From Akkermansiaceae bacterium (lineage in GTDB: Bacteria; Verrucomicrobiota; Verrucomicrobiia; Verrucomicrobiales; Akkermansiaceae): a stretch of 64,000 bases of DNA. A model generated the notes under the pieces. The model saw only the letters and a program-made list of their open reading frames with translations, had not been told where the DNA came from and ran no database searches. Numbering within the stretch: the stretch's first letter is position 1; each line of letters starts with the position of its first letter. A program made the position numbers and the translations under genes. The stretch is taken from NCBI GenBank assembly GCA_017798145.1, contig CP059069.1, positions 434,001-498,000 on the forward strand, in the 5' to 3' direction. This document shows, one piece after another, positions 1 through 64,000 of the stretch.

Positions 1-72
1 CCCCGCATCAAGGAGTGCGGGCAAGAGCCTCAATCCGATGTAGCCGTTCGCACCTGTTAGGAGGATCTTCAA
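1..72 (-). CDS. NAD(P)-dependent epimerase/short-chain reductase, N-terminal fragment
   Basis: The minus strand encodes the first 24 residues of a Rossmann-fold protein, which runs off the left edge. It begins KILLTGANGYIGLRLL, the TGxxGxxG dinucleotide-binding signature of extended SDR/NAD-dependent epimerases. The start is a TTG at 72, chosen because AGGA lies 7 bases upstream and the in-frame codon before it is a stop (TGA). Substrate cannot be inferred from this fragment. It lies downstream of the hpf gene on the same strand but behind a hairpin terminator. Confidence 0.7.
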   Translation of the reverse strand, partial: MKILLTGANGYIGLRLLPALLDAG

Positions 73-109
73 GAACACATCCTAGGCCCGTCCCGCCACA
101 ACGCAAGAA

Positions 110-130
110 GGGGCGGCTTCAAGCCGCCCC
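110..130 (-). terminator. Hairpin terminator after hpf
   Basis: Perfect palindrome GGGGCGGC-TTCAA-GCCGCCCC between the hpf stop (161) and the next minus-strand start (72). On the minus strand it is followed by TTCTTG; the run of T is short, so termination is likely but not certain. Confidence 0.6.
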
Positions 131-160
131 TTCCGTCCCATTTCTCATGAAAAGGAACAA

Positions 161-748
161 TCAGCCGGGAACATCCATCGCGGCATACTCGCCGTCCTTT
201 CTGCGGTAGATGATCGTGAGGCAGTCGCGGCGCGCGCTCTTGTAGAGAACGAAGGGGCGGTCGGAGAGCTCCAGTTCCATGATCGCATCCTCCTTGAACA
301 TCGTCTTCACCGCATACTTGTCCGGGAAAACGATGAACGGCTCGGGATCCTCCACGGACTCCTCCGGGTGATCCATCGCATCCTCATTGAAATGCCTCTC
401 CTCCAGGTAGCGGATCGACTCGTTGCGATGCGGCCGGCTTTTCTTGAGGAGCCGGGTCTTGTGCTTCCTCATGCGGCGGGCGATTTTTTCAATCGTCTCG
501 TCCAGGGCGACATACATGTCCCTACCCTCGGTGTGCGCCTCGATGGTGATGTGGTTCGTGCAAAAAAGGATGATCTCGGCGATGTGCCGGTTTTTCTGGA
601 CGTCCAGGATCGCCTTCGCCTCGATGATTTTCGGATAATCGAGGTGCAATCCCTCGATTTTTTTCCTGGCATATTCACGGAGGGAATCGGTCACGGTTTC
701 GTGCCTCACCGTCACGGTGATGGGCAGATTGACGTTTGCAGTTTGCAT
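161..748 (-). CDS. hpf: Ribosome hibernation promoting factor, long form
   Basis: A 195-residue protein with the two parts of long HPF: an N-terminal YfiA/RaiA-like domain (residues about 1-105, ITVTVRHETVTDSLREYA at the start) that binds the decoding region of the 30S subunit, and a C-terminal domain (about 135-190, with RPFVLYKSARRD) that dimerises to pair ribosomes into inactive 100S particles. The basic stretch RRMRKHKTRLLKK joins the two. The ATG at 748 (MQTANVN) is chosen over an upstream in-frame ATG at 805, because homology begins right after it. No strong Shine-Dalgarno site is visible. Single-gene transcript with a terminator downstream. Confidence 0.93.
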   Translation of the reverse strand: MQTANVNLPITVTVRHETVTDSLREYARKKIEGLHLDYPKIIEAKAILDVQKNRHIAEIILFCTNHITIEAHTEGRDMYVALDETIEKIARRMRKHKTRLLKKSRPHRNESIRYLEERHFNEDAMDHPEESVEDPEPFIVFPDKYAVKTMFKEDAIMELELSDRPFVLYKSARRDCLTIIYRRKDGEYAAMDVPG

Positions 749-920
749 GGTTCGTTTTGGTTTATTGGTTCGGGTGTTGGGAATGGCTGATTGTGCCGTT
801 CCCATCGGCGAATATGCGCCGGATTCCTCCGGATGGCATCCCTAAAGTTCAACAAAGGCGTTTTTTTCCCTGCGGGAATTCAGACAAAAAACCGCAACGG
901 CGGCTCACCCGCGCCGGAAC

Positions 921-1370
921 TCACTTCGCGGCGTCGCCCCGTATCCTGCGCTTCACCTCCGCGAGGAAATCGCCGCTGCCCTCCAGCGCATCCGCCACCG
1001 CACGAATCACCTCCAGGGTCGGCCGGGAAACATGGTGCTCCATGCCCTCGACATCGCGGTAGATCGTTTCCTCCTCCAGCCCGAAGAGCCGCAGGAAGCG
1101 GGTCAAGGTCTCATGTCTCTCGACGATCGCACCCGCGATCCTCCGACCATGCTCGGTCAGCACGGTGCCCCGGTATTTCTCATGCTTCACCAGCCCCTCG
1201 AGATCCAGCTTGCGGAGCATGTTCGTGACGCTCGCCTGGGAGATCCCGAGATTCGATGAGATATCAACCGCCCGCGCGTAGCCCTTGTCCTCGATCAGAT
1301 GCAGGATCTGCTCGAGGTAATCGTCCATCGCCACCGATCCGCTGGTCCGCCCCGAACTGGATTTAGTCAT
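921..1370 (-). CDS. DtxR/MntR-family metal-dependent transcriptional regulator
   Basis: A 149-residue protein with an N-terminal winged helix (DYLEQILHLIEDKGYARAVDIS... SQASVTNMLRKL), a wing reading YRGTVLTEHG, and a dimerisation/metal-binding domain containing ERHETLTRFLRLFG and DVEGMEHHVS, the Cys/Glu/His ligand segment of MntR-type proteins. It lacks the C-terminal SH3-like domain of DtxR, so it resembles the short Mn-responsive MntR form. The ATG at 1370 overlaps the stop of the upstream membrane-protein gene by 8 bases (ATGACTAA), which favours it over earlier in-frame starts and implies translational coupling. No metal transporter gene is adjacent, so the regulon is unknown. Confidence 0.85.
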   Translation of the reverse strand: MTKSSSGRTSGSVAMDDYLEQILHLIEDKGYARAVDISSNLGISQASVTNMLRKLDLEGLVKHEKYRGTVLTEHGRRIAGAIVERHETLTRFLRLFGLEEETIYRDVEGMEHHVSRPTLEVIRAVADALEGSGDFLAEVKRRIRGDAAK

Positions 1371-2187
1371 CTGCCCCATCCTCTCCGCCGCCGCCGCGCT
1401 TTTCAAGAACCGATGCTTTCCCATAGAGATCCTTGTTCGACGCTTGGAATTCCGCCTTCAGCCTGACTTTCAGCCCCGAAAGATCCACCAGCCGGTAGCC
1501 GAGGAATTCCCAGTCGCCGTCGTTCCCGTCATGCTCAATGCCGATGAGCAGGTGAGTCGCATCCTCCGTGATTTTGAGGGTCGTGTCCTTCGGCTCGAAA
1601 TAGAAAGTCCTCAGGCTGCTTGCCACCGAGCCGCGCTCCATCAGCTTCGGGTCGAGATAATAGACATCCCCTGTCGCGTCATCGGAGATCCTGAGATCCG
1701 GATAGCCCGAGCGCTGCGCCGTTCCCTCCCTCGTATGCGGTATGCCGCATGAAATGCCCTCCATGGCATCCAGGCCTTCCAGCAAGCCATCCTCGAAAAA
1801 CCTCGAGCCCTCGTTGATGCGCCGCAGCCCCTTCACCGGCGAGTCCACCGCGTTCATTTTCACGATCAGCCCATCCATCACATCCTGGATGGCAGCAACG
1901 ACCCTCCCGGCAGAAGCCCTGCCCTTCGCCGGCATCATCCTCTTTCCGGAAACGGCCTCCACCACCACCGTGAAATCGAACTCCCGGTGCGAAAGATCCT
2001 CCCTGAGCAAGCCTTTCACCAGTGCGACATCCGCCTCCCTCGCTTTCCTATCCTCTCCTTTCTCCCGCAGCCGTCCCTGCATCTCCCACTTGGCCAAGGC
2101 CGGCGTCTTGGGCTCGCGCGTCGCCACAAACGCAATCAGCCCCACCAGCAACACGCCAAAAACCACCTTCAAAGCCCGCCTTTTCAT
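1363..2187 (-). CDS. Membrane-anchored protein with a possible PD-(D/E)xK motif
   Basis: A 274-residue protein of unknown function. One N-terminal membrane segment (about residues 6-23, VVFGVLLVGLIAFVATR) is followed by a charged helical region and a globular domain. Residues 163-181 read PDLRI...YYLDPK, which matches the PD-x(n)-(D/E)xK spacing of the restriction-endonuclease-like fold, and an acidic helix precedes it; this is a pattern match only. The start at 2187 (MKRRALKVV) places the membrane helix at the N terminus. It sits between an exonuclease gene upstream and the DtxR-type regulator, whose start overlaps its end, so the three are likely co-transcribed. Confidence 0.6.
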   Translation of the reverse strand: MKRRALKVVFGVLLVGLIAFVATREPKTPALAKWEMQGRLREKGEDRKAREADVALVKGLLREDLSHREFDFTVVVEAVSGKRMMPAKGRASAGRVVAAIQDVMDGLIVKMNAVDSPVKGLRRINEGSRFFEDGLLEGLDAMEGISCGIPHTREGTAQRSGYPDLRISDDATGDVYYLDPKLMERGSVASSLRTFYFEPKDTTLKITEDATHLLIGIEHDGNDGDWEFLGYRLVDLSGLKVRLKAEFQASNKDLYGKASVLEKRGGGGEDGADD

Positions 2188-2207
2188 CTTGCCTGGAGTT
2201 TGCGATT

Positions 2208-2831
2208 TCAGCTCAGCGCCTTCCGCAGCCGGTACCATGCACCGGTGTTCGGCACCACCAGCGCCCACAGCGGCAGATCCTCAAGACCATAGCGCCTCAC
2301 CATCCACTCCAGCAGCACCAGGCTCGCCACCGCATCGAAAAGCGCATCGTGCCAGTCCCTGCCAGGCACCAGCTCCCTCACCTTGTCCGCCACCCCGATC
2401 TCCTCGCAGAGCACCCCCAGCGAATGTTTCTTCTGCTCCGGCATCGCCGCCCTCGCCAGCAACAGCGTATCCACCCAGGGATCGAACGGATTTCCCGGGA
2501 ACTTCCTGAGGAAACGCTTTTCCGTCCCCTTCGCATGGGCCACCGGCACCGCCCCGTCTCCCAAGCGCCCGTTCACCTCCGGCCACAGCGAAAGCAGACT
2601 CGGTGCCCCTGCAAGATGGCTTTCCTCAATCCCGTGGATTTTCTTCGCATACCAATCCACCTCCCCTTCCTGCTCAAGGAAAGACACGTAAAAATTATCA
2701 TAGCCTCGCTCCAGCGACCACGTCCCCATCCCGATCTGCACCGGCCAATCCTCCTTGCCGCGCTGCGCCCCCGCCCCCTCGAAGTCGATCCCTGCAAACA
2801 CAACATCCCGCACCTTTCTCTGATCCTTCAC
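2208..2831 (-). CDS. DnaQ-like 3'-5' exonuclease (DEDDh type)
   Basis: A 207-residue protein with the three exonuclease motifs of the RNase T/DnaQ superfamily: ExoI GIDFEGAG (D16, E18), ExoII VAHAKGTEKRFL, and ExoIII WHDALFDA near residue 160, in which the histidine marks the DEDDh class. ExoII has Glu-Lys where Phe-Asp is usual, so substrate handling may differ. The start is a GTG at 2831; an in-frame GTG six codons later is the alternative. It is the first gene of a minus-strand cluster with the membrane protein and the DtxR-type regulator. Likely cytoplasmic, trimming DNA or RNA; the specific role is not evident. Confidence 0.8.
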   Translation of the reverse strand: MKDQRKVRDVVFAGIDFEGAGAQRGKEDWPVQIGMGTWSLERGYDNFYVSFLEQEGEVDWYAKKIHGIEESHLAGAPSLLSLWPEVNGRLGDGAVPVAHAKGTEKRFLRKFPGNPFDPWVDTLLLARAAMPEQKKHSLGVLCEEIGVADKVRELVPGRDWHDALFDAVASLVLLEWMVRRYGLEDLPLWALVVPNTGAWYRLRKALS

Positions 2832-2949
2832 ACCCCCATTTTCCCCACCCCGGGGAATTCCACAACTCCCGATTCCATCTTTGGCACTGGCAAGCTCACC
2901 TTATTGACTGGGGTTGACCAAAACCGTTTCCTGCATACAGATACGCCCC

Positions 2950-3495
2950 ATGCAGCAAGACGAATCAAAACCGCAGGACGAAATCCCCGCCACCCCGGAG
3001 GAAAGCGAGCCCACGGATCAAGCCCAGGAACCGACTCAGGAACTCGATCCATGGGAACAGCTTGAGGCGGAAGCCGCAAAGTGGAAGGAGCTAGCACTCC
3101 GCACCGCCGCCGAGATGGACAACCTTCGCAAACGCACCGCCCGTGATCGCGAGGAAGCAATCCGCTACGCAAACCAGCGCCTTTTGGAAGATCTGCTCCC
3201 GGTCATCGATAACTTCGAGATGGGCATGCTGGCCGCAGCTCAGGACACATCCTCGATGATCTACATCGGCATGGATATGGTTCGCAAACAGCTCAACGAT
3301 TTCCTCGCCTCCCAGGGTGTCGAGGAAATCAAGGCCGAGGGTCCCTTCGACGCGAACCTTCATGACGCCGTCTCCCAGGAGGCCTCCGTGCTCCCCGAGG
3401 GCGAGATCATCCGCACCACCCGCCGCGGTTTCAAGATCCGCGACCGCCTCCTCCGTCCCGCCAGCGTCGTCGTCTCCGCACCGCCGGAAGCATAA
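2950..3495 (+). CDS. grpE: Nucleotide exchange factor GrpE
   Basis: A 181-residue GrpE. It has an acidic, disordered N terminus (to about residue 30), a long coiled-coil dimerisation helix (LEAEAAKWKELALRTAAEMDNLRKRTARDREEA) and the C-terminal beta domain ending RGFKIRDRLLRPASVVVS, the family signature. It releases ADP from DnaK and works with the DnaJ encoded 42 bases downstream. The ATG at 2950 (MQQDES) is chosen over one at 2914. dnaK is not in the window and no CIRCE-type operator is visible upstream. Confidence 0.96.
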   Translation: MQQDESKPQDEIPATPEESEPTDQAQEPTQELDPWEQLEAEAAKWKELALRTAAEMDNLRKRTARDREEAIRYANQRLLEDLLPVIDNFEMGMLAAAQDTSSMIYIGMDMVRKQLNDFLASQGVEEIKAEGPFDANLHDAVSQEASVLPEGEIIRTTRRGFKIRDRLLRPASVVVSAPPEA

Positions 3496-3537
3496 GCCGG
3501 GACTCCCCAGGATTTAGAATTCAAGACTTAGAGTTTC

Positions 3538-4668
3538 ATGCCCCGCGACTACTACGAAATCCTCGGTGTCTCCAAGAGCGCCGATGCCGCAGAGATCAAG
3601 AAAGCCTACCGCAAGCTCGCGGTGAAATATCACCCGGACAAAAACCCCGGCGATCACACGGCGGAGGACAAATTCAAGGAACTCGGCCAAGCCTATGAGG
3701 CGCTTTCCGATCCCGACAAGCGCGCCGCCTACGACCGCTACGGCCACGATGCCTTCTCCGGTGGCATGGGTGGCGGACGCGGCGGCTTCCACGATCCGGC
3801 TGACATTTTCTCCCAAGTATTCGGAGGTGCCTTCGGCGGCGGCTTCGAGGAATTCTTTGGCGGCGGCGGTTCGCGGAAAAAATCCGGCAAACAACGCGGA
3901 TCCGATCTCCGCTACGATCTTGAAATCACCCTCGAAGAGGCGGCCAAGGGCGTGGAAAAGGAACTCGAGATCGAGCGCAACGTACCCTGCGGGAAATGCA
4001 ATGCCACCGGCTCAAAAGGCTCGGGCGGCGTGAAAACCTGCTCCACCTGCGGCGGGCGCGGAGTGGTCGGCAGGCAGGCGGGCATTTTCATCCAGCAATC
4101 CACCTGCCCGGAATGCCGCGGAGCCGGAGAGACCGTGTCCGATCCCTGCGGCGACTGCCGCGGCGAGGGTCGGATAGAGCGCGAGACCCGCATCAAACTC
4201 CGCATCCCTCCTGGCGTCGATACCGGCGTCCGCCTCCGCTCCACCGGCAACGGCGATGCCGGGGTGCGCGGCGGCGCCACGGGGGATCTCTACGCCTTTC
4301 TCCACGTCTCCGACCACGATGTCTTCGAGCGCGAGGGCACCACCCTGTTCTGCGATGTCCCCCTCAACTTCAGCACCGCAGCACTCGGCGGCGAGCTCAA
4401 GGTGCCGACCCTCGACGGCCAGTCATCCATCAAGATCCCTGCGGGAACCCAAGGCGGCACCACCTTCCGCGTCCGTGAAAAAGGCATGCCAGCCCTCTCC
4501 GGCGGCGCAAGGGGCGATCTCAACGTCACAGTCCAGGTGGAGGTGCCCACAAAGCTCAACAAGGAACAACAGGAAAAACTCCGCGCCTTCTCCGAGTCCA
4601 TAGGCCAGCACAACTCCCCCGTCCACCAGGGCTTCCTCGAGAAAGCAAAACGCTTCTTCGATCTCTGA
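3538..4668 (+). CDS. dnaJ: Chaperone protein DnaJ
   Basis: A 376-residue type I J-protein. J domain at residues 1-70 with the HPD motif ([10 protein letters not shown]) that stimulates DnaK ATPase; Gly/Phe-rich linker at about 75-118; four CxxCxGxG zinc repeats ([32 protein letters not shown]); then the two beta-sandwich substrate-binding domains and a C-terminal dimerisation tail. Length is typical for the family. It follows grpE closely and is probably co-transcribed with it. Confidence 0.98.
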
Positions 4669-4745
4669 GAGGCACCGCTCCACCCGCCCCATAGCGGCAA
4701 ATCGGCCAAGCCGTTCTTGCAATCCGCCCGCACACGGCGATTCTC

Positions 4746-7640
4746 ATGCCCATGCGCAACGCCAGTCCGCTCATCCTAGCCCTCATCCTCGCCGCCACCG
4801 CCATATTCCTATCCATTCGGGGAAAGGTGGACCAAACCGCAGACGCAAACCCAAAGCCCTCCCCGGCACAGGCCGCCGCTGAAAACCTTGCCCCACCCAA
4901 AAACACCAGCGACATCCCCGCCGATCCCTCCGCCGTTTTCGGCACCCTCGACAACGGGCTCGATTACGTGATCCTGCCCAACTCCGAGCCTCCCAACCGC
5001 GTCTCCATCCGCCTCCATATCGCAGCAGGATCGCTCATGGAGTCGGAAGACCAGCGCGGCCTCGCCCACTTCCTGGAGCACATGGTCTTCAACGGCACAA
5101 AGCGCTTCAAGGATGCCAACCAACTCATCCGCCAGATGCAGACACGCGGCATCGCCTTCGGCGCACATGTCAATGCATACACCTCATTCGACGAAACCGT
5201 TTACATGCTCGATCTGCCGGATCTCAAGGACGACACCATGGATCTCTGCTTCGGCATCATGCGCGATTTCGGCGACGGGGCGCTCCTAAGCGAGGAGGAA
5301 ATCGATGCCGAGCGAGGCGTCATCCTTTCCGAAAAACGATCCCGCGATTCCGTCGGATACCGGATGATGCAGAAGCAATTCGACACACTCCTGCCCGGTT
5401 CGCTCATCCCGAAACGCTTCCCCATCGGCGTAGAGGAAGTCATCGAAAACGCGCCCCGCGAGCGCTTCCAGGATTTCTACTCGAAATACTATGTCCCGCA
5501 ACGCATGACATTCGTCGTCGTCGGAAACATCGATGCCGCGGAGATCCAGGAGAGGATCAAGGACACATTCGGCTCCATGGAGAATCCGGAAAGCCCCGGC
5601 TCCAAGCCGGATCTAGGCACAATCACGGTCCCCGCAGGCACCGAGGCCCACGTCTTCTCCGATCCCGAGCTCGACTCCACCGATCTCTCCCTCCTCCTCG
5701 TCCGCCCCTACGCGAAACAGCCGGACACCATCGCAACCCGCTCCGCGAAACTCCCCATCTCCATCGCGAATTTCATCCTCGACCGCCGCTTCGAGCGCAT
5801 TTCGAAACAGGAGAACTCACCCATCTCATCCGGTAGCGCATCGAAGTCCGTGCTCTTCAACGAACTCGAGCTCGGCTCCATTTCCGCCGTCGCTGCCGAC
5901 GACCGCTGGCAGGAAGCCCTGCCCGTCCTTGAACAGGAATTCCGTCGCGCCATAGAGCACGGCTTCACCGAGGCGGAGCTTGCCGAGGCCAAGGCGAACA
6001 TCCTCAACTCCTACCGGGAAGCGGTGAAACGGAAGGAGTCCCGCAAGTCCGAAGCGCTCGCAACCGCCATCGCCGGAGCGGTCAACGACGGAACCGTTTT
6101 CTCAACCCCGGAAACGGATCTCAAGCTCACCGAGAAAGCGCTCGACGGCATCACCACCGGAATGGTTCACGACTCCTTCGTCGCCTTCTGGAAAGCCCCC
6201 GGCTACCACCTCGTCCTCTCCACCAAGCAAGCCCCCGGGGACGGCACGGAATCACTCTCCTCCATCTATCGGGAATCCGCCGCAACCGATGTCACCCCCC
6301 CTGCCGAACGTGAGATCGTGCCCTTCGCTTACACCGATTTCGGAAAGCCCGGAACCATCTCGGAGACCACGCAAGTCGAGGATCTGGACATCACCCAGCT
6401 CGTCCTCTCAAACAACATCCGCGTCAATCTCAAGAAAACCGAGTTCGAGAAAAACCGCATCCGCATGTTTGCCCGCATCGGCTCCGGGAAACTCTCCCAA
6501 CCCGGGGACAAGCCCATGCTCGACGCCTTCGCCCAGTCCATCTACGACGGCGGCGGCCTCGGCAAGCACTCCAACGACGAGCTATCCGAAATCCTGGCCG
6601 GCCGCAACGTTTCCGTCGGCATGGGTATCGGCGAGGATGCCTTCACCCTTTCCGGCACCACAACCCCGGACGACCAGCTGCTGCAGCTCCAGCTCATGGT
6701 CGCTTCCCTCACCGACCCCGGCTATCGCACTGAGGCGCTATGGCAGTTCCAGAAAGCCATCCCAGTCCTCTTCCAAAACCTCAAACACACACCCTCCGGA
6801 CCATCCAAGGAAATGGACGCATGGCTCCATGGGGGCGATTTCCGCTACACCCTCCCCACCCAGGTGCAGCTCTCCGGCTACACCATCGACGAAGTGAAAT
6901 CATGGCTCACCCCTGAGCTTGAAAAGGGCTACCTCGAGCTCTCCATCGTAGGTGATTTCGACCGGGAGCAACTCATCGCAGACCTGCTCGCCACCATCGG
7001 CACCCTGCCGGAGCGCAGCGCCGCACCGGCAGCCGAAACCACCAACCCACGCACCATCGCTTTCCCGGAAGCCCCTGCGGAAAAATCATTCTCCTACGAA
7101 TCCAAGATCCCGCAGGCCGTCGCCACCGGCATCTGGAAAACCGATGGGATGCGCGGAAATATTCCTGAGTTCCGCCGCCTCAACGTCCTCTCCGATATCT
7201 TCGGCGACCGCCTCCGCGAGGAAATCCGCGAGAAGCTCGGCGCCTCCTACTCACCCAATGCCGGAGCCTCCGGCGACGATGCCCTCGATGGCTTCGGATA
7301 CCTCATCGCCCAAGCCGTCGGCAAGCCGGATGACATCCCTCTCCTCCTCTCCACCATGGAATCCATCGCCGCCGAACTCGCCGAAAACGGAGCCACCGCC
7401 GACGAGCTTTCCCGCGCCCTTGCCCCCACCCTCTCCTCCCTCGAGAAAACACTGCGAGACAATTCCTACTGGCTCGGAACCGTCCTCTCCCAGTCCCAGG
7501 CCGACCCCGGCCGCCTCGACCTCGCCCGCTCTCGCGACGCCGACTACAGATCCATCACCCTCGAAGAGATCAACGCCATCGCCAAAAAGTATTTCCAGAA
7601 GGAGAACCTCATCAAGGCATCCATCCTGCCCAAGGAATAA
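4746..7640 (+). CDS. M16 family zinc metallopeptidase, exported
   Basis: A 964-residue two-half insulinase/pitrilysin-type protease. An N-terminal membrane or signal segment (LILALILAATAIFLSI) is followed by a Pro/Ala-rich stretch. The inverted zinc motif HFLEH lies at 108-112, with the third ligand Glu 77 residues further on (E189 in DAERGVILSEKRS). The second, catalytically inactive half (from about residue 540) ends in a typical M16 C-terminal domain with FGDRLREEIREKLGASYSP. It probably degrades peptides in the periplasm. The start is ATG at 4746; MPMRN offers a second ATG two codons on. Confidence 0.92.
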   Translation: MPMRNASPLILALILAATAIFLSIRGKVDQTADANPKPSPAQAAAENLAPPKNTSDIPADPSAVFGTLDNGLDYVILPNSEPPNRVSIRLHIAAGSLMESEDQRGLAHFLEHMVFNGTKRFKDANQLIRQMQTRGIAFGAHVNAYTSFDETVYMLDLPDLKDDTMDLCFGIMRDFGDGALLSEEEIDAERGVILSEKRSRDSVGYRMMQKQFDTLLPGSLIPKRFPIGVEEVIENAPRERFQDFYSKYYVPQRMTFVVVGNIDAAEIQERIKDTFGSMENPESPGSKPDLGTITVPAGTEAHVFSDPELDSTDLSLLLVRPYAKQPDTIATRSAKLPISIANFILDRRFERISKQENSPISSGSASKSVLFNELELGSISAVAADDRWQEALPVLEQEFRRAIEHGFTEAELAEAKANILNSYREAVKRKESRKSEALATAIAGAVNDGTVFSTPETDLKLTEKALDGITTGMVHDSFVAFWKAPGYHLVLSTKQAPGDGTESLSSIYRESAATDVTPPAEREIVPFAYTDFGKPGTISETTQVEDLDITQLVLSNNIRVNLKKTEFEKNRIRMFARIGSGKLSQPGDKPMLDAFAQSIYDGGGLGKHSNDELSEILAGRNVSVGMGIGEDAFTLSGTTTPDDQLLQLQLMVASLTDPGYRTEALWQFQKAIPVLFQNLKHTPSGPSKEMDAWLHGGDFRYTLPTQVQLSGYTIDEVKSWLTPELEKGYLELSIVGDFDREQLIADLLATIGTLPERSAAPAAETTNPRTIAFPEAPAEKSFSYESKIPQAVATGIWKTDGMRGNIPEFRRLNVLSDIFGDRLREEIREKLGASYSPNAGASGDDALDGFGYLIAQAVGKPDDIPLLLSTMESIAAELAENGATADELSRALAPTLSSLEKTLRDNSYWLGTVLSQSQADPGRLDLARSRDADYRSITLEEINAIAKKYFQKENLIKASILPKE

Positions 7641-7678
7641 CTCCTTCTGTCCCTTTGAAATCGAATTTTGAAAGTTGA

Positions 7679-8506
7679 ATGCTAAGGCTCCCCTTCCGCA
7701 CCCGAGTCTGGCGAGGCGCCGCCGGTGAATTTGCAGGCTCCGGCACCGGTGCCTCCATGGACTTCCAGGATCACCGCGCCTACGCCCCGGGTGACGACCC
7801 GCGCCACATCAACTGGAACGCCTACGCCCGCACCGGCCAGTATTCGATGAAACTTTTCCGCGAGGAAATACGTCCCATTGTCGATCTCATCCTGGATGCC
7901 TCCGCTTCCATGTTCTTCTCCCCGGAAAAGGAAAAGCGCACCAGCGAGCTGCTCAGTTTTCTGACGGATTCATCGCTGGCGGCCGGAGCCAGCGTCCGCA
8001 TCCACGCCATCGCCGGCGACGCACAGCTCGCCATCGATCCCATGTCCCTCCGCGCCAACCGCTGGCAGGCCGACGTCAAGGCTCTCGCCCCCACCGATCC
8101 CTCAGCACCGCCGGAAATCCACCGCCTGCCGCTCCGCTCCAGCGCCCTCCGCGTCCTCCTCTCAGACCTCCTGTTCCCCGCCGATCCCAATCCGGTCCTG
8201 CGCACCCTCTCCCAGCGCCAGGGCACGCCCATCCTCTTCTGCCCCTACACCGCCGCCGAGTCCGATCCGGCATGGTCCGGCAACTACGATTTCATCGACG
8301 CGGAGCGGAACACCCGCCACCCCCACCGCATCGAGGCCGCCACACTGCGCCGCTACCGCGAGGCCTACACCGGACATTTCAATCTCTGGAAGGAAGCGGC
8401 GCTGCGCCATCAGGCACCCTTCGCCCGCATTCCCGCAGAGCTCGATCTCATCCCCGCCCTCTATGCCCACGCCCTCCCTACGAAAGCCGTGGAGCCGACA
8501 AAGTGA
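7679..8506 (+). CDS. DUF58 domain protein (VWA-like)
   Basis: A 275-residue protein with the DUF58 signature DFQDHRAYAPGDDPRHINWNAYARTGQ at about residues 27-54, followed by a von Willebrand A-like fold with a degenerate metal site (DLILDASASM). DUF58 proteins commonly sit beside MoxR ATPases and Bat-type VWA proteins in envelope-stress clusters; here no MoxR gene is adjacent, though a large VWA protein occurs at 16.5-19.2 kb. It lies 38 bases after the M16 protease on the same strand and may be co-transcribed. Biochemical function unknown. Confidence 0.85.
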   Translation: MLRLPFRTRVWRGAAGEFAGSGTGASMDFQDHRAYAPGDDPRHINWNAYARTGQYSMKLFREEIRPIVDLILDASASMFFSPEKEKRTSELLSFLTDSSLAAGASVRIHAIAGDAQLAIDPMSLRANRWQADVKALAPTDPSAPPEIHRLPLRSSALRVLLSDLLFPADPNPVLRTLSQRQGTPILFCPYTAAESDPAWSGNYDFIDAERNTRHPHRIEAATLRRYREAYTGHFNLWKEAALRHQAPFARIPAELDLIPALYAHALPTKAVEPTK

Positions 8507-8568
8507 AAGCTGGATGGCCGCTCCGGCGCGGCCAAGCCTGATCGGAAAAGCCAGCGCCCCCAATCCCC

Positions 8569-9417
8569 CTACCTCTTCATCGAGTCCCTCATCTCCATGA
8601 TCAGGCCTGCGTTTTCCAGCTGCCCGAGGCGCTGGAAAGACGAGATCATGTTGTTGAGCATCCGGAACAGGATGTCACCCAGCCCCGCGCTTTTCGCCAG
8701 CGCCCGGCGCTGTTCCGCCCCGAGGTCGTTGCCGGGGTCGGTCAGGACTTTCTGCGAATGGATGCGCCCGCCATCAAAGCAATCGACGATCAGCGGGTAG
8801 CCGTCCTCATGGATGCGGCAGAGGAAATGGCCGGGGAAAGGGATGCCCTCAATCTCCAGACCCAGCCTCTGGCCGACCATCATGAAGGTTACGCAGAGGC
8901 CTATGGGATTGGAAACGCCCTCCGCGATGCACCATGCGAGATCCGAATTGCGGGGGTCATGGTAATCCTTGCGGTTCGGCCTCATGCGCCCCTGCTCGAA
9001 GAGGAAGACGCGAAGGTCGTTGGGGCCAAGCGCGGTGTGTTCCTGCGCCTCTTCCGCGAGGAGATCGAGGGCATCGGAAAGCGGCTGCCGCAGGGAAATG
9101 CCATCGTGCAGGAAATCGGAAAGCAAGCGGAGCTGGCTCTCGAAGAGTTCCCAATCCCCGCCAAGCGCCGCGCTTCCGGAGCCAGGGGTGAGCCATTCCT
9201 CGCGCAGGATGCGCCGTCGCGCGGGCATGAGCAGGTCGCTGAGGATCAGCTTCTCCGGCGCATTGAGGCCGCTGGCGATTTCAGGGAGGATCTCGCTGAT
9301 ATCCCCGCCCACCGCGGCGAGCCTGCCGGTTACGACCGCACGGACTTCCGGCGTGTCGTCATCGAGAAGGCGCAGCAGGGCGGATAGCTCCGCAGGGCTT
9401 GGGGGCGATGAATTCAC
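8569..9417 (-). CDS. SirB1/transglutaminase-like family protein
   Basis: A 282-residue protein. The middle contains a degenerate transglutaminase-type core in the SirB1 arrangement (YHDPRNSDLAWCIAEG...NPIGLCVTFMMVGQRLGL...PGHFLCRI). The N-terminal 80 residues resemble a HEAT-like helical repeat (AELSALLRLLDDDTPEVRAVVTGRL). The start is the GTG at 9417 because conservation begins at once; the longer reading frame upstream has non-protein-like composition and overlaps the divergent permease leader. Members lack proven enzymatic activity. Convergent with the DUF58 gene. Confidence 0.78.
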   Translation of the reverse strand: MNSSPPSPAELSALLRLLDDDTPEVRAVVTGRLAAVGGDISEILPEIASGLNAPEKLILSDLLMPARRRILREEWLTPGSGSAALGGDWELFESQLRLLSDFLHDGISLRQPLSDALDLLAEEAQEHTALGPNDLRVFLFEQGRMRPNRKDYHDPRNSDLAWCIAEGVSNPIGLCVTFMMVGQRLGLEIEGIPFPGHFLCRIHEDGYPLIVDCFDGGRIHSQKVLTDPGNDLGAEQRRALAKSAGLGDILFRMLNNMISSFQRLGQLENAGLIMEMRDSMKR

Positions 9418-9578
9418 GCCGCAATGAAAGCCCCACCCTGCCCGAATATCAAGCGAATGGCCGCAAAAAGGGATTTCAAAAGCCCGTGCCGGGACAGCCC
9501 AGCCGTTCTCGAATTCACACATCATACGGATCAATATCTCGACAGCGCCAGCCCAGCAATCCACCCTCCCGCAGCCCC

Positions 9579-10934
9579 ATGTCGAACGTCCCACGCTGGC
9601 TGCCTCCGCTCATCGCCCTCGCCTTGGGATTGCTGGCTGCCGCCTTTCTGGTGCCGGCGGAACGGGCGGCTGTCGCCGAGCAGTTCTTCGGATTTCCGGA
9701 CTCGGACATCCTCACCAACAGCCTGCGCCCGTGGATCATGGCGCTGATCTGCCTGATGCCGGCCATCGCAGTCACCGCATACAGCCTCGGCAACACCTTC
9801 GACCGCTACCTCGCACGGCAGTTTGCGGCGATTTTCCTGATCTGCCTGGCCGCGCTTTTCGGAATCTGGCTGCTGCTGGATCTGGATGACAACTTCAGGG
9901 ACTTCCATGGCAGCAAGAACCTTGCCGCATCGGTGCTGTATTTCTACCTCCACCGCCTGCCTGCCATCCTGCTGGTGCTGCTTCCCTACGCCCTGCTGCT
10001 GGCGCTCATCCAGGGCTTGGGGAAATTTTCCAAGTCCAACGAGATCATCGCCATGATCCAGGGCGGGGCTGGCATCGTCCGAGTTTCCTCCCCTCTCATC
10101 TTCGCCGGGCTTTGGTGCAGCGTGCTGCTGCTGGCGCTCAATTTCCAATGGGCGCCCCATGCGGAAGGCAGCCGCTCGGAAATGATCGCTCGCGCCAAGG
10201 GTTTGCCGATCTACCAGGCGCAGAATGTCCTCTTCCGGGATCCGGATTCGCACCGGCTGTGGATGGTCGGCGCATTCCCGGAAAACTATCTGAGCGGAGG
10301 CGCTCTCCAGGATGTCGAGGTCACGACCCTGCGTCCGGACATGTCCCTGAAGACAAGGATGACCTCGCCGCTGGCGAAGTGGGACAGGCTATCGCGCAAA
10401 TGGACATTCGAGAAGCCTTTGGTGGCGAGCTTCGAGCAGGGTCAATCGCCCGCCTTCGTGCAGATGGACGAACCGCTGGTGAAAGGGACATGGAAGGAAA
10501 CTCCCTCCCAGATCATCAAGCCCGGCCTGAGCGTGGAATATCTGGGCATCCCGGAGCTGAGCACATGGCTAGCCTCCCCCCTGGCAAACCAGGCCGTATC
10601 CAACCGCCCTTCCTACCTGACCCACTGGCACTACCGCTGGGCGCTGCCTTTCACATGCCTTGTCACCGTGATCCTCGCGGCACCACTCTCCATCCACTTT
10701 GCGCGGAGGGGCAGCGGCAGCGGCATTTTCCTCGCCGTGGTGCTCTCGGTTCTGATGCTCTTTTCCTCCAGCGTGGCCTTATCCCTCGGAGAGGCAGGCA
10801 TCATCGCCCCGGCGCTGGCCGCATGGCTGCCTAACATCATTTTCGCCTCCATCGGGCTATGGCTTTACCAACGGCGCGTTTCAGGCAGACCCATCTACCA
10901 ATCCTTCAAGCGCCTCCTTTCCGTCAACAACTGA
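9579..10934 (+). CDS. LptF/LptG family permease
   Basis: A 451-residue inner-membrane protein of the YjgP/YjgQ family, the transmembrane component of the LptB2FG transporter that extracts lipopolysaccharide from the inner membrane. It has three predicted helices in the N-terminal half (after TFDRYLARQF, the family start), a large periplasmic beta-jellyroll (about residues 190-330, including WMVGAFPENY), and three C-terminal helices. About 60 extra N-terminal residues form two additional hydrophobic segments before the conserved core. The start at 9579 (MSNVPRW) is chosen because upstream in-frame sequence is low-quality. F or G cannot be distinguished here. Confidence 0.88.
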   Translation: MSNVPRWLPPLIALALGLLAAAFLVPAERAAVAEQFFGFPDSDILTNSLRPWIMALICLMPAIAVTAYSLGNTFDRYLARQFAAIFLICLAALFGIWLLLDLDDNFRDFHGSKNLAASVLYFYLHRLPAILLVLLPYALLLALIQGLGKFSKSNEIIAMIQGGAGIVRVSSPLIFAGLWCSVLLLALNFQWAPHAEGSRSEMIARAKGLPIYQAQNVLFRDPDSHRLWMVGAFPENYLSGGALQDVEVTTLRPDMSLKTRMTSPLAKWDRLSRKWTFEKPLVASFEQGQSPAFVQMDEPLVKGTWKETPSQIIKPGLSVEYLGIPELSTWLASPLANQAVSNRPSYLTHWHYRWALPFTCLVTVILAAPLSIHFARRGSGSGIFLAVVLSVLMLFSSSVALSLGEAGIIAPALAAWLPNIIFASIGLWLYQRRVSGRPIYQSFKRLLSVNN

Positions 10935-10950
10935 TCCCAACCACAGCGAC

Positions 10951-11529
10951 ATGGCACTCAACGAAACATGGCATCTCCGCAGCAGGAGCCGCGAATGCTC
11001 CGCCACCGGCACGGCCTTCACGGAAGGCCAGCCCATCATCACCGCGATTTTCCCCGACCCGGAATCCTCCGGCTATCTGCGCAAGGATTTTTGCGAGGAG
11101 GCCTGGAATGGGCGGGCGGAGGATGAGGAGCAGCCATTCTCCTCCTGGAAAACGAAATTCCTCCCATCCGTCGTGCATGAGGACACCCGGGCCGTCACCA
11201 AGCAAAGCGCCGAGGAACTCCTGCGCAGCCTCGTGGAAGAGGACCAAGATCACACCGAAAACACCCGCTACATCCTTGCTGTGATGCTTGAGCGGCAAAA
11301 GCTCCTGCGGGAGACCGACACGCAACCTACCAGCGGCGGCATCCTGCGCATCTACGAGCACCGCAAGACCGGCGAGGTCTTCATCGTCAAGGATCCCAAC
11401 ATCCCCCTCGACGAGGTGGAGAAAGTCCAGGAAGAGGTCTTCGCGCTGCTCTCCCCCCAGCCCGTAGCGGAGCCGGTCAACACCGAGAAAACGGAACAGG
11501 CAGAGGAACCGCCGCCGCAAGCACCTTGA
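10951..11529 (+). CDS. Conserved hypothetical protein downstream of the Lpt permease
   Basis: A 192-residue acidic soluble protein. The N terminus (ETWHLRSRSRECSATGTAFTEG) resembles, from memory, a small family found in Verrucomicrobia and Planctomycetes, in which a conserved W, a Cys, and a later RKDFCEEAW segment may form a metal or structural site. The C terminus is a Pro/Glu-rich tail. It starts 16 bases after the Lpt permease and its stop region lies just ahead of the next gene, so the three are probably an operon. No function is known. Confidence 0.75.
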   Translation: MALNETWHLRSRSRECSATGTAFTEGQPIITAIFPDPESSGYLRKDFCEEAWNGRAEDEEQPFSSWKTKFLPSVVHEDTRAVTKQSAEELLRSLVEEDQDHTENTRYILAVMLERQKLLRETDTQPTSGGILRIYEHRKTGEVFIVKDPNIPLDEVEKVQEEVFALLSPQPVAEPVNTEKTEQAEEPPPQAP

Positions 11530-11582
11530 GCCATTTCTTCCTCGCAGCCGTTTCCGAAAACGATACCGTAAAGACAACGACC

Positions 11583-12449
11583 ATGCCACGCCTGACCATC
11601 ACCAAGACGCCGAAATGCTACGTCGGCGGTGCTTTCATTCGCTCCGAAAGCAACCGCACCTACGAAATCGCTGATTGCGATGGCCGGTTTTTCGCCAACG
11701 TCCCGCTATGCACCCGCAAGGATGTCCGCAATGCCGTCGAGGCCGCCGCCAAGGCCGGGCCGGGCTGGGCGAAGCGATCCGGATACAACCGCGGCCAGAT
11801 CCTCTACCGCATGGCTGAGATGCTCGAAGCCCGTTCCGGGGAGCTGGTTGAGTCACATTTCCCCAAAGAGGCCGCCGCAAGAAATCAGGCCGCCGCGGAG
11901 GTGTCAGCCGCCATCGACCGCATCATCCATTATGCGGGATGGACCGACAAATACGAATCCCTCCTCGGCAGCGTCAATCCGGTCGCCTCCCCGCATTTCA
12001 ATTTCTCCGTCACCGAGCCGATGGGAATCGTCGCCGTCGCAGCCCCGGAGGACGCACCGCTGCTTGGATTGCTTTCGATGGTCCTGCCCGTGATCGCCAG
12101 CGGAAATGCCGTGGTTGCCCTGGCCTCGGAGAGCAAGCCCTACCCCGCGATCCTGCTTGGCGAGATGCTGGCCACCAGCGATCTGCCCGGTGGTGTGATC
12201 AACCTCCTTACCGGGAAAAACGAGGACATCCTGCCGACTTTCGCGAGCCACGAGCACATTCGTGGCATTTCCGCTTTTTCCAGCCCGCAGGAAAGGAAAA
12301 CCCTACAGTCCGGCGCAGCGGAATCGGTCAAGCGCACCCAGCTCATCCCTTCCGAAAAACCATACGACTGGTTTTCGGAATCAGCCCAAGGGCTCTACCA
12401 CATCCGCGATTTCGTGGAACTCAAGACCACCTGGCACCCGGTTGGGTGA
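11583..12449 (+). CDS. Half-length aldehyde dehydrogenase-like protein
   Basis: A 288-residue protein aligning with only the N-terminal NAD-binding half of the aldehyde dehydrogenase superfamily: YVGGAFIRSES at the start, EPMGIVAVAAPEDAPLLGLLSMVLPVIASGNAVV at the cofactor-binding core, then an abrupt, proline-containing C terminus. The catalytic cysteine and the general-base glutamate region are absent and the frame ends in a clean stop, with no continuation found downstream. It may be a regulatory or structural subunit, a partner of a separate dehydrogenase, or a stable truncation. Start at ATG 11583. Likely the last gene of the Lpt permease cluster. Confidence 0.75.
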   Translation: MPRLTITKTPKCYVGGAFIRSESNRTYEIADCDGRFFANVPLCTRKDVRNAVEAAAKAGPGWAKRSGYNRGQILYRMAEMLEARSGELVESHFPKEAAARNQAAAEVSAAIDRIIHYAGWTDKYESLLGSVNPVASPHFNFSVTEPMGIVAVAAPEDAPLLGLLSMVLPVIASGNAVVALASESKPYPAILLGEMLATSDLPGGVINLLTGKNEDILPTFASHEHIRGISAFSSPQERKTLQSGAAESVKRTQLIPSEKPYDWFSESAQGLYHIRDFVELKTTWHPVG

Positions 12450-12458
12450 AGCCTCCAC

Positions 12459-13073
12459 TCAGGCACGGCTGCACAACGGCATAGGCACGGTGACAACCTG
12501 CATCCCCGCGGCTTGAGCCGCCGCCACGCCTGGGGGCGCATCCTCGATCACCAGGCATTTCTCCGGCGCCACACCCAGCAGTTCTGCAGCCTTGAGGAAA
12601 ATGTCAGGAGCCGGCTTGCCATTCGGAACATCGTCCGCCGTGACAACCTCGTCGAACCAATCGGAGCACTCCAACAGCCGCAGGGTCTTCTCCACCACAT
12701 AACGGGAACCGCCGGAAGCCACGGCCAATGGCATTTTCCCCGTCAGGGATCTGGCGAAATCCGCCACCTCATCGATGAACTCAACGAGATGCAGCTTCTT
12801 CAGAAACGCATCGCGCTTCGCAAGCGCGATCGCTTCGGGATCCAGTTTGAGACCATACTCGCTGTTGAGATCAACCACGATGTCCCGAGTCGGCCTGCCA
12901 CCCATGGCGAAGAACACATCCTCGCGGAAAACCCCGCCCGCGCCATAAAAGGCCAGCGCCTCGCACCATGCATCGAAGTGGGCCGGCATCGAGTCCACCA
13001 GCGTCCCGTCACAGTCGAAGATCACCGCCTCAAAACCGTGCTTCGGAAATTCGATTGCTCCTGCGCTTGCCAT
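12459..13073 (-). CDS. HAD-superfamily hydrolase, beta-phosphoglucomutase/phosphatase type
   Basis: A 204-residue HAD subclass IA protein. Motif I DCDGTLVDS supplies the nucleophilic Asp and acid/base Asp, motif II is in VASGGS, the motif III lysine is in NGKPAPDIF, and motif IV is VIEDAPPG. A helical cap follows motif I. It probably removes phosphate from, or isomerises, a sugar phosphate; the substrate is not predictable. ATG 13073 (MASAGAIEF) is preferred; in-frame ATGs at 13097 and 13112 would add non-conserved residues. Convergent with the ALDH-like gene, 9 bases apart. Confidence 0.88.
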   Translation of the reverse strand: MASAGAIEFPKHGFEAVIFDCDGTLVDSMPAHFDAWCEALAFYGAGGVFREDVFFAMGGRPTRDIVVDLNSEYGLKLDPEAIALAKRDAFLKKLHLVEFIDEVADFARSLTGKMPLAVASGGSRYVVEKTLRLLECSDWFDEVVTADDVPNGKPAPDIFLKAAELLGVAPEKCLVIEDAPPGVAAAQAAGMQVVTVPMPLCSRA

Positions 13074-13145
13074 GACGCCGCACGGAGTATCGGCCATCCC
13101 GCCAGTTGGCAAGACAGGATAGGAGAAAATTCAAGAAACCAGCCC

Positions 13146-15839
13146 TCACATCCCTAACAAAGCCTCGGCGGCTGCCAGCGTGTCAATGTCCCCCAGCCCC
13201 TTGTCATGTCGTATCGCCTTGATCCGGGGAAACCTCAGCGCCAAGCCGGAATCATGGCGGGGCGAGCGGCGTATCGAATCGAACGCGATCTCCAGCACGA
13301 TGTTCGGCTCCACCCGGCGCTTTCTCTTGTCCTTTGAGATGGTGTGTTTTGTGAAATGCTCGGTCAGTTCCTCGATCTCCTCATCGGTCAATCCCGAGTA
13401 AGCCTTGCCCAGCACACGCAGCTCGCCGGATCGTTCATCGAGGACGGAAAAGGTGTAGTCGGATAGCACATGGGAGCGTTTCCCGTGCCCCTGTTCTGCA
13501 AAGGTCACGACACAATCGAGCGTGGGCATGACGCCCTTCAGTTTCAGCCACGCCTTGCCGCGCCTGCCCGGACTGTAGTGGCTTGCGGGATCCTTGGCAA
13601 TCAAGCCCTCATGGCCTTCACCCAGCGATCGCTTGAAACATGCATCCAGCCCTTCGTCGTCTTCCGCCGTGAACCTCTCGATCACGGAGAACATACCGTC
13701 CACAGCCATGCTTTCCAATCTCTCACGCCGTTCCGACAGAGGCAGATCCAGAAGAACCTCGCCATCCGCCCACAGCATATCGAACGCCACATAACGCAGG
13801 GGAACCGAAGCCTGGCCGCCCTCCATGAAAAGATCCTCCGCCGCCCTCCGCCGCCCCAGCCGTTTCTGCAGATCCGCGAATCCCAGCTTGCGGCCTTCCG
13901 CGTAGGCGATCAACTCGCCATCCAGGATAAAATCCCCATCCAGCCGCGCCGCCGCTACGACAAGCTCCGGAAACTCCAGGTCAAGCGGGCGCAGGTCCCG
14001 CGAAAACAGCCCGATCTCGCCGCCGGATTTATGCAGCTGCGCCCGGATGCCATCATACTTCGGCTCCAGCCAGTAGGGCACCGAAAATGGCAGCCCGGAA
14101 AATTTCCGAACTCCCCCTTCCCCCTCACCCCCAAGCGGCGAGGCCAACATGCTGCGGATCGGCACGAGCGGCGTCAAAACCGCCTCCCAAAGCCTCCTCT
14201 CCTTGGCCAAGATAGCTGCCTTACCCAGATCCCCCGTGAGCATGTTCGCATTCCTCAGCTCAGATAAATCCGCTTCAAACGCTCGTCCCAATGCCTCCTC
14301 CACCAAACCCTCTTTCAGTCCGATCCGAAGATCACCGGTCAATATCCTGATCACCAACTCCGCTTCCGATGGATGTAATTCAAACAATTGTTTTGACAGG
14401 GCACTGAGCTTATCTAGGGTTCCATCAATAGCTTCGATTTCACGTAAGAATAAATTAAAACAACTGAAGCTCAGCGGCTTAGGTGAAAGTTGAATCTCCT
14501 GTAAGAGAATGCGGGTGGTGCGCGAAATGTCATTTTGCACATAGGAAATCTCTCGGTAACGCTCCTGCTTCACACCGGGTATTGAAACCAACGCTCGCTT
14601 GATTAAAGCCACACCAAGATTCAGTCGACGTCTACCCGCCCGCCTTGGCAAGGCTTCGCCAGTGAACCAGCGGGTGGCGAGATTGAGGTCTTCGGCGGAT
14701 TCCAGACTGCGCAGGTAGTTCGCGAGATACTCGACCTTGGAGATCCGGCTGCTGGTCTCTCCGACTAGGCGGCAGACATCGGAAAAATCCGCCAGCTGGC
14801 AAATCGGGCGGCTGTGCCTGGGAGCAGCCGCGCCGAGGGATGACGGGACGGATTTCCCCAGCGAAAGCTCCAGCTGATCGCCACCCATCGCGGACCAAGC
14901 CTCGATACCTTTCGCCCTCAGTTCTGCGGCGAATTCCTTCGCGTAACCATGGACGGTCAGCACCCGTTTGGGCCGCACCCGGGTGACACATTCATGGAGC
15001 CCGGCGTGATCCGCATGATCGGACATGGGGATGATTTCCTCAACCCGGTAGCGATAGAAGGCACCCGGCTGCAGAGCCCAGCCGGTCAGCATTGCGGTGC
15101 GCTTGTTTTTCAGCCCGCGCAGGAGCTTTGCGCGCACGGCGTTCGGAGGGGCGACGACCGCCTGCCCTGGCAGCGCGACACCCTCGAAGATCACCGGTTC
15201 CGGCAGTTCCATGCCCGCAGACCGGCACACATGGGTCATTTCCGCGACCTTGGGATGAGACAAGACGGGGATCCCATGCTCCGCCAACAAGGCCAAGGCC
15301 TCTTGCGCCTTGCCCAGCGAATATCCGAAGAGAACCGGGGTCTCCCCGTCGGCGATCGCATCGTTCACGAAGCCCAGCACGGCGGCTTCGACCTCCATCT
15401 GCCCCGGGAAAACGAGGTGAGGAAGGCCGAAGGTGGTCTCCATGATGAGCGTGTCGGCATTGATGAAATTCACCGGCTCTGTCGTGCGCCCCCTCCTGAC
15501 CTTGAAATCCCCGGTGTAAAGCAGGCTCGCCCCATCCTTTTTCCGCGTCACGTGCAGCATCGCGGAGCCGACGATGTGTCCAGCCGGCAACATGCGCAGC
15601 CGGAAGCCGTCACGCTCGATCATCCCGCCGAACTCGTGGGCATCCAGCCGCGTCTCGGCCATGTTGAAGCGGGCCCGGAGCAACTTGGCCGTAAGGGTGG
15701 AGCAAAGCGCCTTGCCGTGCCGCGAGAAGTGGTCGGCATGGGCATGGGAAACGAAGGCGGACTCCCTGGCATCCCAGGGATCCAGCCAGAAATCCATTTC
15801 CGGCAGGTAAAGCCCACGATTGAAAACCACTTCGATCAC
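13146..15839 (-). CDS. Fused beta-CASP metallo-beta-lactamase exonuclease and ATP-dependent DNA ligase
   Basis: An 897-residue two-enzyme fusion. Residues 1 to about 330 are a metallo-beta-lactamase/beta-CASP nuclease (SHAHADHFSRHG zinc motif, LPAGHIVGSAMLH, YTGDF, PMSDHADH and a final VHG). Residues about 345-897 are an ATP-dependent ligase with a helical DNA-binding domain, the adenylation motif EPKYDGIR (lysine 594), GEL/ERF elements, EGLIAKDP, WLKLKG and a C-terminal OB domain. In other bacteria these are separate neighbouring genes linked with Lhr helicase and a metallophosphoesterase in DNA repair; neither partner is nearby. A short Gly/Glu-rich insertion (about 565-580) and an AT-rich stretch (14240-14570) inside the ligase are unusual. 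Confidence 0.93.
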   Translation of the reverse strand: MIEVVFNRGLYLPEMDFWLDPWDARESAFVSHAHADHFSRHGKALCSTLTAKLLRARFNMAETRLDAHEFGGMIERDGFRLRMLPAGHIVGSAMLHVTRKKDGASLLYTGDFKVRRGRTTEPVNFINADTLIMETTFGLPHLVFPGQMEVEAAVLGFVNDAIADGETPVLFGYSLGKAQEALALLAEHGIPVLSHPKVAEMTHVCRSAGMELPEPVIFEGVALPGQAVVAPPNAVRAKLLRGLKNKRTAMLTGWALQPGAFYRYRVEEIIPMSDHADHAGLHECVTRVRPKRVLTVHGYAKEFAAELRAKGIEAWSAMGGDQLELSLGKSVPSSLGAAAPRHSRPICQLADFSDVCRLVGETSSRISKVEYLANYLRSLESAEDLNLATRWFTGEALPRRAGRRRLNLGVALIKRALVSIPGVKQERYREISYVQNDISRTTRILLQEIQLSPKPLSFSCFNLFLREIEAIDGTLDKLSALSKQLFELHPSEAELVIRILTGDLRIGLKEGLVEEALGRAFEADLSELRNANMLTGDLGKAAILAKERRLWEAVLTPLVPIRSMLASPLGGEGEGGVRKFSGLPFSVPYWLEPKYDGIRAQLHKSGGEIGLFSRDLRPLDLEFPELVVAAARLDGDFILDGELIAYAEGRKLGFADLQKRLGRRRAAEDLFMEGGQASVPLRYVAFDMLWADGEVLLDLPLSERRERLESMAVDGMFSVIERFTAEDDEGLDACFKRSLGEGHEGLIAKDPASHYSPGRRGKAWLKLKGVMPTLDCVVTFAEQGHGKRSHVLSDYTFSVLDERSGELRVLGKAYSGLTDEEIEELTEHFTKHTISKDKRKRRVEPNIVLEIAFDSIRRSPRHDSGLALRFPRIKAIRHDKGLGDIDTLAAAEALLGM

Positions 15840-16032
15840 CCGGGCAGACTATCAGGGGAACGCGAGGCCGCAAATCCTTCCGCAATGGCTTTACGAAGAG
15901 GGTCGCAGATGCAGGGCAAGAAATTGAGCCCTGAAGCCCATCCCATCTCCAAAACTGCGTTCCTCTGCGAAATCTGCGCTTGCCCCTCTTCCGCGTATCC
16001 ACGGGTTGCAAACCCGGCACCCTTTTCTTATC

Positions 16033-16572
16033 ATGCGCATCATGCCGGAACTGGAAAAATGGTTCGACTCCGTGGAAACCGACAGGCCTTTCGAAACCTG
16101 CAAGATCTGCGATCAACTGCTGCCGCTTGCGGCGGACACATGGGTCGTGAACAAGCACTATCACCGCGGCGAGTGCATCATGGAATACGCCGTCTGCGAA
16201 AACTGCCGGGACAGGGTTTCCGGGAAGTTCAGCGAGGACTCGAAGGCCGCCATCCGTGATTTCCTGGAAAACGGCATCGACTGGGAGCGGCGCATGGCCG
16301 AGTGGATGCTCCTGCAGGATACGGCCGAAAGGCTGGATGCCTGCGTCGCCTGCCGCACACCGCGGGATGGGAGCGAGGGCTTCACGATCTCCGCCCAGTT
16401 CGGTCACAACGGGACACTGATCGAGGGTGCGCTGCCCCTCCTCATGTGCTCGGGTTGCGTCGCACAGGTCACCGCCTCGCTCTCAAGGGAAAGCCGCAAG
16501 GTCTGGCAGGATTTCATCGCCCGCCACTTCGAGGGCCCGGATTCCGAGGATATCGATCTGGGGATTTTCTGA
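16033..16572 (+). CDS. Zinc-ribbon hypothetical protein
   Basis: A 179-residue soluble protein with four CxxC pairs: CKIC and CENC in the first third, CVAC and CSGC in the second half. The pattern fits two treble-clef or zinc-ribbon sites in a repeated two-domain layout, each followed by an amphipathic helical segment (FSEDSKAAIRDFLENG; SRESRKVWQDFIARH). No enzymatic motif is visible. Starts at 16033 or 16042 are both possible (MRIMPELEKW). Convergent with the large VWA gene, one base apart. Function unknown. Confidence 0.75.
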   Translation: MRIMPELEKWFDSVETDRPFETCKICDQLLPLAADTWVVNKHYHRGECIMEYAVCENCRDRVSGKFSEDSKAAIRDFLENGIDWERRMAEWMLLQDTAERLDACVACRTPRDGSEGFTISAQFGHNGTLIEGALPLLMCSGCVAQVTASLSRESRKVWQDFIARHFEGPDSEDIDLGIF

Positions 16573-19254
16573 TCACTTTCTCCCCTTCGCCCTGTCGTAG
16601 CGCGAGCGGCGCTCCGAGGGAGCCTGCGGAGCCTGCCCCAAGTCCGCCTCGACCTTCTCCGGAACGACTGCTCTGACCACCGGCTTCGGCACCTTTGCGG
16701 CCTTTGTCATGGGCACCTTCTCCCGTTTCTCGATCCTTACGAACTCCGGCAATTTCCAGCCCGTACGGGTGATGAGCGCATCGAGCAGGATCATCCCCAG
16801 AAGCACCAGCCCGAGCGACAAACTCAGCGAGGTGGAGGCGATGTAGGGCGGGCGGAGCCATGCTTCCTTGAGGTTCAGCAGCTCGCGGCCATCCGTCTGG
16901 TGGGACACCTGCCGCAGCTCCGCAAGCCGCTCCGGCTCAAAGGCCCACTCGACGCTGGAGCCCACGCTGACCGGGCCGAAGCCGATCGCGTTGTCGCCGA
17001 CGCGGATCGCGCCCTTGACGACGCTGCCTTCCTCAAGGTCGCGGCTGAGGGAAAAATGTCCCGGCGCGAGCCGCCGCCACGGCAGCTCGTAGATGGGGCC
17101 GCCGGCATCGTCCTGGAGCTTCACCGTCGGCGGATCCTTGCTGAGGCGCTCGCCCCACTCGGCATCGTCGTAGAGGAGGTCGAGATCGAGGCGGGTGCCC
17201 TGGACCTTGTGGCGGATGGCGATGCCCGGCGGCATTTCCTGGCCCATGAGGAAACGGCCGAGTGTCTGCATGAAATCGCCATAACCCTCCCATTTCCTGA
17301 CCTCCTCGGAAAACTCGCCGCCCAGCGGAAAAGAAACGGCCACCGTCCTGCCGAGACCGCGCCGTGCGTGGGCGACGAGAGGCGCGGCATACTCGTCCTT
17401 GGAGACCAGCGAGACCGTGGTATCCTTGCGGGCGTAGGAGAGGTTGTAACCACCCACCGCGGCCATCCACTCAAGCGGCTTGGGCGAGATCTCGCCCCAG
17501 CGCCCGGAGGCCAGGGTCCCCACCGGCTCCTCGACGAAGGCCGAACGGGCGATCGTCACCGTCTCCTGCGCGAAGATCTGCGGGATGTCCATGGGCTTGT
17601 CGGAGAAGAAGATCCGCCCGTTGCCGAGCTTCGCGATGTCCTCGCAGAGCTTCGCATCCACATCGCCTTTCGTGCCCAGGCCGATGACGGATACGGTCGC
17701 CCCGTCCTTGGTCATTTCCGCTAGCAGCTTCTTGTAATCCCCCGGTTCCTCGGTGTCCTGGGTGTCGGTGAAAAGGATGAGGTGGCGGGTTCCGGCCTTC
17801 GACTTGCGCAGCTCCTCCCAACCCGCTTTCAGGCCGGTGTAGGCATAGATGCCGCCGCCACCCGCACCGATCCGGGCGATGCGTGCGGAAATCTCCTTCT
17901 GCTTCCCGCCCACGGAGGTCAGCGGCACGGTTTTGGTCGGCTCGCTGTCCACTGCGAAGACCGTGATCTGATCCATCATGCCAAGCAGGTTCGTTGCGGC
18001 GATGGCACCCGAGTTGGCGAGATCCATCTTGGTTTTCCCGCCCGCAACCCCCATGCCCATCGACCCGGACCTGTCCATCACGATGGCGAGCGCGACCGAT
18101 AGTTTCCGGTGCTCGGATTTCAGCTCCATGGATACGGGAAGGAGTCCGTCTATGTCGGATTGGAAATAGCCGCCGGAGCCGAAGGAGCGTTTCCCGCCGG
18201 CCATCAGGAATCCCCCGCCCTGCTCCTTGACGAAGAAATCCAGGGACTTCATGAAATCGTTGGGGATCTCGTGGGCGGGGACGTTGTTGAAAATGACAGC
18301 CTTGGTGCCGCCCAACATGCCCGGCTTGAGCTGGTTGAAATCGCTGACCACCTGCACGTCGAAATCCATGTCCGCCATCGCCTGCGCCACCGGGTCGTCG
18401 GTGTATTTCGTCACCAGCAGGAGCCGCGGCCCGCCGGTGATCTCGATCCAGCGCTTCATTCGGTTGTTGCCGGGGTGGGCGTCGGTTTCCGGGCGTATCT
18501 CCGCATCGTATTCGTAGGCGCCGACCTTGCCGATCCGATCCGTGAACTCGGCCGTCGCGGTGCCGTCCTTCACCTCGACATCCGTTTCCACCAGGGTCTG
18601 GCCGTTCCTGCGGAGGATGAGCGGGACTTTGCCGTCCTCATTGCCGCGCACCAGCACGGAGATCAGGAAGGGCTCGCCGAGCTGGACACGCTCGGGGAAC
18701 GAAAGCCGTGCCAGCCGCATGTCCTCGGAGGTCTCATCGCGCACCAAGCGGAAGTCCAGCGGGACGCCGCGCTTCTGGAGCTGGGCGGCGGCTTCGGTAA
18801 GCGGCTCGGTGGAGTAGCCGTCGGTGAAAAGCAGCACGCGGGTCGGCTTCGTTTCGTCGACCTTGGCCATCAGGTTCGATAGCGCCAGGCCGGTCTTGGT
18901 CAGTTTCCGCGAGCCGGTGAAGGAAGATCCGTCGATGCCCGCATCCGCCACCTCCGCCGCGAAGTTGACAAAGCGGAGGGTGTCGTGGCGTCCGGGCTTA
19001 ACATCCTCAAGGATGTCCGTCCATTCCGGCAGTCCCTTGTCGATGAGGTCTTCGGTGGATTCCGAGCGATCCAGCAGGACGATGAGCTCCAGGGCGTCCT
19101 GCTGCTTGCGTATGCTCGGCTGCGCAAGCAGTGCGGCGACCAGCAGGATGATGATGATGCGCAAGGGACGGAACAAGCCGAGCCGCGGCCAAAACCAGCC
19201 CAGCAATCCCACCAAGGGGATCAGCAGGAAACTTTCCGGATACTCGAAGGCCAT
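16573..19254 (-). CDS. Large VWA-domain membrane protein (Bat/GATase-like architecture)
   Basis: An 893-residue membrane protein. Two helices at residues 8-45 (LLIPLVGLLGWFW; IIIILLVAALLAQ) are followed by a first von Willebrand A-like domain (LIVLLDRSESTED), Ig-like beta segments, a class I glutamine-amidotransferase-like domain (GPRLLLVTKY...KAVIFNNVPAHEIP...GGGFLMAGG), then a second VWA domain with an intact MIDAS (VMDRSGSMGMG). Another helix lies near residue 830 before a basic tail. This arrangement is common in Planctomycetes and Verrucomicrobia; the role is presumed in envelope protein complexes or stress. The catalytic amidotransferase triad is not evident. Confidence 0.88.
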   Translation of the reverse strand: MAFEYPESFLLIPLVGLLGWFWPRLGLFRPLRIIIILLVAALLAQPSIRKQQDALELIVLLDRSESTEDLIDKGLPEWTDILEDVKPGRHDTLRFVNFAAEVADAGIDGSSFTGSRKLTKTGLALSNLMAKVDETKPTRVLLFTDGYSTEPLTEAAAQLQKRGVPLDFRLVRDETSEDMRLARLSFPERVQLGEPFLISVLVRGNEDGKVPLILRRNGQTLVETDVEVKDGTATAEFTDRIGKVGAYEYDAEIRPETDAHPGNNRMKRWIEITGGPRLLLVTKYTDDPVAQAMADMDFDVQVVSDFNQLKPGMLGGTKAVIFNNVPAHEIPNDFMKSLDFFVKEQGGGFLMAGGKRSFGSGGYFQSDIDGLLPVSMELKSEHRKLSVALAIVMDRSGSMGMGVAGGKTKMDLANSGAIAATNLLGMMDQITVFAVDSEPTKTVPLTSVGGKQKEISARIARIGAGGGGIYAYTGLKAGWEELRKSKAGTRHLILFTDTQDTEEPGDYKKLLAEMTKDGATVSVIGLGTKGDVDAKLCEDIAKLGNGRIFFSDKPMDIPQIFAQETVTIARSAFVEEPVGTLASGRWGEISPKPLEWMAAVGGYNLSYARKDTTVSLVSKDEYAAPLVAHARRGLGRTVAVSFPLGGEFSEEVRKWEGYGDFMQTLGRFLMGQEMPPGIAIRHKVQGTRLDLDLLYDDAEWGERLSKDPPTVKLQDDAGGPIYELPWRRLAPGHFSLSRDLEEGSVVKGAIRVGDNAIGFGPVSVGSSVEWAFEPERLAELRQVSHQTDGRELLNLKEAWLRPPYIASTSLSLSLGLVLLGMILLDALITRTGWKLPEFVRIEKREKVPMTKAAKVPKPVVRAVVPEKVEADLGQAPQAPSERRSRYDRAKGRK

Positions 19255-19305
19255 GTGCGGAGGATTCGATATGTTTTCCGGACGGATGGCAAGTGGCGGC
19301 CCCGT

Positions 19306-20901
19306 CTATCTGCCCGTTTTCCTTTTCAGGATGGAGAGCATCTCACCCACCTCATCCACCTTCACCAGCAATGCCACCGCGAAGTATGCCCCCGCGGCGA
19401 GCGAGATCAGGCCGCACAGCCAGACCGCTTTCACCAGCACCGGCATCGCCGTGAGATCGGGGAAGAGCAGCCGGTTCCCGACAATGCAGACCGCCGCCAT
19501 CACGGCTGTCGCCAAACCGATTTTCAGGAAAGCGAACAGCAAGCCCTTGGTGCCGACATCCCCCGCGTAACGGGTCATTGCCGCGTAGAGGAAAACGAAG
19601 TTCAAGCTCGCCACGATGCTTGTGGTGAGCGCCAGCGACTCGTGCCCCCACTTGAAAACGAAGACGAAGGCGTAGTTGAAGCCGATGTTGACGAACAGCG
19701 CGATGATGCTGGCGATCATGGGGAACCAGCGTTTCTCGATCGCATAGAAGGCCGGTTGCAGCACTTTTAGCCCGGCGTAAAACAGCAGCCCGCATCCGTA
19801 TGCCCGCAGCGCCCCCGCCGTGGCGGTGCGATCCGCCTCCGAGAAATTCCCCCGCTCATAGAGCAGGCTGATGATGGGATCGGCCAAGACCACAAGGCCC
19901 ACCGTTGCCGGAAAAACCAGGAACATCACCAGCTTCAGGCCTTTGGAGAGGGTTGGCGCGAAGTCCTCCCCCACCCCGTTGATCGCCGCGCGGGAAAGGG
20001 CGGGCAATGTCACCGTCGCCACCGCCACGCCGAACACCCCGATCGGCAGTTGCATGAGCCGGAACGCATAGCTCAGCCAGCTCACCGCACCCTCACCCAC
20101 CCCGTAGGCGAACATCGAATTCACGAAAACGTTCACCTGCGTCACCGATGCCGCGATCACCGCCGGCCCCATGAGTTTCAGGATCTGCCTGACCCCGGAA
20201 TCGTTCCATCTGAAATTCGCCACGAAACGGTATCCAACCGCCCGCAGTGCCGGAAACTGGCAGGCAAGCTGAGCGACCCCGCCGATCACGACGCCCCACG
20301 AGAACCCGACCAAGCTGCGCGGCCCCCATGTGGGATCCATCCAGTATCCCAGGGCCGCCCCGCCCGCCATCGAGCCGATGTTGAAGAAGCAAGATGCCAG
20401 CGCCGGCATGCCGAAGACGTCCCGCGCGTTGAGCATCCCCATCACCAGTGCGGAGAGCGAGACCAGTGCGATGAAGGGATACATCACCCGCACCATCTCC
20501 ACCATCAGCGTGAATTCCGCGGGGCTGAAATCCCGCGCCGTTTTGCCGCTCTTCGAGAACGATGTCAGCAACTCCACGATCCAGGGCGCCAGCCCGATCC
20601 CGACCAGCGCGACCAGTCCCATGAACACCGCCACCAGCGTCATAATGCGGTTCGCCAGCACCCATGCCTGCTCGGGGCCGTCGGATTTCACCTTCTTGGA
20701 AAAGGTCGTCACGAAAGCCTGCGAGAGGGCTCCCTCGGCGAAAAGGTCCCGCAAAAGGTTGGGCACCCGGTAGGCGAGGTAAAAGCAATCCATCCAGCGG
20801 CTGCCGCCGAACAGCCCGGCGAACATCATTTCCCGCGCCAGCCCCAGCACGCGGCTCAGCATCACAGCCGCACTCACCCTCCATGTAGCCCTCGCAGACA
20901 T
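19306..20901 (-). CDS. murJ: Lipid II flippase MurJ
   Basis: A 531-residue polytopic membrane protein of the MurJ/MviN group in the MOP superfamily. It opens VSAAVMLSRVLGLAREMMFAGLFG and contains LLRDLFAEGALSQAFVTTFSK, both MurJ hallmarks, and about 14 hydrophobic helices are discernible. Arginines in the first helices (SRVLGLARE) line the lipid II cavity in known structures. It moves lipid II across the inner membrane for peptidoglycan synthesis. The next gene on this strand, the VWA protein, starts 51 bases after its stop. Confidence 0.96.
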   Translation of the reverse strand: MSARATWRVSAAVMLSRVLGLAREMMFAGLFGGSRWMDCFYLAYRVPNLLRDLFAEGALSQAFVTTFSKKVKSDGPEQAWVLANRIMTLVAVFMGLVALVGIGLAPWIVELLTSFSKSGKTARDFSPAEFTLMVEMVRVMYPFIALVSLSALVMGMLNARDVFGMPALASCFFNIGSMAGGAALGYWMDPTWGPRSLVGFSWGVVIGGVAQLACQFPALRAVGYRFVANFRWNDSGVRQILKLMGPAVIAASVTQVNVFVNSMFAYGVGEGAVSWLSYAFRLMQLPIGVFGVAVATVTLPALSRAAINGVGEDFAPTLSKGLKLVMFLVFPATVGLVVLADPIISLLYERGNFSEADRTATAGALRAYGCGLLFYAGLKVLQPAFYAIEKRWFPMIASIIALFVNIGFNYAFVFVFKWGHESLALTTSIVASLNFVFLYAAMTRYAGDVGTKGLLFAFLKIGLATAVMAAVCIVGNRLLFPDLTAMPVLVKAVWLCGLISLAAGAYFAVALLVKVDEVGEMLSILKRKTGR

Positions 20902-21015
20902 CCGCGCCGTTCATCTACGATGCGGAAGGGCTTTGCAATCCCTTTGAATTGGTCGCCCCCGTCTCGGGGCAGGCCGTGCAAGCTGCGTCCCGCAGCGAAT
21001 CCGCCCGCATCTCCC

Positions 21016-22137
21016 TCACCCACCCTCACCGTCCGCCGCCTTGGCCGCTTCCCGGATTGCGGCCTTGGCTCTCTCCAAGCGCTTCGGCCACTTGAAGGTG
21101 GGCGCCTTTTCCGGATCATAGCCCTCCATGTGGCCGGTCAGGCGGGTGGCGGGTTTCGTGTAGGTGATTTCCGTATCGCCGAAGACCTCCTTGCAAAAGG
21201 CGGCGAGAGCGGGATCGTATTCGACCAATTCCTCGCGGGTGTCCACATGGTTGTGATCGTGGTCGTTGACCCGGTTGTTGCCGAACCAGGACTGCACTCC
21301 CTCGGCGAAATACTCGTAGTGGTTGGTGGCCGCATACTTATCCTTCCACAGACCCGCCGCCATCGCCTTTTCGTAGGCCGCCTTGAGGCGTTTGTCGAAG
21401 GTGGGATCGACGTTGGTCATCCCACGCAGGTGGATGCAGTGTGCGAATTCGTGGATCAGGATGTTTTCCTTTTCGTAGGGATCACCCGGGTAGCCGAGCA
21501 TGTTTTCCTCCGCGCATGTGCAGTAGGGGTCGGTCTCGCTGCCGCCGGTGCCGCGCGCCCGGGCATCCCAGAAATCCTTGCCGCTCACCCCGGGATAACG
21601 CTCCTTTTCGCCAGCTCCGAAGTGGGAGAACTCCGGCAGGTCGGTGGTGAACTGTTTGTAGCCGATGATGCAAAGCCGCGCCCCGCTTTTCACAAGCGCC
21701 TGCCTGACATCGGCGCGCTTTGCCAGCATCTGTTCCACGATGTAGGCGGATTCCTTGATGGCATAGGGATTCACATCGGCGGATGCGACGATGGGAAAAC
21801 CCCCGACATCGACCCGCTGGGTGTAAAAAGCCGGTATCCCGTCCTTCCCGGCGGGATCGAAGCGGAAGCCCTGCACCAGCACCTGGCTCTCCACGATGTT
21901 CTCCGTGCCGCTTTCCTTGCCGATGACGGCGAAGCGGTGCCCTATGGTCGTGGTGATGATGCTGTCTTTGCCGGGCGCAACAACTCCGTTGGGAACCCGC
22001 TTGCCCTCGCCATCGATCCAGAGGATTTCCGCAGCCTCATTGCTGCCATTGATGATCTGGAGCTTGGGGCGCGGAGCCTCGGCAGCTGCAAGGATCGTGC
22101 CGGAGGCTAGGCAGATGTGGATAGCCGTCTTGCGCAT
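21016..22137 (-). CDS. Secreted zincin-type metallopeptidase with N-terminal VHL-like beta domain
   Basis: A 373-residue protein. A signal peptide (MRKTAIHICLASGTILAAAEA) is followed by a beta segment resembling the von Hippel-Lindau beta domain (LQIINGSNEAAEILWIDGEG ... VVAPGKDSIITTTIGHRFAVI). The peptidase part carries the zinc motif HEFAHCIH (residues 229-236) and a downstream NHYEYFAEGVQSWF, whose glutamate is a plausible third ligand; a Cys-rich loop (DPYCTCAEE) lies before it. ATG 22137 is preferred because it puts the signal peptide at the N terminus. Probably periplasmic or extracellular; substrate unknown. Confidence 0.82.
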   Translation of the reverse strand: MRKTAIHICLASGTILAAAEAPRPKLQIINGSNEAAEILWIDGEGKRVPNGVVAPGKDSIITTTIGHRFAVIGKESGTENIVESQVLVQGFRFDPAGKDGIPAFYTQRVDVGGFPIVASADVNPYAIKESAYIVEQMLAKRADVRQALVKSGARLCIIGYKQFTTDLPEFSHFGAGEKERYPGVSGKDFWDARARGTGGSETDPYCTCAEENMLGYPGDPYEKENILIHEFAHCIHLRGMTNVDPTFDKRLKAAYEKAMAAGLWKDKYAATNHYEYFAEGVQSWFGNNRVNDHDHNHVDTREELVEYDPALAAFCKEVFGDTEITYTKPATRLTGHMEGYDPEKAPTFKWPKRLERAKAAIREAAKAADGEGG

Positions 22138-22192
22138 TGATATCATGCAATGGATCATCCTGGCAAAAGTGGTGAATGTGAAGGCTAATTGC

Positions 22193-22260
22193 GGAGAGCC
22201 GCCCTTGCGGGCGGCTTCTTGCGGCAGCATTGCAAAGCCCCCCCCGGAAGGACGGCTGCC
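22193..22260. repeat. Palindromic repeat element, copy 1
   Basis: GGAGAGCC followed by a strong stem (AGCCGCCC-TTGC-GGGCGGCT, 22197-22216), ending in CGGAAGGACGGCTGCC. The same outer arms occur at 23870-23936 and, as an inverted pair, at 42888-42984. It lies between the divergent zincin and aldehyde dehydrogenase genes. Confidence 0.7.
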
Positions 22261-22309
22261 CAGCTAGTCCTTGCCATCCGCCCCCGCATGGCCGAAAAGA
22301 ACGCGACTT

Positions 22310-23869
22310 ATGACCACACAACTATCAGGCACCTCCTTCATCGGCTTTTCACGCTCCAACGGCACCCACGCCTGCGGCCAGGCCGTGAACCCGGCCATGG
22401 GCGAAAAACTCGCCCCCCAATACCTCGCCGCCACGGATCAGGAAGTGGAAAAGGCCATGTCGCTTGCCGCCGCGGCATTCCCTGTTTACTCAAGCCTTCC
22501 GGGAAAACCCCGCGCCGCGTTCCTGCGCAGCATCGCCGACAAGATCGATGCCGTCGTGGAGGATATCGCCGCCCGCGGGCCGCTGGAAACGGGATTGCCC
22601 GAACCGCGCATGCGGGGCGAGACCGGACGCACCACCGGCCAGCTGCGCATGTTCGCCGCGTTGCTGGAGGAGGGCTCATGGGTCGATGCCCGGATCGAGC
22701 GCGCCATCCCGGATCGTGCCCCGGCCCCCAAGCCCGACCTCCGCTCCATGCTCCGCCCGCTCGGGCCGGTTGCGGTTTTCTGCGCCAGCAATTTCCCGCT
22801 CGCCTTCTCCGTGGCCGGGGGTGACACCGCATCCGCGCTTGCCGCCGGTTGCCCCGTGGTGGTCATCGCGCATGCCTCGCATCCGGGGCTTGCCGAGATT
22901 GTCGCGACGGCGGTCGTCGCCGCTGCACAGGAATGCGGTATGCCGGAAGGTGTTTTCTCGCTGCTCTACGGAGGCGGACGCACGGTGGGCCAGGCTGTTG
23001 TGAAGCATCCGGTCACACAGGCGGTCGGCTTCACCGGATCGCGCGCCGCCGGCACCGCCCTGATGGCCACCGCCGCCGCCCGCCCGCAGCCCATCCCGGT
23101 CTATGCGGAAATGAGCTCGGTCAACCCGCTTGTCATCCTTCCCGGAGCGCTTGCCAAGGGAGAGGCGGCGCTGGCCGAGGCCTACTACGGCTCGCTCACG
23201 CTCGGCGCTGGCCAGTTCTGCACAAACCCCGGCTTGGTTTTCCTGCCCACGGAGAATGGCGATGATTTCCTCGCCCGCCTCAAGGAACTCGTCGAGGCCG
23301 GCTCTCCCGCCACCCTGCTCAATGCCTCCATCTGCGGCGCATTTTCCGAAGCCACCTCTGCCTTCGCCTCCGCCGCCGGGGTGGAAACCCTCGCCCGCTG
23401 CCCTGCAACCGCAGGCCACGGACAGGTGGTTCCCGTCGTGTTCACCGTATCCATCGCGGATTTCCTGAAAAGCGAGGAGCTGCAGGGCGAACTCTTCGGC
23501 CCCGGATCGTTGATTGTCAGGGGCAGCCTGGCAGAGATCGAAGCCGCCATCGCAAAACTGGAGGGCCAGCTCACCGCCACCCTGCATGCCACCGAGGAAG
23601 AGCTTGCGGAACATGCAGGCCTCGTCCACGCGCTCCAGCAACGCGCCGGACGCCTGATCTTCAATGGGTTCCCAACCGGTGTCGAAGTCTGCTCCAGCAT
23701 GGTCCACCGGAGGCCTTATCCCTCGACCTCGGATGGACGCAGCACTTCCGTCGGCACCATGGCCATCTACCGTTTTTGCCGTGCGGTCGCGTGGCAGTCC
23801 TTCCCGGACGCTGCGCTTCCGCTGGAGCTGCAGGACGCGAATCCGCTGGGGATCAAGCGGATGGGATAG
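22310..23869 (+). CDS. NADP-type aldehyde dehydrogenase, alpha-ketoglutaric semialdehyde dehydrogenase-like
   Basis: A 519-residue complete aldehyde dehydrogenase. It has the N-terminal GxxAxNPAMGE segment, LGPVAVFCASNFPLAFS in the cofactor fold, GFTGSRAAG, the glutamate in YAEMSSVNP and the catalytic cysteine in GAGQFCTNPG. The Ser-Ser-Val-Asn-Pro form of the glutamate loop is typical of the 2,5-dioxovalerate (alpha-ketoglutaric semialdehyde) dehydrogenase branch used in pentose and uronate breakdown. ATG 22310 (MTTQLSG) is chosen. No related catabolic genes adjoin it. It is bracketed by two copies of the same palindromic repeat, in the same orientation. Confidence 0.88.
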   Translation: MTTQLSGTSFIGFSRSNGTHACGQAVNPAMGEKLAPQYLAATDQEVEKAMSLAAAAFPVYSSLPGKPRAAFLRSIADKIDAVVEDIAARGPLETGLPEPRMRGETGRTTGQLRMFAALLEEGSWVDARIERAIPDRAPAPKPDLRSMLRPLGPVAVFCASNFPLAFSVAGGDTASALAAGCPVVVIAHASHPGLAEIVATAVVAAAQECGMPEGVFSLLYGGGRTVGQAVVKHPVTQAVGFTGSRAAGTALMATAAARPQPIPVYAEMSSVNPLVILPGALAKGEAALAEAYYGSLTLGAGQFCTNPGLVFLPTENGDDFLARLKELVEAGSPATLLNASICGAFSEATSAFASAAGVETLARCPATAGHGQVVPVVFTVSIADFLKSEELQGELFGPGSLIVRGSLAEIEAAIAKLEGQLTATLHATEEELAEHAGLVHALQQRAGRLIFNGFPTGVEVCSSMVHRRPYPSTSDGRSTSVGTMAIYRFCRAVAWQSFPDAALPLELQDANPLGIKRMG

Positions 23870-23936
23870 GGAGAGCCTTCCTTCCAGGCGGCTTTGCAGT
23901 GGTATCGGAATACGCCGACCGGAAGGACGGTTCTCC
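23870..23936. repeat. Palindromic repeat element, copy 2
   Basis: Begins at the base after the aldehyde dehydrogenase stop. Left arm GGAGAGCCTTCCTTCC-AGGCGGCT, right arm CCGGAAGGACGGTTCTCC. Same family as 22193-22260, in the same orientation; it may serve as terminator for the converging genes. Confidence 0.7.
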
Positions 23937-23947
23937 GTATCGCCCGC

Positions 23948-25123
23948 TCAAAGCCACCTGACTTCCGCAGGCATGTCGACGAACTTGCCGTCGCAGCAGA
24001 ACGGCTGTCCGTCGAGGGTGACCTTCGAGCCCTCGCCGAGGCTTGCGATAAGATCCCAGTGGAGGGCGCTCTTGTTGCAGTTTCCGGTTTCGGGGTATCC
24101 AGCGCCGAAGGCAAGATGGAAGGAACCGCCCATCTTCTCATCGTAGAGGATCTGGCCGGTGGGTTTTGAGATCGCCCGGTTCGTCCCGAAGGCAACCTCG
24201 CCGATGCGGCGGGCACCCTCGTCCTGATCGAGCATGGCAATGAGAAAATCCTCCCCCTCCTCCGCCGTGACATCCGTCGCCCGGCCTTTCTCCATCACGA
24301 TGCGTGCGTTCCTGACAGCATGCCCCTGATAGACGCAGCGCTTGTCGAAAAGCACCACGCCTTCCGCGCCACCGTTCTCCGCACCGAGATTCGGCCCGGA
24401 ATAGACCTCGCCGTCGGGGAAGTTCTTCCTACCGGGGCTGGAGAGCCATTTCATCCCAGATACGGCAACCCTGAGATCCGTCCCTTCGGGCGTTTGGAAA
24501 TGGAGTTCGCTACCAGCCATGAGTTTCCCCGCAAGCTCACACTGCCATTGATCTAGCTTTTCCCAGAAAGCCACCGGGTCTTCCTGCCCGAGCTGGCAGG
24601 CGCTGACCACGAAATCGCTGTAATCGGCGAGGCTCATCCCCGCGTCCTGGGCGTAGGCGTTGGTCGGGAAAAGAGTGGTCGTCCACAACAGCGGCTTGAG
24701 CGTCGAGTCGATGGACGGATCGTCCGCGACCGCCGCCCTCTGAAAAAACAGCTCGCGCGAATCCTTCTGTGCCCGCGCCGCACGCTGGGTCACCGAAGTG
24801 TCGAACTTGTCCAGCGCCCTGAGATTGGTGATCGCGCTGATGTTGATCGAGGCGTCGATGGCCTGGGTTTCATGCAGCGTGAACGGGTTCGCCCAATCGA
24901 GCTGCTCAGGACAGGCGAGTTCGTAGAAAGCCTCTCCGAGAAATTCAGGGCGGCAGTTCACGATGGGATTGCCTCCCGCCTCGAGCACCTTGCGGTAAAC
25001 CGCCTCAAGCAGGGGCTCCGCCGCAGGTTGGGCGTTGATGCGGACGATGTTTCCCGGGCGGACATTTGTCGCATGGCGCACGAGCACCTCCGCCCAGCGG
25101 TCGAGATGGATCTGGGTAAGCAT
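23948..25123 (-). CDS. M29 family aminopeptidase
   Basis: A 391-residue aminopeptidase of the AmpS/PepS (M29, thermophilic metalloprotease) family. It contains PGNIVRINAQPAAEPLLEAVY near the start, the metal-ligand segment with FPDGEVYSGP, the loop RNARIVMEKGRATDV and IGEVAFGTNRAI, and the C-terminal HLAFGAGYPETGNCNKSALHWDLI with the final histidine/aspartate ligands. Start ATG 25123 rather than TTG 25129. A cytosolic dizinc or cobalt enzyme that releases N-terminal residues. Convergent with the aldehyde dehydrogenase gene. Confidence 0.92.
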   Translation of the reverse strand: MLTQIHLDRWAEVLVRHATNVRPGNIVRINAQPAAEPLLEAVYRKVLEAGGNPIVNCRPEFLGEAFYELACPEQLDWANPFTLHETQAIDASINISAITNLRALDKFDTSVTQRAARAQKDSRELFFQRAAVADDPSIDSTLKPLLWTTTLFPTNAYAQDAGMSLADYSDFVVSACQLGQEDPVAFWEKLDQWQCELAGKLMAGSELHFQTPEGTDLRVAVSGMKWLSSPGRKNFPDGEVYSGPNLGAENGGAEGVVLFDKRCVYQGHAVRNARIVMEKGRATDVTAEEGEDFLIAMLDQDEGARRIGEVAFGTNRAISKPTGQILYDEKMGGSFHLAFGAGYPETGNCNKSALHWDLIASLGEGSKVTLDGQPFCCDGKFVDMPAEVRWL

Positions 25124-25174
25124 CCGCAAGGCCTAGATGAGCGGAGCCCGTTTGTCACGCGAAGCCCGGCGATT

Positions 25175-26173
25175 TCACAAAATCTCCGCGATCTGGACGG
25201 CGTTGAGCGCCGCGCCTTTCCGCACCTGGTCTCCGACGACCCATAGATCAAGGGCGTTTTCCAGCACCAGGTTCCTGCGTATGCGCCCGACCAGGCAATC
25301 GTCCTTGCCGGTGGTGTCAAGCGGCACCGGGAAAACCTTGTTTGCGGGATCATCCACGACAAGCACGCCCGGCTTGCCCTGGTAGGCGGCCTTCGCCCCC
25401 TCGACGCTCGGCTGCTTGGAAAATTTCGCGGTGATGGAGACGGAGTGCGAGCGATAGACCGGCACCCGGACGCAGGTGCAGGAAACCTTGAGCGCATCCA
25501 CTCCCAGGATCTTGCGCCCTTCGTTGAGCATCTTCATCTCTTCCTTGGTGTAGCCGTTTTCCGTGAAAGAATCCACCTGCGGTATGACATTGAACGCGAT
25601 CTGTCGCGGATAGACCTTTGGGGTGAAGTCCCTGCCGTTCGCAATGGCCTGCACCTGCTCCTCCAGCTCGACGATGCCCTGCGCCCCGGAGCCCGAAACC
25701 GCCTGGTAGCTCGACGCGATGACGCTTTCCAAGCCGTATGCCTCGTGGAGCGGCGCCAGCGCCATGAGCGAAATGATGGTGGTGCAGTTCGGGTTCGCAA
25801 TGATGCCCTTGGGCCTGTCATTTGCGGCGGCGGGGTTGATTTCCGGGATCACCAGCGGCACCCCCTCGTCCATCCGGAATGCCGAGGAATTGTCGATGAC
25901 AACGGCCCCGGCGGCTGCTGCCGACGGCGCGAACTCCAGCGAGATCCCGCCGCCCGCGCTGAACATCGCGATATCGACGCCTGCGAAGGAATCATGGGTG
26001 AGCTCTTTCACGACGATCTCCTGGCCGCGGAATTTCATGGTCTTCCCCGCCGAGCGCGCGGAGGCGAGCAAGGTCAGCCCTCCGAGCTGGAAATTCCGTT
26101 GCTCCAGGCAAAGGAGCATCTCAACGCCGACGGCACCCGTCGCCCCGACAATCGCCACATGAGGTAGTTTCAT
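25175..26173 (-). CDS. asd: Aspartate-semialdehyde dehydrogenase
   Basis: A 332-residue enzyme that reduces aspartyl phosphate to aspartate semialdehyde, the branch point to lysine/diaminopimelate, methionine and threonine. It has the N-terminal GATGAVG nucleotide motif, FSAGGGIS, DNSSAFRM, the catalytic cysteine in IANPNCTT, the SSYQAVSGSG segment and the C-terminal catalytic pair in VPVYRSHS. The ATG at 26173 (MKLPHVAIVG) is decisive. A reading frame continuing to 27565 upstream is only antisense to the rhamnulokinase gene. The M29 gene follows 51 bases downstream on the same strand. Confidence 0.97.
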   Translation of the reverse strand: MKLPHVAIVGATGAVGVEMLLCLEQRNFQLGGLTLLASARSAGKTMKFRGQEIVVKELTHDSFAGVDIAMFSAGGGISLEFAPSAAAAGAVVIDNSSAFRMDEGVPLVIPEINPAAANDRPKGIIANPNCTTIISLMALAPLHEAYGLESVIASSYQAVSGSGAQGIVELEEQVQAIANGRDFTPKVYPRQIAFNVIPQVDSFTENGYTKEEMKMLNEGRKILGVDALKVSCTCVRVPVYRSHSVSITAKFSKQPSVEGAKAAYQGKPGVLVVDDPANKVFPVPLDTTGKDDCLVGRIRRNLVLENALDLWVVGDQVRKGAALNAVQIAEIL

Positions 26174-26356
26174 TTCTCGTAATTCTCCGGCCACACGCCG
26201 GGGGGCGCGCAAGATATCCCGATCGCCTCCCCTTGCAATCCCTAAGCGCGTTGCACGGGTGCGACCGACCAAATGGTTTCCCTGTGCGGATTCCCCTGTT
26301 GCAAGACCCCGGGCACTTGCTAGAAAGCCCGCGTGTCCACAAAAGAAACCAAACCC

Positions 26357-27823
26357 ATGGTCCGCATCGCCGTCGATCTCGGCGCGAGCAGCGGGCGTAT
26401 CATCGCAGGAATCGTCGCGGATGGAAAACTCACTCTCAAGGAAATCCACCGTTTCGGGAATCCCGCCGTGGAACTCCCCTCCGGCCTCTACTGGAACATC
26501 CTCGGGCTTTTCCATGAGATCGTCAGCGGCCTGAAAAAAGCGGTGGAAACCCATGGCAATGACATCGCCTCCATCGGCATCGACACCTGGGGTTGCGATT
26601 TCGGCCTCTTCGACGCCACCGGCGAGCTCATCGCCCCGCCCCACCAATACCGTGACCCGCGCTTCGAGGGCATGGCTGATACAATGCACGCCCTGCTTCC
26701 TGAGGTGGAGGTCTTCGGGCGCACCGGGATCAAGACGAACTTCTACAACAGCTCCCTTCACCTGCTCGCGCTGCGGCTGAAAAACCCGCAGCTCCTGACA
26801 GAAGCGAGCACTCTCCTCTTCGTCCCCGACATCCTCGCCTACTGGCTCACCGGGGTGAAGGCCGTGGAGCGCACCATCGCCTCCACCTCCCAGCTCCTCA
26901 ACCCCCGCACCGGCGACTGGGCCTTCGATGTCATCGAGGCGCTCGGCTTGCCGCGTAAGCTTTTCGGGAAAATCGTCGTCCCCGGAACCATCCTCGGAAA
27001 CCTCCGCCCGGAGCTGAAATCCACCCTCGGCCGCAGCGACATCCCGCTCGTCGTCGCGCCCTCGCACGACACCGCCTCGGCGGTCGCTGGCATCCCGATC
27101 TCCGGGGAGGAAACCCTCTGGCTGTCCTCCGGCACCTGGTCCATCATGGGAGTGGAGATCCGCCAGCCCATCACCAGCCCGGAAGCACTCGAACTCGGCT
27201 TCTGCAACGAACTCGGCGTCTCTGGCACCGTCCGCTTCCTCAAGAACATCGCAGGCCTCTGGCTCATCCAGGAGTGCAAGCGCCAGTGGGATCTCGATGG
27301 CATGGATCACTCCTTCGCCGAGCTTGCGGAAATGGCCGCCGCCGCCAAGCCGTTCACCGCCTTCATCGATCCCGATGCCCCGGTCTTCGCAAGCCCAGGG
27401 AACATGCCGGGGAAGATCCGCGAGTTCTGCGCAAAGACCGGCCAGACCGCCCCGGAATCCATCGGCCAGATCCTCCGCGTCGCTACCGAATCGCTCGCCC
27501 TGAAATACCGCTACGTGTATGAGAACATCACCCGCCTCACCGGCATCGATTTCACCCGGCTCCACGCCGGCGGCGGCGGCATCCAGAACGAGATGCTCTG
27601 CCAGGCCACCGCAAACGCGCTCGGCATCGAGGTCATCGCCGGCCCCGTCGAGGCAACCTCCTGCGGCAACATCATCACCCAGATGATCGCCACCGGGGAG
27701 ACAACGGATTTCGCATCTGGCCGCGCCCTGATCCGGGATTCATTCGGCTTCGTCACCTACTCGCCGGAGGATGGCGAGACATGGGAAAAAGCCTACCGTG
27801 ACTTCCTCCGCATGATGTCTTGA
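26357..27823 (+). CDS. rhaB: Rhamnulokinase-like FGGY sugar kinase
   Basis: A 488-residue FGGY-family kinase closest to rhamnulokinase. The N-terminal phosphate 1 loop is VDLGASSGRI; GIDTWGCDFGL carries the catalytic Asp region; PSHDTASAVAG and SSGTWSIMGVE are the phosphate 2 features; HAGGGGIQNEMLCQATAN is the adenosine motif. It phosphorylates L-rhamnulose at O1 in rhamnose breakdown. No rhamnose isomerase or aldolase is adjacent, so L-fuculose or another sugar remains possible. ATG 26357 is preferred; GTG 26333 would add eight residues. A hairpin terminator follows directly. Confidence 0.85.
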   Translation: MVRIAVDLGASSGRIIAGIVADGKLTLKEIHRFGNPAVELPSGLYWNILGLFHEIVSGLKKAVETHGNDIASIGIDTWGCDFGLFDATGELIAPPHQYRDPRFEGMADTMHALLPEVEVFGRTGIKTNFYNSSLHLLALRLKNPQLLTEASTLLFVPDILAYWLTGVKAVERTIASTSQLLNPRTGDWAFDVIEALGLPRKLFGKIVVPGTILGNLRPELKSTLGRSDIPLVVAPSHDTASAVAGIPISGEETLWLSSGTWSIMGVEIRQPITSPEALELGFCNELGVSGTVRFLKNIAGLWLIQECKRQWDLDGMDHSFAELAEMAAAAKPFTAFIDPDAPVFASPGNMPGKIREFCAKTGQTAPESIGQILRVATESLALKYRYVYENITRLTGIDFTRLHAGGGGIQNEMLCQATANALGIEVIAGPVEATSCGNIITQMIATGETTDFASGRALIRDSFGFVTYSPEDGETWEKAYRDFLRMMS

Positions 27824-27848
27824 ACTCCCGCAGCGGAGTTTCTTCGGT
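27823..27848 (+). terminator. Rho-independent terminator of rhaB
   Basis: AACTCC-CGCAGC-GGAGTT followed by TCTT, starting inside the stop codon. A short stem with a modest T tract. Confidence 0.55.
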
Positions 27849-28014
27849 GCATCCCAACAAGTCCGGTCTCTGACACATGATGCCCGATTCCGCTTCCCAA
27901 CCAGGGACGTTGGCTGAACCAAACTGATGAAATGAGAGGCGGAAAGAATCCATTTGGGCAAATCCATTCCACCCGATGGCTGCCGGGAATGCCATGACGG
28001 CAACTCACACCCCC

Positions 28015-28058
28015 AAAAAAAACAGGAGCCGGTCTTCGTGGGAAGCCGGATCCTGTTT
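28015..28058 (-). terminator. Rho-independent terminator of the 52-residue peptide gene
   Basis: On the minus strand AACAGGATCCGGCTT pairs with GACCGGCTCCTGTT, followed by a run of eight T. A canonical strong terminator. Confidence 0.85.
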
Positions 28059-28081
28059 TGGAAAATGGGTGTGGTAGGCCT

Positions 28082-28240
28082 CTACTTCGAGTAATCAACC
28101 TGCACCGGAGCGGTGGGGATTTCCTTGAACTGTGGCATTGGCGGAAGCTGTGGGGCTGCGACATCACTGGTGCAGCAACCGCAGGAAGTGGCGAGGACAG
28201 CGGTGACGCTGGCAGCAATGGCAAGGAGCAAACGGATCAT
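28082..28240 (-). CDS. Small secreted Cys-rich peptide (52 aa)
   Basis: A 52-residue protein with a signal sequence (MIRLLLAIAASVTAVLA) ending at TSCGCC, then a proline-rich mature part (LPPMPQFKEIPTAPVQ). The cysteines just after the hydrophobic stretch suggest a lipoprotein, although the lipobox is not classical. It is backed by its own strong terminator and lies 61 bases downstream of the terminator of a second such gene. Function unknown; the form recalls entericidin-like small lipoproteins. Confidence 0.65.
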   Translation of the reverse strand: MIRLLLAIAASVTAVLATSCGCCTSDVAAPQLPPMPQFKEIPTAPVQVDYSK

Positions 28241-28300
28241 GGTGGGATTTGTTGTATCTGGGGATGGTTGTTGGGAAAGCATTTTCGATCCTCGGATCGA

Positions 28301-28338
28301 AAAAACCCCGCCCGACTCCGGATCGAAGCGAGCGGGGC
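28301..28338 (-). terminator. Rho-independent terminator of the 35-residue peptide gene
   Basis: Minus strand: CCCCGC ... GCGGGG followed by six T. The long loop contains a second small stem (CGATCCGGAGTCG region). Confidence 0.75.
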
Positions 28339-28350
28339 TTGAAGCCTGGA

Positions 28351-28458
28351 TTACTTGGCAGGTGCTTGGTAAGCTGGTGCTGCTGGTGCGCTTGGGCAGC
28401 AGGAAGCCGCGAAAAACGCTGCTACGGTGGCGACGATGGCGATTTTGATCATGTTCAT
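28351..28458 (-). CDS. Small secreted Cys-containing peptide (35 aa)
   Basis: Very short: MNMIKIAIVATVAAFF then AASCCPSAP and an Ala/Pro tail. Same layout as the 52-residue neighbour: hydrophobic signal, double Cys, proline-rich remainder, private terminator. The pairing, each with its own terminator, argues that these are real genes rather than chance frames. Function unknown. Confidence 0.6.
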   Translation of the reverse strand: MNMIKIAIVATVAAFFAASCCPSAPAAPAYQAPAK

Positions 28459-28578
28459 AGTGTTGTGTTGGTTGGTTGTTGTGGGAAAACACCCTGAATG
28501 GGCGATTTCTTCGCAGAGACTAACCGGATGGCATTGGGCTGCAAGGCAAAAGGAAGGGATGCATTGCATCTCCACCGC

Positions 28579-29895
28579 TCAGGCCGAACGCCGCCGTCCC
28601 GATGTGCCACGCCTGCCGCCCCCGCCCGATCCTCCCTGGGATGCGCCGGAGCGCCCGCCGCCCTGCCTGCCGCGCCCTCCTCCGCCTCCGCCCTGCTTAA
28701 CGGCCGGCGGGCGGAATCCGCTGCTGTGCTTCTCGCGCAGCGTCTCGCTGTGCCAGGCATGATCGGTGTTGCGGGGAATCGCGGTCTTGATGGTCTTCTC
28801 GATGTCGCGCAGGAAGTCGATCTCATCCTCCGCGCAGAATGAGACGGCGAGCCCGTCGGCTCCGGCCCGCCCCGTTCTCCCGATGCGGTGGACGTAGGCT
28901 TCCGGCTCGTTGGGGAGATCGTAGTTCACCACCAGGCCAACATCCTTCACATCCACCCCCCGCGCGGCCACATCGGTGGCGACAAGGACGGGGACGAGGC
29001 CTTGCTTGAATTTCGCAAGCGCCTTCTCGCGCTGTGCCTGGGACTTGTTCCCATGGATCGCCTCGGCCGCGATGCCCGCGGAAGCGAGCGCCTTGGCAAT
29101 CTTGTTCGCGCCGTGCTTGGTGCGGTTGAAAACGATGCTGAGCCTGGCCGAAGCAGCTCCCGCCTGTTTTTCCAAAAGCTCCTGAAGCAGATACATCTTG
29201 TTCCCGCGATCCACGAAGCAGAGCTGTTGCTCGATGCGCTCGGCGGTCGTCACCTCCGGGGTGATGGTCACGCGGGCGGGATCATTGAGGATGCCTTGCG
29301 CGAGGGCGACGATGTTCGGGGCCAGGGTGGCGGAGAAAAACAGCGACTGCTTTTTCCGGGGCACCAGGGCGAGGATCTTTTTCACATCCCGCAAAAAGCC
29401 CATGTCCAACATGCGGTCCACCTCATCGAGAACCAAGAACTCGACCCCGGAGAGATCGACATGGCGCTGTTCGATGAGATCTAGCAGGCGCCCCGGGCAG
29501 GCGACGAGGACATCCACACCGCCCCGCATCGCAGAAACCTGCGGATTCTGCCCCACGCCACCATAGATGAGCGTCTGGCGGAACCGAATTTTCTGGCCGT
29601 ATGTGGAAAAGGACTTCCCGACCTGGATGGCCAGCTCGCGGGTGGGTGCGAGCACAAGGCAGCGGCACTGCCTCGGGGCGATCCGCTTCGGATCCGTGTG
29701 CAGGGCATGTAGGATGGGCAGCGCGAAGGATGCCGTTTTCCCCGTGCCTGTCTGTGCGCATCCGAGGAGGTCCCGCCCTTCCAAAAGCAGCGGGATGGCC
29801 TGGGCCTGGACGGGAGACGGTGTGGTGTATTCGAGTTCGTTGAGAACCTGTTTCAAGGGCGCGGCGAGAGCCATCGCTTCAAATGTTGCGGTCAT
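28579..29895 (-). CDS. DEAD-box RNA helicase, RhlE type
   Basis: A 438-residue ATP-dependent RNA helicase. Q motif (LNELEYTTPSPVQAQAIPLLL), Walker A AQTGTGKT, PTRELA, motif II VLDEVDRML (DEVD in place of DEAD), SAT, and the C-terminal motifs ATDVAARGVDV and HRIGRTGRAG. The C-terminal tail from about residue 390 is rich in Gly, Arg and Ser, as in RhlE and cold-shock helicases, and aids RNA binding. Acts in ribosome assembly or mRNA turnover. The 5' side shares a 302-base region with the divergent zinc-ribbon gene. Confidence 0.95.
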   Translation of the reverse strand: MTATFEAMALAAPLKQVLNELEYTTPSPVQAQAIPLLLEGRDLLGCAQTGTGKTASFALPILHALHTDPKRIAPRQCRCLVLAPTRELAIQVGKSFSTYGQKIRFRQTLIYGGVGQNPQVSAMRGGVDVLVACPGRLLDLIEQRHVDLSGVEFLVLDEVDRMLDMGFLRDVKKILALVPRKKQSLFFSATLAPNIVALAQGILNDPARVTITPEVTTAERIEQQLCFVDRGNKMYLLQELLEKQAGAASARLSIVFNRTKHGANKIAKALASAGIAAEAIHGNKSQAQREKALAKFKQGLVPVLVATDVAARGVDVKDVGLVVNYDLPNEPEAYVHRIGRTGRAGADGLAVSFCAEDEIDFLRDIEKTIKTAIPRNTDHAWHSETLREKHSSGFRPPAVKQGGGGGGRGRQGGGRSGASQGGSGGGGRRGTSGRRRSA

Positions 29896-30144
29896 GTTTG
29901 TTTCGTAAATGCCAGCCCGGCCGGGAAACGGCTGCTGGCGGGGTCGATGAGATGAAGGGTGAACCTCTTACAATCTCTCATCGAACGAAGACCGGAAAAA
30001 GCGTGCCGCATACGCGGCGGCCGACGAAAACACATCCGTCTGAGAGCTTCCATAGGCGGAAACACCCGGATGACAATGTTTTTCTCGCAAGGCCATGGGC
30101 AAAGGCATCCCCCGGCCTTTGCCGTACATCGCCAACCCGCTGCA

Positions 30145-30173
30145 TTGACATCGTCATTTCAGGTAACTAAACT
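30145..30173 (+). promoter_or_regulatory. Sigma-70-type promoter of the zinc-ribbon membrane protein gene
   Basis: TTGACA (30145-30150), 17-base spacer, TAAACT (30168-30173). The predicted start of transcription near 30180 leaves an 18-base leader before ATG 30198 and rules out the in-frame ATG at 30174. The rest of 29896-30197 shows no other feature. Confidence 0.7.
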
Positions 30174-30197
30174 ATGTCCGTAACGGTATTTTCGCCT

Positions 30198-31478
30198 ATG
30201 TCAGATTTCTCCCAAACCCCACAGGAACGCGATTTCCACTGCCAGCATTGCAGGGGGCGTATCGTCATCCCATATTCGCTGCCTCCGACGACAGGTCCGT
30301 GCCCGCATTGCCAGGGTGTGATCACATCCCCCGCACCTCCCGGGCAGGGTACTGCACCGCAGGCGTATGTCGCCCAGCAGCCTGCCTCCGCCGTCCCCGC
30401 CGGGACGGAAACGCAGGTGCGGCAGGCGGTCATCCCACCCCGGCGTGATGGCGCAGGGGAAATCGCCGCCCAACCCCAGAAAGCAGTCCCCCAGGGACGC
30501 CGGAAAACCTCCAACGGCATCATCCCGGCCATGCTCGGACTTTTTGCGCTCATCCTGGCAGGCGGCGGCGCCGTATATTATATTTCCAACCAGATGGGAA
30601 ACAACATCGAGCCCCCGGCCGTCGCCGGCACCCCCGAGGACAATGAGATCCGCGAGGCCAACTACATCCGGATCGGCTGGCAGTCCGATGCCTACGATGT
30701 CCTGGGGAAATTCATCGCCGGAAAAAGCGTGGCGGACAAGCTGCCATACATCCGCAACGCCGATGAACTCAAAGAGAGCATCGAACTATTCTATGGTGGT
30801 GTCGTCATCCATGACGAGGACACGCCTGCGGAATCCTTTTCTATTCAGGACCTTTCCGAGGCCGACAGAAAGCGCGGGATTTTCATGATGACCTATGACC
30901 AGCCCCCGCAGTTCGCACTTCGGGAGTTTTTCCGCCCCCTCGCGCCGCTTGAGGTCCAGTATGGCCTTGAGGAAGCGGACATCCTTCTCAGCACCTTTGC
31001 ACGCGTTGGGAATTTCTCTATGGAGCCGGTGCGCGTACACGCCTTCTTCAAGCGGACAAGCGCGGGGCTCAAGCTAGATTGGGAGGTCTTCGCGCAGACG
31101 AAGTACCGCACTTTCCAGAACTTCACAGAGCTTCCCGATATCGGACGCCCGGAGGTCTTCAGGGTGCTCATCGTTGAGGATGTCCCGGAAAAAGGCCAGG
31201 GAGTGGCCGGATCCCGGAGCTACCGCGTCGTCGACCCTGCCAACCTGGAGGACTCCGTCCGCGTGAACGTCCCCCTGGATTCCGCAATCGGCAAGGAACT
31301 GGCCGTCATCAACTGGCGCGGCACGAAACAGGGCACGCCGGTCACACGCACCGCAACCGTCGAACTGGAGTGGACAGGCTCCCAGGATAACCCAGTTCTC
31401 GGGATCAAGCGCTTCATCTGCTGGGAATTCCTTGGGCTTGGCGGGGAGGAAATACCGGCAACCGCCTCTAACAGATAG
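30198..31478 (+). CDS. Zinc-ribbon, single-pass membrane protein
   Basis: A 426-residue protein. An N-terminal zinc ribbon (FHCQHCRGRIVIP ... CPHCQG) is followed by a Pro/Gln-rich linker, a basic patch and one membrane helix (MLGLFALILAGGGAVYYI), with the C-terminal 290 residues outside the cytoplasm. The outer part includes a domain with YGGVVIHDEDTPAESF and FFKRTSAGLKLDWEVF. The layout is common in Verrucomicrobia and no function is assigned. It has a clear private promoter and is followed 18 bases later by mnmE, so the two may be co-transcribed. Confidence 0.8.
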   Translation: MSDFSQTPQERDFHCQHCRGRIVIPYSLPPTTGPCPHCQGVITSPAPPGQGTAPQAYVAQQPASAVPAGTETQVRQAVIPPRRDGAGEIAAQPQKAVPQGRRKTSNGIIPAMLGLFALILAGGGAVYYISNQMGNNIEPPAVAGTPEDNEIREANYIRIGWQSDAYDVLGKFIAGKSVADKLPYIRNADELKESIELFYGGVVIHDEDTPAESFSIQDLSEADRKRGIFMMTYDQPPQFALREFFRPLAPLEVQYGLEEADILLSTFARVGNFSMEPVRVHAFFKRTSAGLKLDWEVFAQTKYRTFQNFTELPDIGRPEVFRVLIVEDVPEKGQGVAGSRSYRVVDPANLEDSVRVNVPLDSAIGKELAVINWRGTKQGTPVTRTATVELEWTGSQDNPVLGIKRFICWEFLGLGGEEIPATASNR

Positions 31479-31496
31479 TCGCCCGACCGCATCCGC

Positions 31497-32846
31497 ATGG
31501 CTACGGCCCAAAGCTCAAGCATCGCCGCCATTGCCACCGCCCCCGGCGTGGGCGCCATCTCGCTGGTGAGGCTTTCCGGCCCGAGGGCGGTTGAGATCGC
31601 GGACATGGCCTGCGGAGGGATCGCATCCTCCTCCATGCCCCGCCTAGCCCGGCGCTGCAAGATCCGCGACAAGAACGGTGCGGTCATCGACGACGGCCTG
31701 CTTACGGTTTTCCTTGCCCCCAAATCCTTCACCGGCGAGGACACAGTTGAGTTCGCCGGGCACGGGGGCATACTAGTGACCCGTGAAATCCTCTCCCGCT
31801 TCCTTGAATGCGGAGCCGTACATGCTTCGCCCGGCGAATTTTCACAACGCGCATTCATGAACGGGAAACTCGACCTGACCCAGGCCGAGGGAATCATGGA
31901 TCTCATCTCCGCCCAGACCCGTCTCGCCATCCGCGCCGCCCACTCACAGCTTGAGGGGACGCTGGGAAAACGAACCACCGCCGCCCGCGACGAGCTATTG
32001 GAAATCCTCGCCCACCTGGAGGCTTGGATCGATTTTCCCGACGAGGACATCGATCCACAGACCGCAATCCAGCTAGGGATCCGCATAGACGGCATCCTCG
32101 GAACCATCGACTCGCTCCTCGCCACCGCCGACCAGGGACGCATCCTCCGCGAAGGTGTCCGGACGGTGATTTTCGGCGAGCCGAACGTCGGGAAATCCTC
32201 CCTGCTCAACCGCCTGCTCGGCTTCGAGCGCGCCATCGTCTCCGACATCCCCGGTACCACCCGCGACACGATCGAGGAAGTCATCAACCTCGGCGGCATC
32301 CCCCTTCGCCTCGTCGATACCGCAGGGGTGCGCGAGTCGGACGATCTCATCGAAACGCAAGGCATCCAGCGTACCGTCCGCCAGATCGAGAGCGCAGACC
32401 TGCTGTTGGAAATCGCCGACGCCTCGCAGCCCCGCCCCGAGCGCGCCGTCTATCCCTCGAACCACGCCACCCATCTCCTCGTCCTCAACAAATCCGACCT
32501 CGGCGAGCACCCCTCGTGGAACGCCGCGGACGCCACACGGATCTCCTGCGCGAGCGGCGCGGGATTCGATGCCCTGTCGGAGAAAATCCGGGTGGCGCTC
32601 CATTTCACGGAAGCGGACTTCGGCGAGCACGCCATCGCCATCAACGCCCGCCACCAAGCCTCGCTTGCGCTGGCCCGCACGAACCTCCTGGCCGCGCTCG
32701 AACTCCTCACCGAGGAAAACTCCGACCCCGAACTCGCCGCCATCGACCTCCGCGAAGCCCTCGACGCCCTCGGAGAAATCCCCGGCAAAGTCGATACGGA
32801 AGACCTGCTAGGTGTCATCTTCTCCCAGTTCTGCATCGGGAAATAA
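31497..32846 (+). CDS. mnmE: tRNA uridine-5-carboxymethylaminomethyl modification GTPase MnmE
   Basis: A 449-residue protein with the N-terminal formyl-tetrahydrofolate-binding domain (IAAIATAPGVGAISLVRLSG), the helical domain, an inserted G domain (GEPNVGKSSLLN P loop, PGTTRDTI switch I, DTAGVRES G3, NKSD G4) and the C-terminal CIGK motif whose cysteine is needed for catalysis. With MnmG it modifies U34 of tRNAs reading NNA/NNG codons. mnmG is not in the window. Confidence 0.98.
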   Translation: MATAQSSSIAAIATAPGVGAISLVRLSGPRAVEIADMACGGIASSSMPRLARRCKIRDKNGAVIDDGLLTVFLAPKSFTGEDTVEFAGHGGILVTREILSRFLECGAVHASPGEFSQRAFMNGKLDLTQAEGIMDLISAQTRLAIRAAHSQLEGTLGKRTTAARDELLEILAHLEAWIDFPDEDIDPQTAIQLGIRIDGILGTIDSLLATADQGRILREGVRTVIFGEPNVGKSSLLNRLLGFERAIVSDIPGTTRDTIEEVINLGGIPLRLVDTAGVRESDDLIETQGIQRTVRQIESADLLLEIADASQPRPERAVYPSNHATHLLVLNKSDLGEHPSWNAADATRISCASGAGFDALSEKIRVALHFTEADFGEHAIAINARHQASLALARTNLLAALELLTEENSDPELAAIDLREALDALGEIPGKVDTEDLLGVIFSQFCIGK

Positions 32847-32889
32847 TCCCGTTTTCACCATTGAACCCCCTTATCTTTACAACTAGGCT

Positions 32890-32893
32890 AGGA
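32890..32893 (+). promoter_or_regulatory. Ribosome binding site deciding the antitoxin start
   Basis: AGGA lies 7 bases before ATG 32901 but directly against ATG 32895, so the second ATG is the likely start. Confidence 0.55.
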
Positions 32894-32900
32894 AATGGAA

Positions 32901-33125
32901 ATGATCAGTTCCGACCCGAAAATCATGATGGGGAAGCCCGTCATCACCGGCACCCGGATTACGGTGGAGTATATCCTTGAGGCTCTCGGCGCAGGAGAAT
33001 CCTTCGAACAGATCCTTTCCGGGCACCCTACCCTCACCCGTGAGGCCGTGCTCGCTGCCATCGACTTTGGGGCCAAAGCTCTCAAAGCCGATGTAATTTA
33101 TCCGGTTCCCGGACATGCGGCATGA
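32901..33125 (+). CDS. DUF433 antitoxin
   Basis: A 74-residue protein of the DUF433 family (MISSDPKIMMGKPVITGTRI ... VEYILEALGAGES...ILSGHPTLTREAVLAAIDFG), a helix-turn-helix DNA-binding domain that acts as the antitoxin of PIN-like toxins (VapBC45 type). The gene overlaps the toxin by four bases (ATGA at 33122-33125). It presumably binds and neutralises the toxin and represses its own operon. Confidence 0.92.
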   Translation: MISSDPKIMMGKPVITGTRITVEYILEALGAGESFEQILSGHPTLTREAVLAAIDFGAKALKADVIYPVPGHAA

Positions 33126-33490
33126 AACTCCTCGCGGATGAAAATCTGAACTGCATCATCACCCGGGATCTGCGGAATGCCGGACATGAAGTGATTTCAA
33201 TTTCCGAGGACTCTCCGGGCATTCCGGATGAACAAGTTCTCGAGCTAGCGAACCGTCACGGAGCCCTGCTTCTCACCGGTGACAAGGATTTCGGCGAAAT
33301 GGCCTACCGTCAGAAACTAGTCCATCACGGCGTCACTTTAATAAGGCTAGCCGGCCTGAGAACTGACGAAAAAAGCAGGATACTGCAAAAAGTCCTCGAA
33401 ATGCATGGCGATGAACTGAAAAAATCATTCACCGTCATCGCACCCAATCAAATCAGAATCAGAAAACCACAGCCTTCCACTGATCACTGA
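33122..33490 (+). CDS. PIN-like toxin, DUF5615 family
   Basis: A 122-residue protein with the DUF5615/Mut7-C-like PIN fold: the N-terminal acidic motif LLADENLN, GHEVISISEDSPGIPDEQVLELA, and LLTGDKDFGE with two further acidic residues. These acids bind the metal in the RNase active site. Translationally coupled to the DUF433 antitoxin. Such pairs usually cut RNA and act in stress response or element maintenance. Confidence 0.92.
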   Translation: MKLLADENLNCIITRDLRNAGHEVISISEDSPGIPDEQVLELANRHGALLLTGDKDFGEMAYRQKLVHHGVTLIRLAGLRTDEKSRILQKVLEMHGDELKKSFTVIAPNQIRIRKPQPSTDH

Positions 33491-33525
33491 TCACTCGGCA
33501 CTTTCCACTTCAAATAAAACCCATC

Positions 33526-36500
33526 ATGCCCACAAACCCAAAGAAACCCGGCAAAATCATGGCCGCGAACCGCGGCGAAATCGCGATCCGCATTTTCCGC
33601 GCCGCCACCGAACTCGGTCTCCGCACCGTCTCCATCTTCGCCGAAGAAGACCGCTTCTCCATCCACCGCTTCAAGGCCGACGAAGCCTACCAGCTCGATT
33701 CCTCGAAAGGGCCGGTCGGTGCGTATCTCGATTACGAAGGCATCGTGAAACTGGCGAAGGCAAAGGGCGTGACGATGATCCACCCGGGCTACGGCTTCCT
33801 CTCGGAAAACCCGAATTTCGCCCGCGCCTGCGCCCGGGAAGGAATCATCTTCATCGGCCCATCACCGGATCTTTTGGAAAACATGGGCGACAAAACGGCG
33901 GCCCGCGCGCTTGCCCACAGGTTCGACGTCCCCACGCTGCCCGGCACCGAGGAGCCGATCACCGATCCCGACGAGGCGCTCGAAATCGCCCACAAGATCG
34001 GTTTCCCGCTCATCATCAAGGCAGCCTTCGGCGGAGGCGGGCGCGGCATGCGCGTCGTGGATAAGCCATCGCAACTCCCCGGCCTTCTGGCGGAAGCCCG
34101 CGCCGAGGCGGAGAACGCGTTCGGCAATGCAGCCGTTTTCCTCGAGCGCTACATCAAGCGCGCCAAGCACATCGAGGTGCAGATCCTCGGTGACCAGCAC
34201 GGCAACGTCGTCCACCTCTACGAGCGCGATTGCTCGGTCCAGCGCCGCTACCAGAAAGTCGTCGAGGTCGCACCCGCCATGCACCTCGATCCGAAGATCC
34301 GGAAGGAACTCTGCGATGCGGCCGTGAAACTCGCTGCCGGCATCGGTTACAACAACGCCGGCACCGTCGAGTTTCTTTACGACATGGATCAGAACGATTG
34401 GTTCTTCATCGAGATGAACCCGCGCATCCAGGTCGAGCACACGGTCACGGAATGCGTCACCGGCATCGACCTCGTCCGCTCGCAGATCCTCGTCGCGCAG
34501 GGCAACGCACTTTTCGACGAAGAGATCGCCCTTCCATCCCAGGAAAACATCCCCTGCAACGGCTTTGCCATCCAATGCCGCATCACCACCGAGGATCCGG
34601 AGAAAAACTTCGCCCCGGACTACGGCCGAATTCTCAACTACCGCTCCGCCGCAGGCTTCGGCGTCCGCCTCGATGCCGCCTCGGGCGATGCCGGATCCGT
34701 CATCACGCCGTTCTACGATTCCATGCTCGTGAAGCTCACCACCATGGGCCGCGATTTCCCCATGGCCTGCCAGCGCATGGATCGCGCACTGCGCGAGTTC
34801 CGCATCCGGGGAGTGAAAACCAACATCCCTTTCCTCGAAAACATCATCGCGGATGAGACCTTCCGTTCCGGCCAGGCACACACCAAGCTGATCGATACGA
34901 AGACAGAGCTCTTCAAGTTCAGCAAACGCCGCGACCGCGCCACCCGCACCCTCGCCTACCTCTCGGAAATCACCGTCAACGGCAACCCCCACGCAAAAGG
35001 CTACAAGCCGTCGGCGATCATGATGCCAGCTGACGTGGGGGCGATCTTCGGTCGCCCATCCGCCTTCGAAGAATCCACCAAACCCCTCCTCCAGGAACTC
35101 GGCCCCGAGAAATTCTCCCAGTGGATCCTCGACCAAAAACGTCTCCTCATCACCGACACCACCATGCGCGACGCCCACCAGTCGCTCATCGCCACCCGCA
35201 TGCGCACCTACGACATGCTCAAGGTCGCCGGAGCCTACTCCGCCCGCACCCCGGAGATGTTCTCTTTGGAAATGTGGGGCGGCGCGACTTTTGACACCGC
35301 GATGCGTTTCCTCAACGAGGATCCATGGGAGCGCCTCCGCCGCCTCCGCGAAAAAGTGCCGAACATCCTTTTCCAGATGCTCTTCCGTGGCTCGAACGCG
35401 GTCGGTTATTCGAACTACCCGGACAACGTCGTCGCCGGTTTCATCCACCACGCCGCCGACAGCGGGATGGATATCTTCCGCATCTTCGACTCGCTCAACT
35501 ACCTGCCGAACATGCAGGTCGCGATGGAGACGGTCCGCGAGCACGGGAAATCCATTTGCGAAGCGGCGATCTGCTACTCCGGCGATATCCTCAATCCCGC
35601 CCGTTCGAAATACGACCTCAACTACTACATCGCGAAGGCGAAGGAAGTTGAGAAAATGGGCGCCCACATCCTCTGCATCAAGGACATGGCCGGCCTCTGC
35701 AAACCGCAGGCCGCCTACAACCTCGTCCACGCGCTGAAACAGGAAATCGGCATCCCCATCCATTTCCACACCCACGACACCTCCGGGCTGAACGCCGCAT
35801 CCGTCATCGCCGCCTCGCGCGCGGGCGTGGACATCGCGGATCTCGCCATCGCCTCCATGTCCGGCTCGACCTCGCAGCCGAACCTCAATTCCGTCTGCGC
35901 CGCCCTCGCCTCCTCCGAGCAGGATCCCGGCTTGGACTTCGATGCGCTCAACGACATCTCCGACTACTGGGAGCACGTCATGGGCTTCTACAAACCCTTC
36001 GACTCCGCCCCGCGCGCAGGCACCGCCGAGGTTTACGAGCACGAGATGCCCGGCGGCCAATACACCAACCTCCGCGAGCAAGCCAACGCCATGGGACTCG
36101 GCCACCGCTGGCGCGAGATCGCCCGCACCTATGCCGAGGTCAACCAGCTCTTCGGCGACATCATCAAGGTCACGCCTTCGTCGAAAGTCGTCGGCGACAT
36201 GTGCATGTTCCTCGTCACCCGCGGCATCAAGGCCAGCGACGTGACCAAGATCAAACCCGGCTCCATCGACTTCCCGGAATCCGTCATCGACATGCTCTCC
36301 GGCGGCCTTGGCCAACCGGACGGAGGCTGGCCTGCGGACGTGCAGAAGGTCGTCCTCGGCCCCAACCGCAAGATCACCACAAAGCGTCCCGGCGAACTCG
36401 CCGAGCCGGTGGATCTGCACGAAACGGCCAAGCAGTTTTTCCGTGATGGCGAGAGCTTCGATACGATCCGGGTGCAGGATGCCCTCTATTCGCACCTCAT

Positions 36501-37008
36501 GTATCCGGCGGTTTACAAGGAATTCCGCGATACCCGCAACCAATACGACGATCTCAGCAAGCTCCCCTCCCCCGCCTTCTTCTACGGCCTCCAGATCGGC
36601 GAGGAAATCGAGGTCGAGATCGACCCCGGGAAAATCCTCATCATCAAGCTCATCTCCATCGGCGAGCCGGACGACGAAGGCCGCCGCACCCTCTTCTACG
36701 AGCTCAACGGCATGCCCCGCGAATCCATCGTCGTGGACAAATCCCTCTCCACCACCGCCACCGCCGCCCGCAGGAAAGGCGACCCGGACAACCCGTCCCA
36801 CGTCTCCGCCCCCCTCCCCGGCATGGTCACGGAGATCGCCGTCTCCCCCGGCACCGAGGTCAAGGCCGGCGACAAGCTCGTCATCATCGAAGCCATGAAA
36901 ATGCTCACCACCGTCTCCGCCCCCGTGGACGGCACCATCAAGGACATCCTCGTCAAAAAGGGCGTCCAGGTGGACTCCGATGATCTGCTGGTGGCGATGG
37001 AGTCTTAG
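33526..37008 (+). CDS. pyc: Pyruvate carboxylase
   Basis: A 1160-residue single-chain pyruvate carboxylase converting pyruvate to oxaloacetate. Biotin carboxylase domain at about 1-455 (ATP-grasp: FGGGGRGMR, QRRYQKVVEVAP, EMNPRIQVEHTVTE), carboxyltransferase domain at about 530-830 (TDTTMRDAHQSL, the metal-site IKDMAGL and HFHTHDTSGLN), an allosteric/tetramerisation segment, and a C-terminal biotinyl domain with EAMKM (lysine 1125). The linker between the first two domains contains VGAIFGRP, encoded by 23 bases identical to one arm of an intergenic palindromic repeat at 37027-37049. Confidence 0.97.
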   Translation: MPTNPKKPGKIMAANRGEIAIRIFRAATELGLRTVSIFAEEDRFSIHRFKADEAYQLDSSKGPVGAYLDYEGIVKLAKAKGVTMIHPGYGFLSENPNFARACAREGIIFIGPSPDLLENMGDKTAARALAHRFDVPTLPGTEEPITDPDEALEIAHKIGFPLIIKAAFGGGGRGMRVVDKPSQLPGLLAEARAEAENAFGNAAVFLERYIKRAKHIEVQILGDQHGNVVHLYERDCSVQRRYQKVVEVAPAMHLDPKIRKELCDAAVKLAAGIGYNNAGTVEFLYDMDQNDWFFIEMNPRIQVEHTVTECVTGIDLVRSQILVAQGNALFDEEIALPSQENIPCNGFAIQCRITTEDPEKNFAPDYGRILNYRSAAGFGVRLDAASGDAGSVITPFYDSMLVKLTTMGRDFPMACQRMDRALREFRIRGVKTNIPFLENIIADETFRSGQAHTKLIDTKTELFKFSKRRDRATRTLAYLSEITVNGNPHAKGYKPSAIMMPADVGAIFGRPSAFEESTKPLLQELGPEKFSQWILDQKRLLITDTTMRDAHQSLIATRMRTYDMLKVAGAYSARTPEMFSLEMWGGATFDTAMRFLNEDPWERLRRLREKVPNILFQMLFRGSNAVGYSNYPDNVVAGFIHHAADSGMDIFRIFDSLNYLPNMQVAMETVREHGKSICEAAICYSGDILNPARSKYDLNYYIAKAKEVEKMGAHILCIKDMAGLCKPQAAYNLVHALKQEIGIPIHFHTHDTSGLNAASVIAASRAGVDIADLAIASMSGSTSQPNLNSVCAALASSEQDPGLDFDALNDISDYWEHVMGFYKPFDSAPRAGTAEVYEHEMPGGQYTNLREQANAMGLGHRWREIARTYAEVNQLFGDIIKVTPSSKVVGDMCMFLVTRGIKASDVTKIKPGSIDFPESVIDMLSGGLGQPDGGWPADVQKVVLGPNRKITTKRPGELAEPVDLHETAKQFFRDGESFDTIRVQDALYSHLMYPAVYKEFRDTRNQYDDLSKLPSPAFFYGLQIGEEIEVEIDPGKILIIKLISIGEPDDEGRRTLFYELNGMPRESIVVDKSLSTTATAARRKGDPDNPSHVSAPLPGMVTEIAVSPGTEVKAGDKLVIIEAMKMLTTVSAPVDGTIKDILVKKGVQVDSDDLLVAMES
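35035..35057 (+). repeat. Repeat arm inside pyc
   Basis: 23 bases identical to 37027-37049 downstream of the gene, with the palindromic core GGCGATCTTCGGTCGCC. In frame within the linker between the biotin carboxylase and carboxyltransferase domains. Confidence 0.75.
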
Positions 37009-37026
37009 CCAGCGGCGTCCCGGGGC

Positions 37027-37098
37027 GTGGGGGCGATCTTCGGTCGCCCTCCCCCCGAGACTCCACAAACGACAACGGCGACCAAAGATCGCCGCCAC
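37027..37098. repeat. REP-like palindromic repeat pair
   Basis: Two 22-base arms in inverted orientation (37027-37048 and 37077-37098) with two mismatches; each arm is itself nearly palindromic (GGCGATC-TTC-GGTCGCC). One arm recurs inside pyc. Lies between pyc and the chimeric biotinyl gene. Confidence 0.8.
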
Positions 37099-37156
37099 TC
37101 CTTGCCCCTGGTTTTTCGGCTGGATTCGGGTTCACCGTTTGGCTATCTTGCAACCG

Positions 37157-37576
37157 TTGAATGAAAGACCGCCCCTACCTCAGCCGGATCGCGATCGCCC
37201 GCTCCACGAAGTCATCGAGGAGTTCGGAGAGCGCTTACGCCCAGGTGGACCGTATGGCGAAATCGACGAATGGTCCGTTTACGACGAAAGTTTCCGAAGG
37301 CTCCGGGCCTGGGCGGAAGAAAACGGATGCTACCAACCGCATCTCAGTCCTTTGAGGGAAGGCGGCAGGGAACACAATCTCGCCCTCCCCGGCATCCTCA
37401 CGGAAATCGCCGTCTCCCCCGGCACCGAAGTCAAGGACGGCGACAAGCTCGTCGTCATCGAGGCCATGAAAATGCTCACCACCGTCTCCGCCCCCGTGGA
37501 CGGGATCGTGAAGGAAATCGTCGTCAAAAAAGGCATCCAAATCGACTCCGATGACCTGCTCGTGACCCTGGAGTAG
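37157..37576 (+). CDS. Chimeric small protein with a duplicated biotinyl domain
   Basis: A 139-residue frame. Residues 1 to about 75 (LHEVIEEFGERLRP ... SFRRLRAWAEENG ... LREGGREHNLAL) resemble, from memory, the N-terminal part of a family of larger Verrucomicrobial/Planctomycete proteins of unknown function. From LPGIL onward the last 60 residues are almost identical, also at DNA level, to the biotinyl domain of the upstream pyc, with EAMKM intact (lysine 105). The joint is abrupt. The start is uncertain: TTG 37157 is the nearest plausible codon and no ATG fits the frame. It could be an expressed biotin acceptor or a pseudogene made by a pyc 3' duplication. Confidence 0.5.
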   Translation: MNERPPLPQPDRDRPLHEVIEEFGERLRPGGPYGEIDEWSVYDESFRRLRAWAEENGCYQPHLSPLREGGREHNLALPGILTEIAVSPGTEVKDGDKLVVIEAMKMLTTVSAPVDGIVKEIVVKKGIQIDSDDLLVTLE

Positions 37577-37642
37577 GCGCGGAGACGCACCTACTCCTTA
37601 TTCAAAAGGCCTAGGAAACCGCCGTTTCCCCAAGCACCGAGA

Positions 37643-38611
37643 TCAATGCCCAACGATTTCGGTAATCACAAGGTTTTCAGAAGGAGTAGAATAATCTTCT
37701 ATATTGTATCTTACAGGCTTTGCATAGCCCATCTGAATCTTTCTGTTGGATAAGCAAGCTAATGATGTTCCAATTACTGATGGTTTTGAGTTCATTGGTA
37801 TCACGATCGTATTACAATCAACTCTACTTTTCGCAACTTCTAGAACTGCCAATTTTGTTGATTGAATTTCACGTGCTGAAAATTTAAAAGTCTCGACGAT
37901 ACCGTGGGAATAATAGCTTATGACTTTTTCAACGAATTCTCTCTGCTTCGTGTAAAAATCTTGGGTGAAACTTTCTTCTTCCGGCACTATCCCGAGCGAC
38001 AAGCAGTTAGGCTCGTAATTAGCAATTATCTCTGCGGATCTTTCGAACTCGTATCCTGGCAATAAAATAAGATGATTGCTTCTGGATGGGATAATATATC
38101 CGGAATATCCAATAACTGATCGAACTTTGCTCACCCCCCTGGAAAGCCAGTGTTTTTCATCTCTCCCATATCCACTAGCTGGATTATATAAGTATGTTAT
38201 TGGCGTATTTTCACCCAAATAAGCGAATATAACCCTTAGTAAAATAGAAAGAGACTCTCGCGTAAATGCGGTAATATCGATGGCAACAGAGCGTTGAGCA
38301 TGAGACTCCAGATTACGGAATTCCTGTACGAAAGCATCAGTAGTCTTTATCGGGTCGTTACTGTCTGTGGCGATAGGGAGGCAAGAAGATCCGCTTTCTT
38401 CATAGCGAGCGAGCACACTATTGAGATTTTCTAAATTGTAATCATTATTAACATTACAAGCTAATAATCCCAATTTAATTTTTTTTAGGTCGAGGTTATT
38501 TATTACGCTTAACGATCTTCCCTCAAAACTTGCGGAAGAAATAAATATATCAAGACCACCAGGGAAATATTGGCCGATCTCAACCAAGGGGCACGTGATA
38601 GATTTTCGCAT
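37643..38611 (-). CDS. Conserved conflict-associated protein of unknown fold (operon gene 4)
   Basis: A 322-residue AT-rich gene, last of a four-gene operon and starting one base after the ATPase stop. Recognisable segments, in order: LDIFISSASFEGRSLSVI (an S-x-x-E-R-type start), AIDITAFTRESLSILLRVIF (a D-I-[ST]-x-x-x-R-E motif), ITYLYNPASGYG, and HLILLPGYEFERSAEII (a L-x-G-[FY]-E-x-x-R motif). I have seen this motif order in uncharacterised proteins next to conflict-system ATPases; the pattern suggests an alpha/beta Rossmann-like domain. Function unknown; an effector or nucleotide-sensing role is a guess. Confidence 0.72.
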   Translation of the reverse strand: MRKSITCPLVEIGQYFPGGLDIFISSASFEGRSLSVINNLDLKKIKLGLLACNVNNDYNLENLNSVLARYEESGSSCLPIATDSNDPIKTTDAFVQEFRNLESHAQRSVAIDITAFTRESLSILLRVIFAYLGENTPITYLYNPASGYGRDEKHWLSRGVSKVRSVIGYSGYIIPSRSNHLILLPGYEFERSAEIIANYEPNCLSLGIVPEEESFTQDFYTKQREFVEKVISYYSHGIVETFKFSAREIQSTKLAVLEVAKSRVDCNTIVIPMNSKPSVIGTSLACLSNRKIQMGYAKPVRYNIEDYSTPSENLVITEIVGH

Positions 38612-38612
38612 A

Positions 38613-40424
38613 TTAAAATAATTCCATTTGATCAGAATCGAAAGTACGTTCGAAACCGAGGCTTTCTAATGAACGCAAATAGAACTTTGGATTCAATAGG
38701 GCATTTCGCATGCTATTGTTGGTGACAAATAGGTACCCAGCAAAACTAGTTGGATCCAAATTAAAACACGGTGCGAGCCTTCGGTTCAATATGTAAAGTT
38801 TAGTTCTTCCATTACCCTCCTTGTTCCCAATGCTGGAAACATGGAAATATCCCTCTTCGATTCCCAATCGTAATACACCTAGGACTTCACGATCTGGCTT
38901 ATCGGAGAAAGCGATAGAGAAAACACGGCGCTCTGAGCGATCCGAATTTAGGAGAAGTGAGAAAGTCCCTCCAAGTGATAGTAAAAGATTTTCTAGTTTC
39001 TCAAACTGTGTTAACTCTCCTACTTGGACAATAGTGTCTTCTTCCTCTACTTTTTTACGGTCTTCTAGATCACTGTGTAAAAACTTGTTCGCAAACTCTC
39101 TTATTTTTTCATTCTGTATTGCAGGCTCGATATACTTGATCTCTGCTTTCACCGCCTTAGATTTTGCTTCGCTGTACATTTGCGAAGCCGGTTCGAGAAA
39201 ACATCTTACAATGCCAGATGAAATATTTACTAGCTGATCAAAGCCCGAATATGAGTATGTGTGAGTCGATTTTCGTGGCCCACCTAATTCCTTGATGAAA
39301 TCGGGACGTGCGTATCTTGTAACGTCATCTCGTTTCCTATGACCGCGGCCTTCTCCAGAATCCCAAGTCTCAGCAATTCGCGCTTTGATCTTGTCGATAG
39401 CTTCCACTTGCTGAGGATCCTCCGGAAAAAATGATTGGGCGCTTTGATCTATTCCCGCTTTCCTAAGGCGTTTATCAATAATGGCAGCGATTCGATCAGA
39501 ATAAGTCTTATTCTTCGTGGTATATACTGTGGATATTTCTATTTCTGAAAAATCATGTGGTGCATCAATGCTTTGTCCAGAATGCGTAAGATAGGTCTTG
39601 TAGCGGAGCTGTGTTGATACTTTTATGCTCACATCTGAGTGCGTCCGTGTACCGATCCAAGAATTCAATATTTTGGTCTGAGCAAAGTTCAGATTATCTG
39701 CATCGTCTAATAGTAAAAATACTGGACTATTCGGGAAACATTTTAAGTAGGATTTTGTTTTTTTGAAGAAAGGCAAAAGAAAATCATGGTATCCGCAAAG
39801 TGGTCCATCATAATCTTCAATTGGAAGGCGATCCAATGCCAGATCCTGCAAGAAATTATTGATTTGCTCGACTAACTTCAGAGAAATATCGTGCATCACT
39901 GAGAAAAAATCCTTCAGTGTTTTTGGTGTTTCTAGTCCGTCAGGTTTTTTCCATCTGCAAATCTCTAGTCGTTTTATAAAGCATTCATTAAATGCCAAAG
40001 AAATATCATTTTCTGTTATATTTTTGTCTTCCAGAGGAATTATCCCGGATGTTAACGTCTCCAGGACTTTCTCCAGTATGTAAATAGTTAAAACGTGTTC
40101 ATTTATAATGTAATTTGCAGCATGTCCCTCAAGCCTCTTTAACTCTGTGAGATTAGCCTGCATATTCTTAATGGGCACCCACGCCGCAAAATACGGTAAT
40201 TCACTTACGCCAATTTCCCTAGACAGGGATTGGCAATCAGGTTGCATATATCGGAACATCATGCTCTTCCCGCAGCCACGCGGCCCGTGAATGAAGGTGT
40301 GACCTGTACTGGTCAGTTTTTCAAAGTCAGTAAATACATCCACAAACAAATCGTGTGCATCTAGCGCAGAGATATCTTCCGGACTTTGAACTACGAAAGG
40401 ATTAGCTTTAAGTAAATCAGACAT
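38613..40424 (-). CDS. ORC/CDC6-like AAA ATPase (operon gene 3)
   Basis: A 603-residue P-loop ATPase. It opens with NPFVVQSPEDISALDAHDLF and carries Walker A HGPRGCGKSMMFRYM (about residue 45) and Walker B PVFLLLDDADNL (about residue 235). An STQLRYKTYL segment may be sensor 1. The C-terminal third has a possible winged helix (FSIAFSDKPDREVLGVLRLGIEEGYFHVS). It fits the ORC-CDC6-family ATPases found in bacterial conflict loci. Its start overlaps the HD gene by 8 bases. A motor or switch that couples sensing to an effector is the likely role. Confidence 0.8.
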   Translation of the reverse strand: MSDLLKANPFVVQSPEDISALDAHDLFVDVFTDFEKLTSTGHTFIHGPRGCGKSMMFRYMQPDCQSLSREIGVSELPYFAAWVPIKNMQANLTELKRLEGHAANYIINEHVLTIYILEKVLETLTSGIIPLEDKNITENDISLAFNECFIKRLEICRWKKPDGLETPKTLKDFFSVMHDISLKLVEQINNFLQDLALDRLPIEDYDGPLCGYHDFLLPFFKKTKSYLKCFPNSPVFLLLDDADNLNFAQTKILNSWIGTRTHSDVSIKVSTQLRYKTYLTHSGQSIDAPHDFSEIEISTVYTTKNKTYSDRIAAIIDKRLRKAGIDQSAQSFFPEDPQQVEAIDKIKARIAETWDSGEGRGHRKRDDVTRYARPDFIKELGGPRKSTHTYSYSGFDQLVNISSGIVRCFLEPASQMYSEAKSKAVKAEIKYIEPAIQNEKIREFANKFLHSDLEDRKKVEEEDTIVQVGELTQFEKLENLLLSLGGTFSLLLNSDRSERRVFSIAFSDKPDREVLGVLRLGIEEGYFHVSSIGNKEGNGRTKLYILNRRLAPCFNLDPTSFAGYLFVTNNSMRNALLNPKFYLRSLESLGFERTFDSDQMELF

Positions 40425-41499
40425 GGGCTTGAAATTCCTCGCACTGCTTTTTCAAAGACGCCCCATCGAGATCGTCAAATTCCTCGCATAGTTCCTTGAT
40501 TGTTTTTTCAATATGCATAGGATATCCCTTTTCTTTAATTACATAAGAGTGTATTCTAAATGCTTCTGTGGAATTACAAAAAGCGGATAATGTTACATCA
40601 ATCTTTTGGATATTAACAGAGTAACCACGCATGAATTTCATACAGTAAATCATTTCGCAGAATGCTTTTTGTGTACGTTTATGGATTTCATCTAGCAAAT
40701 ATTTTTTGAGAATATTACCGCCTTCATCTTTTCGATAGCCGAATTCAGTAAGCATATCGTCTGGATACAAGCAAAATTCCATTTTGATACGTTGATTTTG
40801 GCGGTCGACTTTGACGGTTTCCAAACATTTTGCGAATCGATGGTAGATTTGACTTTCTTCTGGGATTTGACCATTTTGTAAGCCGAATTCATCCGCTCTA
40901 CTATGCTCATCGGCTAGTTCGTCAGCCAATCTCAAGATAGCAGCAAGGAGTTGAGGGCGTACTTGCTTACCCATCAGATCTTGAGTTCCCTCACTGATTA
41001 TTGTTCCTATTGTGTCCTTGTCTCCATCTACAGTTCCGCCATGTGAGCTTGCGATCTTCGCAATTTGTCGCTGCTCAGAGGCCTTAAGTTTATTGAAATC
41101 GGCTATTTTTCCAACTATGTCCAAGATACGGCTCTCGTGTCCTTCCCTGCCGTAAATATTTCCTACGTCATGACAGTGAATGCTTATTAGAAGTAGAAAA
41201 CCTTCGTATGGAGTTAAGTTGGTCGAAAACCCCGAATTCGATGAGGTATTAATCAGTGCTGATGCTCTCCGCATCACCATTTCAATATGTTTTGGTCCAT
41301 GATCGGTCAGAAAACCACCTTTATTCCTAATTGCTGCATAAGCAGCGACATTGTTGTGAACTTTAGTATTTAGTTCATGTTCAATGTTCAGGAAAATGGC
41401 ATCATATTGTACTGACCCATGGTTAGGAAAATCTTCTGGATTTTTACGGAATGAGTTGATGACCCAAGAGGCAAAATGATTGGAATGGGGAGCTTTCAT
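40417..41499 (-). CDS. HD-domain protein (operon gene 2)
   Basis: A 360-residue metal-dependent phosphohydrolase-like protein. The HD superfamily ligands can be traced: LTDHGPKHIEMVMRRA (first His), ISIHCHDVGNIYGREGHESRI (His-Asp pair plus another His), ASSHGG, and ADELADEHSRADEFG (final Asp). The C-terminal half has a possible alpha/beta ligand domain (IQKIDVTLSAFCNSTEAFRI) and a charged helix. It resembles the HD-CE type domain of prokaryotic conflict systems. It may cleave a nucleotide or nucleotide second messenger. Five bases separate it from the methyltransferase gene. Confidence 0.8.
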   Translation of the reverse strand: MKAPHSNHFASWVINSFRKNPEDFPNHGSVQYDAIFLNIEHELNTKVHNNVAAYAAIRNKGGFLTDHGPKHIEMVMRRASALINTSSNSGFSTNLTPYEGFLLLISIHCHDVGNIYGREGHESRILDIVGKIADFNKLKASEQRQIAKIASSHGGTVDGDKDTIGTIISEGTQDLMGKQVRPQLLAAILRLADELADEHSRADEFGLQNGQIPEESQIYHRFAKCLETVKVDRQNQRIKMEFCLYPDDMLTEFGYRKDEGGNILKKYLLDEIHKRTQKAFCEMIYCMKFMRGYSVNIQKIDVTLSAFCNSTEAFRIHSYVIKEKGYPMHIEKTIKELCEEFDDLDGASLKKQCEEFQAHV

Positions 41500-41504
41500 A
41501 TGCC

Positions 41505-42566
41505 TCAGCGGTGATTGATTAATTGTTTGAAAACGACTTTAGCTAGTAGTGGAGGCACTGCATTACTCACTTGTTGTTGTTGTGTTCCAATCGAACCGTG
41601 GAAAACAAAGCGGTCGGGGAATGATTGGATGCGTGCAGCTTCCCGTACGGAAAGTCCCCTGTCCTGGTCGGGGTGTACTAGCATGTTCTTCCGATAGTTA
41701 GCGATCACTACAGAGGGAGAGTCCCAAACGAGTCGCCTGTAAATTCCGCTGTGCCGGCTACGGTTGTCTTTTAGATTCGTGTAATTTTTCATTAAACGCG
41801 ACGGAATATCTGTCCAATTCCCTCCTGGTGGTATGTGAGCGTAGCGTTTTATCACTGTCGAATTGTTCGCGGTAACCAGATGTCCGGTTGTTTTTCTGAG
41901 TGATTCGCGCATTTCAATGGCGTAATCAGAAGGTCTTCTGCGTCCGTAAGGTAGTTCATTGATATTCGCGCCTACTGTGAGATTTGGCAGGTCGCTGATC
42001 GCTTCTCTGACCGTGACGTGTAATTTTACCGTCGGAATTGGAGGCGGAGGAACAGGTTTTTTTTTTCTACCTATAATAAATACACGTGAACGCATTTGCG
42101 GAACCCCGTAATCGGCTGCACAGAGAGTCCAAACAGTAGTGTTGTATTCGAGTTCTTCCAATCCATCGATAATCAACCTTTCAAACTGACCTTCTGCGGT
42201 TCCACGCAGCCCTTTTACATTTTCTAAAAGTACCCATTCAGGACTTGCCACACGCGCGCAACGAAGAACCTCTTGAAACAACCAGTTTCCGGGGTTTTGA
42301 AAATTGCGTGTACGCTGATTTGCTGTTGAAAAACCCTGGCATGGGGGACCACCGAAGAGAATAGTAGTTGTTCTGCGCTTCGGTTCAGGGGTGAAGCTGC
42401 GAACATCTCCCTCTAGAAGTTTGGTGACTGGGTGGTTACGACGAAATGTTTCGGCAGCTGAGGGATTGTTCTCGACGGCTTGCGACACTCTAATCCCCGC
42501 AGCTTCGGCTCCAAGCGAAAGCCCACCGGCACCCGCAAAGAGATCGATTCCTAGGATGTCTTTCAT
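41505..42566 (-). CDS. DNA (cytosine-5)-methyltransferase (operon gene 1)
   Basis: A 353-residue Dcm-type enzyme with all main motifs: I DLFAGAGGLSLG, IV GGPPCQGFS (catalytic Cys), VI ENVKGL, VIII MRSRVF, then a variable target-recognition region (about 200-280), IX SVREAARIQSFPD, and X VSNAVPPLLA. It is the promoter-proximal gene of the AT-rich operon. No restriction endonuclease gene is beside it, so in this setting it may mark self DNA for the three downstream genes or be a solitary methylase. Target sequence not predictable. Confidence 0.95.
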   Translation of the reverse strand: MKDILGIDLFAGAGGLSLGAEAAGIRVSQAVENNPSAAETFRRNHPVTKLLEGDVRSFTPEPKRRTTTILFGGPPCQGFSTANQRTRNFQNPGNWLFQEVLRCARVASPEWVLLENVKGLRGTAEGQFERLIIDGLEELEYNTTVWTLCAADYGVPQMRSRVFIIGRKKKPVPPPPIPTVKLHVTVREAISDLPNLTVGANINELPYGRRRPSDYAIEMRESLRKTTGHLVTANNSTVIKRYAHIPPGGNWTDIPSRLMKNYTNLKDNRSRHSGIYRRLVWDSPSVVIANYRKNMLVHPDQDRGLSVREAARIQSFPDRFVFHGSIGTQQQQVSNAVPPLLAKVVFKQLINHR

Positions 42567-42887
42567 TTGTAAAGTTTTAAGAAGGGTGTATTTACTGCCG
42601 TCGCGACCTAGGTAGGCTGGATTTCTGCCTTTTTACTGTCAACGATTGATTCGAGTCCTCCAATATTTTCAAATTTTGCAGCAGTTATCGGGTTTTATAG
42701 TCGATTTCTGAATGGGCTACCCGCTATTTCACGTTTTTGGAGCGACGTGAAGCCCGTGGGAAGGTCTTCATCTGCTGGTGTGGACACTCCGATCAAGCCA
42801 AGGCGCGGAACGCGCTTACTCCACGTAGGAAGAAAATAGTCAAGGGGGATTCGGGAATGGATTTGGAGGAGGATGGGATGGAGGCGG
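42567..42887. other. Gene-free AT-rich to GC-rich transition upstream of the methyltransferase
   Basis: About 320 bases without a supported gene. The first 150 are AT-rich and belong compositionally to the island; on the minus strand they include TTGACA (revcomp of 42639-42644), a possible -35 element, but no convincing -10. The remainder returns to host-like composition. Confidence 0.5.
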
Positions 42888-42984
42888 GGAGAGCCGTCTT
42901 TTCAGGCGGCTGGATTTGGATACGGCTTCATCGTGCCGGGCGAATGGGCTGGGGTTCCGCTGCCGCCTGAAAGGACGGCTCTCC
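42888..42984. repeat. Palindromic repeat element, copy 3 (paired arms)
   Basis: 97 bases with 23-base terminal inverted arms differing at one position (42888-42910 and 42962-42984; arm begins GGAGAGCCGTC and ends CAGGCGGC). Same family as the elements that flank the aldehyde dehydrogenase gene at 22.2 and 23.9 kb. Confidence 0.8.
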
Positions 42985-43127
42985 ATGAGGCATGGGCGGG
43001 AAGCGGTTGTGGAAGAGGGAGGAGAGGCGGGTGAGGGAGTCGTTGGCCGGGTTGAGGAGGGTGCCGATGGCTTCGGAGCTTCCGGGGCCTTCGTGGTTGC
43101 CGCTGCCTTTCTCCGCGCGGGCGGAAA

Positions 43128-43229
43128 CGGCGGTCTCTACGGCATTCATGGGCGGCATTCACGGGCGTGCTTTTACAACCGCAGTTCTACCCGCCTGCGG
43201 TAAATCGGGAAGGATAAAAGGCGGGGGTG
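43128..43229. repeat. About 100-bp direct repeat, copy A
   Basis: Nearly identical to 44647-44749. On the minus strand it holds the start region of the nucleotidyltransferase-like gene (MNAVETA); in this copy the following codons diverge at once, so only the leader and start were copied. Confidence 0.75.
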
Positions 43230-43239
43230 TGGATCCAAA

Positions 43240-43415
43240 CCGGTAGGGCTGATCCGGCCCGGTCGGCCCTGATCAATCACGGAGGAGCCGTGATCACGGA
43301 ACGGGGGTGAGACCGCAGTGAGGCGGGCATTTTGTTTCGGGATCTCACTTCCGCCAGGGTGAGCGGGACGTTGGATTTCGGAAATGGGCCGACCGGGCCG
43401 GATCAGCCCTACCGG
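43240..43415. mobile_element. MITE-like element, complete copy
   Basis: 176 bases bounded by 30-base perfect terminal inverted repeats (43240-43269 and 43386-43415; arm begins CCGGTAGGGCTGATCC). No coding capacity. Inside there is a secondary inverted pair around GTGATCACGG and a segment GATCTCACTTCCGCC. A second copy lies 280 bases downstream. Confidence 0.85.
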
Positions 43416-43595
43416 AAAGATGGGCGCGAGCTGGCCGATGGAAAAGTGTGTCAAAGTGGCGCGATTTGGAGCGAAGTAAAAATGAAAGGAAGTAAGAAAT
43501 GCGGAGAATTGATTCGCAAGTCGTTGGAAATCAATGGAATCCATTTTGAGCGGGTGATGAAAACAGGCAGAAGTGCAAATGAGCGAAAATAAGAA

Positions 43596-43693
43596 TCACC
43601 TGCCCCAGGAGGGAATGTAGCGGGTGTATTTGTTCCCTTGGGATTCGTCGGCGGGAACAATGAACCCCGCTTTTTTGGCTGCGGCAATGATGC
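43596..43693 (-). pseudogene. C-terminal gene remnant abutting a MITE-like element
   Basis: The minus strand reads RIIAAAKKAGFIVPADESQG then NKYTRYIPSWGR and a stop: a protein-like C terminus of about 32 residues whose upstream part is cut off where the truncated MITE-like copy begins. The parent protein is not recognised. Confidence 0.5.
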
Positions 43694-43853
43694 GGCTCGG
43701 TCGGCCCTGATCCATCACGGAGGAGCTGTAATCACGGAACGGGAGTGAAATCGCAGTGAGGCGGGCTTTTTGTTTCGGGATCTCACTCCCGCCAGGGTGA
43801 GCGGGACGTTGGATTTTAGAAATGGGCCGACCGGGCCGGATCAGCCCTACCGG
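43694..43853. mobile_element. MITE-like element, left-truncated copy
   Basis: Same sequence as 43240-43415 with scattered substitutions. The right terminal repeat (43824-43853) is complete; the left repeat lacks its outer half and joins directly to the gene remnant. Confidence 0.8.
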
Positions 43854-44050
43854 ATACCCCTCGTCAGCTCCGCGGGCGCTTCAGCGAGGAAGAGGCCTTG
43901 CTCGGCGGCGATGGCTCGAAAGATCCCGAGTTCCTCGGCGTGATAGGTTGTGCCGCCATGAAGGCGCGAACTTGCCTCGCAGCTTTTTCCGAGCTGCGCA
44001 ACAAGTGGCGGGAGCGGGACTCCCGGAGTTTCTGGACATCGATCACGCAT

Positions 44051-44335
44051 TCAGGTTAGCCTCCGCACGGGAGATGGGAAAGGGAATTCTGGGTGGGCGG
44101 GGTGTGAGGGTGAGTATCGCGGTTCCGTGCGGGAAGAGGTGCGGTATGGCGGGCTATCCTCCCGGAGCACGGAAGAATCCGGGCCTTCCGTATCAGCGGG
44201 CACGGCAGACCGCAGGGCCACCGCCCGCTCCCGCATCGCATCAAGCATCGCGAGCTTCTCCATGATGCCGCGTGAAGCCAGCCCGCGCCGGTGGGCGCGC
44301 TTGCTCTCGATGATTCTGTGGAGGTCGAAGGTCAT
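44051..44335 (-). CDS. Small partner protein of a nucleotidyltransferase module
   Basis: A 94-residue frame whose first 43 residues (MTFDLHRIIESKRAHRRGLA ... IMEKLAMLDAMRERAVALRS) match, from memory, a family of short helical proteins encoded beside MNT-like nucleotidyltransferases. The rest is Pro/Ser-rich and probably an extension after loss of the native stop. Its ATG overlaps the stop of the broken nucleotidyltransferase (CCATGA), the coupling expected for a two-gene toxin-antitoxin-like unit. Function uncertain. Confidence 0.5.
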   Translation of the reverse strand: MTFDLHRIIESKRAHRRGLASRGIMEKLAMLDAMRERAVALRSAVPADTEGPDSSVLREDSPPYRTSSRTEPRYSPSHPAHPEFPFPSPVRRLT

Positions 44336-44668
44336 GGGGAATCGGAAAGGAAAAGCCGGGTGAAGGATTGCCATGCCCCGGCGCTCTGGTGCCGATCCAA
44401 GATGGCCTGGAAAACGTCCGCGTCCAGCACTCCCGCCTCGATGAACTGGAGCAACCTCGCCTTGTCCTTCCCCCTCCATCATGCAGCCAAGGGACGCAAG
44501 GTAGTCGAAGATAGCCTGCGGGCTGATCAACAACGATCCGCTTTCCTGCTTGAAGGAATCGAAAATGTCCACATCGAGCGTGGACACCGGCTCCAGATGG
44601 AACGTAGCCCCGACCGCGCCGCCGATGGCGTAGCCCTCGATCACACCGGCGGTCTCTACGGCATTCAT
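44332..44668 (-). pseudogene. Nucleotidyltransferase-like gene, internally deleted
   Basis: The N terminus (EGYAIGGAVGATFHLEPVST then LDVDIFDSF) is the conserved start of a family of nucleotidyltransferase-fold proteins, including the D-x-D pair. It runs to FDYLASLGC. Then the frame shifts at about 44475, and the +1 frame continues RGKDKARLLQFIEAGVLDAD to SDSP and a stop, which is the normal C terminus. About 60-80 residues between the two are missing, so this is a deletion with frameshift, not just a sequencing slip. A probable remnant of a toxin-antitoxin-like module. Confidence 0.65.
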
Positions 44669-44749
44669 GGGCGGCTTTCACGGGCGTGCATTTTTCAACC
44701 GCATTTCTACCCGCCTGCGGCAAAGCGGGAAGGATAAAAGGCGGGGGTG
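44647..44749. repeat. About 100-bp direct repeat, copy B
   Basis: Nearly identical to 43128-43229. Covers the start and upstream region of the broken nucleotidyltransferase gene. Confidence 0.75.
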
Positions 44750-44761
44750 CGCAAGGAATCC

Positions 44762-44910
44762 CGCTTTGAAGATTCAACCGTGAATGGACGCGAATTTCCA
44801 CGAATGATTCCAAGCGGATACCCAGCCAGCTTCATCGCTCTGTAACCATGGCCGCTCTTCCCTCCGTGCATTCCGTTACTTCCGTGGTTCAACCTCTTCA
44901 TTCGCGCCCA
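44762..44910. repeat. Dispersed host-type intergenic repeat, inverted pair
   Basis: Segments such as ACCGTGAATGGACGCGAAT at the left and, in the opposite sense, CCGTTACTTCCGTGGTTCAA with TTCATTCGCGCCCATTCGC at the right. They resemble the degenerate repeats common between genes in this bacterial group. No gene is seen here or in 44911-45254. Confidence 0.45.
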
Positions 44911-45254
44911 TTCGCTGATAGATGACCGCAGTGGGGAGGGTTGTGGCCGGTTTCCGTCCGGGGTTCATGGGGCGCACCTACTCCGGGAGGGAGCGGAGAA
45001 TGCCAAGGGCAGATACATTTCTGCCGGAGGTTGGCGGATAATCCCTTTTCCCGTGCGGCGGTGACCACTCATGGTGACGCATACGGAGCGGACATGGGCA
45101 AGGGATTTCTGGGGCGTCAACCGGCGTACGTTGCAAGGGTGAACCCACCCCGCAACACTCCAAAGTCGATGGCACGAATCATCGCGGCGTACATATCAGC
45201 AGCGTGGTGAGTAGTCCCTCGTTAAGACGGACAACCCCTGCACTGTAAGTAGCC

Positions 45255-45962
45255 TCAATCCGCCGGGTCGTTTTTCTCTTCCTGACGGAAATCGGGGAAA
45301 ACGAGGATGCGCGGCGCGCGGCCCTCCCGTTGATTGAAGATGAAGGCAAGGCTGCGACTCCGCGGGTCGTGGAGCCACCTCGTCTCGCAGATCGGATACA
45401 TGCGCTCATCGCCCCGGATGCGATAGGCCAAACTCACGGGAAAATCGGTGGCTCCTTTCGCAGGCGGATTTAGGGTGGTTCGGGATTGCGGTTTGATGAG
45501 GAGTTTCTCCGAGCCCAACTGTCCGCCAACCAGATGATCGGTCAGGTTGATCCAGAGCATCTGGCCGCGCCGGAGGCTGCCCTTTCCGGCCTCGATGACC
45601 TGCATGCGCACCGGAGCCACATTATTGGACGGGTCGCTCGTAACCAGCAGGTAGAAATCGGCAACCCCTTCCGGGATCGCGGTGGTGGGAGCTCCGGGAG
45701 GGAGATCCTCCGGATTTGCAATGGGAACCGGAAGAAGGGATATCGACAGTTTTCCCGGTGGCAGCTCATACACCTGGGAGAGATTCAGCCCTGGCAGCTC
45801 GACCTCGCGCGAGCTGGTGCCGTCGAACAGGTGGAGCGTTTGCGGTGCCGAGGAGGGTCGCTCCAGAAAGAGGATGCGGCAGGTGTGCTTTTTCGCCTCC
45901 TGCCCGAGTGCGGTGCAGCAGAGAAGCGATAATGCCAGGAGTTGTAGCGAGTTTCGTCTCAA
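45255..45962 (-). CDS. Secreted protein downstream of the Verru_Chthon A gene
   Basis: A 235-residue protein with a signal peptide (LQLLALSLLCCTALGQ). The mature part is beta-rich and begins TCRILFLERPSSAPQTLHLF; it contains LPPGKLSISLLPVPI and LLIKPQSRTTLNPP. No catalytic motif. It starts 40 bases after the stop of the giant pilin-like gene on the same strand and probably belongs to the same cassette. No annotated function is recognised. Confidence 0.75.
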   Translation of the reverse strand: MRRNSLQLLALSLLCCTALGQEAKKHTCRILFLERPSSAPQTLHLFDGTSSREVELPGLNLSQVYELPPGKLSISLLPVPIANPEDLPPGAPTTAIPEGVADFYLLVTSDPSNNVAPVRMQVIEAGKGSLRRGQMLWINLTDHLVGGQLGSEKLLIKPQSRTTLNPPAKGATDFPVSLAYRIRGDERMYPICETRWLHDPRSRSLAFIFNQREGRAPRILVFPDFRQEEKNDPAD

Positions 45963-46001
45963 GGGCGCTTTGGAAAATGGATTTGTGGGTGCAATGCTGC
46001 T

Positions 46002-49000
46002 TCAGACTTCATCCGGGGACAACCATCGGAAGGCCTCGATCTCGAAACGGCGGCCAAAGGTTTCGTTGGCCGGGATTGTGGGTGCGGAGGTCAGGTCAGC
46101 CGCTTCGGCGGGATCGACAAAATCCCGGGTGCGCACGACGGTCGCCTCGCACCATGCCTTGGCAATCACTTTCCCGGCCTTGTCGCGGGCATCGCCGTAG
46201 GCGCGGATCGTGAAGGTGTCGTCGCGGGCGGAGAGGATGGGGGCGAGCGGTGTGAGGACATCCGCCTGCCGGATCCAGCCGGGCAGGCCGTATGCGCTTT
46301 TGCCCTTGGCCGCCTCCGGATGGAGGTAACCGGCTCCCACGAGCTTCGGATCGTTCGGATTCAGCGTATCTTCGGAAAGCCCCCTGAGCACCTTGTTGGG
46401 GTCGGTCGCCGCGTCCTCGGAAATCTTGTTGAGCGCCGTCTGCACCGCACCTGCAAGCGCCAAATCCCCGCTGCCGAGCTGGCGGTTCACGAATTCGGAA
46501 AGCGAAAGGAAGGGCCCGCGCAGCCTGACCTGCTCGACGATCTTTTCGGCGAGGGCATCGAGCGTTTTTTCATCGAACACCCGGTATCCCGTGAATTCCG
46601 AACTTTCCGGGAAAGCTCCGGACATTCCCGGTTCACCGGCTTTCACATCCCCCGCGACCGAAGACCGGGAGACGGGGTGATCGGTCTCCCCGGAAAGGGC
46701 GATGCCCGTTTCGGTATGATAAGGCACCTTCTGCTTCCGGGCGTGGCCGAGCAGGGCGCGCCATGCGGTGACGGAGGTGGAGTTCACGTTGAACATGCCC
46801 TCGACCTCAAGCCGGGAGGCGACGCGCTGCCAGCCGTCGAAATTTAACATGTCGTCCACCAGCTTGTCCTGCGCGGCGGCGTTGAGCGCGCTGTCCTCGG
46901 GGATCGCCCGGTAGCTGCGGTTCGCCAGCGGCAGGCGGCCGCCGAGAAACTCCTTGTAGCGCTGCTTGAGGTCGTAGCGCATGGCGTTTCCGAAACCCTG
47001 CGGCTCGGGCGCGATGGAGGAGAAGAACCAGTCGTCGAAGAGCACGTGGTTCGCGCAGTAGGGATCGTCGTATTGGAGGCCTTTCGGGTTGTAGCCCTGG
47101 GAGACGGCATTGGCGGGGATGAGGGGCGAGGCGTCGCTGTTGCCGATGATGTTGAGCTGGAAAGGAGGCAAGGGGTTGTGACCGCGCAGATCCCAGTTCT
47201 GGAGCTCCGCGAGGGAGGCAAGCGGGCGCAGCGGGAGCTCGTTCAGGATCACGCGGGAAAGGCCTTCGGCTGCATCGAAGCCGGAGATGATGTAGCCGCG
47301 GTCGTTCGTGTTGTTCGCGTTCGGCAGGCGGCTGTCGCCGCCGAGCGGGTGGGCGATGAAACTGTAGTCGAAGGCCGAATTCGCCGGGTGGTTCGCGCCG
47401 GGATTCGTCTGGTTGTGGCGCATGTTCGTGTGGCTCACCAGCGGGCTGGTCTGCGCGAGCCCCCGGCCGGGCATGCTGGTGTTGCTCGATACGCGGGAGC
47501 CGAACACGGTGGAAAAGAAGGGCCGCCAGGTTCCCTCGATCTCCATCGCCTGAGGTGAAGGGAGCTGTTCCGAGGTGATGTCCGGCCAATATTTCGCGGC
47601 GGTGCCGCCCGGAACCGTCATCAGGTAGCGCTGCCTTACGTTTCTCGTGTCCGTCGCGGTGAACAAATCGAGGAAGATGCCCGTGCCCGGCCCGACGATG
47701 TTGATGAGGTTGTCGAATTTCAGGTCGAGCTTGATCTTGTCCCCGCCTTTGAGAGCCGGCCCGAGGAAGTCGATGTTCCTGAAGTGGCCTCCGCTGGGGT
47801 TGTATCCTGCTGCCATGTTAATTTTCGTGGTGTTGATGACCTGACCCGGTGCGGGGCTGAAGACCCTTGTCTCGCCCGGTTTGAGCGTGAAGGCGCTGGC
47901 GATGTTGTATTCCATGCCTTGCAGGTTGAAGAGCACCTGGGGATAGTTCGCGATCAGGCTGTCCTGGCCGGCGGTGGCGGTGCCGGTCATGAGCTTCCGG
48001 TAATCCGGCAAAGGCGTGCCATCGCCCCTGTAGTAGCGCAGCACGCAGGGCGGTGATTTCGCCATCCGTATCATCATGCCTGAGGAGGGCGTGTTGATCG
48101 AGACGTTGTAGGGGTTCCACAAGGTCACGACGGGCGTGATGAGGAGCTGGAGACGGTAGGTTTTGGGGTTGGTCGCAGGTGTGATTTCCAGCGTCCTGTG
48201 GGAAAACAACCAGTGGACGCGCGCGATGAGCGGAGTGGTGCGGATCGTGTGGAGGAACTGGTAGTAGTCGATGTCCTTCATCGTCGTGTTGCCGATGCTG
48301 TCATCGATGCGCGGCCAGGAGAACGGGATGGAATTGCCGCCGGCCGTGGGGCTGATGCGCTGGTAGGCGGTCGCGTAATCCACAAGGTTACGCCACGAAG
48401 TCACCGCCCCATGCTTGGAATACGGGTAGCCGGTGGCGACCGTGCTCGGATACTCGCTCCATGGATAAAAGACCGACTGCGCAGCCATCGGGGACGGAAC
48501 GGCGGGCCTTTCCACGGCGCTGGAGTCGCCCGTGGGGCTGATGCGGAAAAACGGCAGGCCGCTGGCGTTCAGCTTGTCCCAGTTTTCCGTGACCAGCGAG
48601 AGATCCTTGCGCCAGCCGCCGGTGGCGGTGTTGGTGAGGAGCCCGACCGAATGGATGGATAGGTCGTGGAAAAACTCGCGGGGTGTGGTGGCGGCGCCCG
48701 CTTTGGCGATGAAGTCGCTGGTGTTCCTTGAGACAACCTTTGGCAATGCGGATGAATCTGTTAGAAGCGCTTCCAGCTCAAAGGGTTTCGGATCCGCCAC
48801 CGCATGGCTCTTGGCGATATCCGACCAGCCTGCCGCGGTATTGTTGGCGGGACCGTAGGCCTGGGGCAGGCGTGCTTTCTGATTTTCCCCGCTCACCCAC
48901 CAAGCGTAGGATCCCGTGCCATTCTCCAGTGTCAGCGGGGGCAGGTGAACCTGTCCGGGCTGCGCGCCCAGCGTTCCTCCGGACAACATGGGGACGGAAT

Positions 49001-49469
49001 CCCCGGTCTGTCCCGGGTACGCCAGACTTGCGGGATCTGTAGGCGCGTTCGCGGAATCGGCACCGGAGACTAGCCAGGAGAGGAAGCGGCCACCATCCGC
49101 TCCGGATCTCTTCTTTGAATCGTAATCCGGTGCGACCGGGCGTCCTGTTGTTTCATGATCCGTTCCCTCCCAACTGCGCCACACCCCGGTCAGCGGCGGG
49201 CTGCTCTCATCCACGATGCCTGAGGGAGCCGTGACCCGCGTGTCCGGCCCAGCGTGCTTCTGGAGTTCCCCGATGGCGATCATCAGCGCCAGCCTGGCGT
49301 TCGCGCGAGCCTGCCCCTGTGCCGAACCCTGCGAGGTGCTTCGCAGAGTGACTGCCGAAAGGCCCAGCAAACCCACGGCGAGGATCGCCAGCAACACCAT
49401 CAGGGACAGCGTGACCACCAGCGCGAAACCGGGAGCTTTTCCACTTCGGATGTAGGGCTTTTTCAGCAT
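46002..49469 (-). CDS. Verru_Chthon cassette protein A (pilin-like giant protein)
   Basis: A 1155-residue exported protein. The N terminus (SGKAPGFALVVTLSLMVLLA then ILAVGLLGLSAVTLRS) is a type IV pilin/pseudopilin-like prepilin segment with G-F-A before the hydrophobic helix, though lacking the usual Glu5. A QARANARLALMIAIGELQKHAG helix follows, as in PilX/GspK-like minor pseudopilins, and then a very long beta-rich region. The match to the Verru_Chthon A family is from memory of its N-terminal signature and size. Likely assembled at the cell surface by a type II/IV-like machine encoded elsewhere. Confidence 0.85.
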   Translation of the reverse strand: MLKKPYIRSGKAPGFALVVTLSLMVLLAILAVGLLGLSAVTLRSTSQGSAQGQARANARLALMIAIGELQKHAGPDTRVTAPSGIVDESSPPLTGVWRSWEGTDHETTGRPVAPDYDSKKRSGADGGRFLSWLVSGADSANAPTDPASLAYPGQTGDSVPMLSGGTLGAQPGQVHLPPLTLENGTGSYAWWVSGENQKARLPQAYGPANNTAAGWSDIAKSHAVADPKPFELEALLTDSSALPKVVSRNTSDFIAKAGAATTPREFFHDLSIHSVGLLTNTATGGWRKDLSLVTENWDKLNASGLPFFRISPTGDSSAVERPAVPSPMAAQSVFYPWSEYPSTVATGYPYSKHGAVTSWRNLVDYATAYQRISPTAGGNSIPFSWPRIDDSIGNTTMKDIDYYQFLHTIRTTPLIARVHWLFSHRTLEITPATNPKTYRLQLLITPVVTLWNPYNVSINTPSSGMMIRMAKSPPCVLRYYRGDGTPLPDYRKLMTGTATAGQDSLIANYPQVLFNLQGMEYNIASAFTLKPGETRVFSPAPGQVINTTKINMAAGYNPSGGHFRNIDFLGPALKGGDKIKLDLKFDNLINIVGPGTGIFLDLFTATDTRNVRQRYLMTVPGGTAAKYWPDITSEQLPSPQAMEIEGTWRPFFSTVFGSRVSSNTSMPGRGLAQTSPLVSHTNMRHNQTNPGANHPANSAFDYSFIAHPLGGDSRLPNANNTNDRGYIISGFDAAEGLSRVILNELPLRPLASLAELQNWDLRGHNPLPPFQLNIIGNSDASPLIPANAVSQGYNPKGLQYDDPYCANHVLFDDWFFSSIAPEPQGFGNAMRYDLKQRYKEFLGGRLPLANRSYRAIPEDSALNAAAQDKLVDDMLNFDGWQRVASRLEVEGMFNVNSTSVTAWRALLGHARKQKVPYHTETGIALSGETDHPVSRSSVAGDVKAGEPGMSGAFPESSEFTGYRVFDEKTLDALAEKIVEQVRLRGPFLSLSEFVNRQLGSGDLALAGAVQTALNKISEDAATDPNKVLRGLSEDTLNPNDPKLVGAGYLHPEAAKGKSAYGLPGWIRQADVLTPLAPILSARDDTFTIRAYGDARDKAGKVIAKAWCEATVVRTRDFVDPAEAADLTSAPTIPANETFGRRFEIEAFRWLSPDEV

Positions 49470-49530
49470 GGACTCTGTGTTTTCTGCCGGAATCTGGATT
49501 GGTGTTTTCAGGTATCAGCCACCCAAGGAA

Positions 49531-49563
49531 AATGCTCCGCCTCGAATCCCGGGGCGGAGCATT
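49531..49563 (-). terminator. Rho-independent terminator of the first PEP-CTERM gene
   Basis: AATGCTCCGCC and GGCGGAGCATT form an 11-base stem; on the minus strand it is followed by TTCCTT. It separates the PEP-CTERM gene from the pilin-like gene. Confidence 0.8.
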
Positions 49564-49608
49564 GAGAGGAACCCGAACGCGTTCTCACGAATGCGCCGAC
49601 ATGCGTGA

Positions 49609-50328
49609 TCAGTTCCGGCGGCGGCGAAGAAGTGCGAGGAGACCGAGGCCTCCGAGCAGGGCTGCGGATGGCTCGGGGATGGCGGTGCCGATCACTCTCA
49701 GGGAATCGATCTGGAGCCCGTCCGCATTGGTCCCACTTGTTGTCTCGAAGAACATGAAACGAAGGCCGCCGTTACCTGCGCTCACCCAGCTTTGCGATGT
49801 ATCGTCCGCACTGAGACTCGCACCGCTGATGTCGATGCTGTAGGTGCCTGCGGCATTGATGGTCTGGGTGCCAAGAATCACTGTGGTGGTGTCCGGTTTG
49901 CGATAGCCGAATTCCCACCGGATATCTCTGGTGGTGGCAGTAGGAAGAGTGATCTCGACAGAAGTCAGAGTATAGGATGTCCCCGGGTTCGCTAGACCGA
50001 GTATGAAATCCATCCGTGTGGGCGCGCCGAATGACGTTGCGGTGTGCAGATCATTATTCAAAGCCGCGGTGCCGCTGCCATTGTAGAACCAGTGGGCCGT
50101 GCTTGCAGTGCCACCGATTACAGCCAACGAAGCGTTTGCGGTTGGGATCACGCTTGCCAGTTCCGTGAACTGAGGATCGGTGCCAGGGATCGTGCTGGTG
50201 GAGATCTGAGCGTTGGCTGTGCCGGAGAAATTGACCTCGGCAAGAGTGATGGCGGCCTGGGATGAGACCGGCATCAGCGAGAGGCCAAGGGATAGGCAAA
50301 TGGCTAGGATGTGGTTGGTGTTTTTCAT
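49609..50328 (-). CDS. PEP-CTERM secreted protein
   Basis: A 239-residue exported protein: signal peptide (ILAICLSLGLSLMPVSSQAA), a beta-sandwich middle part (SYTLTSVEITLPTATTRDIR), and the C-terminal sorting signal IPEPSAALLGGLGLLALL then RRRRN, recognised and cleaved by an exosortase. The gene for the exosortase is not in the window. Surface or extracellular-matrix role inferred from the sorting signal. Its tail and about 40 bases past the stop are shared with the next PEP-CTERM gene. Confidence 0.92.
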   Translation of the reverse strand: MKNTNHILAICLSLGLSLMPVSSQAAITLAEVNFSGTANAQISTSTIPGTDPQFTELASVIPTANASLAVIGGTASTAHWFYNGSGTAALNNDLHTATSFGAPTRMDFILGLANPGTSYTLTSVEITLPTATTRDIRWEFGYRKPDTTTVILGTQTINAAGTYSIDISGASLSADDTSQSWVSAGNGGLRFMFFETTSGTNADGLQIDSLRVIGTAIPEPSAALLGGLGLLALLRRRRN

Positions 50329-50400
50329 GGATTTGTTTAGAGGGCCTGGGATTTTGGAACTGAAAATTTCGAGTTCTCACGAAAGCGCCTGCCATCGTGA

Positions 50401-51228
50401 TCAGTTCCGGCGCCTGCGGAGGAGAATCAGAGTCCCCAGGGCACCGAGCAGGGCTGCGGAGGGTTCGGGAACCGTCACAAGGGAAAAGTTGTCATACAAG
50501 CCCGCACCAGTGGCAGTGTTGATGATTTCAAAGTTGACCTCACCACTGTCTCCGCCGGTGCCAAACCCGTATGCGATGTTCGAGGCGACCTGGATGCCGT
50601 TGATGAATGCATCATAGGTGCCCGTCGTTGCCGTGGTGCGCGTCGCGACCAGGGAGTAGCTGTTCTGATTGTTGATGCTCCATCCGGACACAAGAGTGGC
50701 GAGAGTTGCATTCGATACTCCTGTGTTGACCTGGCCGCCGGTAACGGCACCGCCGTAAAACTGTAAGTTACCATTGCCAAATGCGACGAAACCGAACCGT
50801 GATTGCGCACGCTCGTCTCCCGTGTGGGTGCTGAGATAGGGGGATGTCCATTGATTCGTTGCCCCGGTGTATTGGAGATTGAATGACATGGTGAATCCCG
50901 AAACGGCGGACAAGTCGACGCTGGTGAGAGCCGGCTCGAAATCCGCATTGTTGCGCACGCCTCCACCACCAGGCACGTTCAATTGATTGCTGACAATGGT
51001 GCCGCCGCTAGCAAACTTAGTCCATGTTGATCCCGCCGGAGCCGCGCCTCCGGTGGATTTCAGCGTGCCATCTTGGCGGGACGCTAGATTCAGGTTCAAG
51101 TCGGTATTGTTGGCGGTGTTGAAATTGTCCGTCAACAAAAGAACGCTGGCGGCCTGGGATGAGACCTGCATCAGCAGGAGCGCGGAGAAGGTCGCCAGCG
51201 CGGTGCACTTGGATTTGGTTAATTTCAT
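50401..51228 (-). CDS. PEP-CTERM secreted protein with LamG-like domain
   Basis: A 275-residue exported protein: signal peptide (ALATFSALLLMQVSSQAA), then a concanavalin/LamG-like jellyroll (LLTDNFNTANNTDLNLNLAS ... FTMSFNLQYTG ... YSLVATRTTATTGTYDAFIN), and the PEP-CTERM tail VPEPSAALLGALGTLILL with RRRRN. ATG 51228 (MKLTKSK) is chosen because it starts the signal peptide; the frame upstream is not protein-like. Probably binds polysaccharide or matrix at the cell surface. Confidence 0.9.
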   Translation of the reverse strand: MKLTKSKCTALATFSALLLMQVSSQAASVLLLTDNFNTANNTDLNLNLASRQDGTLKSTGGAAPAGSTWTKFASGGTIVSNQLNVPGGGGVRNNADFEPALTSVDLSAVSGFTMSFNLQYTGATNQWTSPYLSTHTGDERAQSRFGFVAFGNGNLQFYGGAVTGGQVNTGVSNATLATLVSGWSINNQNSYSLVATRTTATTGTYDAFINGIQVASNIAYGFGTGGDSGEVNFEIINTATGAGLYDNFSLVTVPEPSAALLGALGTLILLRRRRN

Positions 51229-51374
51229 GGTTTTCGTTGGGATGTGGTTCATCGGGCAATGTGGATTCTGTATCGAAATCTGATGACCACGTTGGGTAAG
51301 CCCTCCAAGTTGGTGAACGTTACAGATTTTTTTCAATTGTTTCTAAGCGGCACCCCAGCCACCCGCGATACGGG

Positions 51375-53231
51375 TTATTTCCGTGGCAATGTGGATTCCG
51401 CCTGATCCGGAGCCTCGGCGACGAAGTTCAGGCGGATGTCATCGATGAAGGACGATCCCTGGCCCGTGGAAACGATGCGCAGCGTGGTGGAGCCGCCGGA
51501 AAGGGACAAGTTCCCGCTGGTGTAGGATTGGTAGGAGCCGACGGGCGGCCTCAGATTCATCGCGCCGTCGAAACCCAGGATCTTGCCGTCGAGAAGAACC
51601 TGGAAAGGCGCCGCTCCCCCTCTTCGTCCCGCGGCTTCGAAACTGAGGCTGTAAATGACCCCAGGTTCGAAGCCCTGTATGGTGGTTTCCAGCACTGCTC
51701 CCGCGTTTTGCAGAATGGCTGCCTGTGACCCTTCTGGGGCTGCGGGAGGTCTGAAGTCACTTTGATTTGCGGTGATCCCGGCGCCGGCCATAAACACCCA
51801 TGTCGCCCCGCCAAGGTTCCCGCGACCGGCTCCATGGGCTTGCTTGAATCCATATTTCGGCTGTGCAGGGTTCTCGAAGCCGCCGTCGGAAATGGATGGC
51901 ACGCTGCGGGAGACGCTCACCGAGTCGATGAGCAAGGTGGAGTCTCCGGAGGCGGCTTGGCCGCGGATTTCGATGTTGGCGGTGGGGCCGAAGACGCGGA
52001 GGGGGCTGCTGACGATGCGGCGGAAGGCGTCGGTCTTGGTGATGAGTCCGGGATGCTCATAAAAACTCTCGCCGAGATCGAGGGTAACGGAGGTATGGGT
52101 GGCGGGGCTTGCTCCAGCATTTGTGTAGCCGCGCTCGTTCACGAAATAGGTGACCGAGTAGGTTTTCGTGGGATCGAAGCCGCTGACGGATTGCGCGATG
52201 GCTCCCTTGCCCTGTATGAAGGCGACATTCGCTCCATCATGCGCGGGCCGGGTGAGGAACGGAATGTCGCGCCCTCCCGCCCCCACGGTGCCTCCACTGG
52301 TTCCCCACGCGCTGATCGGGCCGTATCCTGCCCGATTGCGCTGTCCGGCCAAGCTTTCCATGTTCTCGAAGCCCGGATTGCGAATGATCAGCGCGTCAGG
52401 TATGGATGTGGTGAAGCGCGAAGTATCCACCGGAATTTGGACGAGCATTCCGCTGGCATCCAGCCGCCGCGCCTGCCCGGCCTTTAGAATGATCTTATGT
52501 TTCTCGTGATCCTCTGTCACGCAGCTCGCCTCGACCATGCCCTTGGTGACATGAATTTCGTGGTTTTTGCCCCTCAGGGCCACGACACCGAAACGCGTGC
52601 CGAGATCCACGACACGGATCATTTGTGTCTCCACCGCGAATCCAGCGGCATTGGATGGCACTTCGAACCATGCGATGCCATCGGCGAGGGAGATGCGGTC
52701 GTCGGCCAAGACGGTCATGTCGCAGGGTGCCTCGACCACGAAGCGCGCACCGGATTCGAACATCCCTTCCAGGATACCCCTGGACAATCTCAGCCGCGAT
52801 CCCTTGGCGAGAGCCTTGCCCGCCGGCGCCTTATCGCCCACGGCAGCGTGGGTCAGGGTGAAAGCGGAATCCGGTGCGACCTGGAATTTGGCATAGGTTT
52901 CGGGTCGCTCCGGAGCCATTTTCAGCCACAAGGCTATGAACGAGACCAGGAGCACGGCGGCGGCGGCCAGCAGGGAATTCCTGAGGAGAGTCCGGCGCTG
53001 GCGGGCGAGAAGGAGCTCGATCGGGATGATGGGCACACGCCTGATCTCCGCTTTTGATGCCGCCTGTTCCTCAATTACGCTGTGAAGGGTGGCAAGCTGG
53101 TGGAAGAGTTCGCGGCCTTCGCGGCTGCCAAGTAATTCAGCATCGAGCCGGGCAGCCTCCCCTTCCCCGAGCGTTCCGTCCAGCAGCCCGAGGATGCGGA
53201 ATTGGAGATCTTCCTTTTGCTCCGGGCTCAT
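51375..53231 (-). CDS. FecR-domain membrane regulator with carbohydrate-binding-like modules
   Basis: A 618-residue single-pass membrane protein. The cytoplasmic N terminus (residues 1-80, LDGTLGEGEAARLDAELLGS) is an anti-sigma-like domain, followed by a helix (LLAAAAVLLVSFIALWL), a FecR domain (about 150-260, with ETQMIRVVDLGTRFGVVA) and two jellyroll-type modules (about 290-430 and 450-600, each with GFE and a SxTLxIDSVS-type end). It overlaps the sigma factor gene by four bases, so it most likely controls that factor from the membrane. Confidence 0.88.
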   Translation of the reverse strand: MSPEQKEDLQFRILGLLDGTLGEGEAARLDAELLGSREGRELFHQLATLHSVIEEQAASKAEIRRVPIIPIELLLARQRRTLLRNSLLAAAAVLLVSFIALWLKMAPERPETYAKFQVAPDSAFTLTHAAVGDKAPAGKALAKGSRLRLSRGILEGMFESGARFVVEAPCDMTVLADDRISLADGIAWFEVPSNAAGFAVETQMIRVVDLGTRFGVVALRGKNHEIHVTKGMVEASCVTEDHEKHKIILKAGQARRLDASGMLVQIPVDTSRFTTSIPDALIIRNPGFENMESLAGQRNRAGYGPISAWGTSGGTVGAGGRDIPFLTRPAHDGANVAFIQGKGAIAQSVSGFDPTKTYSVTYFVNERGYTNAGASPATHTSVTLDLGESFYEHPGLITKTDAFRRIVSSPLRVFGPTANIEIRGQAASGDSTLLIDSVSVSRSVPSISDGGFENPAQPKYGFKQAHGAGRGNLGGATWVFMAGAGITANQSDFRPPAAPEGSQAAILQNAGAVLETTIQGFEPGVIYSLSFEAAGRRGGAAPFQVLLDGKILGFDGAMNLRPPVGSYQSYTSGNLSLSGGSTTLRIVSTGQGSSFIDDIRLNFVAEAPDQAESTLPRK

Positions 53232-53791
53232 GCGGGGTGCCCTCCCATGGTTTTTTCAATGCATTCCCTAAGGGCAATCCGAGTGCGCATGAGAGCCACG
53301 CGGAGTGCCGAGGCCTTCCTGCCGGTCTGCTCCGCGTAATCCTCGATCGAACGACCCCGTTGGTAGCGGTATTCGATCAGCTCTCGCTGGGTTTCGGTGA
53401 GCTTGGATTTGCATTTGTCCAGGGCGTCCAGGTATTCGTCGTGGCTGCCTTCGTCGGGCACTTCCGCAGCAAGCATGTCGAGCAGTTCCTCGGAAATCAG
53501 GATGCGACCGTAACGTTTCGTGCGGCTCCGCTGGTGCAGCACCTCCAGGCGCGCGATCGTGAACGCCCAGGCGAGGAAATTGGAGCCCGTGCGGTAGCGC
53601 GCGCGGCTCTTCCAAAGCACGAGATTGGTTTCCTGAACCACATCCGTCACATCCGGGCTGCCGGGCATAAGAGTCACGACAAAGGCCCGGATCCTCCCTT
53701 GGCTCGCTGTCAGCTGACTGACGAACTCCTGCAACTGCAGCCCATCCCCCGCGTTGTCCACGGTGTTTTGGGAAGGTGCAGGCTCACTCAT
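53228..53791 (-). CDS. RNA polymerase sigma factor, Rhodopirellula/Verrucomicrobium ECF type
   Basis: A 187-residue ECF sigma factor. Region 2 at residues 20-95 (PGSPDVTDVVQETNLVLWKS and FLAWAFTIARLEVL), region 4 at 120-180 (LTETQRELIEYRYQRGRSIE then DYAEQTGRKASALRVALMRTR), which binds the -35 element. ATG 53791 (MSEPAPS) is chosen over long upstream frames that lie antisense to other sequence. Coupled through ATGA to the FecR-type regulator. The targets probably include cell-surface genes, possibly the PEP-CTERM genes downstream. Confidence 0.93.
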   Translation of the reverse strand: MSEPAPSQNTVDNAGDGLQLQEFVSQLTASQGRIRAFVVTLMPGSPDVTDVVQETNLVLWKSRARYRTGSNFLAWAFTIARLEVLHQRSRTKRYGRILISEELLDMLAAEVPDEGSHDEYLDALDKCKSKLTETQRELIEYRYQRGRSIEDYAEQTGRKASALRVALMRTRIALRECIEKTMGGHPA

Positions 53792-53937
53792 CGTCCTAGC
53801 AAAGCCCAAGAATGCGGGAAACGTTACAAAAATATCGGGTTTAGTGCGGGGATGCCCGTAACATGGCGGATGAACAAGTCCGGCGACGCGGCGAAACGCA
53901 AGGAACTCGGCCTCAGCCCCGTGGCGGATCGGGGAGG

Positions 53938-54444
53938 CTATTCGGCGCTTTCCACAGGCGGCGCATCGAGCACCTCGATCTCGGTGTAGTGGGTCACGAA
54001 GGATTGCAACGGAGTGCAGGCATCGATATCGCCGCCCCACAGACCGACATCCTTAGCCCTTAGCTCGAACTCGATACCAAAGCTTTGCGCAGGCGCGAGC
54101 GACTGGGAAAACTCATGCGTCAGTATCCCGAAAACCTTGCTGGTCGATCTCGGTTTCGGAGTCACCGATACGATCTCAAACCCATCCAGCAACTCATCGT
54201 AAACATCAAGGTCGGCGAGTTTCATGGCCGATGACCCGTCGTTTTTCACCGAAACCTTGAGCTTGAAAACCTCGCCCACCAGCACGCTATCCGGATGATC
54301 CACCGTCAGCCCGAACTTCGGCGACTCGCTGCTCACCAGCCAGTATCCGACCGCACCGATGCCGAGCCAAACCATGGATGTGACCGCCATCGTGATGATC
54401 GCAGTGAGGAGGATGGTCCTGTTGCGGTGGCGTGCTGTGTCCAT
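53938..54444 (-). CDS. Single-pass membrane protein with CARDB-like domain
   Basis: A 168-residue protein. One N-terminal helix (TILLTAIITMAVTSMVWLGI) is followed by an Ig-like beta domain (VDHPDSVLVGEVFKLKVSVK then NDGSSAMKLADLDVYDE), of the CARDB/DUF11 sort, ending in FGIEFELRAKDVGLW and an acidic tail. Faces the periplasm. No function is assigned. Confidence 0.7.
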   Translation of the reverse strand: MDTARHRNRTILLTAIITMAVTSMVWLGIGAVGYWLVSSESPKFGLTVDHPDSVLVGEVFKLKVSVKNDGSSAMKLADLDVYDELLDGFEIVSVTPKPRSTSKVFGILTHEFSQSLAPAQSFGIEFELRAKDVGLWGGDIDACTPLQSFVTHYTEIEVLDAPPVESAE

Positions 54445-54896
54445 GACGGAATCTGCACCATTTCATGCCTTCATGGCAATGCCCGTTGCGCCTCGGTGAA
54501 TCGAACCAACCGATCAGGTCCGGCAAGTCGATGTCCGGCCAATGCAGCCAGGAAAGGCCGATGTCGGGTCGCCCACCCCCAGAGCCGCGTGTATCGCGGT
54601 GAAATCCTGCTGCGATGGGAAAATGCAATATGCCCAGCAGACCAAGTCGATGTGATACCCCCCTGTCCTGCGAGTAGGATTCCCGTTTCCCGTGCCGCGC
54701 CAAGAGTTCCTCGCCAGCGGCGCAAACCATCGCCATCCCGTCTTGGGGTTTTGTGGAAAATCGGTAGGGATGCTCCGGAAAGCTACGCTTGCTTCCAACC
54801 ACCCTGTTGACGCTCAGCAACCGAAATCCCGGCAAGCACCGCGAAGCCAACCACAGGTGATCGAGCCGCGGCGTGGGTCGTTTCACCAAAAGGAAT
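54445..54896. other. Region without a confident gene
   Basis: On the minus strand two overlapping frames have partly protein-like sequence; the more convincing one covers about 54514-54798 (SIPTDFPQNPKTGWRWFAPL and GGYHIDLVCWAYCIFPSQQD). No start with a ribosome site and no family is recognised. It may be a remnant gene. Confidence 0.35.
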
Positions 54897-55868
54897 TTAC
54901 CGCCTGTTTGATTGCCAGATATCGCCTTCGGCCAGCGCGGATTTCACGCCCTCGCCCTTGAGCCATTCCATTGCCGCCTTGTCGCCTTTCAGGTGAGCGT
55001 CCCAGAACGCGGTCGTGAGGGCGAGGATGGCCTTGTGGTAACGGCTGTCCTTTTGGACACCCTTGCGCTGGCCGAAGTCCATGTGCGTCGCGCCATCGAA
55101 GACAAGCTGCCACGCCGGTGCCTTGGCGAGATTGGGGAAAACCTCCAACCTGTCCTCCGGCGTGCCCCCACCGATCGGGCTGTCGTCCCTGGTTCCGGTC
55201 AGTAGCAGGCACGGCAACGTGATCGAGCCGAAGGCTTTTCCCGGATCACCCAGCCTTGGCTTGCTCGGGCTCATCATCACCGCCGCACCGATGCGTTTCT
55301 CCAGATAGGAAATCCGACCGCCGGCGAAGGTCTGCCCGGCCATCGCCTGGGTTGTTACCGCGCCGAAGGAATGCCCGGACATGCCGATGCGCCCCAGATC
55401 CATGCGCCCCTTCAGTGCATGGCCCTTCTGATTTCCCAAGGACTCCAGCGCATCGATCACGGCGGGGATATCCGCCACCCGATCCGCAAAGGCCTCCGCG
55501 GAGGCAGCCGCCTTCATTGCCGCCATCCGGTTCATCGGCCGCTCGCCCTTCCACACGCTTTCATCGCTGCCGGGATGCTGGACGAAAACCACCACGTATC
55601 CCCGCTTCGCCCAATGGTTCCCCAGGTAGGGATTGTTATCGCGGGAGCCGCCGAGGCCGTGGGAGAAAATCACAAGCGGAGCCGCAGCACCGTTTTCCGG
55701 AAGATAGGCGCGGATCGGAATCACGCGGTCGCGGGACTTGTCAGTCACATCGAAGGCAAGGGATTTCACTTCCTCATCCCCGACGGAGAGCGGATCGTAT
55801 GAGCTTGGCTTCGCATTCGCGGAGGCAACAAGGACTGCTGCGGCGAGCAGGGTGAGAGAACGGATCAT
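54897..55868 (-). CDS. Secreted alpha/beta hydrolase, PAF-acetylhydrolase/dienelactone hydrolase-like
   Basis: A 323-residue exported hydrolase: signal peptide (SLTLLAAAVLVASANA), oxyanion segment FSHGLGGSRDNN, nucleophile elbow GMSGHSFGA, an Asp in LLTGTRDDSPIGG, and the late histidine in DGATHMDFG. The order fits chlorophyllase/dienelactone-type serine hydrolases. Acts outside the cytoplasm on an ester or lactone; substrate unknown. ATG 55868 (MIRSLTLL) is chosen to give the signal peptide. Divergent from the alcohol dehydrogenase gene, 80 bases away. Confidence 0.88.
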   Translation of the reverse strand: MIRSLTLLAAAVLVASANAKPSSYDPLSVGDEEVKSLAFDVTDKSRDRVIPIRAYLPENGAAAPLVIFSHGLGGSRDNNPYLGNHWAKRGYVVVFVQHPGSDESVWKGERPMNRMAAMKAAASAEAFADRVADIPAVIDALESLGNQKGHALKGRMDLGRIGMSGHSFGAVTTQAMAGQTFAGGRISYLEKRIGAAVMMSPSKPRLGDPGKAFGSITLPCLLLTGTRDDSPIGGGTPEDRLEVFPNLAKAPAWQLVFDGATHMDFGQRKGVQKDSRYHKAILALTTAFWDAHLKGDKAAMEWLKGEGVKSALAEGDIWQSNRR

Positions 55869-55948
55869 CCGGGCGTAACACCGGAAATCCGCATGTGTTG
55901 CGGAAAAGCAGGTTGCGGACATTCCTTTCCTCCCCATGTTGCCATCCC

Positions 55949-56959
55949 ATGAGCGAAACATTCCACGGATGGGCGGCGAAGGCCGCGGGGGCGGAACTTG
56001 AGGAATTTGATTTCGATCCCGGCGAGATGCGCCCGGAGCAGGTGCAGGTGAAGGTCGAGTCCTGCGGCATTTGCCACTCGGATCTCTCGATGATCGACAA
56101 CGAGTGGGGCATGTCGGAATACCCGCTCGTCGCCGGCCATGAGGTCATCGGCACCATCGAGAAAATCGGAGATCAGGCCAAAGGACTGGCCGTGGGCGAC
56201 AGGGTCGGGCTCGGATGGTTCGCCGGAAGCTGCCTGTCCTGCCAGCCCTGCCTTTCCGGCAGGCAACAGCTTTGTTCCGGAGCGCAGGGCATGATCGTCG
56301 GCCGCCATGGCGGCTTCGCCGACAAGGTGCGGGCAAACTGGGAATGGGCGGTGAAACTCCCCGGGGCGCTTGATCCGGAAAGTTCCGGCCCGCTGTTTTG
56401 CGGGGGCATCACGGTGTTCGCTCCCATCGCGGATCTCGGCATCAGACCTACGGATAAGGTCGGTGTCATCGGGATAGGCGGGCTGGGGCACCTCGCGCTG
56501 CAGTTTCTGAACGCATGGGGCTGCGAGGTCACTGCATTCACATCCAGCAAATCCAAGATGGCCGAGGCGAAAGCGCTAGGTGCCCACAAGACCGTCAGCA
56601 GCACCGATAGCGGGGAGCTCAAAGCCATCGCCGGAACCCTCGATTTCATCCTCGTCACCGCGAACGTTCCCCTCGACTGGGATTCGTTCATCGGTGCTCT
56701 CGCCCCGGATGGGAGGCTGCATTTTGTCGGTGCCGTCCTTGAGCCGGTGCCGGTCGCCGCGTTCTCGCTCATAGGCGGCAGGAAATCCATCTCCGGCTCC
56801 CCGCTCGGATCCCCTTCCACAGTCGCCACGATGCTGGAATTTTGCGCCCGCCACAAGATCGCACCTGTCACCGAGACCTTCGCGATGGACGACATCAACG
56901 CCGCCCTCGATCACCTCCGCGCGGGCAAGGCTCGTCACAGGATCGTATTGAAACGGTAG
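55949..56959 (+). CDS. Zinc-dependent alcohol dehydrogenase (AdhA/YahK type)
   Basis: A 336-residue MDR-family dehydrogenase. Catalytic zinc ligands in CGICHSDLSM and GHEVIG; structural zinc in CLSCQPCLSGRQQLC; nucleotide fold GIGGLGHLALQ with the following TSSKSKMAEAK, where Ser replaces an acidic residue and suggests NADPH. This subgroup reduces a broad range of aldehydes to alcohols. ATG 55949 (MSETFHG). The 24-base gap to cutC suggests co-transcription. Confidence 0.93.
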   Translation: MSETFHGWAAKAAGAELEEFDFDPGEMRPEQVQVKVESCGICHSDLSMIDNEWGMSEYPLVAGHEVIGTIEKIGDQAKGLAVGDRVGLGWFAGSCLSCQPCLSGRQQLCSGAQGMIVGRHGGFADKVRANWEWAVKLPGALDPESSGPLFCGGITVFAPIADLGIRPTDKVGVIGIGGLGHLALQFLNAWGCEVTAFTSSKSKMAEAKALGAHKTVSSTDSGELKAIAGTLDFILVTANVPLDWDSFIGALAPDGRLHFVGAVLEPVPVAAFSLIGGRKSISGSPLGSPSTVATMLEFCARHKIAPVTETFAMDDINAALDHLRAGKARHRIVLKR

Positions 56960-56983
56960 CCATCCCCGCATAGGGTTCCGGGC

Positions 56984-57745
56984 GTGCTGGAAATTTGCAT
57001 AGACGGAATCGAGTCAGCCCACGCTGCGGAGCAGGGAGGTGCTGACCGGGTGGAACTCTGCGCAAATCTCCCCGAGGGAGGCACCACACCGAGCGCAGGG
57101 ATGATACGGGCGGTGCGAAATGTTTTCCCCGGCGGCCTGATGGTCATCATCCGCCCGCGCGGCTATGATTTCCTCTACTCTGCGGATGAGATGAGAGCCA
57201 TGCTCCATGACATCCACATCGCCCGCCTGGAAGGCGCGGATGGCATCGTTCTCGGCTGCCTGATGGCGGACGGACGGGTCGATGTGGAGCGCTGCCGGGA
57301 ACTCATCGCCGCCGCCGGAGGCATGGACATCACATTTCACCGCGCATTCGACATGTCGCGGGATCTCGAGGAGGCGCTGGAGGATATCATCGGTCTGGGC
57401 ATCCGGCGCATCCTCACCTCCGGTGGGATGGCGGATGTTCCCCAGGGTGTTCCGCGCATCGCCCAGCTCATGGCGAAAGCCGCAGGTCGCATCTCACTCA
57501 TGCCCGGCGGCGGGGTGACGGAGGAAAACATTCCGGAAATCATAAAAGCGACGGGTGTCCGAGAAATCCACCTCAGTGCCCGCCATGGGGTGCGCAGCGG
57601 GATGACCCATTTCAACCATGGCTGTCACATGGGCTCTTTTTCCATGGCCAACGAATACGAATGGCGCGAGGCAAGCGCGGAAAAGATCCGGCTGGCGAAG
57701 CAAGGGCTCACGCAAGCGCTCGCGTACGCTTCCTCTGCGCCATGA
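56984..57745 (+). CDS. cutC: Copper homeostasis protein CutC
   Basis: A 253-residue TIM-barrel protein of the CutC family: ADRVELCANLPEGGTTPSAG near the N terminus, VIIRPRGYDFLYS, FHRAFDMSRDLEEAL and ILTSGG ... ISLMPGGGV at the phosphate-like loop. Its link to copper tolerance in E. coli is debated. The start is GTG at 56984. Follows the alcohol dehydrogenase closely and is convergent with TMEM43, overlapping its end by 38 bases. Confidence 0.95.
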   Translation: MLEICIDGIESAHAAEQGGADRVELCANLPEGGTTPSAGMIRAVRNVFPGGLMVIIRPRGYDFLYSADEMRAMLHDIHIARLEGADGIVLGCLMADGRVDVERCRELIAAAGGMDITFHRAFDMSRDLEEALEDIIGLGIRRILTSGGMADVPQGVPRIAQLMAKAAGRISLMPGGGVTEENIPEIIKATGVREIHLSARHGVRSGMTHFNHGCHMGSFSMANEYEWREASAEKIRLAKQGLTQALAYASSAP

Positions 57746-58874
57746 GCTTCATCACCAGGAAAACAAAGCCCGCCACCGCCACCAGCGCCAGCGGGATCCC
57801 GAGAAGCGGGCGGTAGAAAATCCATGCCACCGAGATCACGGCAAAGGAAATCGCCACGGTCAGCAGCAGCGCAATCAGGCCGGTGCCCGCCCCGACGATA
57901 TCCCCCGCGATAGGCAATACATCCGCCAGCACCGAGAGAGGGCGGAAGAGCATCGCGAAACCCATGAACATCAGAAACGCACCGACTCCGCGCAAGATCC
58001 AGGTAAGCACATTGTTGTTCTTCTGCGCTGTGGCGAACATCGAATCGGCCCCCTGTTTGCCGACCTCGAGGATCTCGATGGTGCCGCCCGCCTTTGCCGC
58101 GTAAGGCTCCAGCCCTTCACCGGCCTGCGCAGCGATCACGCTCACATCGCCGGGCAGCACTGCCTCGTGGCTCACGCGAAGGTCTCCGACCTCGGGCGAG
58201 TCGGGCTTCTGACCCAGGTAGAACCCACCGTTCTCGCGTTGCACCTTTTTTCCGGAGATCTCCTCCGGCAGTTCCACCGCCGGATCCCCGCTCACCGCCG
58301 AATAATTCCCCATCTGAGCCACCAAGCCCGATGAGAGAGTGAAGCCGCCGACCGTGACCGGCTCTGCCGTCCAAGTCATGTCATCAAGCACAGGACGGGG
58401 GTTCTCGTGGCCTTGTGGGTGCTTGAAGCGCGACGAGTCGATCGGCTTGTCGCCCCACTTCTTCGAATAAGCATAGGTAGTGACGGTCTCCTCGCCGCCG
58501 CCGAGCTTTTTCTTCGTATCTGTCTGACTGGTCTCCTCCCATTGGTAGAATTCCACCTCGCGGCGCAGCTTCAATGACTGCGCCGAAACCCCGAAATCCG
58601 CATCCTCAAGCACGCCCTCCGCCTGCGCCTTGCCGGTGAGATGGATCAGCTTCCCGTTGTTGGCCGGATTTGTTTTTTCCGCCGGCACTGTCACCACGGA
58701 TTTCGCACCCTCATCGAGCGTCTTGCGGGTCTTAACCGCACGACCTTCGTTGAAGAACAGCACCGGGACGGAGACAACGATCAGAACCAGTCCGAACAGG
58801 ACGCCCTTGATGGAATCGCCGATGCGGCCGAGCCAGCCGGTGCTTGAGGTCGAGGAAAAATGATCTTCGGACAT
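57708..58874 (-). CDS. TMEM43 family membrane protein
   Basis: A 388-residue protein with one N-terminal helix (GVLFGLVLIVVSVPVLFFNE), a long extracytoplasmic domain and three to four C-terminal helices (VGAFLMFMGFAMLF; LIALLLTVAISFAVISVAWI; ALVAVAGFVFLVM). FNEGRAVKTRKTLDEGAKSV is the family hallmark; related eukaryotic TMEM43 is an inner nuclear membrane protein. Bacterial function is unknown. Its 3' end overlaps cutC on the other strand. Confidence 0.92.
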   Translation of the reverse strand: MSEDHFSSTSSTGWLGRIGDSIKGVLFGLVLIVVSVPVLFFNEGRAVKTRKTLDEGAKSVVTVPAEKTNPANNGKLIHLTGKAQAEGVLEDADFGVSAQSLKLRREVEFYQWEETSQTDTKKKLGGGEETVTTYAYSKKWGDKPIDSSRFKHPQGHENPRPVLDDMTWTAEPVTVGGFTLSSGLVAQMGNYSAVSGDPAVELPEEISGKKVQRENGGFYLGQKPDSPEVGDLRVSHEAVLPGDVSVIAAQAGEGLEPYAAKAGGTIEILEVGKQGADSMFATAQKNNNVLTWILRGVGAFLMFMGFAMLFRPLSVLADVLPIAGDIVGAGTGLIALLLTVAISFAVISVAWIFYRPLLGIPLALVAVAGFVFLVMKLMAQRKRTRALA

Positions 58875-58909
58875 GTAACTAATGTGCAGTGAGGATCATC
58901 GCCCAGGCA

Positions 58910-58915
58910 ATTATA
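58910..58915 (-). promoter_or_regulatory. Possible -10 element of the TMEM43 gene
   Basis: A perfect TATAAT on the minus strand, 35 bases before the start. No good -35 hexamer at the right distance. The rest of the 357-base divergent region (58875-59231) shows nothing further. Confidence 0.4.
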
Positions 58916-59231
58916 AATCCGGGCTGCTTTTCCAATCACTCCGCAAGTTACGCCGCAGGGTGGCAACCCGTCCACAGAGGCGCAAAGGAGGGCATGTTTT
59001 TGGCAATCATCAATCATTAGGGGTTCAAGTTGTTCAAGTCGCCCCACCACTTTGCCTCCTGCTTGACACTCGCCATCGAAAGACCTCAGGCATGTTTCCC
59101 GGCACTCGCGATGCAGGCAAGATCCCATGGACGGCGAAAATATGGTTGGCGGTTCGTCTACGGAAAGCCTAACTCGGAAAAAGCCGCACAGACATCCATT
59201 GCCTCAAAAAGGCGATCTCCATTCCCACGTC

Positions 59232-61841
59232 ATGTTCCTTCCGCCAATAATAAGAACGCTATCAGCGATTTTCCTCGGACTCCTCACATCCGGCCAGCTC
59301 GGCGCGGAAACCTCCCCCCGCGAGCGGCTCAACTTCGACGCAGGCTGGCTCTTTTCCAAAGGCGACATGGCCGGTGCGGAAAAACCGGACTTCGATGCCT
59401 CCACATGGCGCAAGCTCGACCTCCCTCATGACTGGAGCATCGAAGGCCCCTACGATCCCGATGCGCCCGCCGGTGCGCCCGGGGGCTATCTCCCGGCAGG
59501 CATCGGCTGGTACCGCAAGGTTTTCAAAACACCCGCAAACCTAGCAGGCCGCCGCATCTTCATCGGGTTCGACGGGATTTACATGAACGGCGAGGTATGG
59601 ATCAACGGCCACCGCCTTGGCAAGCGCCCCTACGGCTACATCGGCGTCGAGTATGATCTCACCCCGCACCTGAAATTCGGCGGGCGCAATGTGATCGCCG
59701 TGCGCGTCGATGATTCGCTTCAGCCCTCCGGACGCTGGTATGGCGGCACCGGCATTTACCGCCACGTCTGGCTCACACATACCGATCTCGTTCGCGTCGC
59801 ACACTGGGGAACCTACGTACGCACCCCGGTCGTCACCCAAGGATCCGCCACTGTCGCGATCGACACTGACATCGCCAACGGCCTGCCCACCGACCAGAAA
59901 GTCACGGTCACCCAGGAAATCCTTTCCCCGGATGGGAAAGTGGCGGCAGCCACCGAAGACACATTCGCCGCGCCGGGCGGCGGTCAAGTCATTGCCAAGC
60001 AGACGCTGGAACTCCCGCAGCCCGAGCTATGGTCGCCGGACTCCCCCCACCTATACACCGTCCGCACCAGCCTCCGCATCGGCACGGAGTTGAGGGATGT
60101 CTATGACAGCACGCTGGGAGTCCGCACGCTGCGCTTCGACAGAAACGAAGGGCTGTTCATCAATGGCGAGCACACGATCATGCGCGGCACCTGCAACCAC
60201 CAGGATCTCGGCCGCTCGGGTACCGCGCTGTGGGACAAGGCGCTGGAACGCCGCCTCAAAATGCTCAAGGAAATGGGCTGCAACGCACTCCGCACCGCCC
60301 ACTACCCCCACTCCCCAGAGCTGATGCGGATGGCCGACGAAAAGGGTTTCCTCGTCGTCAACGAAACCTTCGACGAATGGCGGCGCGGCTGGAACTTCGA
60401 GAACGGCCAGCTTGTCTCCAGCCCCAACGACCGCGGCAAGGCGCGCAACGGCTACAACCGCTATTTCACCGAATGGGCGGAACGGGATCTAACGGATCAC
60501 CTAAAGCGCGACCGCAACCACCCATGCGTCATCATGTGGAGCATCGCCAACGAGGTTCCCGAGGCGCAGAAACACGGGGAACTGGAAACCGTGCAGATGT
60601 TGGTTGATATCGTCAGGAAAACCGACCCGACCCGGCCCGTAAGCGCCGGAATCAACCACATCCAAACCGCAAACGAGACCGGCTTCCTCGAGCACCTCGA
60701 CATCGTCGGCTACAACGGCGGCGGCGGCTCCTGTTTCCTCTATGAAAAGGATCACAAGCGTTTTCCCGACCGCATCATCTACGCCTCGGAAGTCCCCCAC
60801 TCTCTCCAGACCCGAGGCGAATACCGCACCCACACGAATTTCCGCGAGAAGGAGCGCCAGATCGCCAACCTGACCGAAGCCGAGGTCTTCCCGGAGACCG
60901 ACGCTTGGTATGAATCGTCCTACGACAACGCCGCCGTGCGCATCAACGCCCGCGACTCATGGCACCTTACCAAAACACTGCCCTACGTCCTCGGCGAGTT
61001 CCGCTGGACCGGCTTCGACTACATCGGCGAGTCCGGCGGCTGGCCGCGTGTGCTGGGCAACTTCGGCATCATCGATCTCTGCAATTTCCCCAAGGACACC
61101 TATTATTTCTACCAGAGCCAGTGGACGGAAAAACCCATGATCCACATCCTCCCGCACTGGAACTGGCCGGGCAAGGACGGCACCGTGATCCCCGTCCACG
61201 CATACACCACAGGCGACGAGGCGGAACTTTTCCTCAACGGAACATCGCTGGGCACCCGCCGCATCGGCGGCGAAAACCCCTACCACATCGAATGGCTCGT
61301 TCCATACGCTCCCGGTGAACTGAAAGCCATCGCCCGCAAGGACGGAAAGGAAATCGCCAACACCACGGTGCGCACTTCCGGCGCCCCCGCACAGTTCCAG
61401 CTTGAAACCGACCAATCGGAACTGGATCCCCGCAAGCGCGACCTCGCCTACCTCACCCTCCGCGTTGAGGACAGCGAAGGGAACTTCGATCCGAAAGGCG
61501 AGCGCTGGGTCTCGCTCAGCATCCAGGGACCGGCCCGCATCCTCGGGGTTCATAACGGCGATCCACTCAGCCACCACCCCTTCCAGTCGAAAACCGTCCG
61601 CACGTTCAACGGCCTCGCCCGTGTCATCCTCGCCCCGGCGACCGGAGAGGACACCGTGCAGCCCGGCGAGAAACGCAAACAGGACGAGATCATCGTGCGA
61701 GCCAGCGTCAACGGCTGGAAGTCCCGCGAGTTGCGCCTGACCCGCACGCACGCAGGCGAGGCCGAATCCGTCTTCCTCCCCGATGACAGCTCCCCACGCC
61801 CCACCGATGTCTATGATGACGGCGTGCCGCCTGTTGATTGA
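59232..61841 (+). CDS. Secreted glycoside hydrolase family 2 beta-galactosidase-like enzyme
   Basis: An 869-residue exported GH2 protein: signal peptide (TLSAIFLGLLTSGQLGA), N-terminal sugar-binding jellyroll (RLNFDAGWLFSKGD ... LPHDWSIEGPYD ... GIGWYRKVF), an Ig-like domain, the TIM barrel with RGTCNHQDLG, RTAHYPHSPELM and the acid/base glutamate in WSIANEVPEAQ; then a DUF4982-type domain (HWNWPGKDGTVIPVHAYTTG) and a final beta domain. Cleaves beta-linked galactose, mannose or glucuronate residues from polysaccharide outside the cytoplasm. ATG 59232 is chosen for the signal peptide. Confidence 0.92.
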   Translation: MFLPPIIRTLSAIFLGLLTSGQLGAETSPRERLNFDAGWLFSKGDMAGAEKPDFDASTWRKLDLPHDWSIEGPYDPDAPAGAPGGYLPAGIGWYRKVFKTPANLAGRRIFIGFDGIYMNGEVWINGHRLGKRPYGYIGVEYDLTPHLKFGGRNVIAVRVDDSLQPSGRWYGGTGIYRHVWLTHTDLVRVAHWGTYVRTPVVTQGSATVAIDTDIANGLPTDQKVTVTQEILSPDGKVAAATEDTFAAPGGGQVIAKQTLELPQPELWSPDSPHLYTVRTSLRIGTELRDVYDSTLGVRTLRFDRNEGLFINGEHTIMRGTCNHQDLGRSGTALWDKALERRLKMLKEMGCNALRTAHYPHSPELMRMADEKGFLVVNETFDEWRRGWNFENGQLVSSPNDRGKARNGYNRYFTEWAERDLTDHLKRDRNHPCVIMWSIANEVPEAQKHGELETVQMLVDIVRKTDPTRPVSAGINHIQTANETGFLEHLDIVGYNGGGGSCFLYEKDHKRFPDRIIYASEVPHSLQTRGEYRTHTNFREKERQIANLTEAEVFPETDAWYESSYDNAAVRINARDSWHLTKTLPYVLGEFRWTGFDYIGESGGWPRVLGNFGIIDLCNFPKDTYYFYQSQWTEKPMIHILPHWNWPGKDGTVIPVHAYTTGDEAELFLNGTSLGTRRIGGENPYHIEWLVPYAPGELKAIARKDGKEIANTTVRTSGAPAQFQLETDQSELDPRKRDLAYLTLRVEDSEGNFDPKGERWVSLSIQGPARILGVHNGDPLSHHPFQSKTVRTFNGLARVILAPATGEDTVQPGEKRKQDEIIVRASVNGWKSRELRLTRTHAGEAESVFLPDDSSPRPTDVYDDGVPPVD

Positions 61842-61870
61842 TCTGGAAGCCGATCCAGAAAACGAAAAGA

Positions 61871-61895
61871 ACGCCCACTGACATCCAGTGGGCGT
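61871..61895. terminator. Terminator between the GH2 gene and the tRNA-Tyr fragment
   Basis: ACGCCCACTG-ACATC-CAGTGGGCGT followed on the plus strand by TTCCTT and on the minus strand by TCTTTTCG. Can serve the GH2 gene and, originally, the tRNA. Confidence 0.8.
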
Positions 61896-61909
61896 TTCCT
61901 TGAAAACGA

Positions 61910-61966
61910 TGGTGGGCAGGGCTGGATTCGAACCAGCGTACTCAATGAGAGCAGATTTACAGTCTG
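61910..61966 (-). tRNA. 3' fragment of tRNA-Tyr (attachment site)
   Basis: Minus strand: anticodon stem-loop CAGACTGTAAATCTG (anticodon GTA), a 13-base variable arm as in bacterial tRNA-Tyr, the T arm GCTGGTTCGAATCCAGC, and an encoded CCA end. The D arm and the 5' acceptor strand (GGGCAGG expected) are absent: sequence before the anticodon stem (from 61967) is unrelated. The break at the anticodon stem is where tyrosine recombinases commonly integrate, and an integrase gene starts 80 bases away. Not a functional tRNA. Confidence 0.88.
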
Positions 61967-62045
61967 ACCTACCAAATTGCGTTTCCTTGTAGTTAAAGGG
62001 TTTCCTGACCGGTATTTCCGGGATTTCTGAAATAACTGGCGTTTT

Positions 62046-63275
62046 TTGGGCAATAGCGCTACCACCTTTTCGGTGCCGAGACGACCAACATTCAAGGAGC
62101 GCAAGGACGCACGAGGCCGCTGGTACATCGACATTCCGAAGTCGATGACCGCTACCGGAAAGCGTCAGCGACACTTCTTCGCCAACCGAGACGCCGCGAG
62201 GGAAGAAAAACATAATCTGGGTGAGAAGTATGCAGAACACGGGAGCAATGCTGCGGCAATCTCCCCTACTCTTGCAAGCGATGCCACAAGGGCGGCGGAG
62301 ATCCTCAGCCCCTACGACGTGTCGTTGGTGACCGCAGCTCGCTTTTTCGCCGAGGCTCGACAACGCGATGCGGCGAGCGAAACGGTTTCGAAGGCTGTCG
62401 CCGCCTATTTGAAGGCAAGTGGTGGTCTGCGGGAACGAACTTACAGATCCTATCAGAATACCCTGAATCTCTTGGTCTCGGCTTACGGTGAACGAACCCT
62501 CTCCACCCTCACCGCCACCGAAATCACGGACGCAGGGGGACTGGAAGTTCAAGGTGCCGGAGCAGCATTGCGTTGGCGCAATCTTAAAGCTTTTTGGAAC
62601 TGGTGCGCGAAGAGCCCAAGGGGTTGGTGCGTCAAGGAACTGTTCGAGGAAGTGGAGGCTCCAAAGACAAGCAATGATAGAGAAGTGTCCATTCTCTCCC
62701 CCGCTGAAGCCACGACCCTGTTGAGGACCGCTCAAAAGCACTACCCGGGCGCAGTCGCATCTTTCGCTTTGTCACTGTTTGCTGGGATCCGGGCGGAGGA
62801 ACTGAAGAGACTCAGCACAGAAGACGTCACCGCTGACGGTATCGAGCTATCCAGCAGGATTACGAAGAAAGGACGGCGGCGGCACATCACCCTGTCTCCG
62901 ACTCTGGCTGCCTGGTTGAAGGCCTATCCGTTCGAGCCCGTCCCAAACTGGGATAACGTATCTGCAGCCGTCCGCCGTCTTGCCGGATGGAAGGTGGAGA
63001 GTCCCCTGTTGAAAAAACCACCGAAGCCGACACGTGGAACATGGCCTCAGAACGTGTTGAGACATTCCCATGCAACGTATGCCATCGCCGCCGGTGCGCG
63101 CTTGGAAACATTGCTTTTCGAGTTCGGCCACACCGGGAGCCCGGCAGTCCTGCGCGCACATTACGTGGGCAAGGCGAGCAAAAAGGTAGCACTGGAGTTT
63201 TTTGCGATCCGCCCCCAGGGCACCGCTAAGAAAACTCCTCTGTCGGTAGTGAAAAAGGTGGAGGGAGCGGCATGA
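62046..63275 (+). CDS. Tyrosine recombinase/integrase
   Basis: A 409-residue phage-type integrase. An N-terminal arm-binding part (RPTFKERKDARGRWYIDIPK), a SAM-like core-binding domain (about 115-200, AVAAYLKASGGLRERTYRSY), and the catalytic domain with the Arg of FAGIRAEELKRLS, the LRHSHATYAIAAGA box and FGHTGSPAVLRAHYVG, with the nucleophile tyrosine in HYVG. The start is TTG 62046; ATG is lacking nearby. Sits immediately beside the truncated tRNA-Tyr and reads away from it, as at the edge of an integrative element. The C terminus lies in a tandem repeat. Confidence 0.9.
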   Translation: MGNSATTFSVPRRPTFKERKDARGRWYIDIPKSMTATGKRQRHFFANRDAAREEKHNLGEKYAEHGSNAAAISPTLASDATRAAEILSPYDVSLVTAARFFAEARQRDAASETVSKAVAAYLKASGGLRERTYRSYQNTLNLLVSAYGERTLSTLTATEITDAGGLEVQGAGAALRWRNLKAFWNWCAKSPRGWCVKELFEEVEAPKTSNDREVSILSPAEATTLLRTAQKHYPGAVASFALSLFAGIRAEELKRLSTEDVTADGIELSSRITKKGRRRHITLSPTLAAWLKAYPFEPVPNWDNVSAAVRRLAGWKVESPLLKKPPKPTRGTWPQNVLRHSHATYAIAAGARLETLLFEFGHTGSPAVLRAHYVGKASKKVALEFFAIRPQGTAKKTPLSVVKKVEGAA

Positions 63276-63295
63276 AGGTGGAGGGAGCGGCATGA
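63254..63295 (+). repeat. 21-bp tandem duplication at the integrase 3' end
   Basis: AAGGTGGAGGGAGCGGCATGA occurs twice in tandem, duplicating the stop codon region of the integrase and the start of the next gene. Confidence 0.85.
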
Positions 63296-63873
63296 GTCAT
63301 TTCGTTCCTAATCTGATCCCCGGTCGACACATGATCGACGCCCTGATTTCTCGCGAAGAGTTCAATGTAGCAATCGCTAAACTTGAAAAAAGAATAGCCA
63401 CCAACCTCATCTACGTCCGTGGCCACAGCTCGGTGATTGTAGCTCCCCTTTACCATCTTGCTGACGCTGAAGCCAAAGCGAAGAGGATGAAGAGATCCAA
63501 TCCCGAACTTGCCAAGCATCTGAGAGAACTTACTAGGGAGTGGGCATCCATAATTGCCCAAGCCGCCGCCGATCACCCCAGGTGGAGGGAGATGTACACA
63601 GGTATTTCGAAAGCGTTGAATGGAGAGCACCCCAAAACTCGTCCACAATGGATAAAACACTTTTACACTACAACCATCACTGGTGACGACGACACGGTGC
63701 ATGTTCCCACCTATTCGGCGCTAGTAGCTAAACCCGAGGAGGGTGGCAGGTGGGGAGCGTCGTCAGAACCGGCAGGTGATCTCTACAAAGTTCTGGATGC
63801 GCTGGGATACCCTCCACGTCTGAAAGATCTGCCGGGGGTGAAGCCCAAAGGGGGTCGGAAGCCTAAGACTTGA
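63292..63873 (+). CDS. Hypothetical protein of the integrated element
   Basis: A 193-residue basic protein. N-terminal helical segment (HMIDALISREEFNVAIAKLE), a KRMKRSNPELAKHLRELTRE stretch, and a C-terminal beta/loop part (TTTITGDDDTVHVPTYSALV) ending in a basic tail. Not recognised. It is the next gene after the integrase; without the tandem duplication its ATG would overlap the integrase stop (ATGA), so the pair was probably translationally coupled. Confidence 0.6.
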   Translation: MSHFVPNLIPGRHMIDALISREEFNVAIAKLEKRIATNLIYVRGHSSVIVAPLYHLADAEAKAKRMKRSNPELAKHLRELTREWASIIAQAAADHPRWREMYTGISKALNGEHPKTRPQWIKHFYTTTITGDDDTVHVPTYSALVAKPEEGGRWGASSEPAGDLYKVLDALGYPPRLKDLPGVKPKGGRKPKT

Positions 63874-63932
63874 TTATCTCTGAGATTTTCGATTCTTCCA
63901 GAGGTAAATCGCCCCGAGGAGTAAGAGGTGCT

Positions 63933-64000
63933 GTGTTTCCGGCGCCCCATGTTTACGACATCCCAGAAATCCCAGACGGCATGCCCGTCAAACCCTGCCT
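63933..64000 (+). CDS. Possible start of a further gene, cut by the window edge
   Basis: Frame beginning GTG at 63933 after an AAGAGG-like ribosome site: VFPAPHVYDIPEIPDGMPVK and on to the edge. Protein-like but too short to identify. Confidence 0.3.
   Translation, partial: MFPAPHVYDIPEIPDGMPVKPC

Follow-up and report, generated by a model that had tools for sequence, protein, structure and literature searches.

Introduction

Among the described systems, the closest to the locus discussed here are the T6SS effector arrays of Vibrio cholerae, for which sequential displacement has been proposed (PMC5361080). In the passages of that paper drawn on here, one side of the incoming DNA is anchored by homology and the other is joined illegitimately, the 3' part of the old effector gene is kept downstream, and repeated events stack such remnants one behind another. 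According to the same passages, the frequency of such recombination, in the species tested, is orders of magnitude below that of ordinary recombination.

This report discusses a gene fusion found in a window of 64,000 nucleotides (contig CP059069.1, positions 434,001 to 498,000) from an Akkermansiaceae bacterium. The fusion lies between the pyruvate carboxylase gene pyc (whole gene, 33526-37008) and a defence island, and it combines the start of a Kinase-PolyVal gene with a second copy of the pyc 3' end. We put at about an even chance the explanation that displacement recombination at the pyc 3' end gave rise to the fusion as a by-product. The ancestor would have carried a pyc end of the type found in genome G004 (G numbers denote the genomes compared) and directly behind it a defence island, and the incoming DNA would have brought a pyc end of the G092/G032 type, its spacer and a kinase gene that had a promoter of its own. 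On one side, homologous recombination would have taken place inside pyc near 36.6 kb, and on the other side an illegitimate joint would have linked kinase codon 75 to a point in the old pyc that lies 63 codons short of the stop. By such an event pyc would have gained a new, working end, the old pyc end and the island behind it would have been shifted 571 bp downstream, and the kinase start and the old pyc end would have come into one frame by accident. The sequence itself shows the parts with their nearest relatives, the mosaic character of pyc, the truncation of the kinase and the island borders shared with G004. The order of these events, the illegitimate joint and the lack of function of the product are what we infer from it, and the published precedent (PMC5361080), as far as the passages cited go, argues for displacement by analogy. 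No genome with an intermediate or unrearranged parent state was found among those compared.

The Chimeric Reading Frame

The chimeric frame has 139 codons, counted from a TTG at 37157 and ending with the stop at 37576. The open reading frame around it extends from the first ATG at 36980 to the same stop, and the TTG at 37157 is presumably the start, as the kinase relatives conserve a start at this place. The plus-strand segment 37157..37381 holds the opening 75 codons of a Kinase-PolyVal gene and breaks off ahead of the kinase core (63-70% protein identity to relatives; full proteins and Pfam), and the segment 37383..37576, on the same strand, is a second pyc 3' end of the G004 type, 63 codons and a stop, fused in frame (DNA identity, tree and site counts). 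The kinase similarity stops at 37374-37380 and the pyc similarity begins at 37383.

The first-pass annotation had described the last 60 codons as nearly identical to the end of pyc. The copy itself is real, because 36812-37003 and 37383-37574 align without gaps over 192 nt with 88% DNA identity at a spacing of 571, and the tail is 81% identical in protein to the end of the adjacent pyc over 63 residues. However, the wording was too strong, since the chimera and its own pyc differ at 23 of 186 tail nucleotides and at 12 of 63 residues. The Ala-to-Asp and Val-to-Ile changes listed in the same annotation are present, the biotin motif AMKM has its lysine intact as was stated there, and the reported join to a 75-residue domain foreign to pyc was borne out, with the start of a Kinase-PolyVal protein as its identity. 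The chimera matches the Pfam Biotin_lipoyl profile (PF00364) at 8.5e-16 with 58 bits against a curated cut-off of 22.1; the match spans positions 16-73 of the 73 profile positions in the chimera and 3-72 in pyc, so that the chimera either lacks the first part of the biotinyl domain or has other sequence in its place. An assembly artefact, which had already been discounted, is unlikely because the window is part of a single-contig genome of 4.39 Mb and the copies differ throughout. The recommended search for the same fusion in related genomes found it in none of 72 others, that is, in 1 of 73 in all, many of the assemblies being incomplete. In addition, a second pyc-tail match beside pyc was seen in none of these 72 genomes among the candidates scored (at most 11 for each genome), many of the assemblies being fragmented.

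Origin of the N-Terminal Part

The first 75 residues alone gave no match in Pfam, and the Kinase-PolyVal profile PF18762 matched neither the whole chimera nor these residues. As a query against 59 genomes, on the other hand, the 75 residues gave matches in 17 at E <= 0.1. Besides the own genome, the strong ones were in G019, G030, G014, G004 and G008 (63-70% identity, E < 1e-26), the rest being more distant or due to chance, and a search of the genus added kinase copies in G077, G070, G085 and G078. An intact protein of 229-233 residues with the same opening residues is encoded in six of these nine genomes and in the record RYN_631. Two full relatives were tested against the Kinase-PolyVal cut-off of 27 bits, and that of G008 passes it with 32.2 whereas that of G019 stays below it with 24.4. 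On these matches the N-terminal part of the chimera is the start of a Kinase-PolyVal protein of about 230 residues, which elsewhere in the genus is intact; the search with the N-terminal part alone, suggested by the first-pass annotation, has thus found this part elsewhere as a kinase start. The kinase part of the chimera stops before the columns of the ATP-binding lysine and the catalytic aspartates, residues which were placed by eye from general kinase motifs. The fusion protein cannot act as a kinase.

All the kinase searches used the 5' part only as the query, and they also brought out damaged copies. The kinase start of G078 is cut after residue 71 (L079 5001-5285), near the cut in the window, and an open frame on the opposite strand adjoins it; the copy of G085 shows a frame shift along with an internal deletion, that of G070 has an early stop, and short pieces lie on contig 12 of G008 and in G067. 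The five kinase neighbourhoods listed are mutually unlike by eye, and none of them is at pyc. One scan of viral contigs for relatives of the N-terminal part gave 20 pattern matches, none of which was confirmed. An AlphaFold2 model of the full kinase was unconfident (pLDDT 61), and Foldseek with this model gave no match at E <= 0.001; RIO kinases were among the weak matches, which were given no weight. GTTRRRY is the motif of integron cassettes, and the idea that the kinase gene, with GTTRRRY at its start, is such a cassette was dropped by eye because the base preceding the TTG varies among the kinase copies.

A promoter-like module of the kinase gene lies on the plus strand at 37120..37149, with CTGGA at 37120-37124 and TATCTT at 37144-37149, 7 nt before the TTG. 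TANNNT ending at -13 to -6 from the TTG was found in 10 of 11 kinase copies including the chimera and in 0 of 5000 shuffles, and the full pattern (T-rich bases, TGG[AC], and TANNNT 22-24 nt on) was found in 8 of the 11 and at 0.012% of background positions, this pattern having been composed after inspection of all 11 copies, the chimera among them. The left part of the pattern is met by chance at 1.9% of TTG positions. There was no consistent ribosome-binding-like element among the 11 copies, and a sigma-70 scan did not list the module. The same module was observed upstream of the Kinase-PolyVal genes in L004-L008, L036, L049 and L077-L079. Its position a few bases before a conserved TTG suggests that the Kinase-PolyVal genes of this genus have leaderless transcripts. 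The -35-like element (37120-37124) stands on the left border of the block missing from G092 (described below) and is present in G092 too, so that the kinase start seems to belong with the spacer behind pyc; this would fit displacement.

The Adjacent pyc Gene

The pyc gene is a mosaic. Its body (33526..36624, plus strand) is mostly nearest to G004, which it follows at 154 of the 226 informative sites that set G004 against G092, and among same-residue codons in 33526-36500 the identical ones are 728/913 for G004 and 664/902 for G092. Its present 3' end with the biotinyl domain (36625..37008, plus strand) is of the G092/G032 type and agrees with G004 at 17 of 51 such sites. The break between the two at 36624-36667 has an LR of 20.8, which none of 1000 shuffles attains. 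Of the eight mosaic comparisons, three (G004 v G092, G007 v G092 and G007 v G032) break at 36618-36667, each with 0/1000 shuffles, and this argues for displacement. However, the other five break elsewhere in pyc, four at 34963-35031 and one at 36286-36300 (0 to 35 of 1000 shuffles), and this counts against it.

Furthermore, two linkers of pyc (at about 35.0 and 36.4-36.6 kb) are only 59-72% identical to all six relatives compared, and are unlike both G004 and G092. From the further breaks and the linker unlike G004 and G092 it follows that there are several joints in pyc and that it is uncertain which type is native; because the two linkers are strongly variable among the relatives and have their own breaks, pyc is apparently a frequent site of recombination in this group. 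The sequence comparisons support a joint near 36.6 kb as one among several, and the current pyc end is taken as the incoming replacement.

The spacer behind pyc (37009..37130) contains a 25-nt inverted repeat with arms at 37024-37048 and 37077-37101 and is common to G092, with 117 of 121 aligned bases identical, which again would be expected from displacement. On the other side of pyc, a DUF5615/PIN-like gene lies at 33122-33490 between mnmE and pyc; by eye, an open frame with a similar start was seen at this place in G004 and G007, and none of at least 80 codons in G032.

Ancestry of the Biotinyl Tail

The tail is closer to the pyc genes of G004 and G069 than to the neighbouring pyc. Its DNA identity is 92.8% of 194 nt to pyc of G004 and 88.0% of 192 nt to its own pyc, and the match to G004 continues into the bases after the stop (37577..37592), with 91.4% over 37383-37592 and with 15 of 19 bases matching when counted from the stop codon. 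The tail ends in Glu-stop, as in G004, G069 and some others, and not in Glu-Ser-stop. At 22 of 186 tail sites the pyc genes of G004 and of the own genome differ, and the chimera agrees with G004 at 15 and with its own pyc at 6 (p 0.08). At the sites separating G004 from G092 the chimera goes 17:5 with G004 (p 0.017), against 9:12 for the own pyc end (p 0.66 alone), and the two ratios differ with a Fisher p of 0.03. This contrast and the nearness to G004 also past the stop speak for displacement; on the other side stand the 9:12 taken alone and the contrasts with G069, G060 and G007, those with G069 substituted for G004 being not significant and the sites separating G060 or G007 from the own pyc being shared evenly (12:11 and 14:16, respectively).

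Trees group the tail with G004, G069, G060 and G007 (bootstrap 87-93). Forcing the chimera and its own pyc together costs 16.8 log units with 24 rows and 13.4 with 14 rows; the AU test gives p 0.10 and 0.054, respectively, so that this grouping is not formally rejected, which also weighs against displacement. Two proteins tried as arbiters of species kinship were undecisive (in one, 88% for G032 and 75% for G004; in DnaJ, 93% for each).

These data also bear on the explanation that the tail arose by local tandem duplication of the present pyc end followed by divergence, the route by which the first-pass annotation had thought that a new biotin acceptor might have arisen. The two copies are adjacent, in the same orientation and 88% identical, the AU test is not significant, and the tail is about equally far from its own pyc (23 differences), G060 (22) and G007 (25). 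Nevertheless, the greater closeness to G004, with a match continuing beyond the stop, and the Glu-stop ending in the style of G004 and G069 are at odds with it, and the G004-like tail makes us regard local duplication as improbable.

The Defence Island and Its Borders

The island behind the fusion (37643..42566, minus strand) encodes, by PADLOC and Pfam, a CARF protein, an ORC-CDC6-like ATPase, an HD-CE protein and a C5-cytosine methyltransferase, which is a defence-type combination. Of 73 genomes in the genus, 2 have the ATPase, the second copy being 34% identical. PMC12839542, met in a search for combinations of ORC-CDC6, CARF and HD, does not describe the island of this window in the portions consulted. 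In G004, a type II methyltransferase and a restriction enzyme stand directly behind pyc, and the right border of the window's island (42709..42890) is common to the right border of these type II restriction-modification genes (aligned locally, it scores 67 against L064 and includes a run of 45 identical nt). Different defence genes behind pyc with a common right border would be in line with displacement.

The flank to the right of the island is again G092-like. A 9-bp direct repeat, GGATTCGGG, is present at 37122..37130 and, as the same 9-mer, at 42847..42855; G092 joins window position 37130 straight to 42847 and has GGATTCGGG once. Two matches of GGATTCGGG in 64 kb are not exceptional by chance (expected 1.7). 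From this arrangement comes the main rival to displacement, namely that the block 37131-42846, with the kinase start, the pyc tail and the island, took shape in a donor and entered a G092-like site in one piece, either with a 9-bp target duplication or by a short sequence shared at the ends. The junction in G092 with its single GGATTCGGG, the G092-like character of both the spacer and the right flank and the rarity of the cargo in the genus agree with such an insertion, and whole-block insertion explains at least as simply as displacement why G092 joins both flanks exactly at the repeat. On the contrary, the -35-like element of the kinase lies at and to the left of the edge, in sequence which G092 also has, and the mosaic of the neighbouring pyc would require a separate event. 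We hold whole-block insertion to be rather unlikely, although a serious competitor.

The idea that G092 is a simple empty site from before the insertion was downgraded because the promoter-like module spans the left edge of the G092 gap, and it was kept as a rival; since G092 has the -35-like element, a deletion between the repeats in G092 would be at least as likely as an insertion in the lineage of the window. Repeat-driven insertion was considered separately and rejected: with up to 3 mismatches allowed, GGATTCGGGAATGGATTTGGAGG from the border has a single occurrence in the own genome and is thus no dispersed repeat there.

Between the fusion and the island, a stretch at about 37614..37668 resembles the start of the biotinyl segment and overlaps the 3' end of the CARF gene. 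It scores 25.5 against the tail of the own pyc (0/2000 shuffles, 0/500 dinucleotide shuffles) and 23.0 against the chimera tail (1/2000 shuffles in one run and 0/2000 in another). Because it is also a terminator-like hairpin for the island genes, it is counted only as a probable further, decayed remnant of a pyc tail; a pyc-tail piece (about 37609-37668) may have been taken over as a terminator. Beyond the right border, the non-coding stretches 43219-43416 and 43688-44136 match overlapping parts of G092 (L063 5209-5406 and 5240-5688), so that a piece is repeated in the window.

Selection and Function of the Fusion

The first-pass annotation had proposed a comparison of substitution rates. In a two-ratio codon test, omega is raised on the tail branch (0.30 against 0.055 for the rest, p 0.023; own pyc, 0.033), and it is not distinguishable from 1 (p 0.17). 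For the branch of the kinase part, omega is 0.285 and different from 1 (p 0.009), so that this part is not neutral as a whole, which counts against displacement; this long branch includes time before the fusion, and much of the constraint may predate it. These tests rest on 62 codons and 74 codons and have low power. Four residues of the chimera tail are in states found in none of 23 pyc rows, and residue 80 of the chimera is Ile, where all 23 pyc rows compared have Met; this residue and the relaxed tail omega fit an old end drifting after its displacement. The AlphaFold2 model of the chimera was unconfident (pLDDT 52) and is given no weight either way.

Because the kinase promoter is apparently intact, the cell may produce the 139-residue protein, and biotinylation of its lysine would be possible in principle. 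Consequently, the fusion might be seen as a new functional biotin acceptor, which takes its promoter and start from the kinase gene and its biotinyl domain from pyc. The open frame, the intact AMKM, the promoter-like module in place and a point estimate of the tail omega below 1 are what such an acceptor would show. However, the constraint is relaxed and not different from neutral, the Pfam match is without the beginning of the biotinyl domain, the Met of all 23 pyc rows has been changed, and the fusion is present in only 1 of 73 genomes; a functional acceptor is accordingly quite improbable. A bolder version, in which a live new gene under the kinase promoter makes a biotinylated 139-residue protein that competes for biotin or acts as a free carrier, and in which pyc ends are a recurrent landing site for defence cargo with old ends piling up, is a long shot. 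Literature searches found no such biotin-carrier chimera, as far as titles and the openings of abstracts tell, and pyc as an insertion hotspot was not found in them.

A selected function for the fusion is unlikely, and most likely it is a drifting relic without one. The other possibility named by the first-pass annotation, debris beside the island, comes close to this best reading, in which the debris would originate as an old pyc end displaced by recombination.

Comparison with Known Systems

Displacement at pyc, if correct, would show that the turnover of a defence island beside a housekeeping gene can create an in-frame chimeric gene along the way, by a route in which recombination renews the end of the host gene, keeps the old end and puts it under the promoter of another gene. 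Leftover gene ends beside islands would then document earlier exchanges of cargo, and where a domain seems to have been duplicated locally, a foreign or displaced origin would have to be tested for.

The domains of the fusion are familiar ones in an altered state. The N-terminal 75 residues correspond to the start of Kinase-PolyVal proteins (PF18762; Iyer et al. 2017, PMC5512222, in the part of that work considered), but the fusion is without the kinase core, and the intact copies found here are single short genes. The tail has the sequence and the lysine motif of the biotinyl domain of pyruvate carboxylase (PF00364), but the beginning of the domain is replaced, the constraint is relaxed and the domain is detached from the carboxylase. 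As for the recombination, the proposed event would have one homologous and one illegitimate end, like homology-facilitated illegitimate recombination as outlined in PMC3240628, with the difference that here it is read from the sequence and the parent is unseen. As in the T6SS displacement of V. cholerae, so far as the cited passages of PMC5361080 describe it, the homology would be one-sided and the old 3' end shifted back and kept. Unlike that case, however, a carboxylase with a housekeeping role would serve here as the anchor and a defence island would be the cargo that was kept; the old end forms one frame with a truncated gene, and in place of the stacks of V. cholerae there are one clear and one probable remnant.
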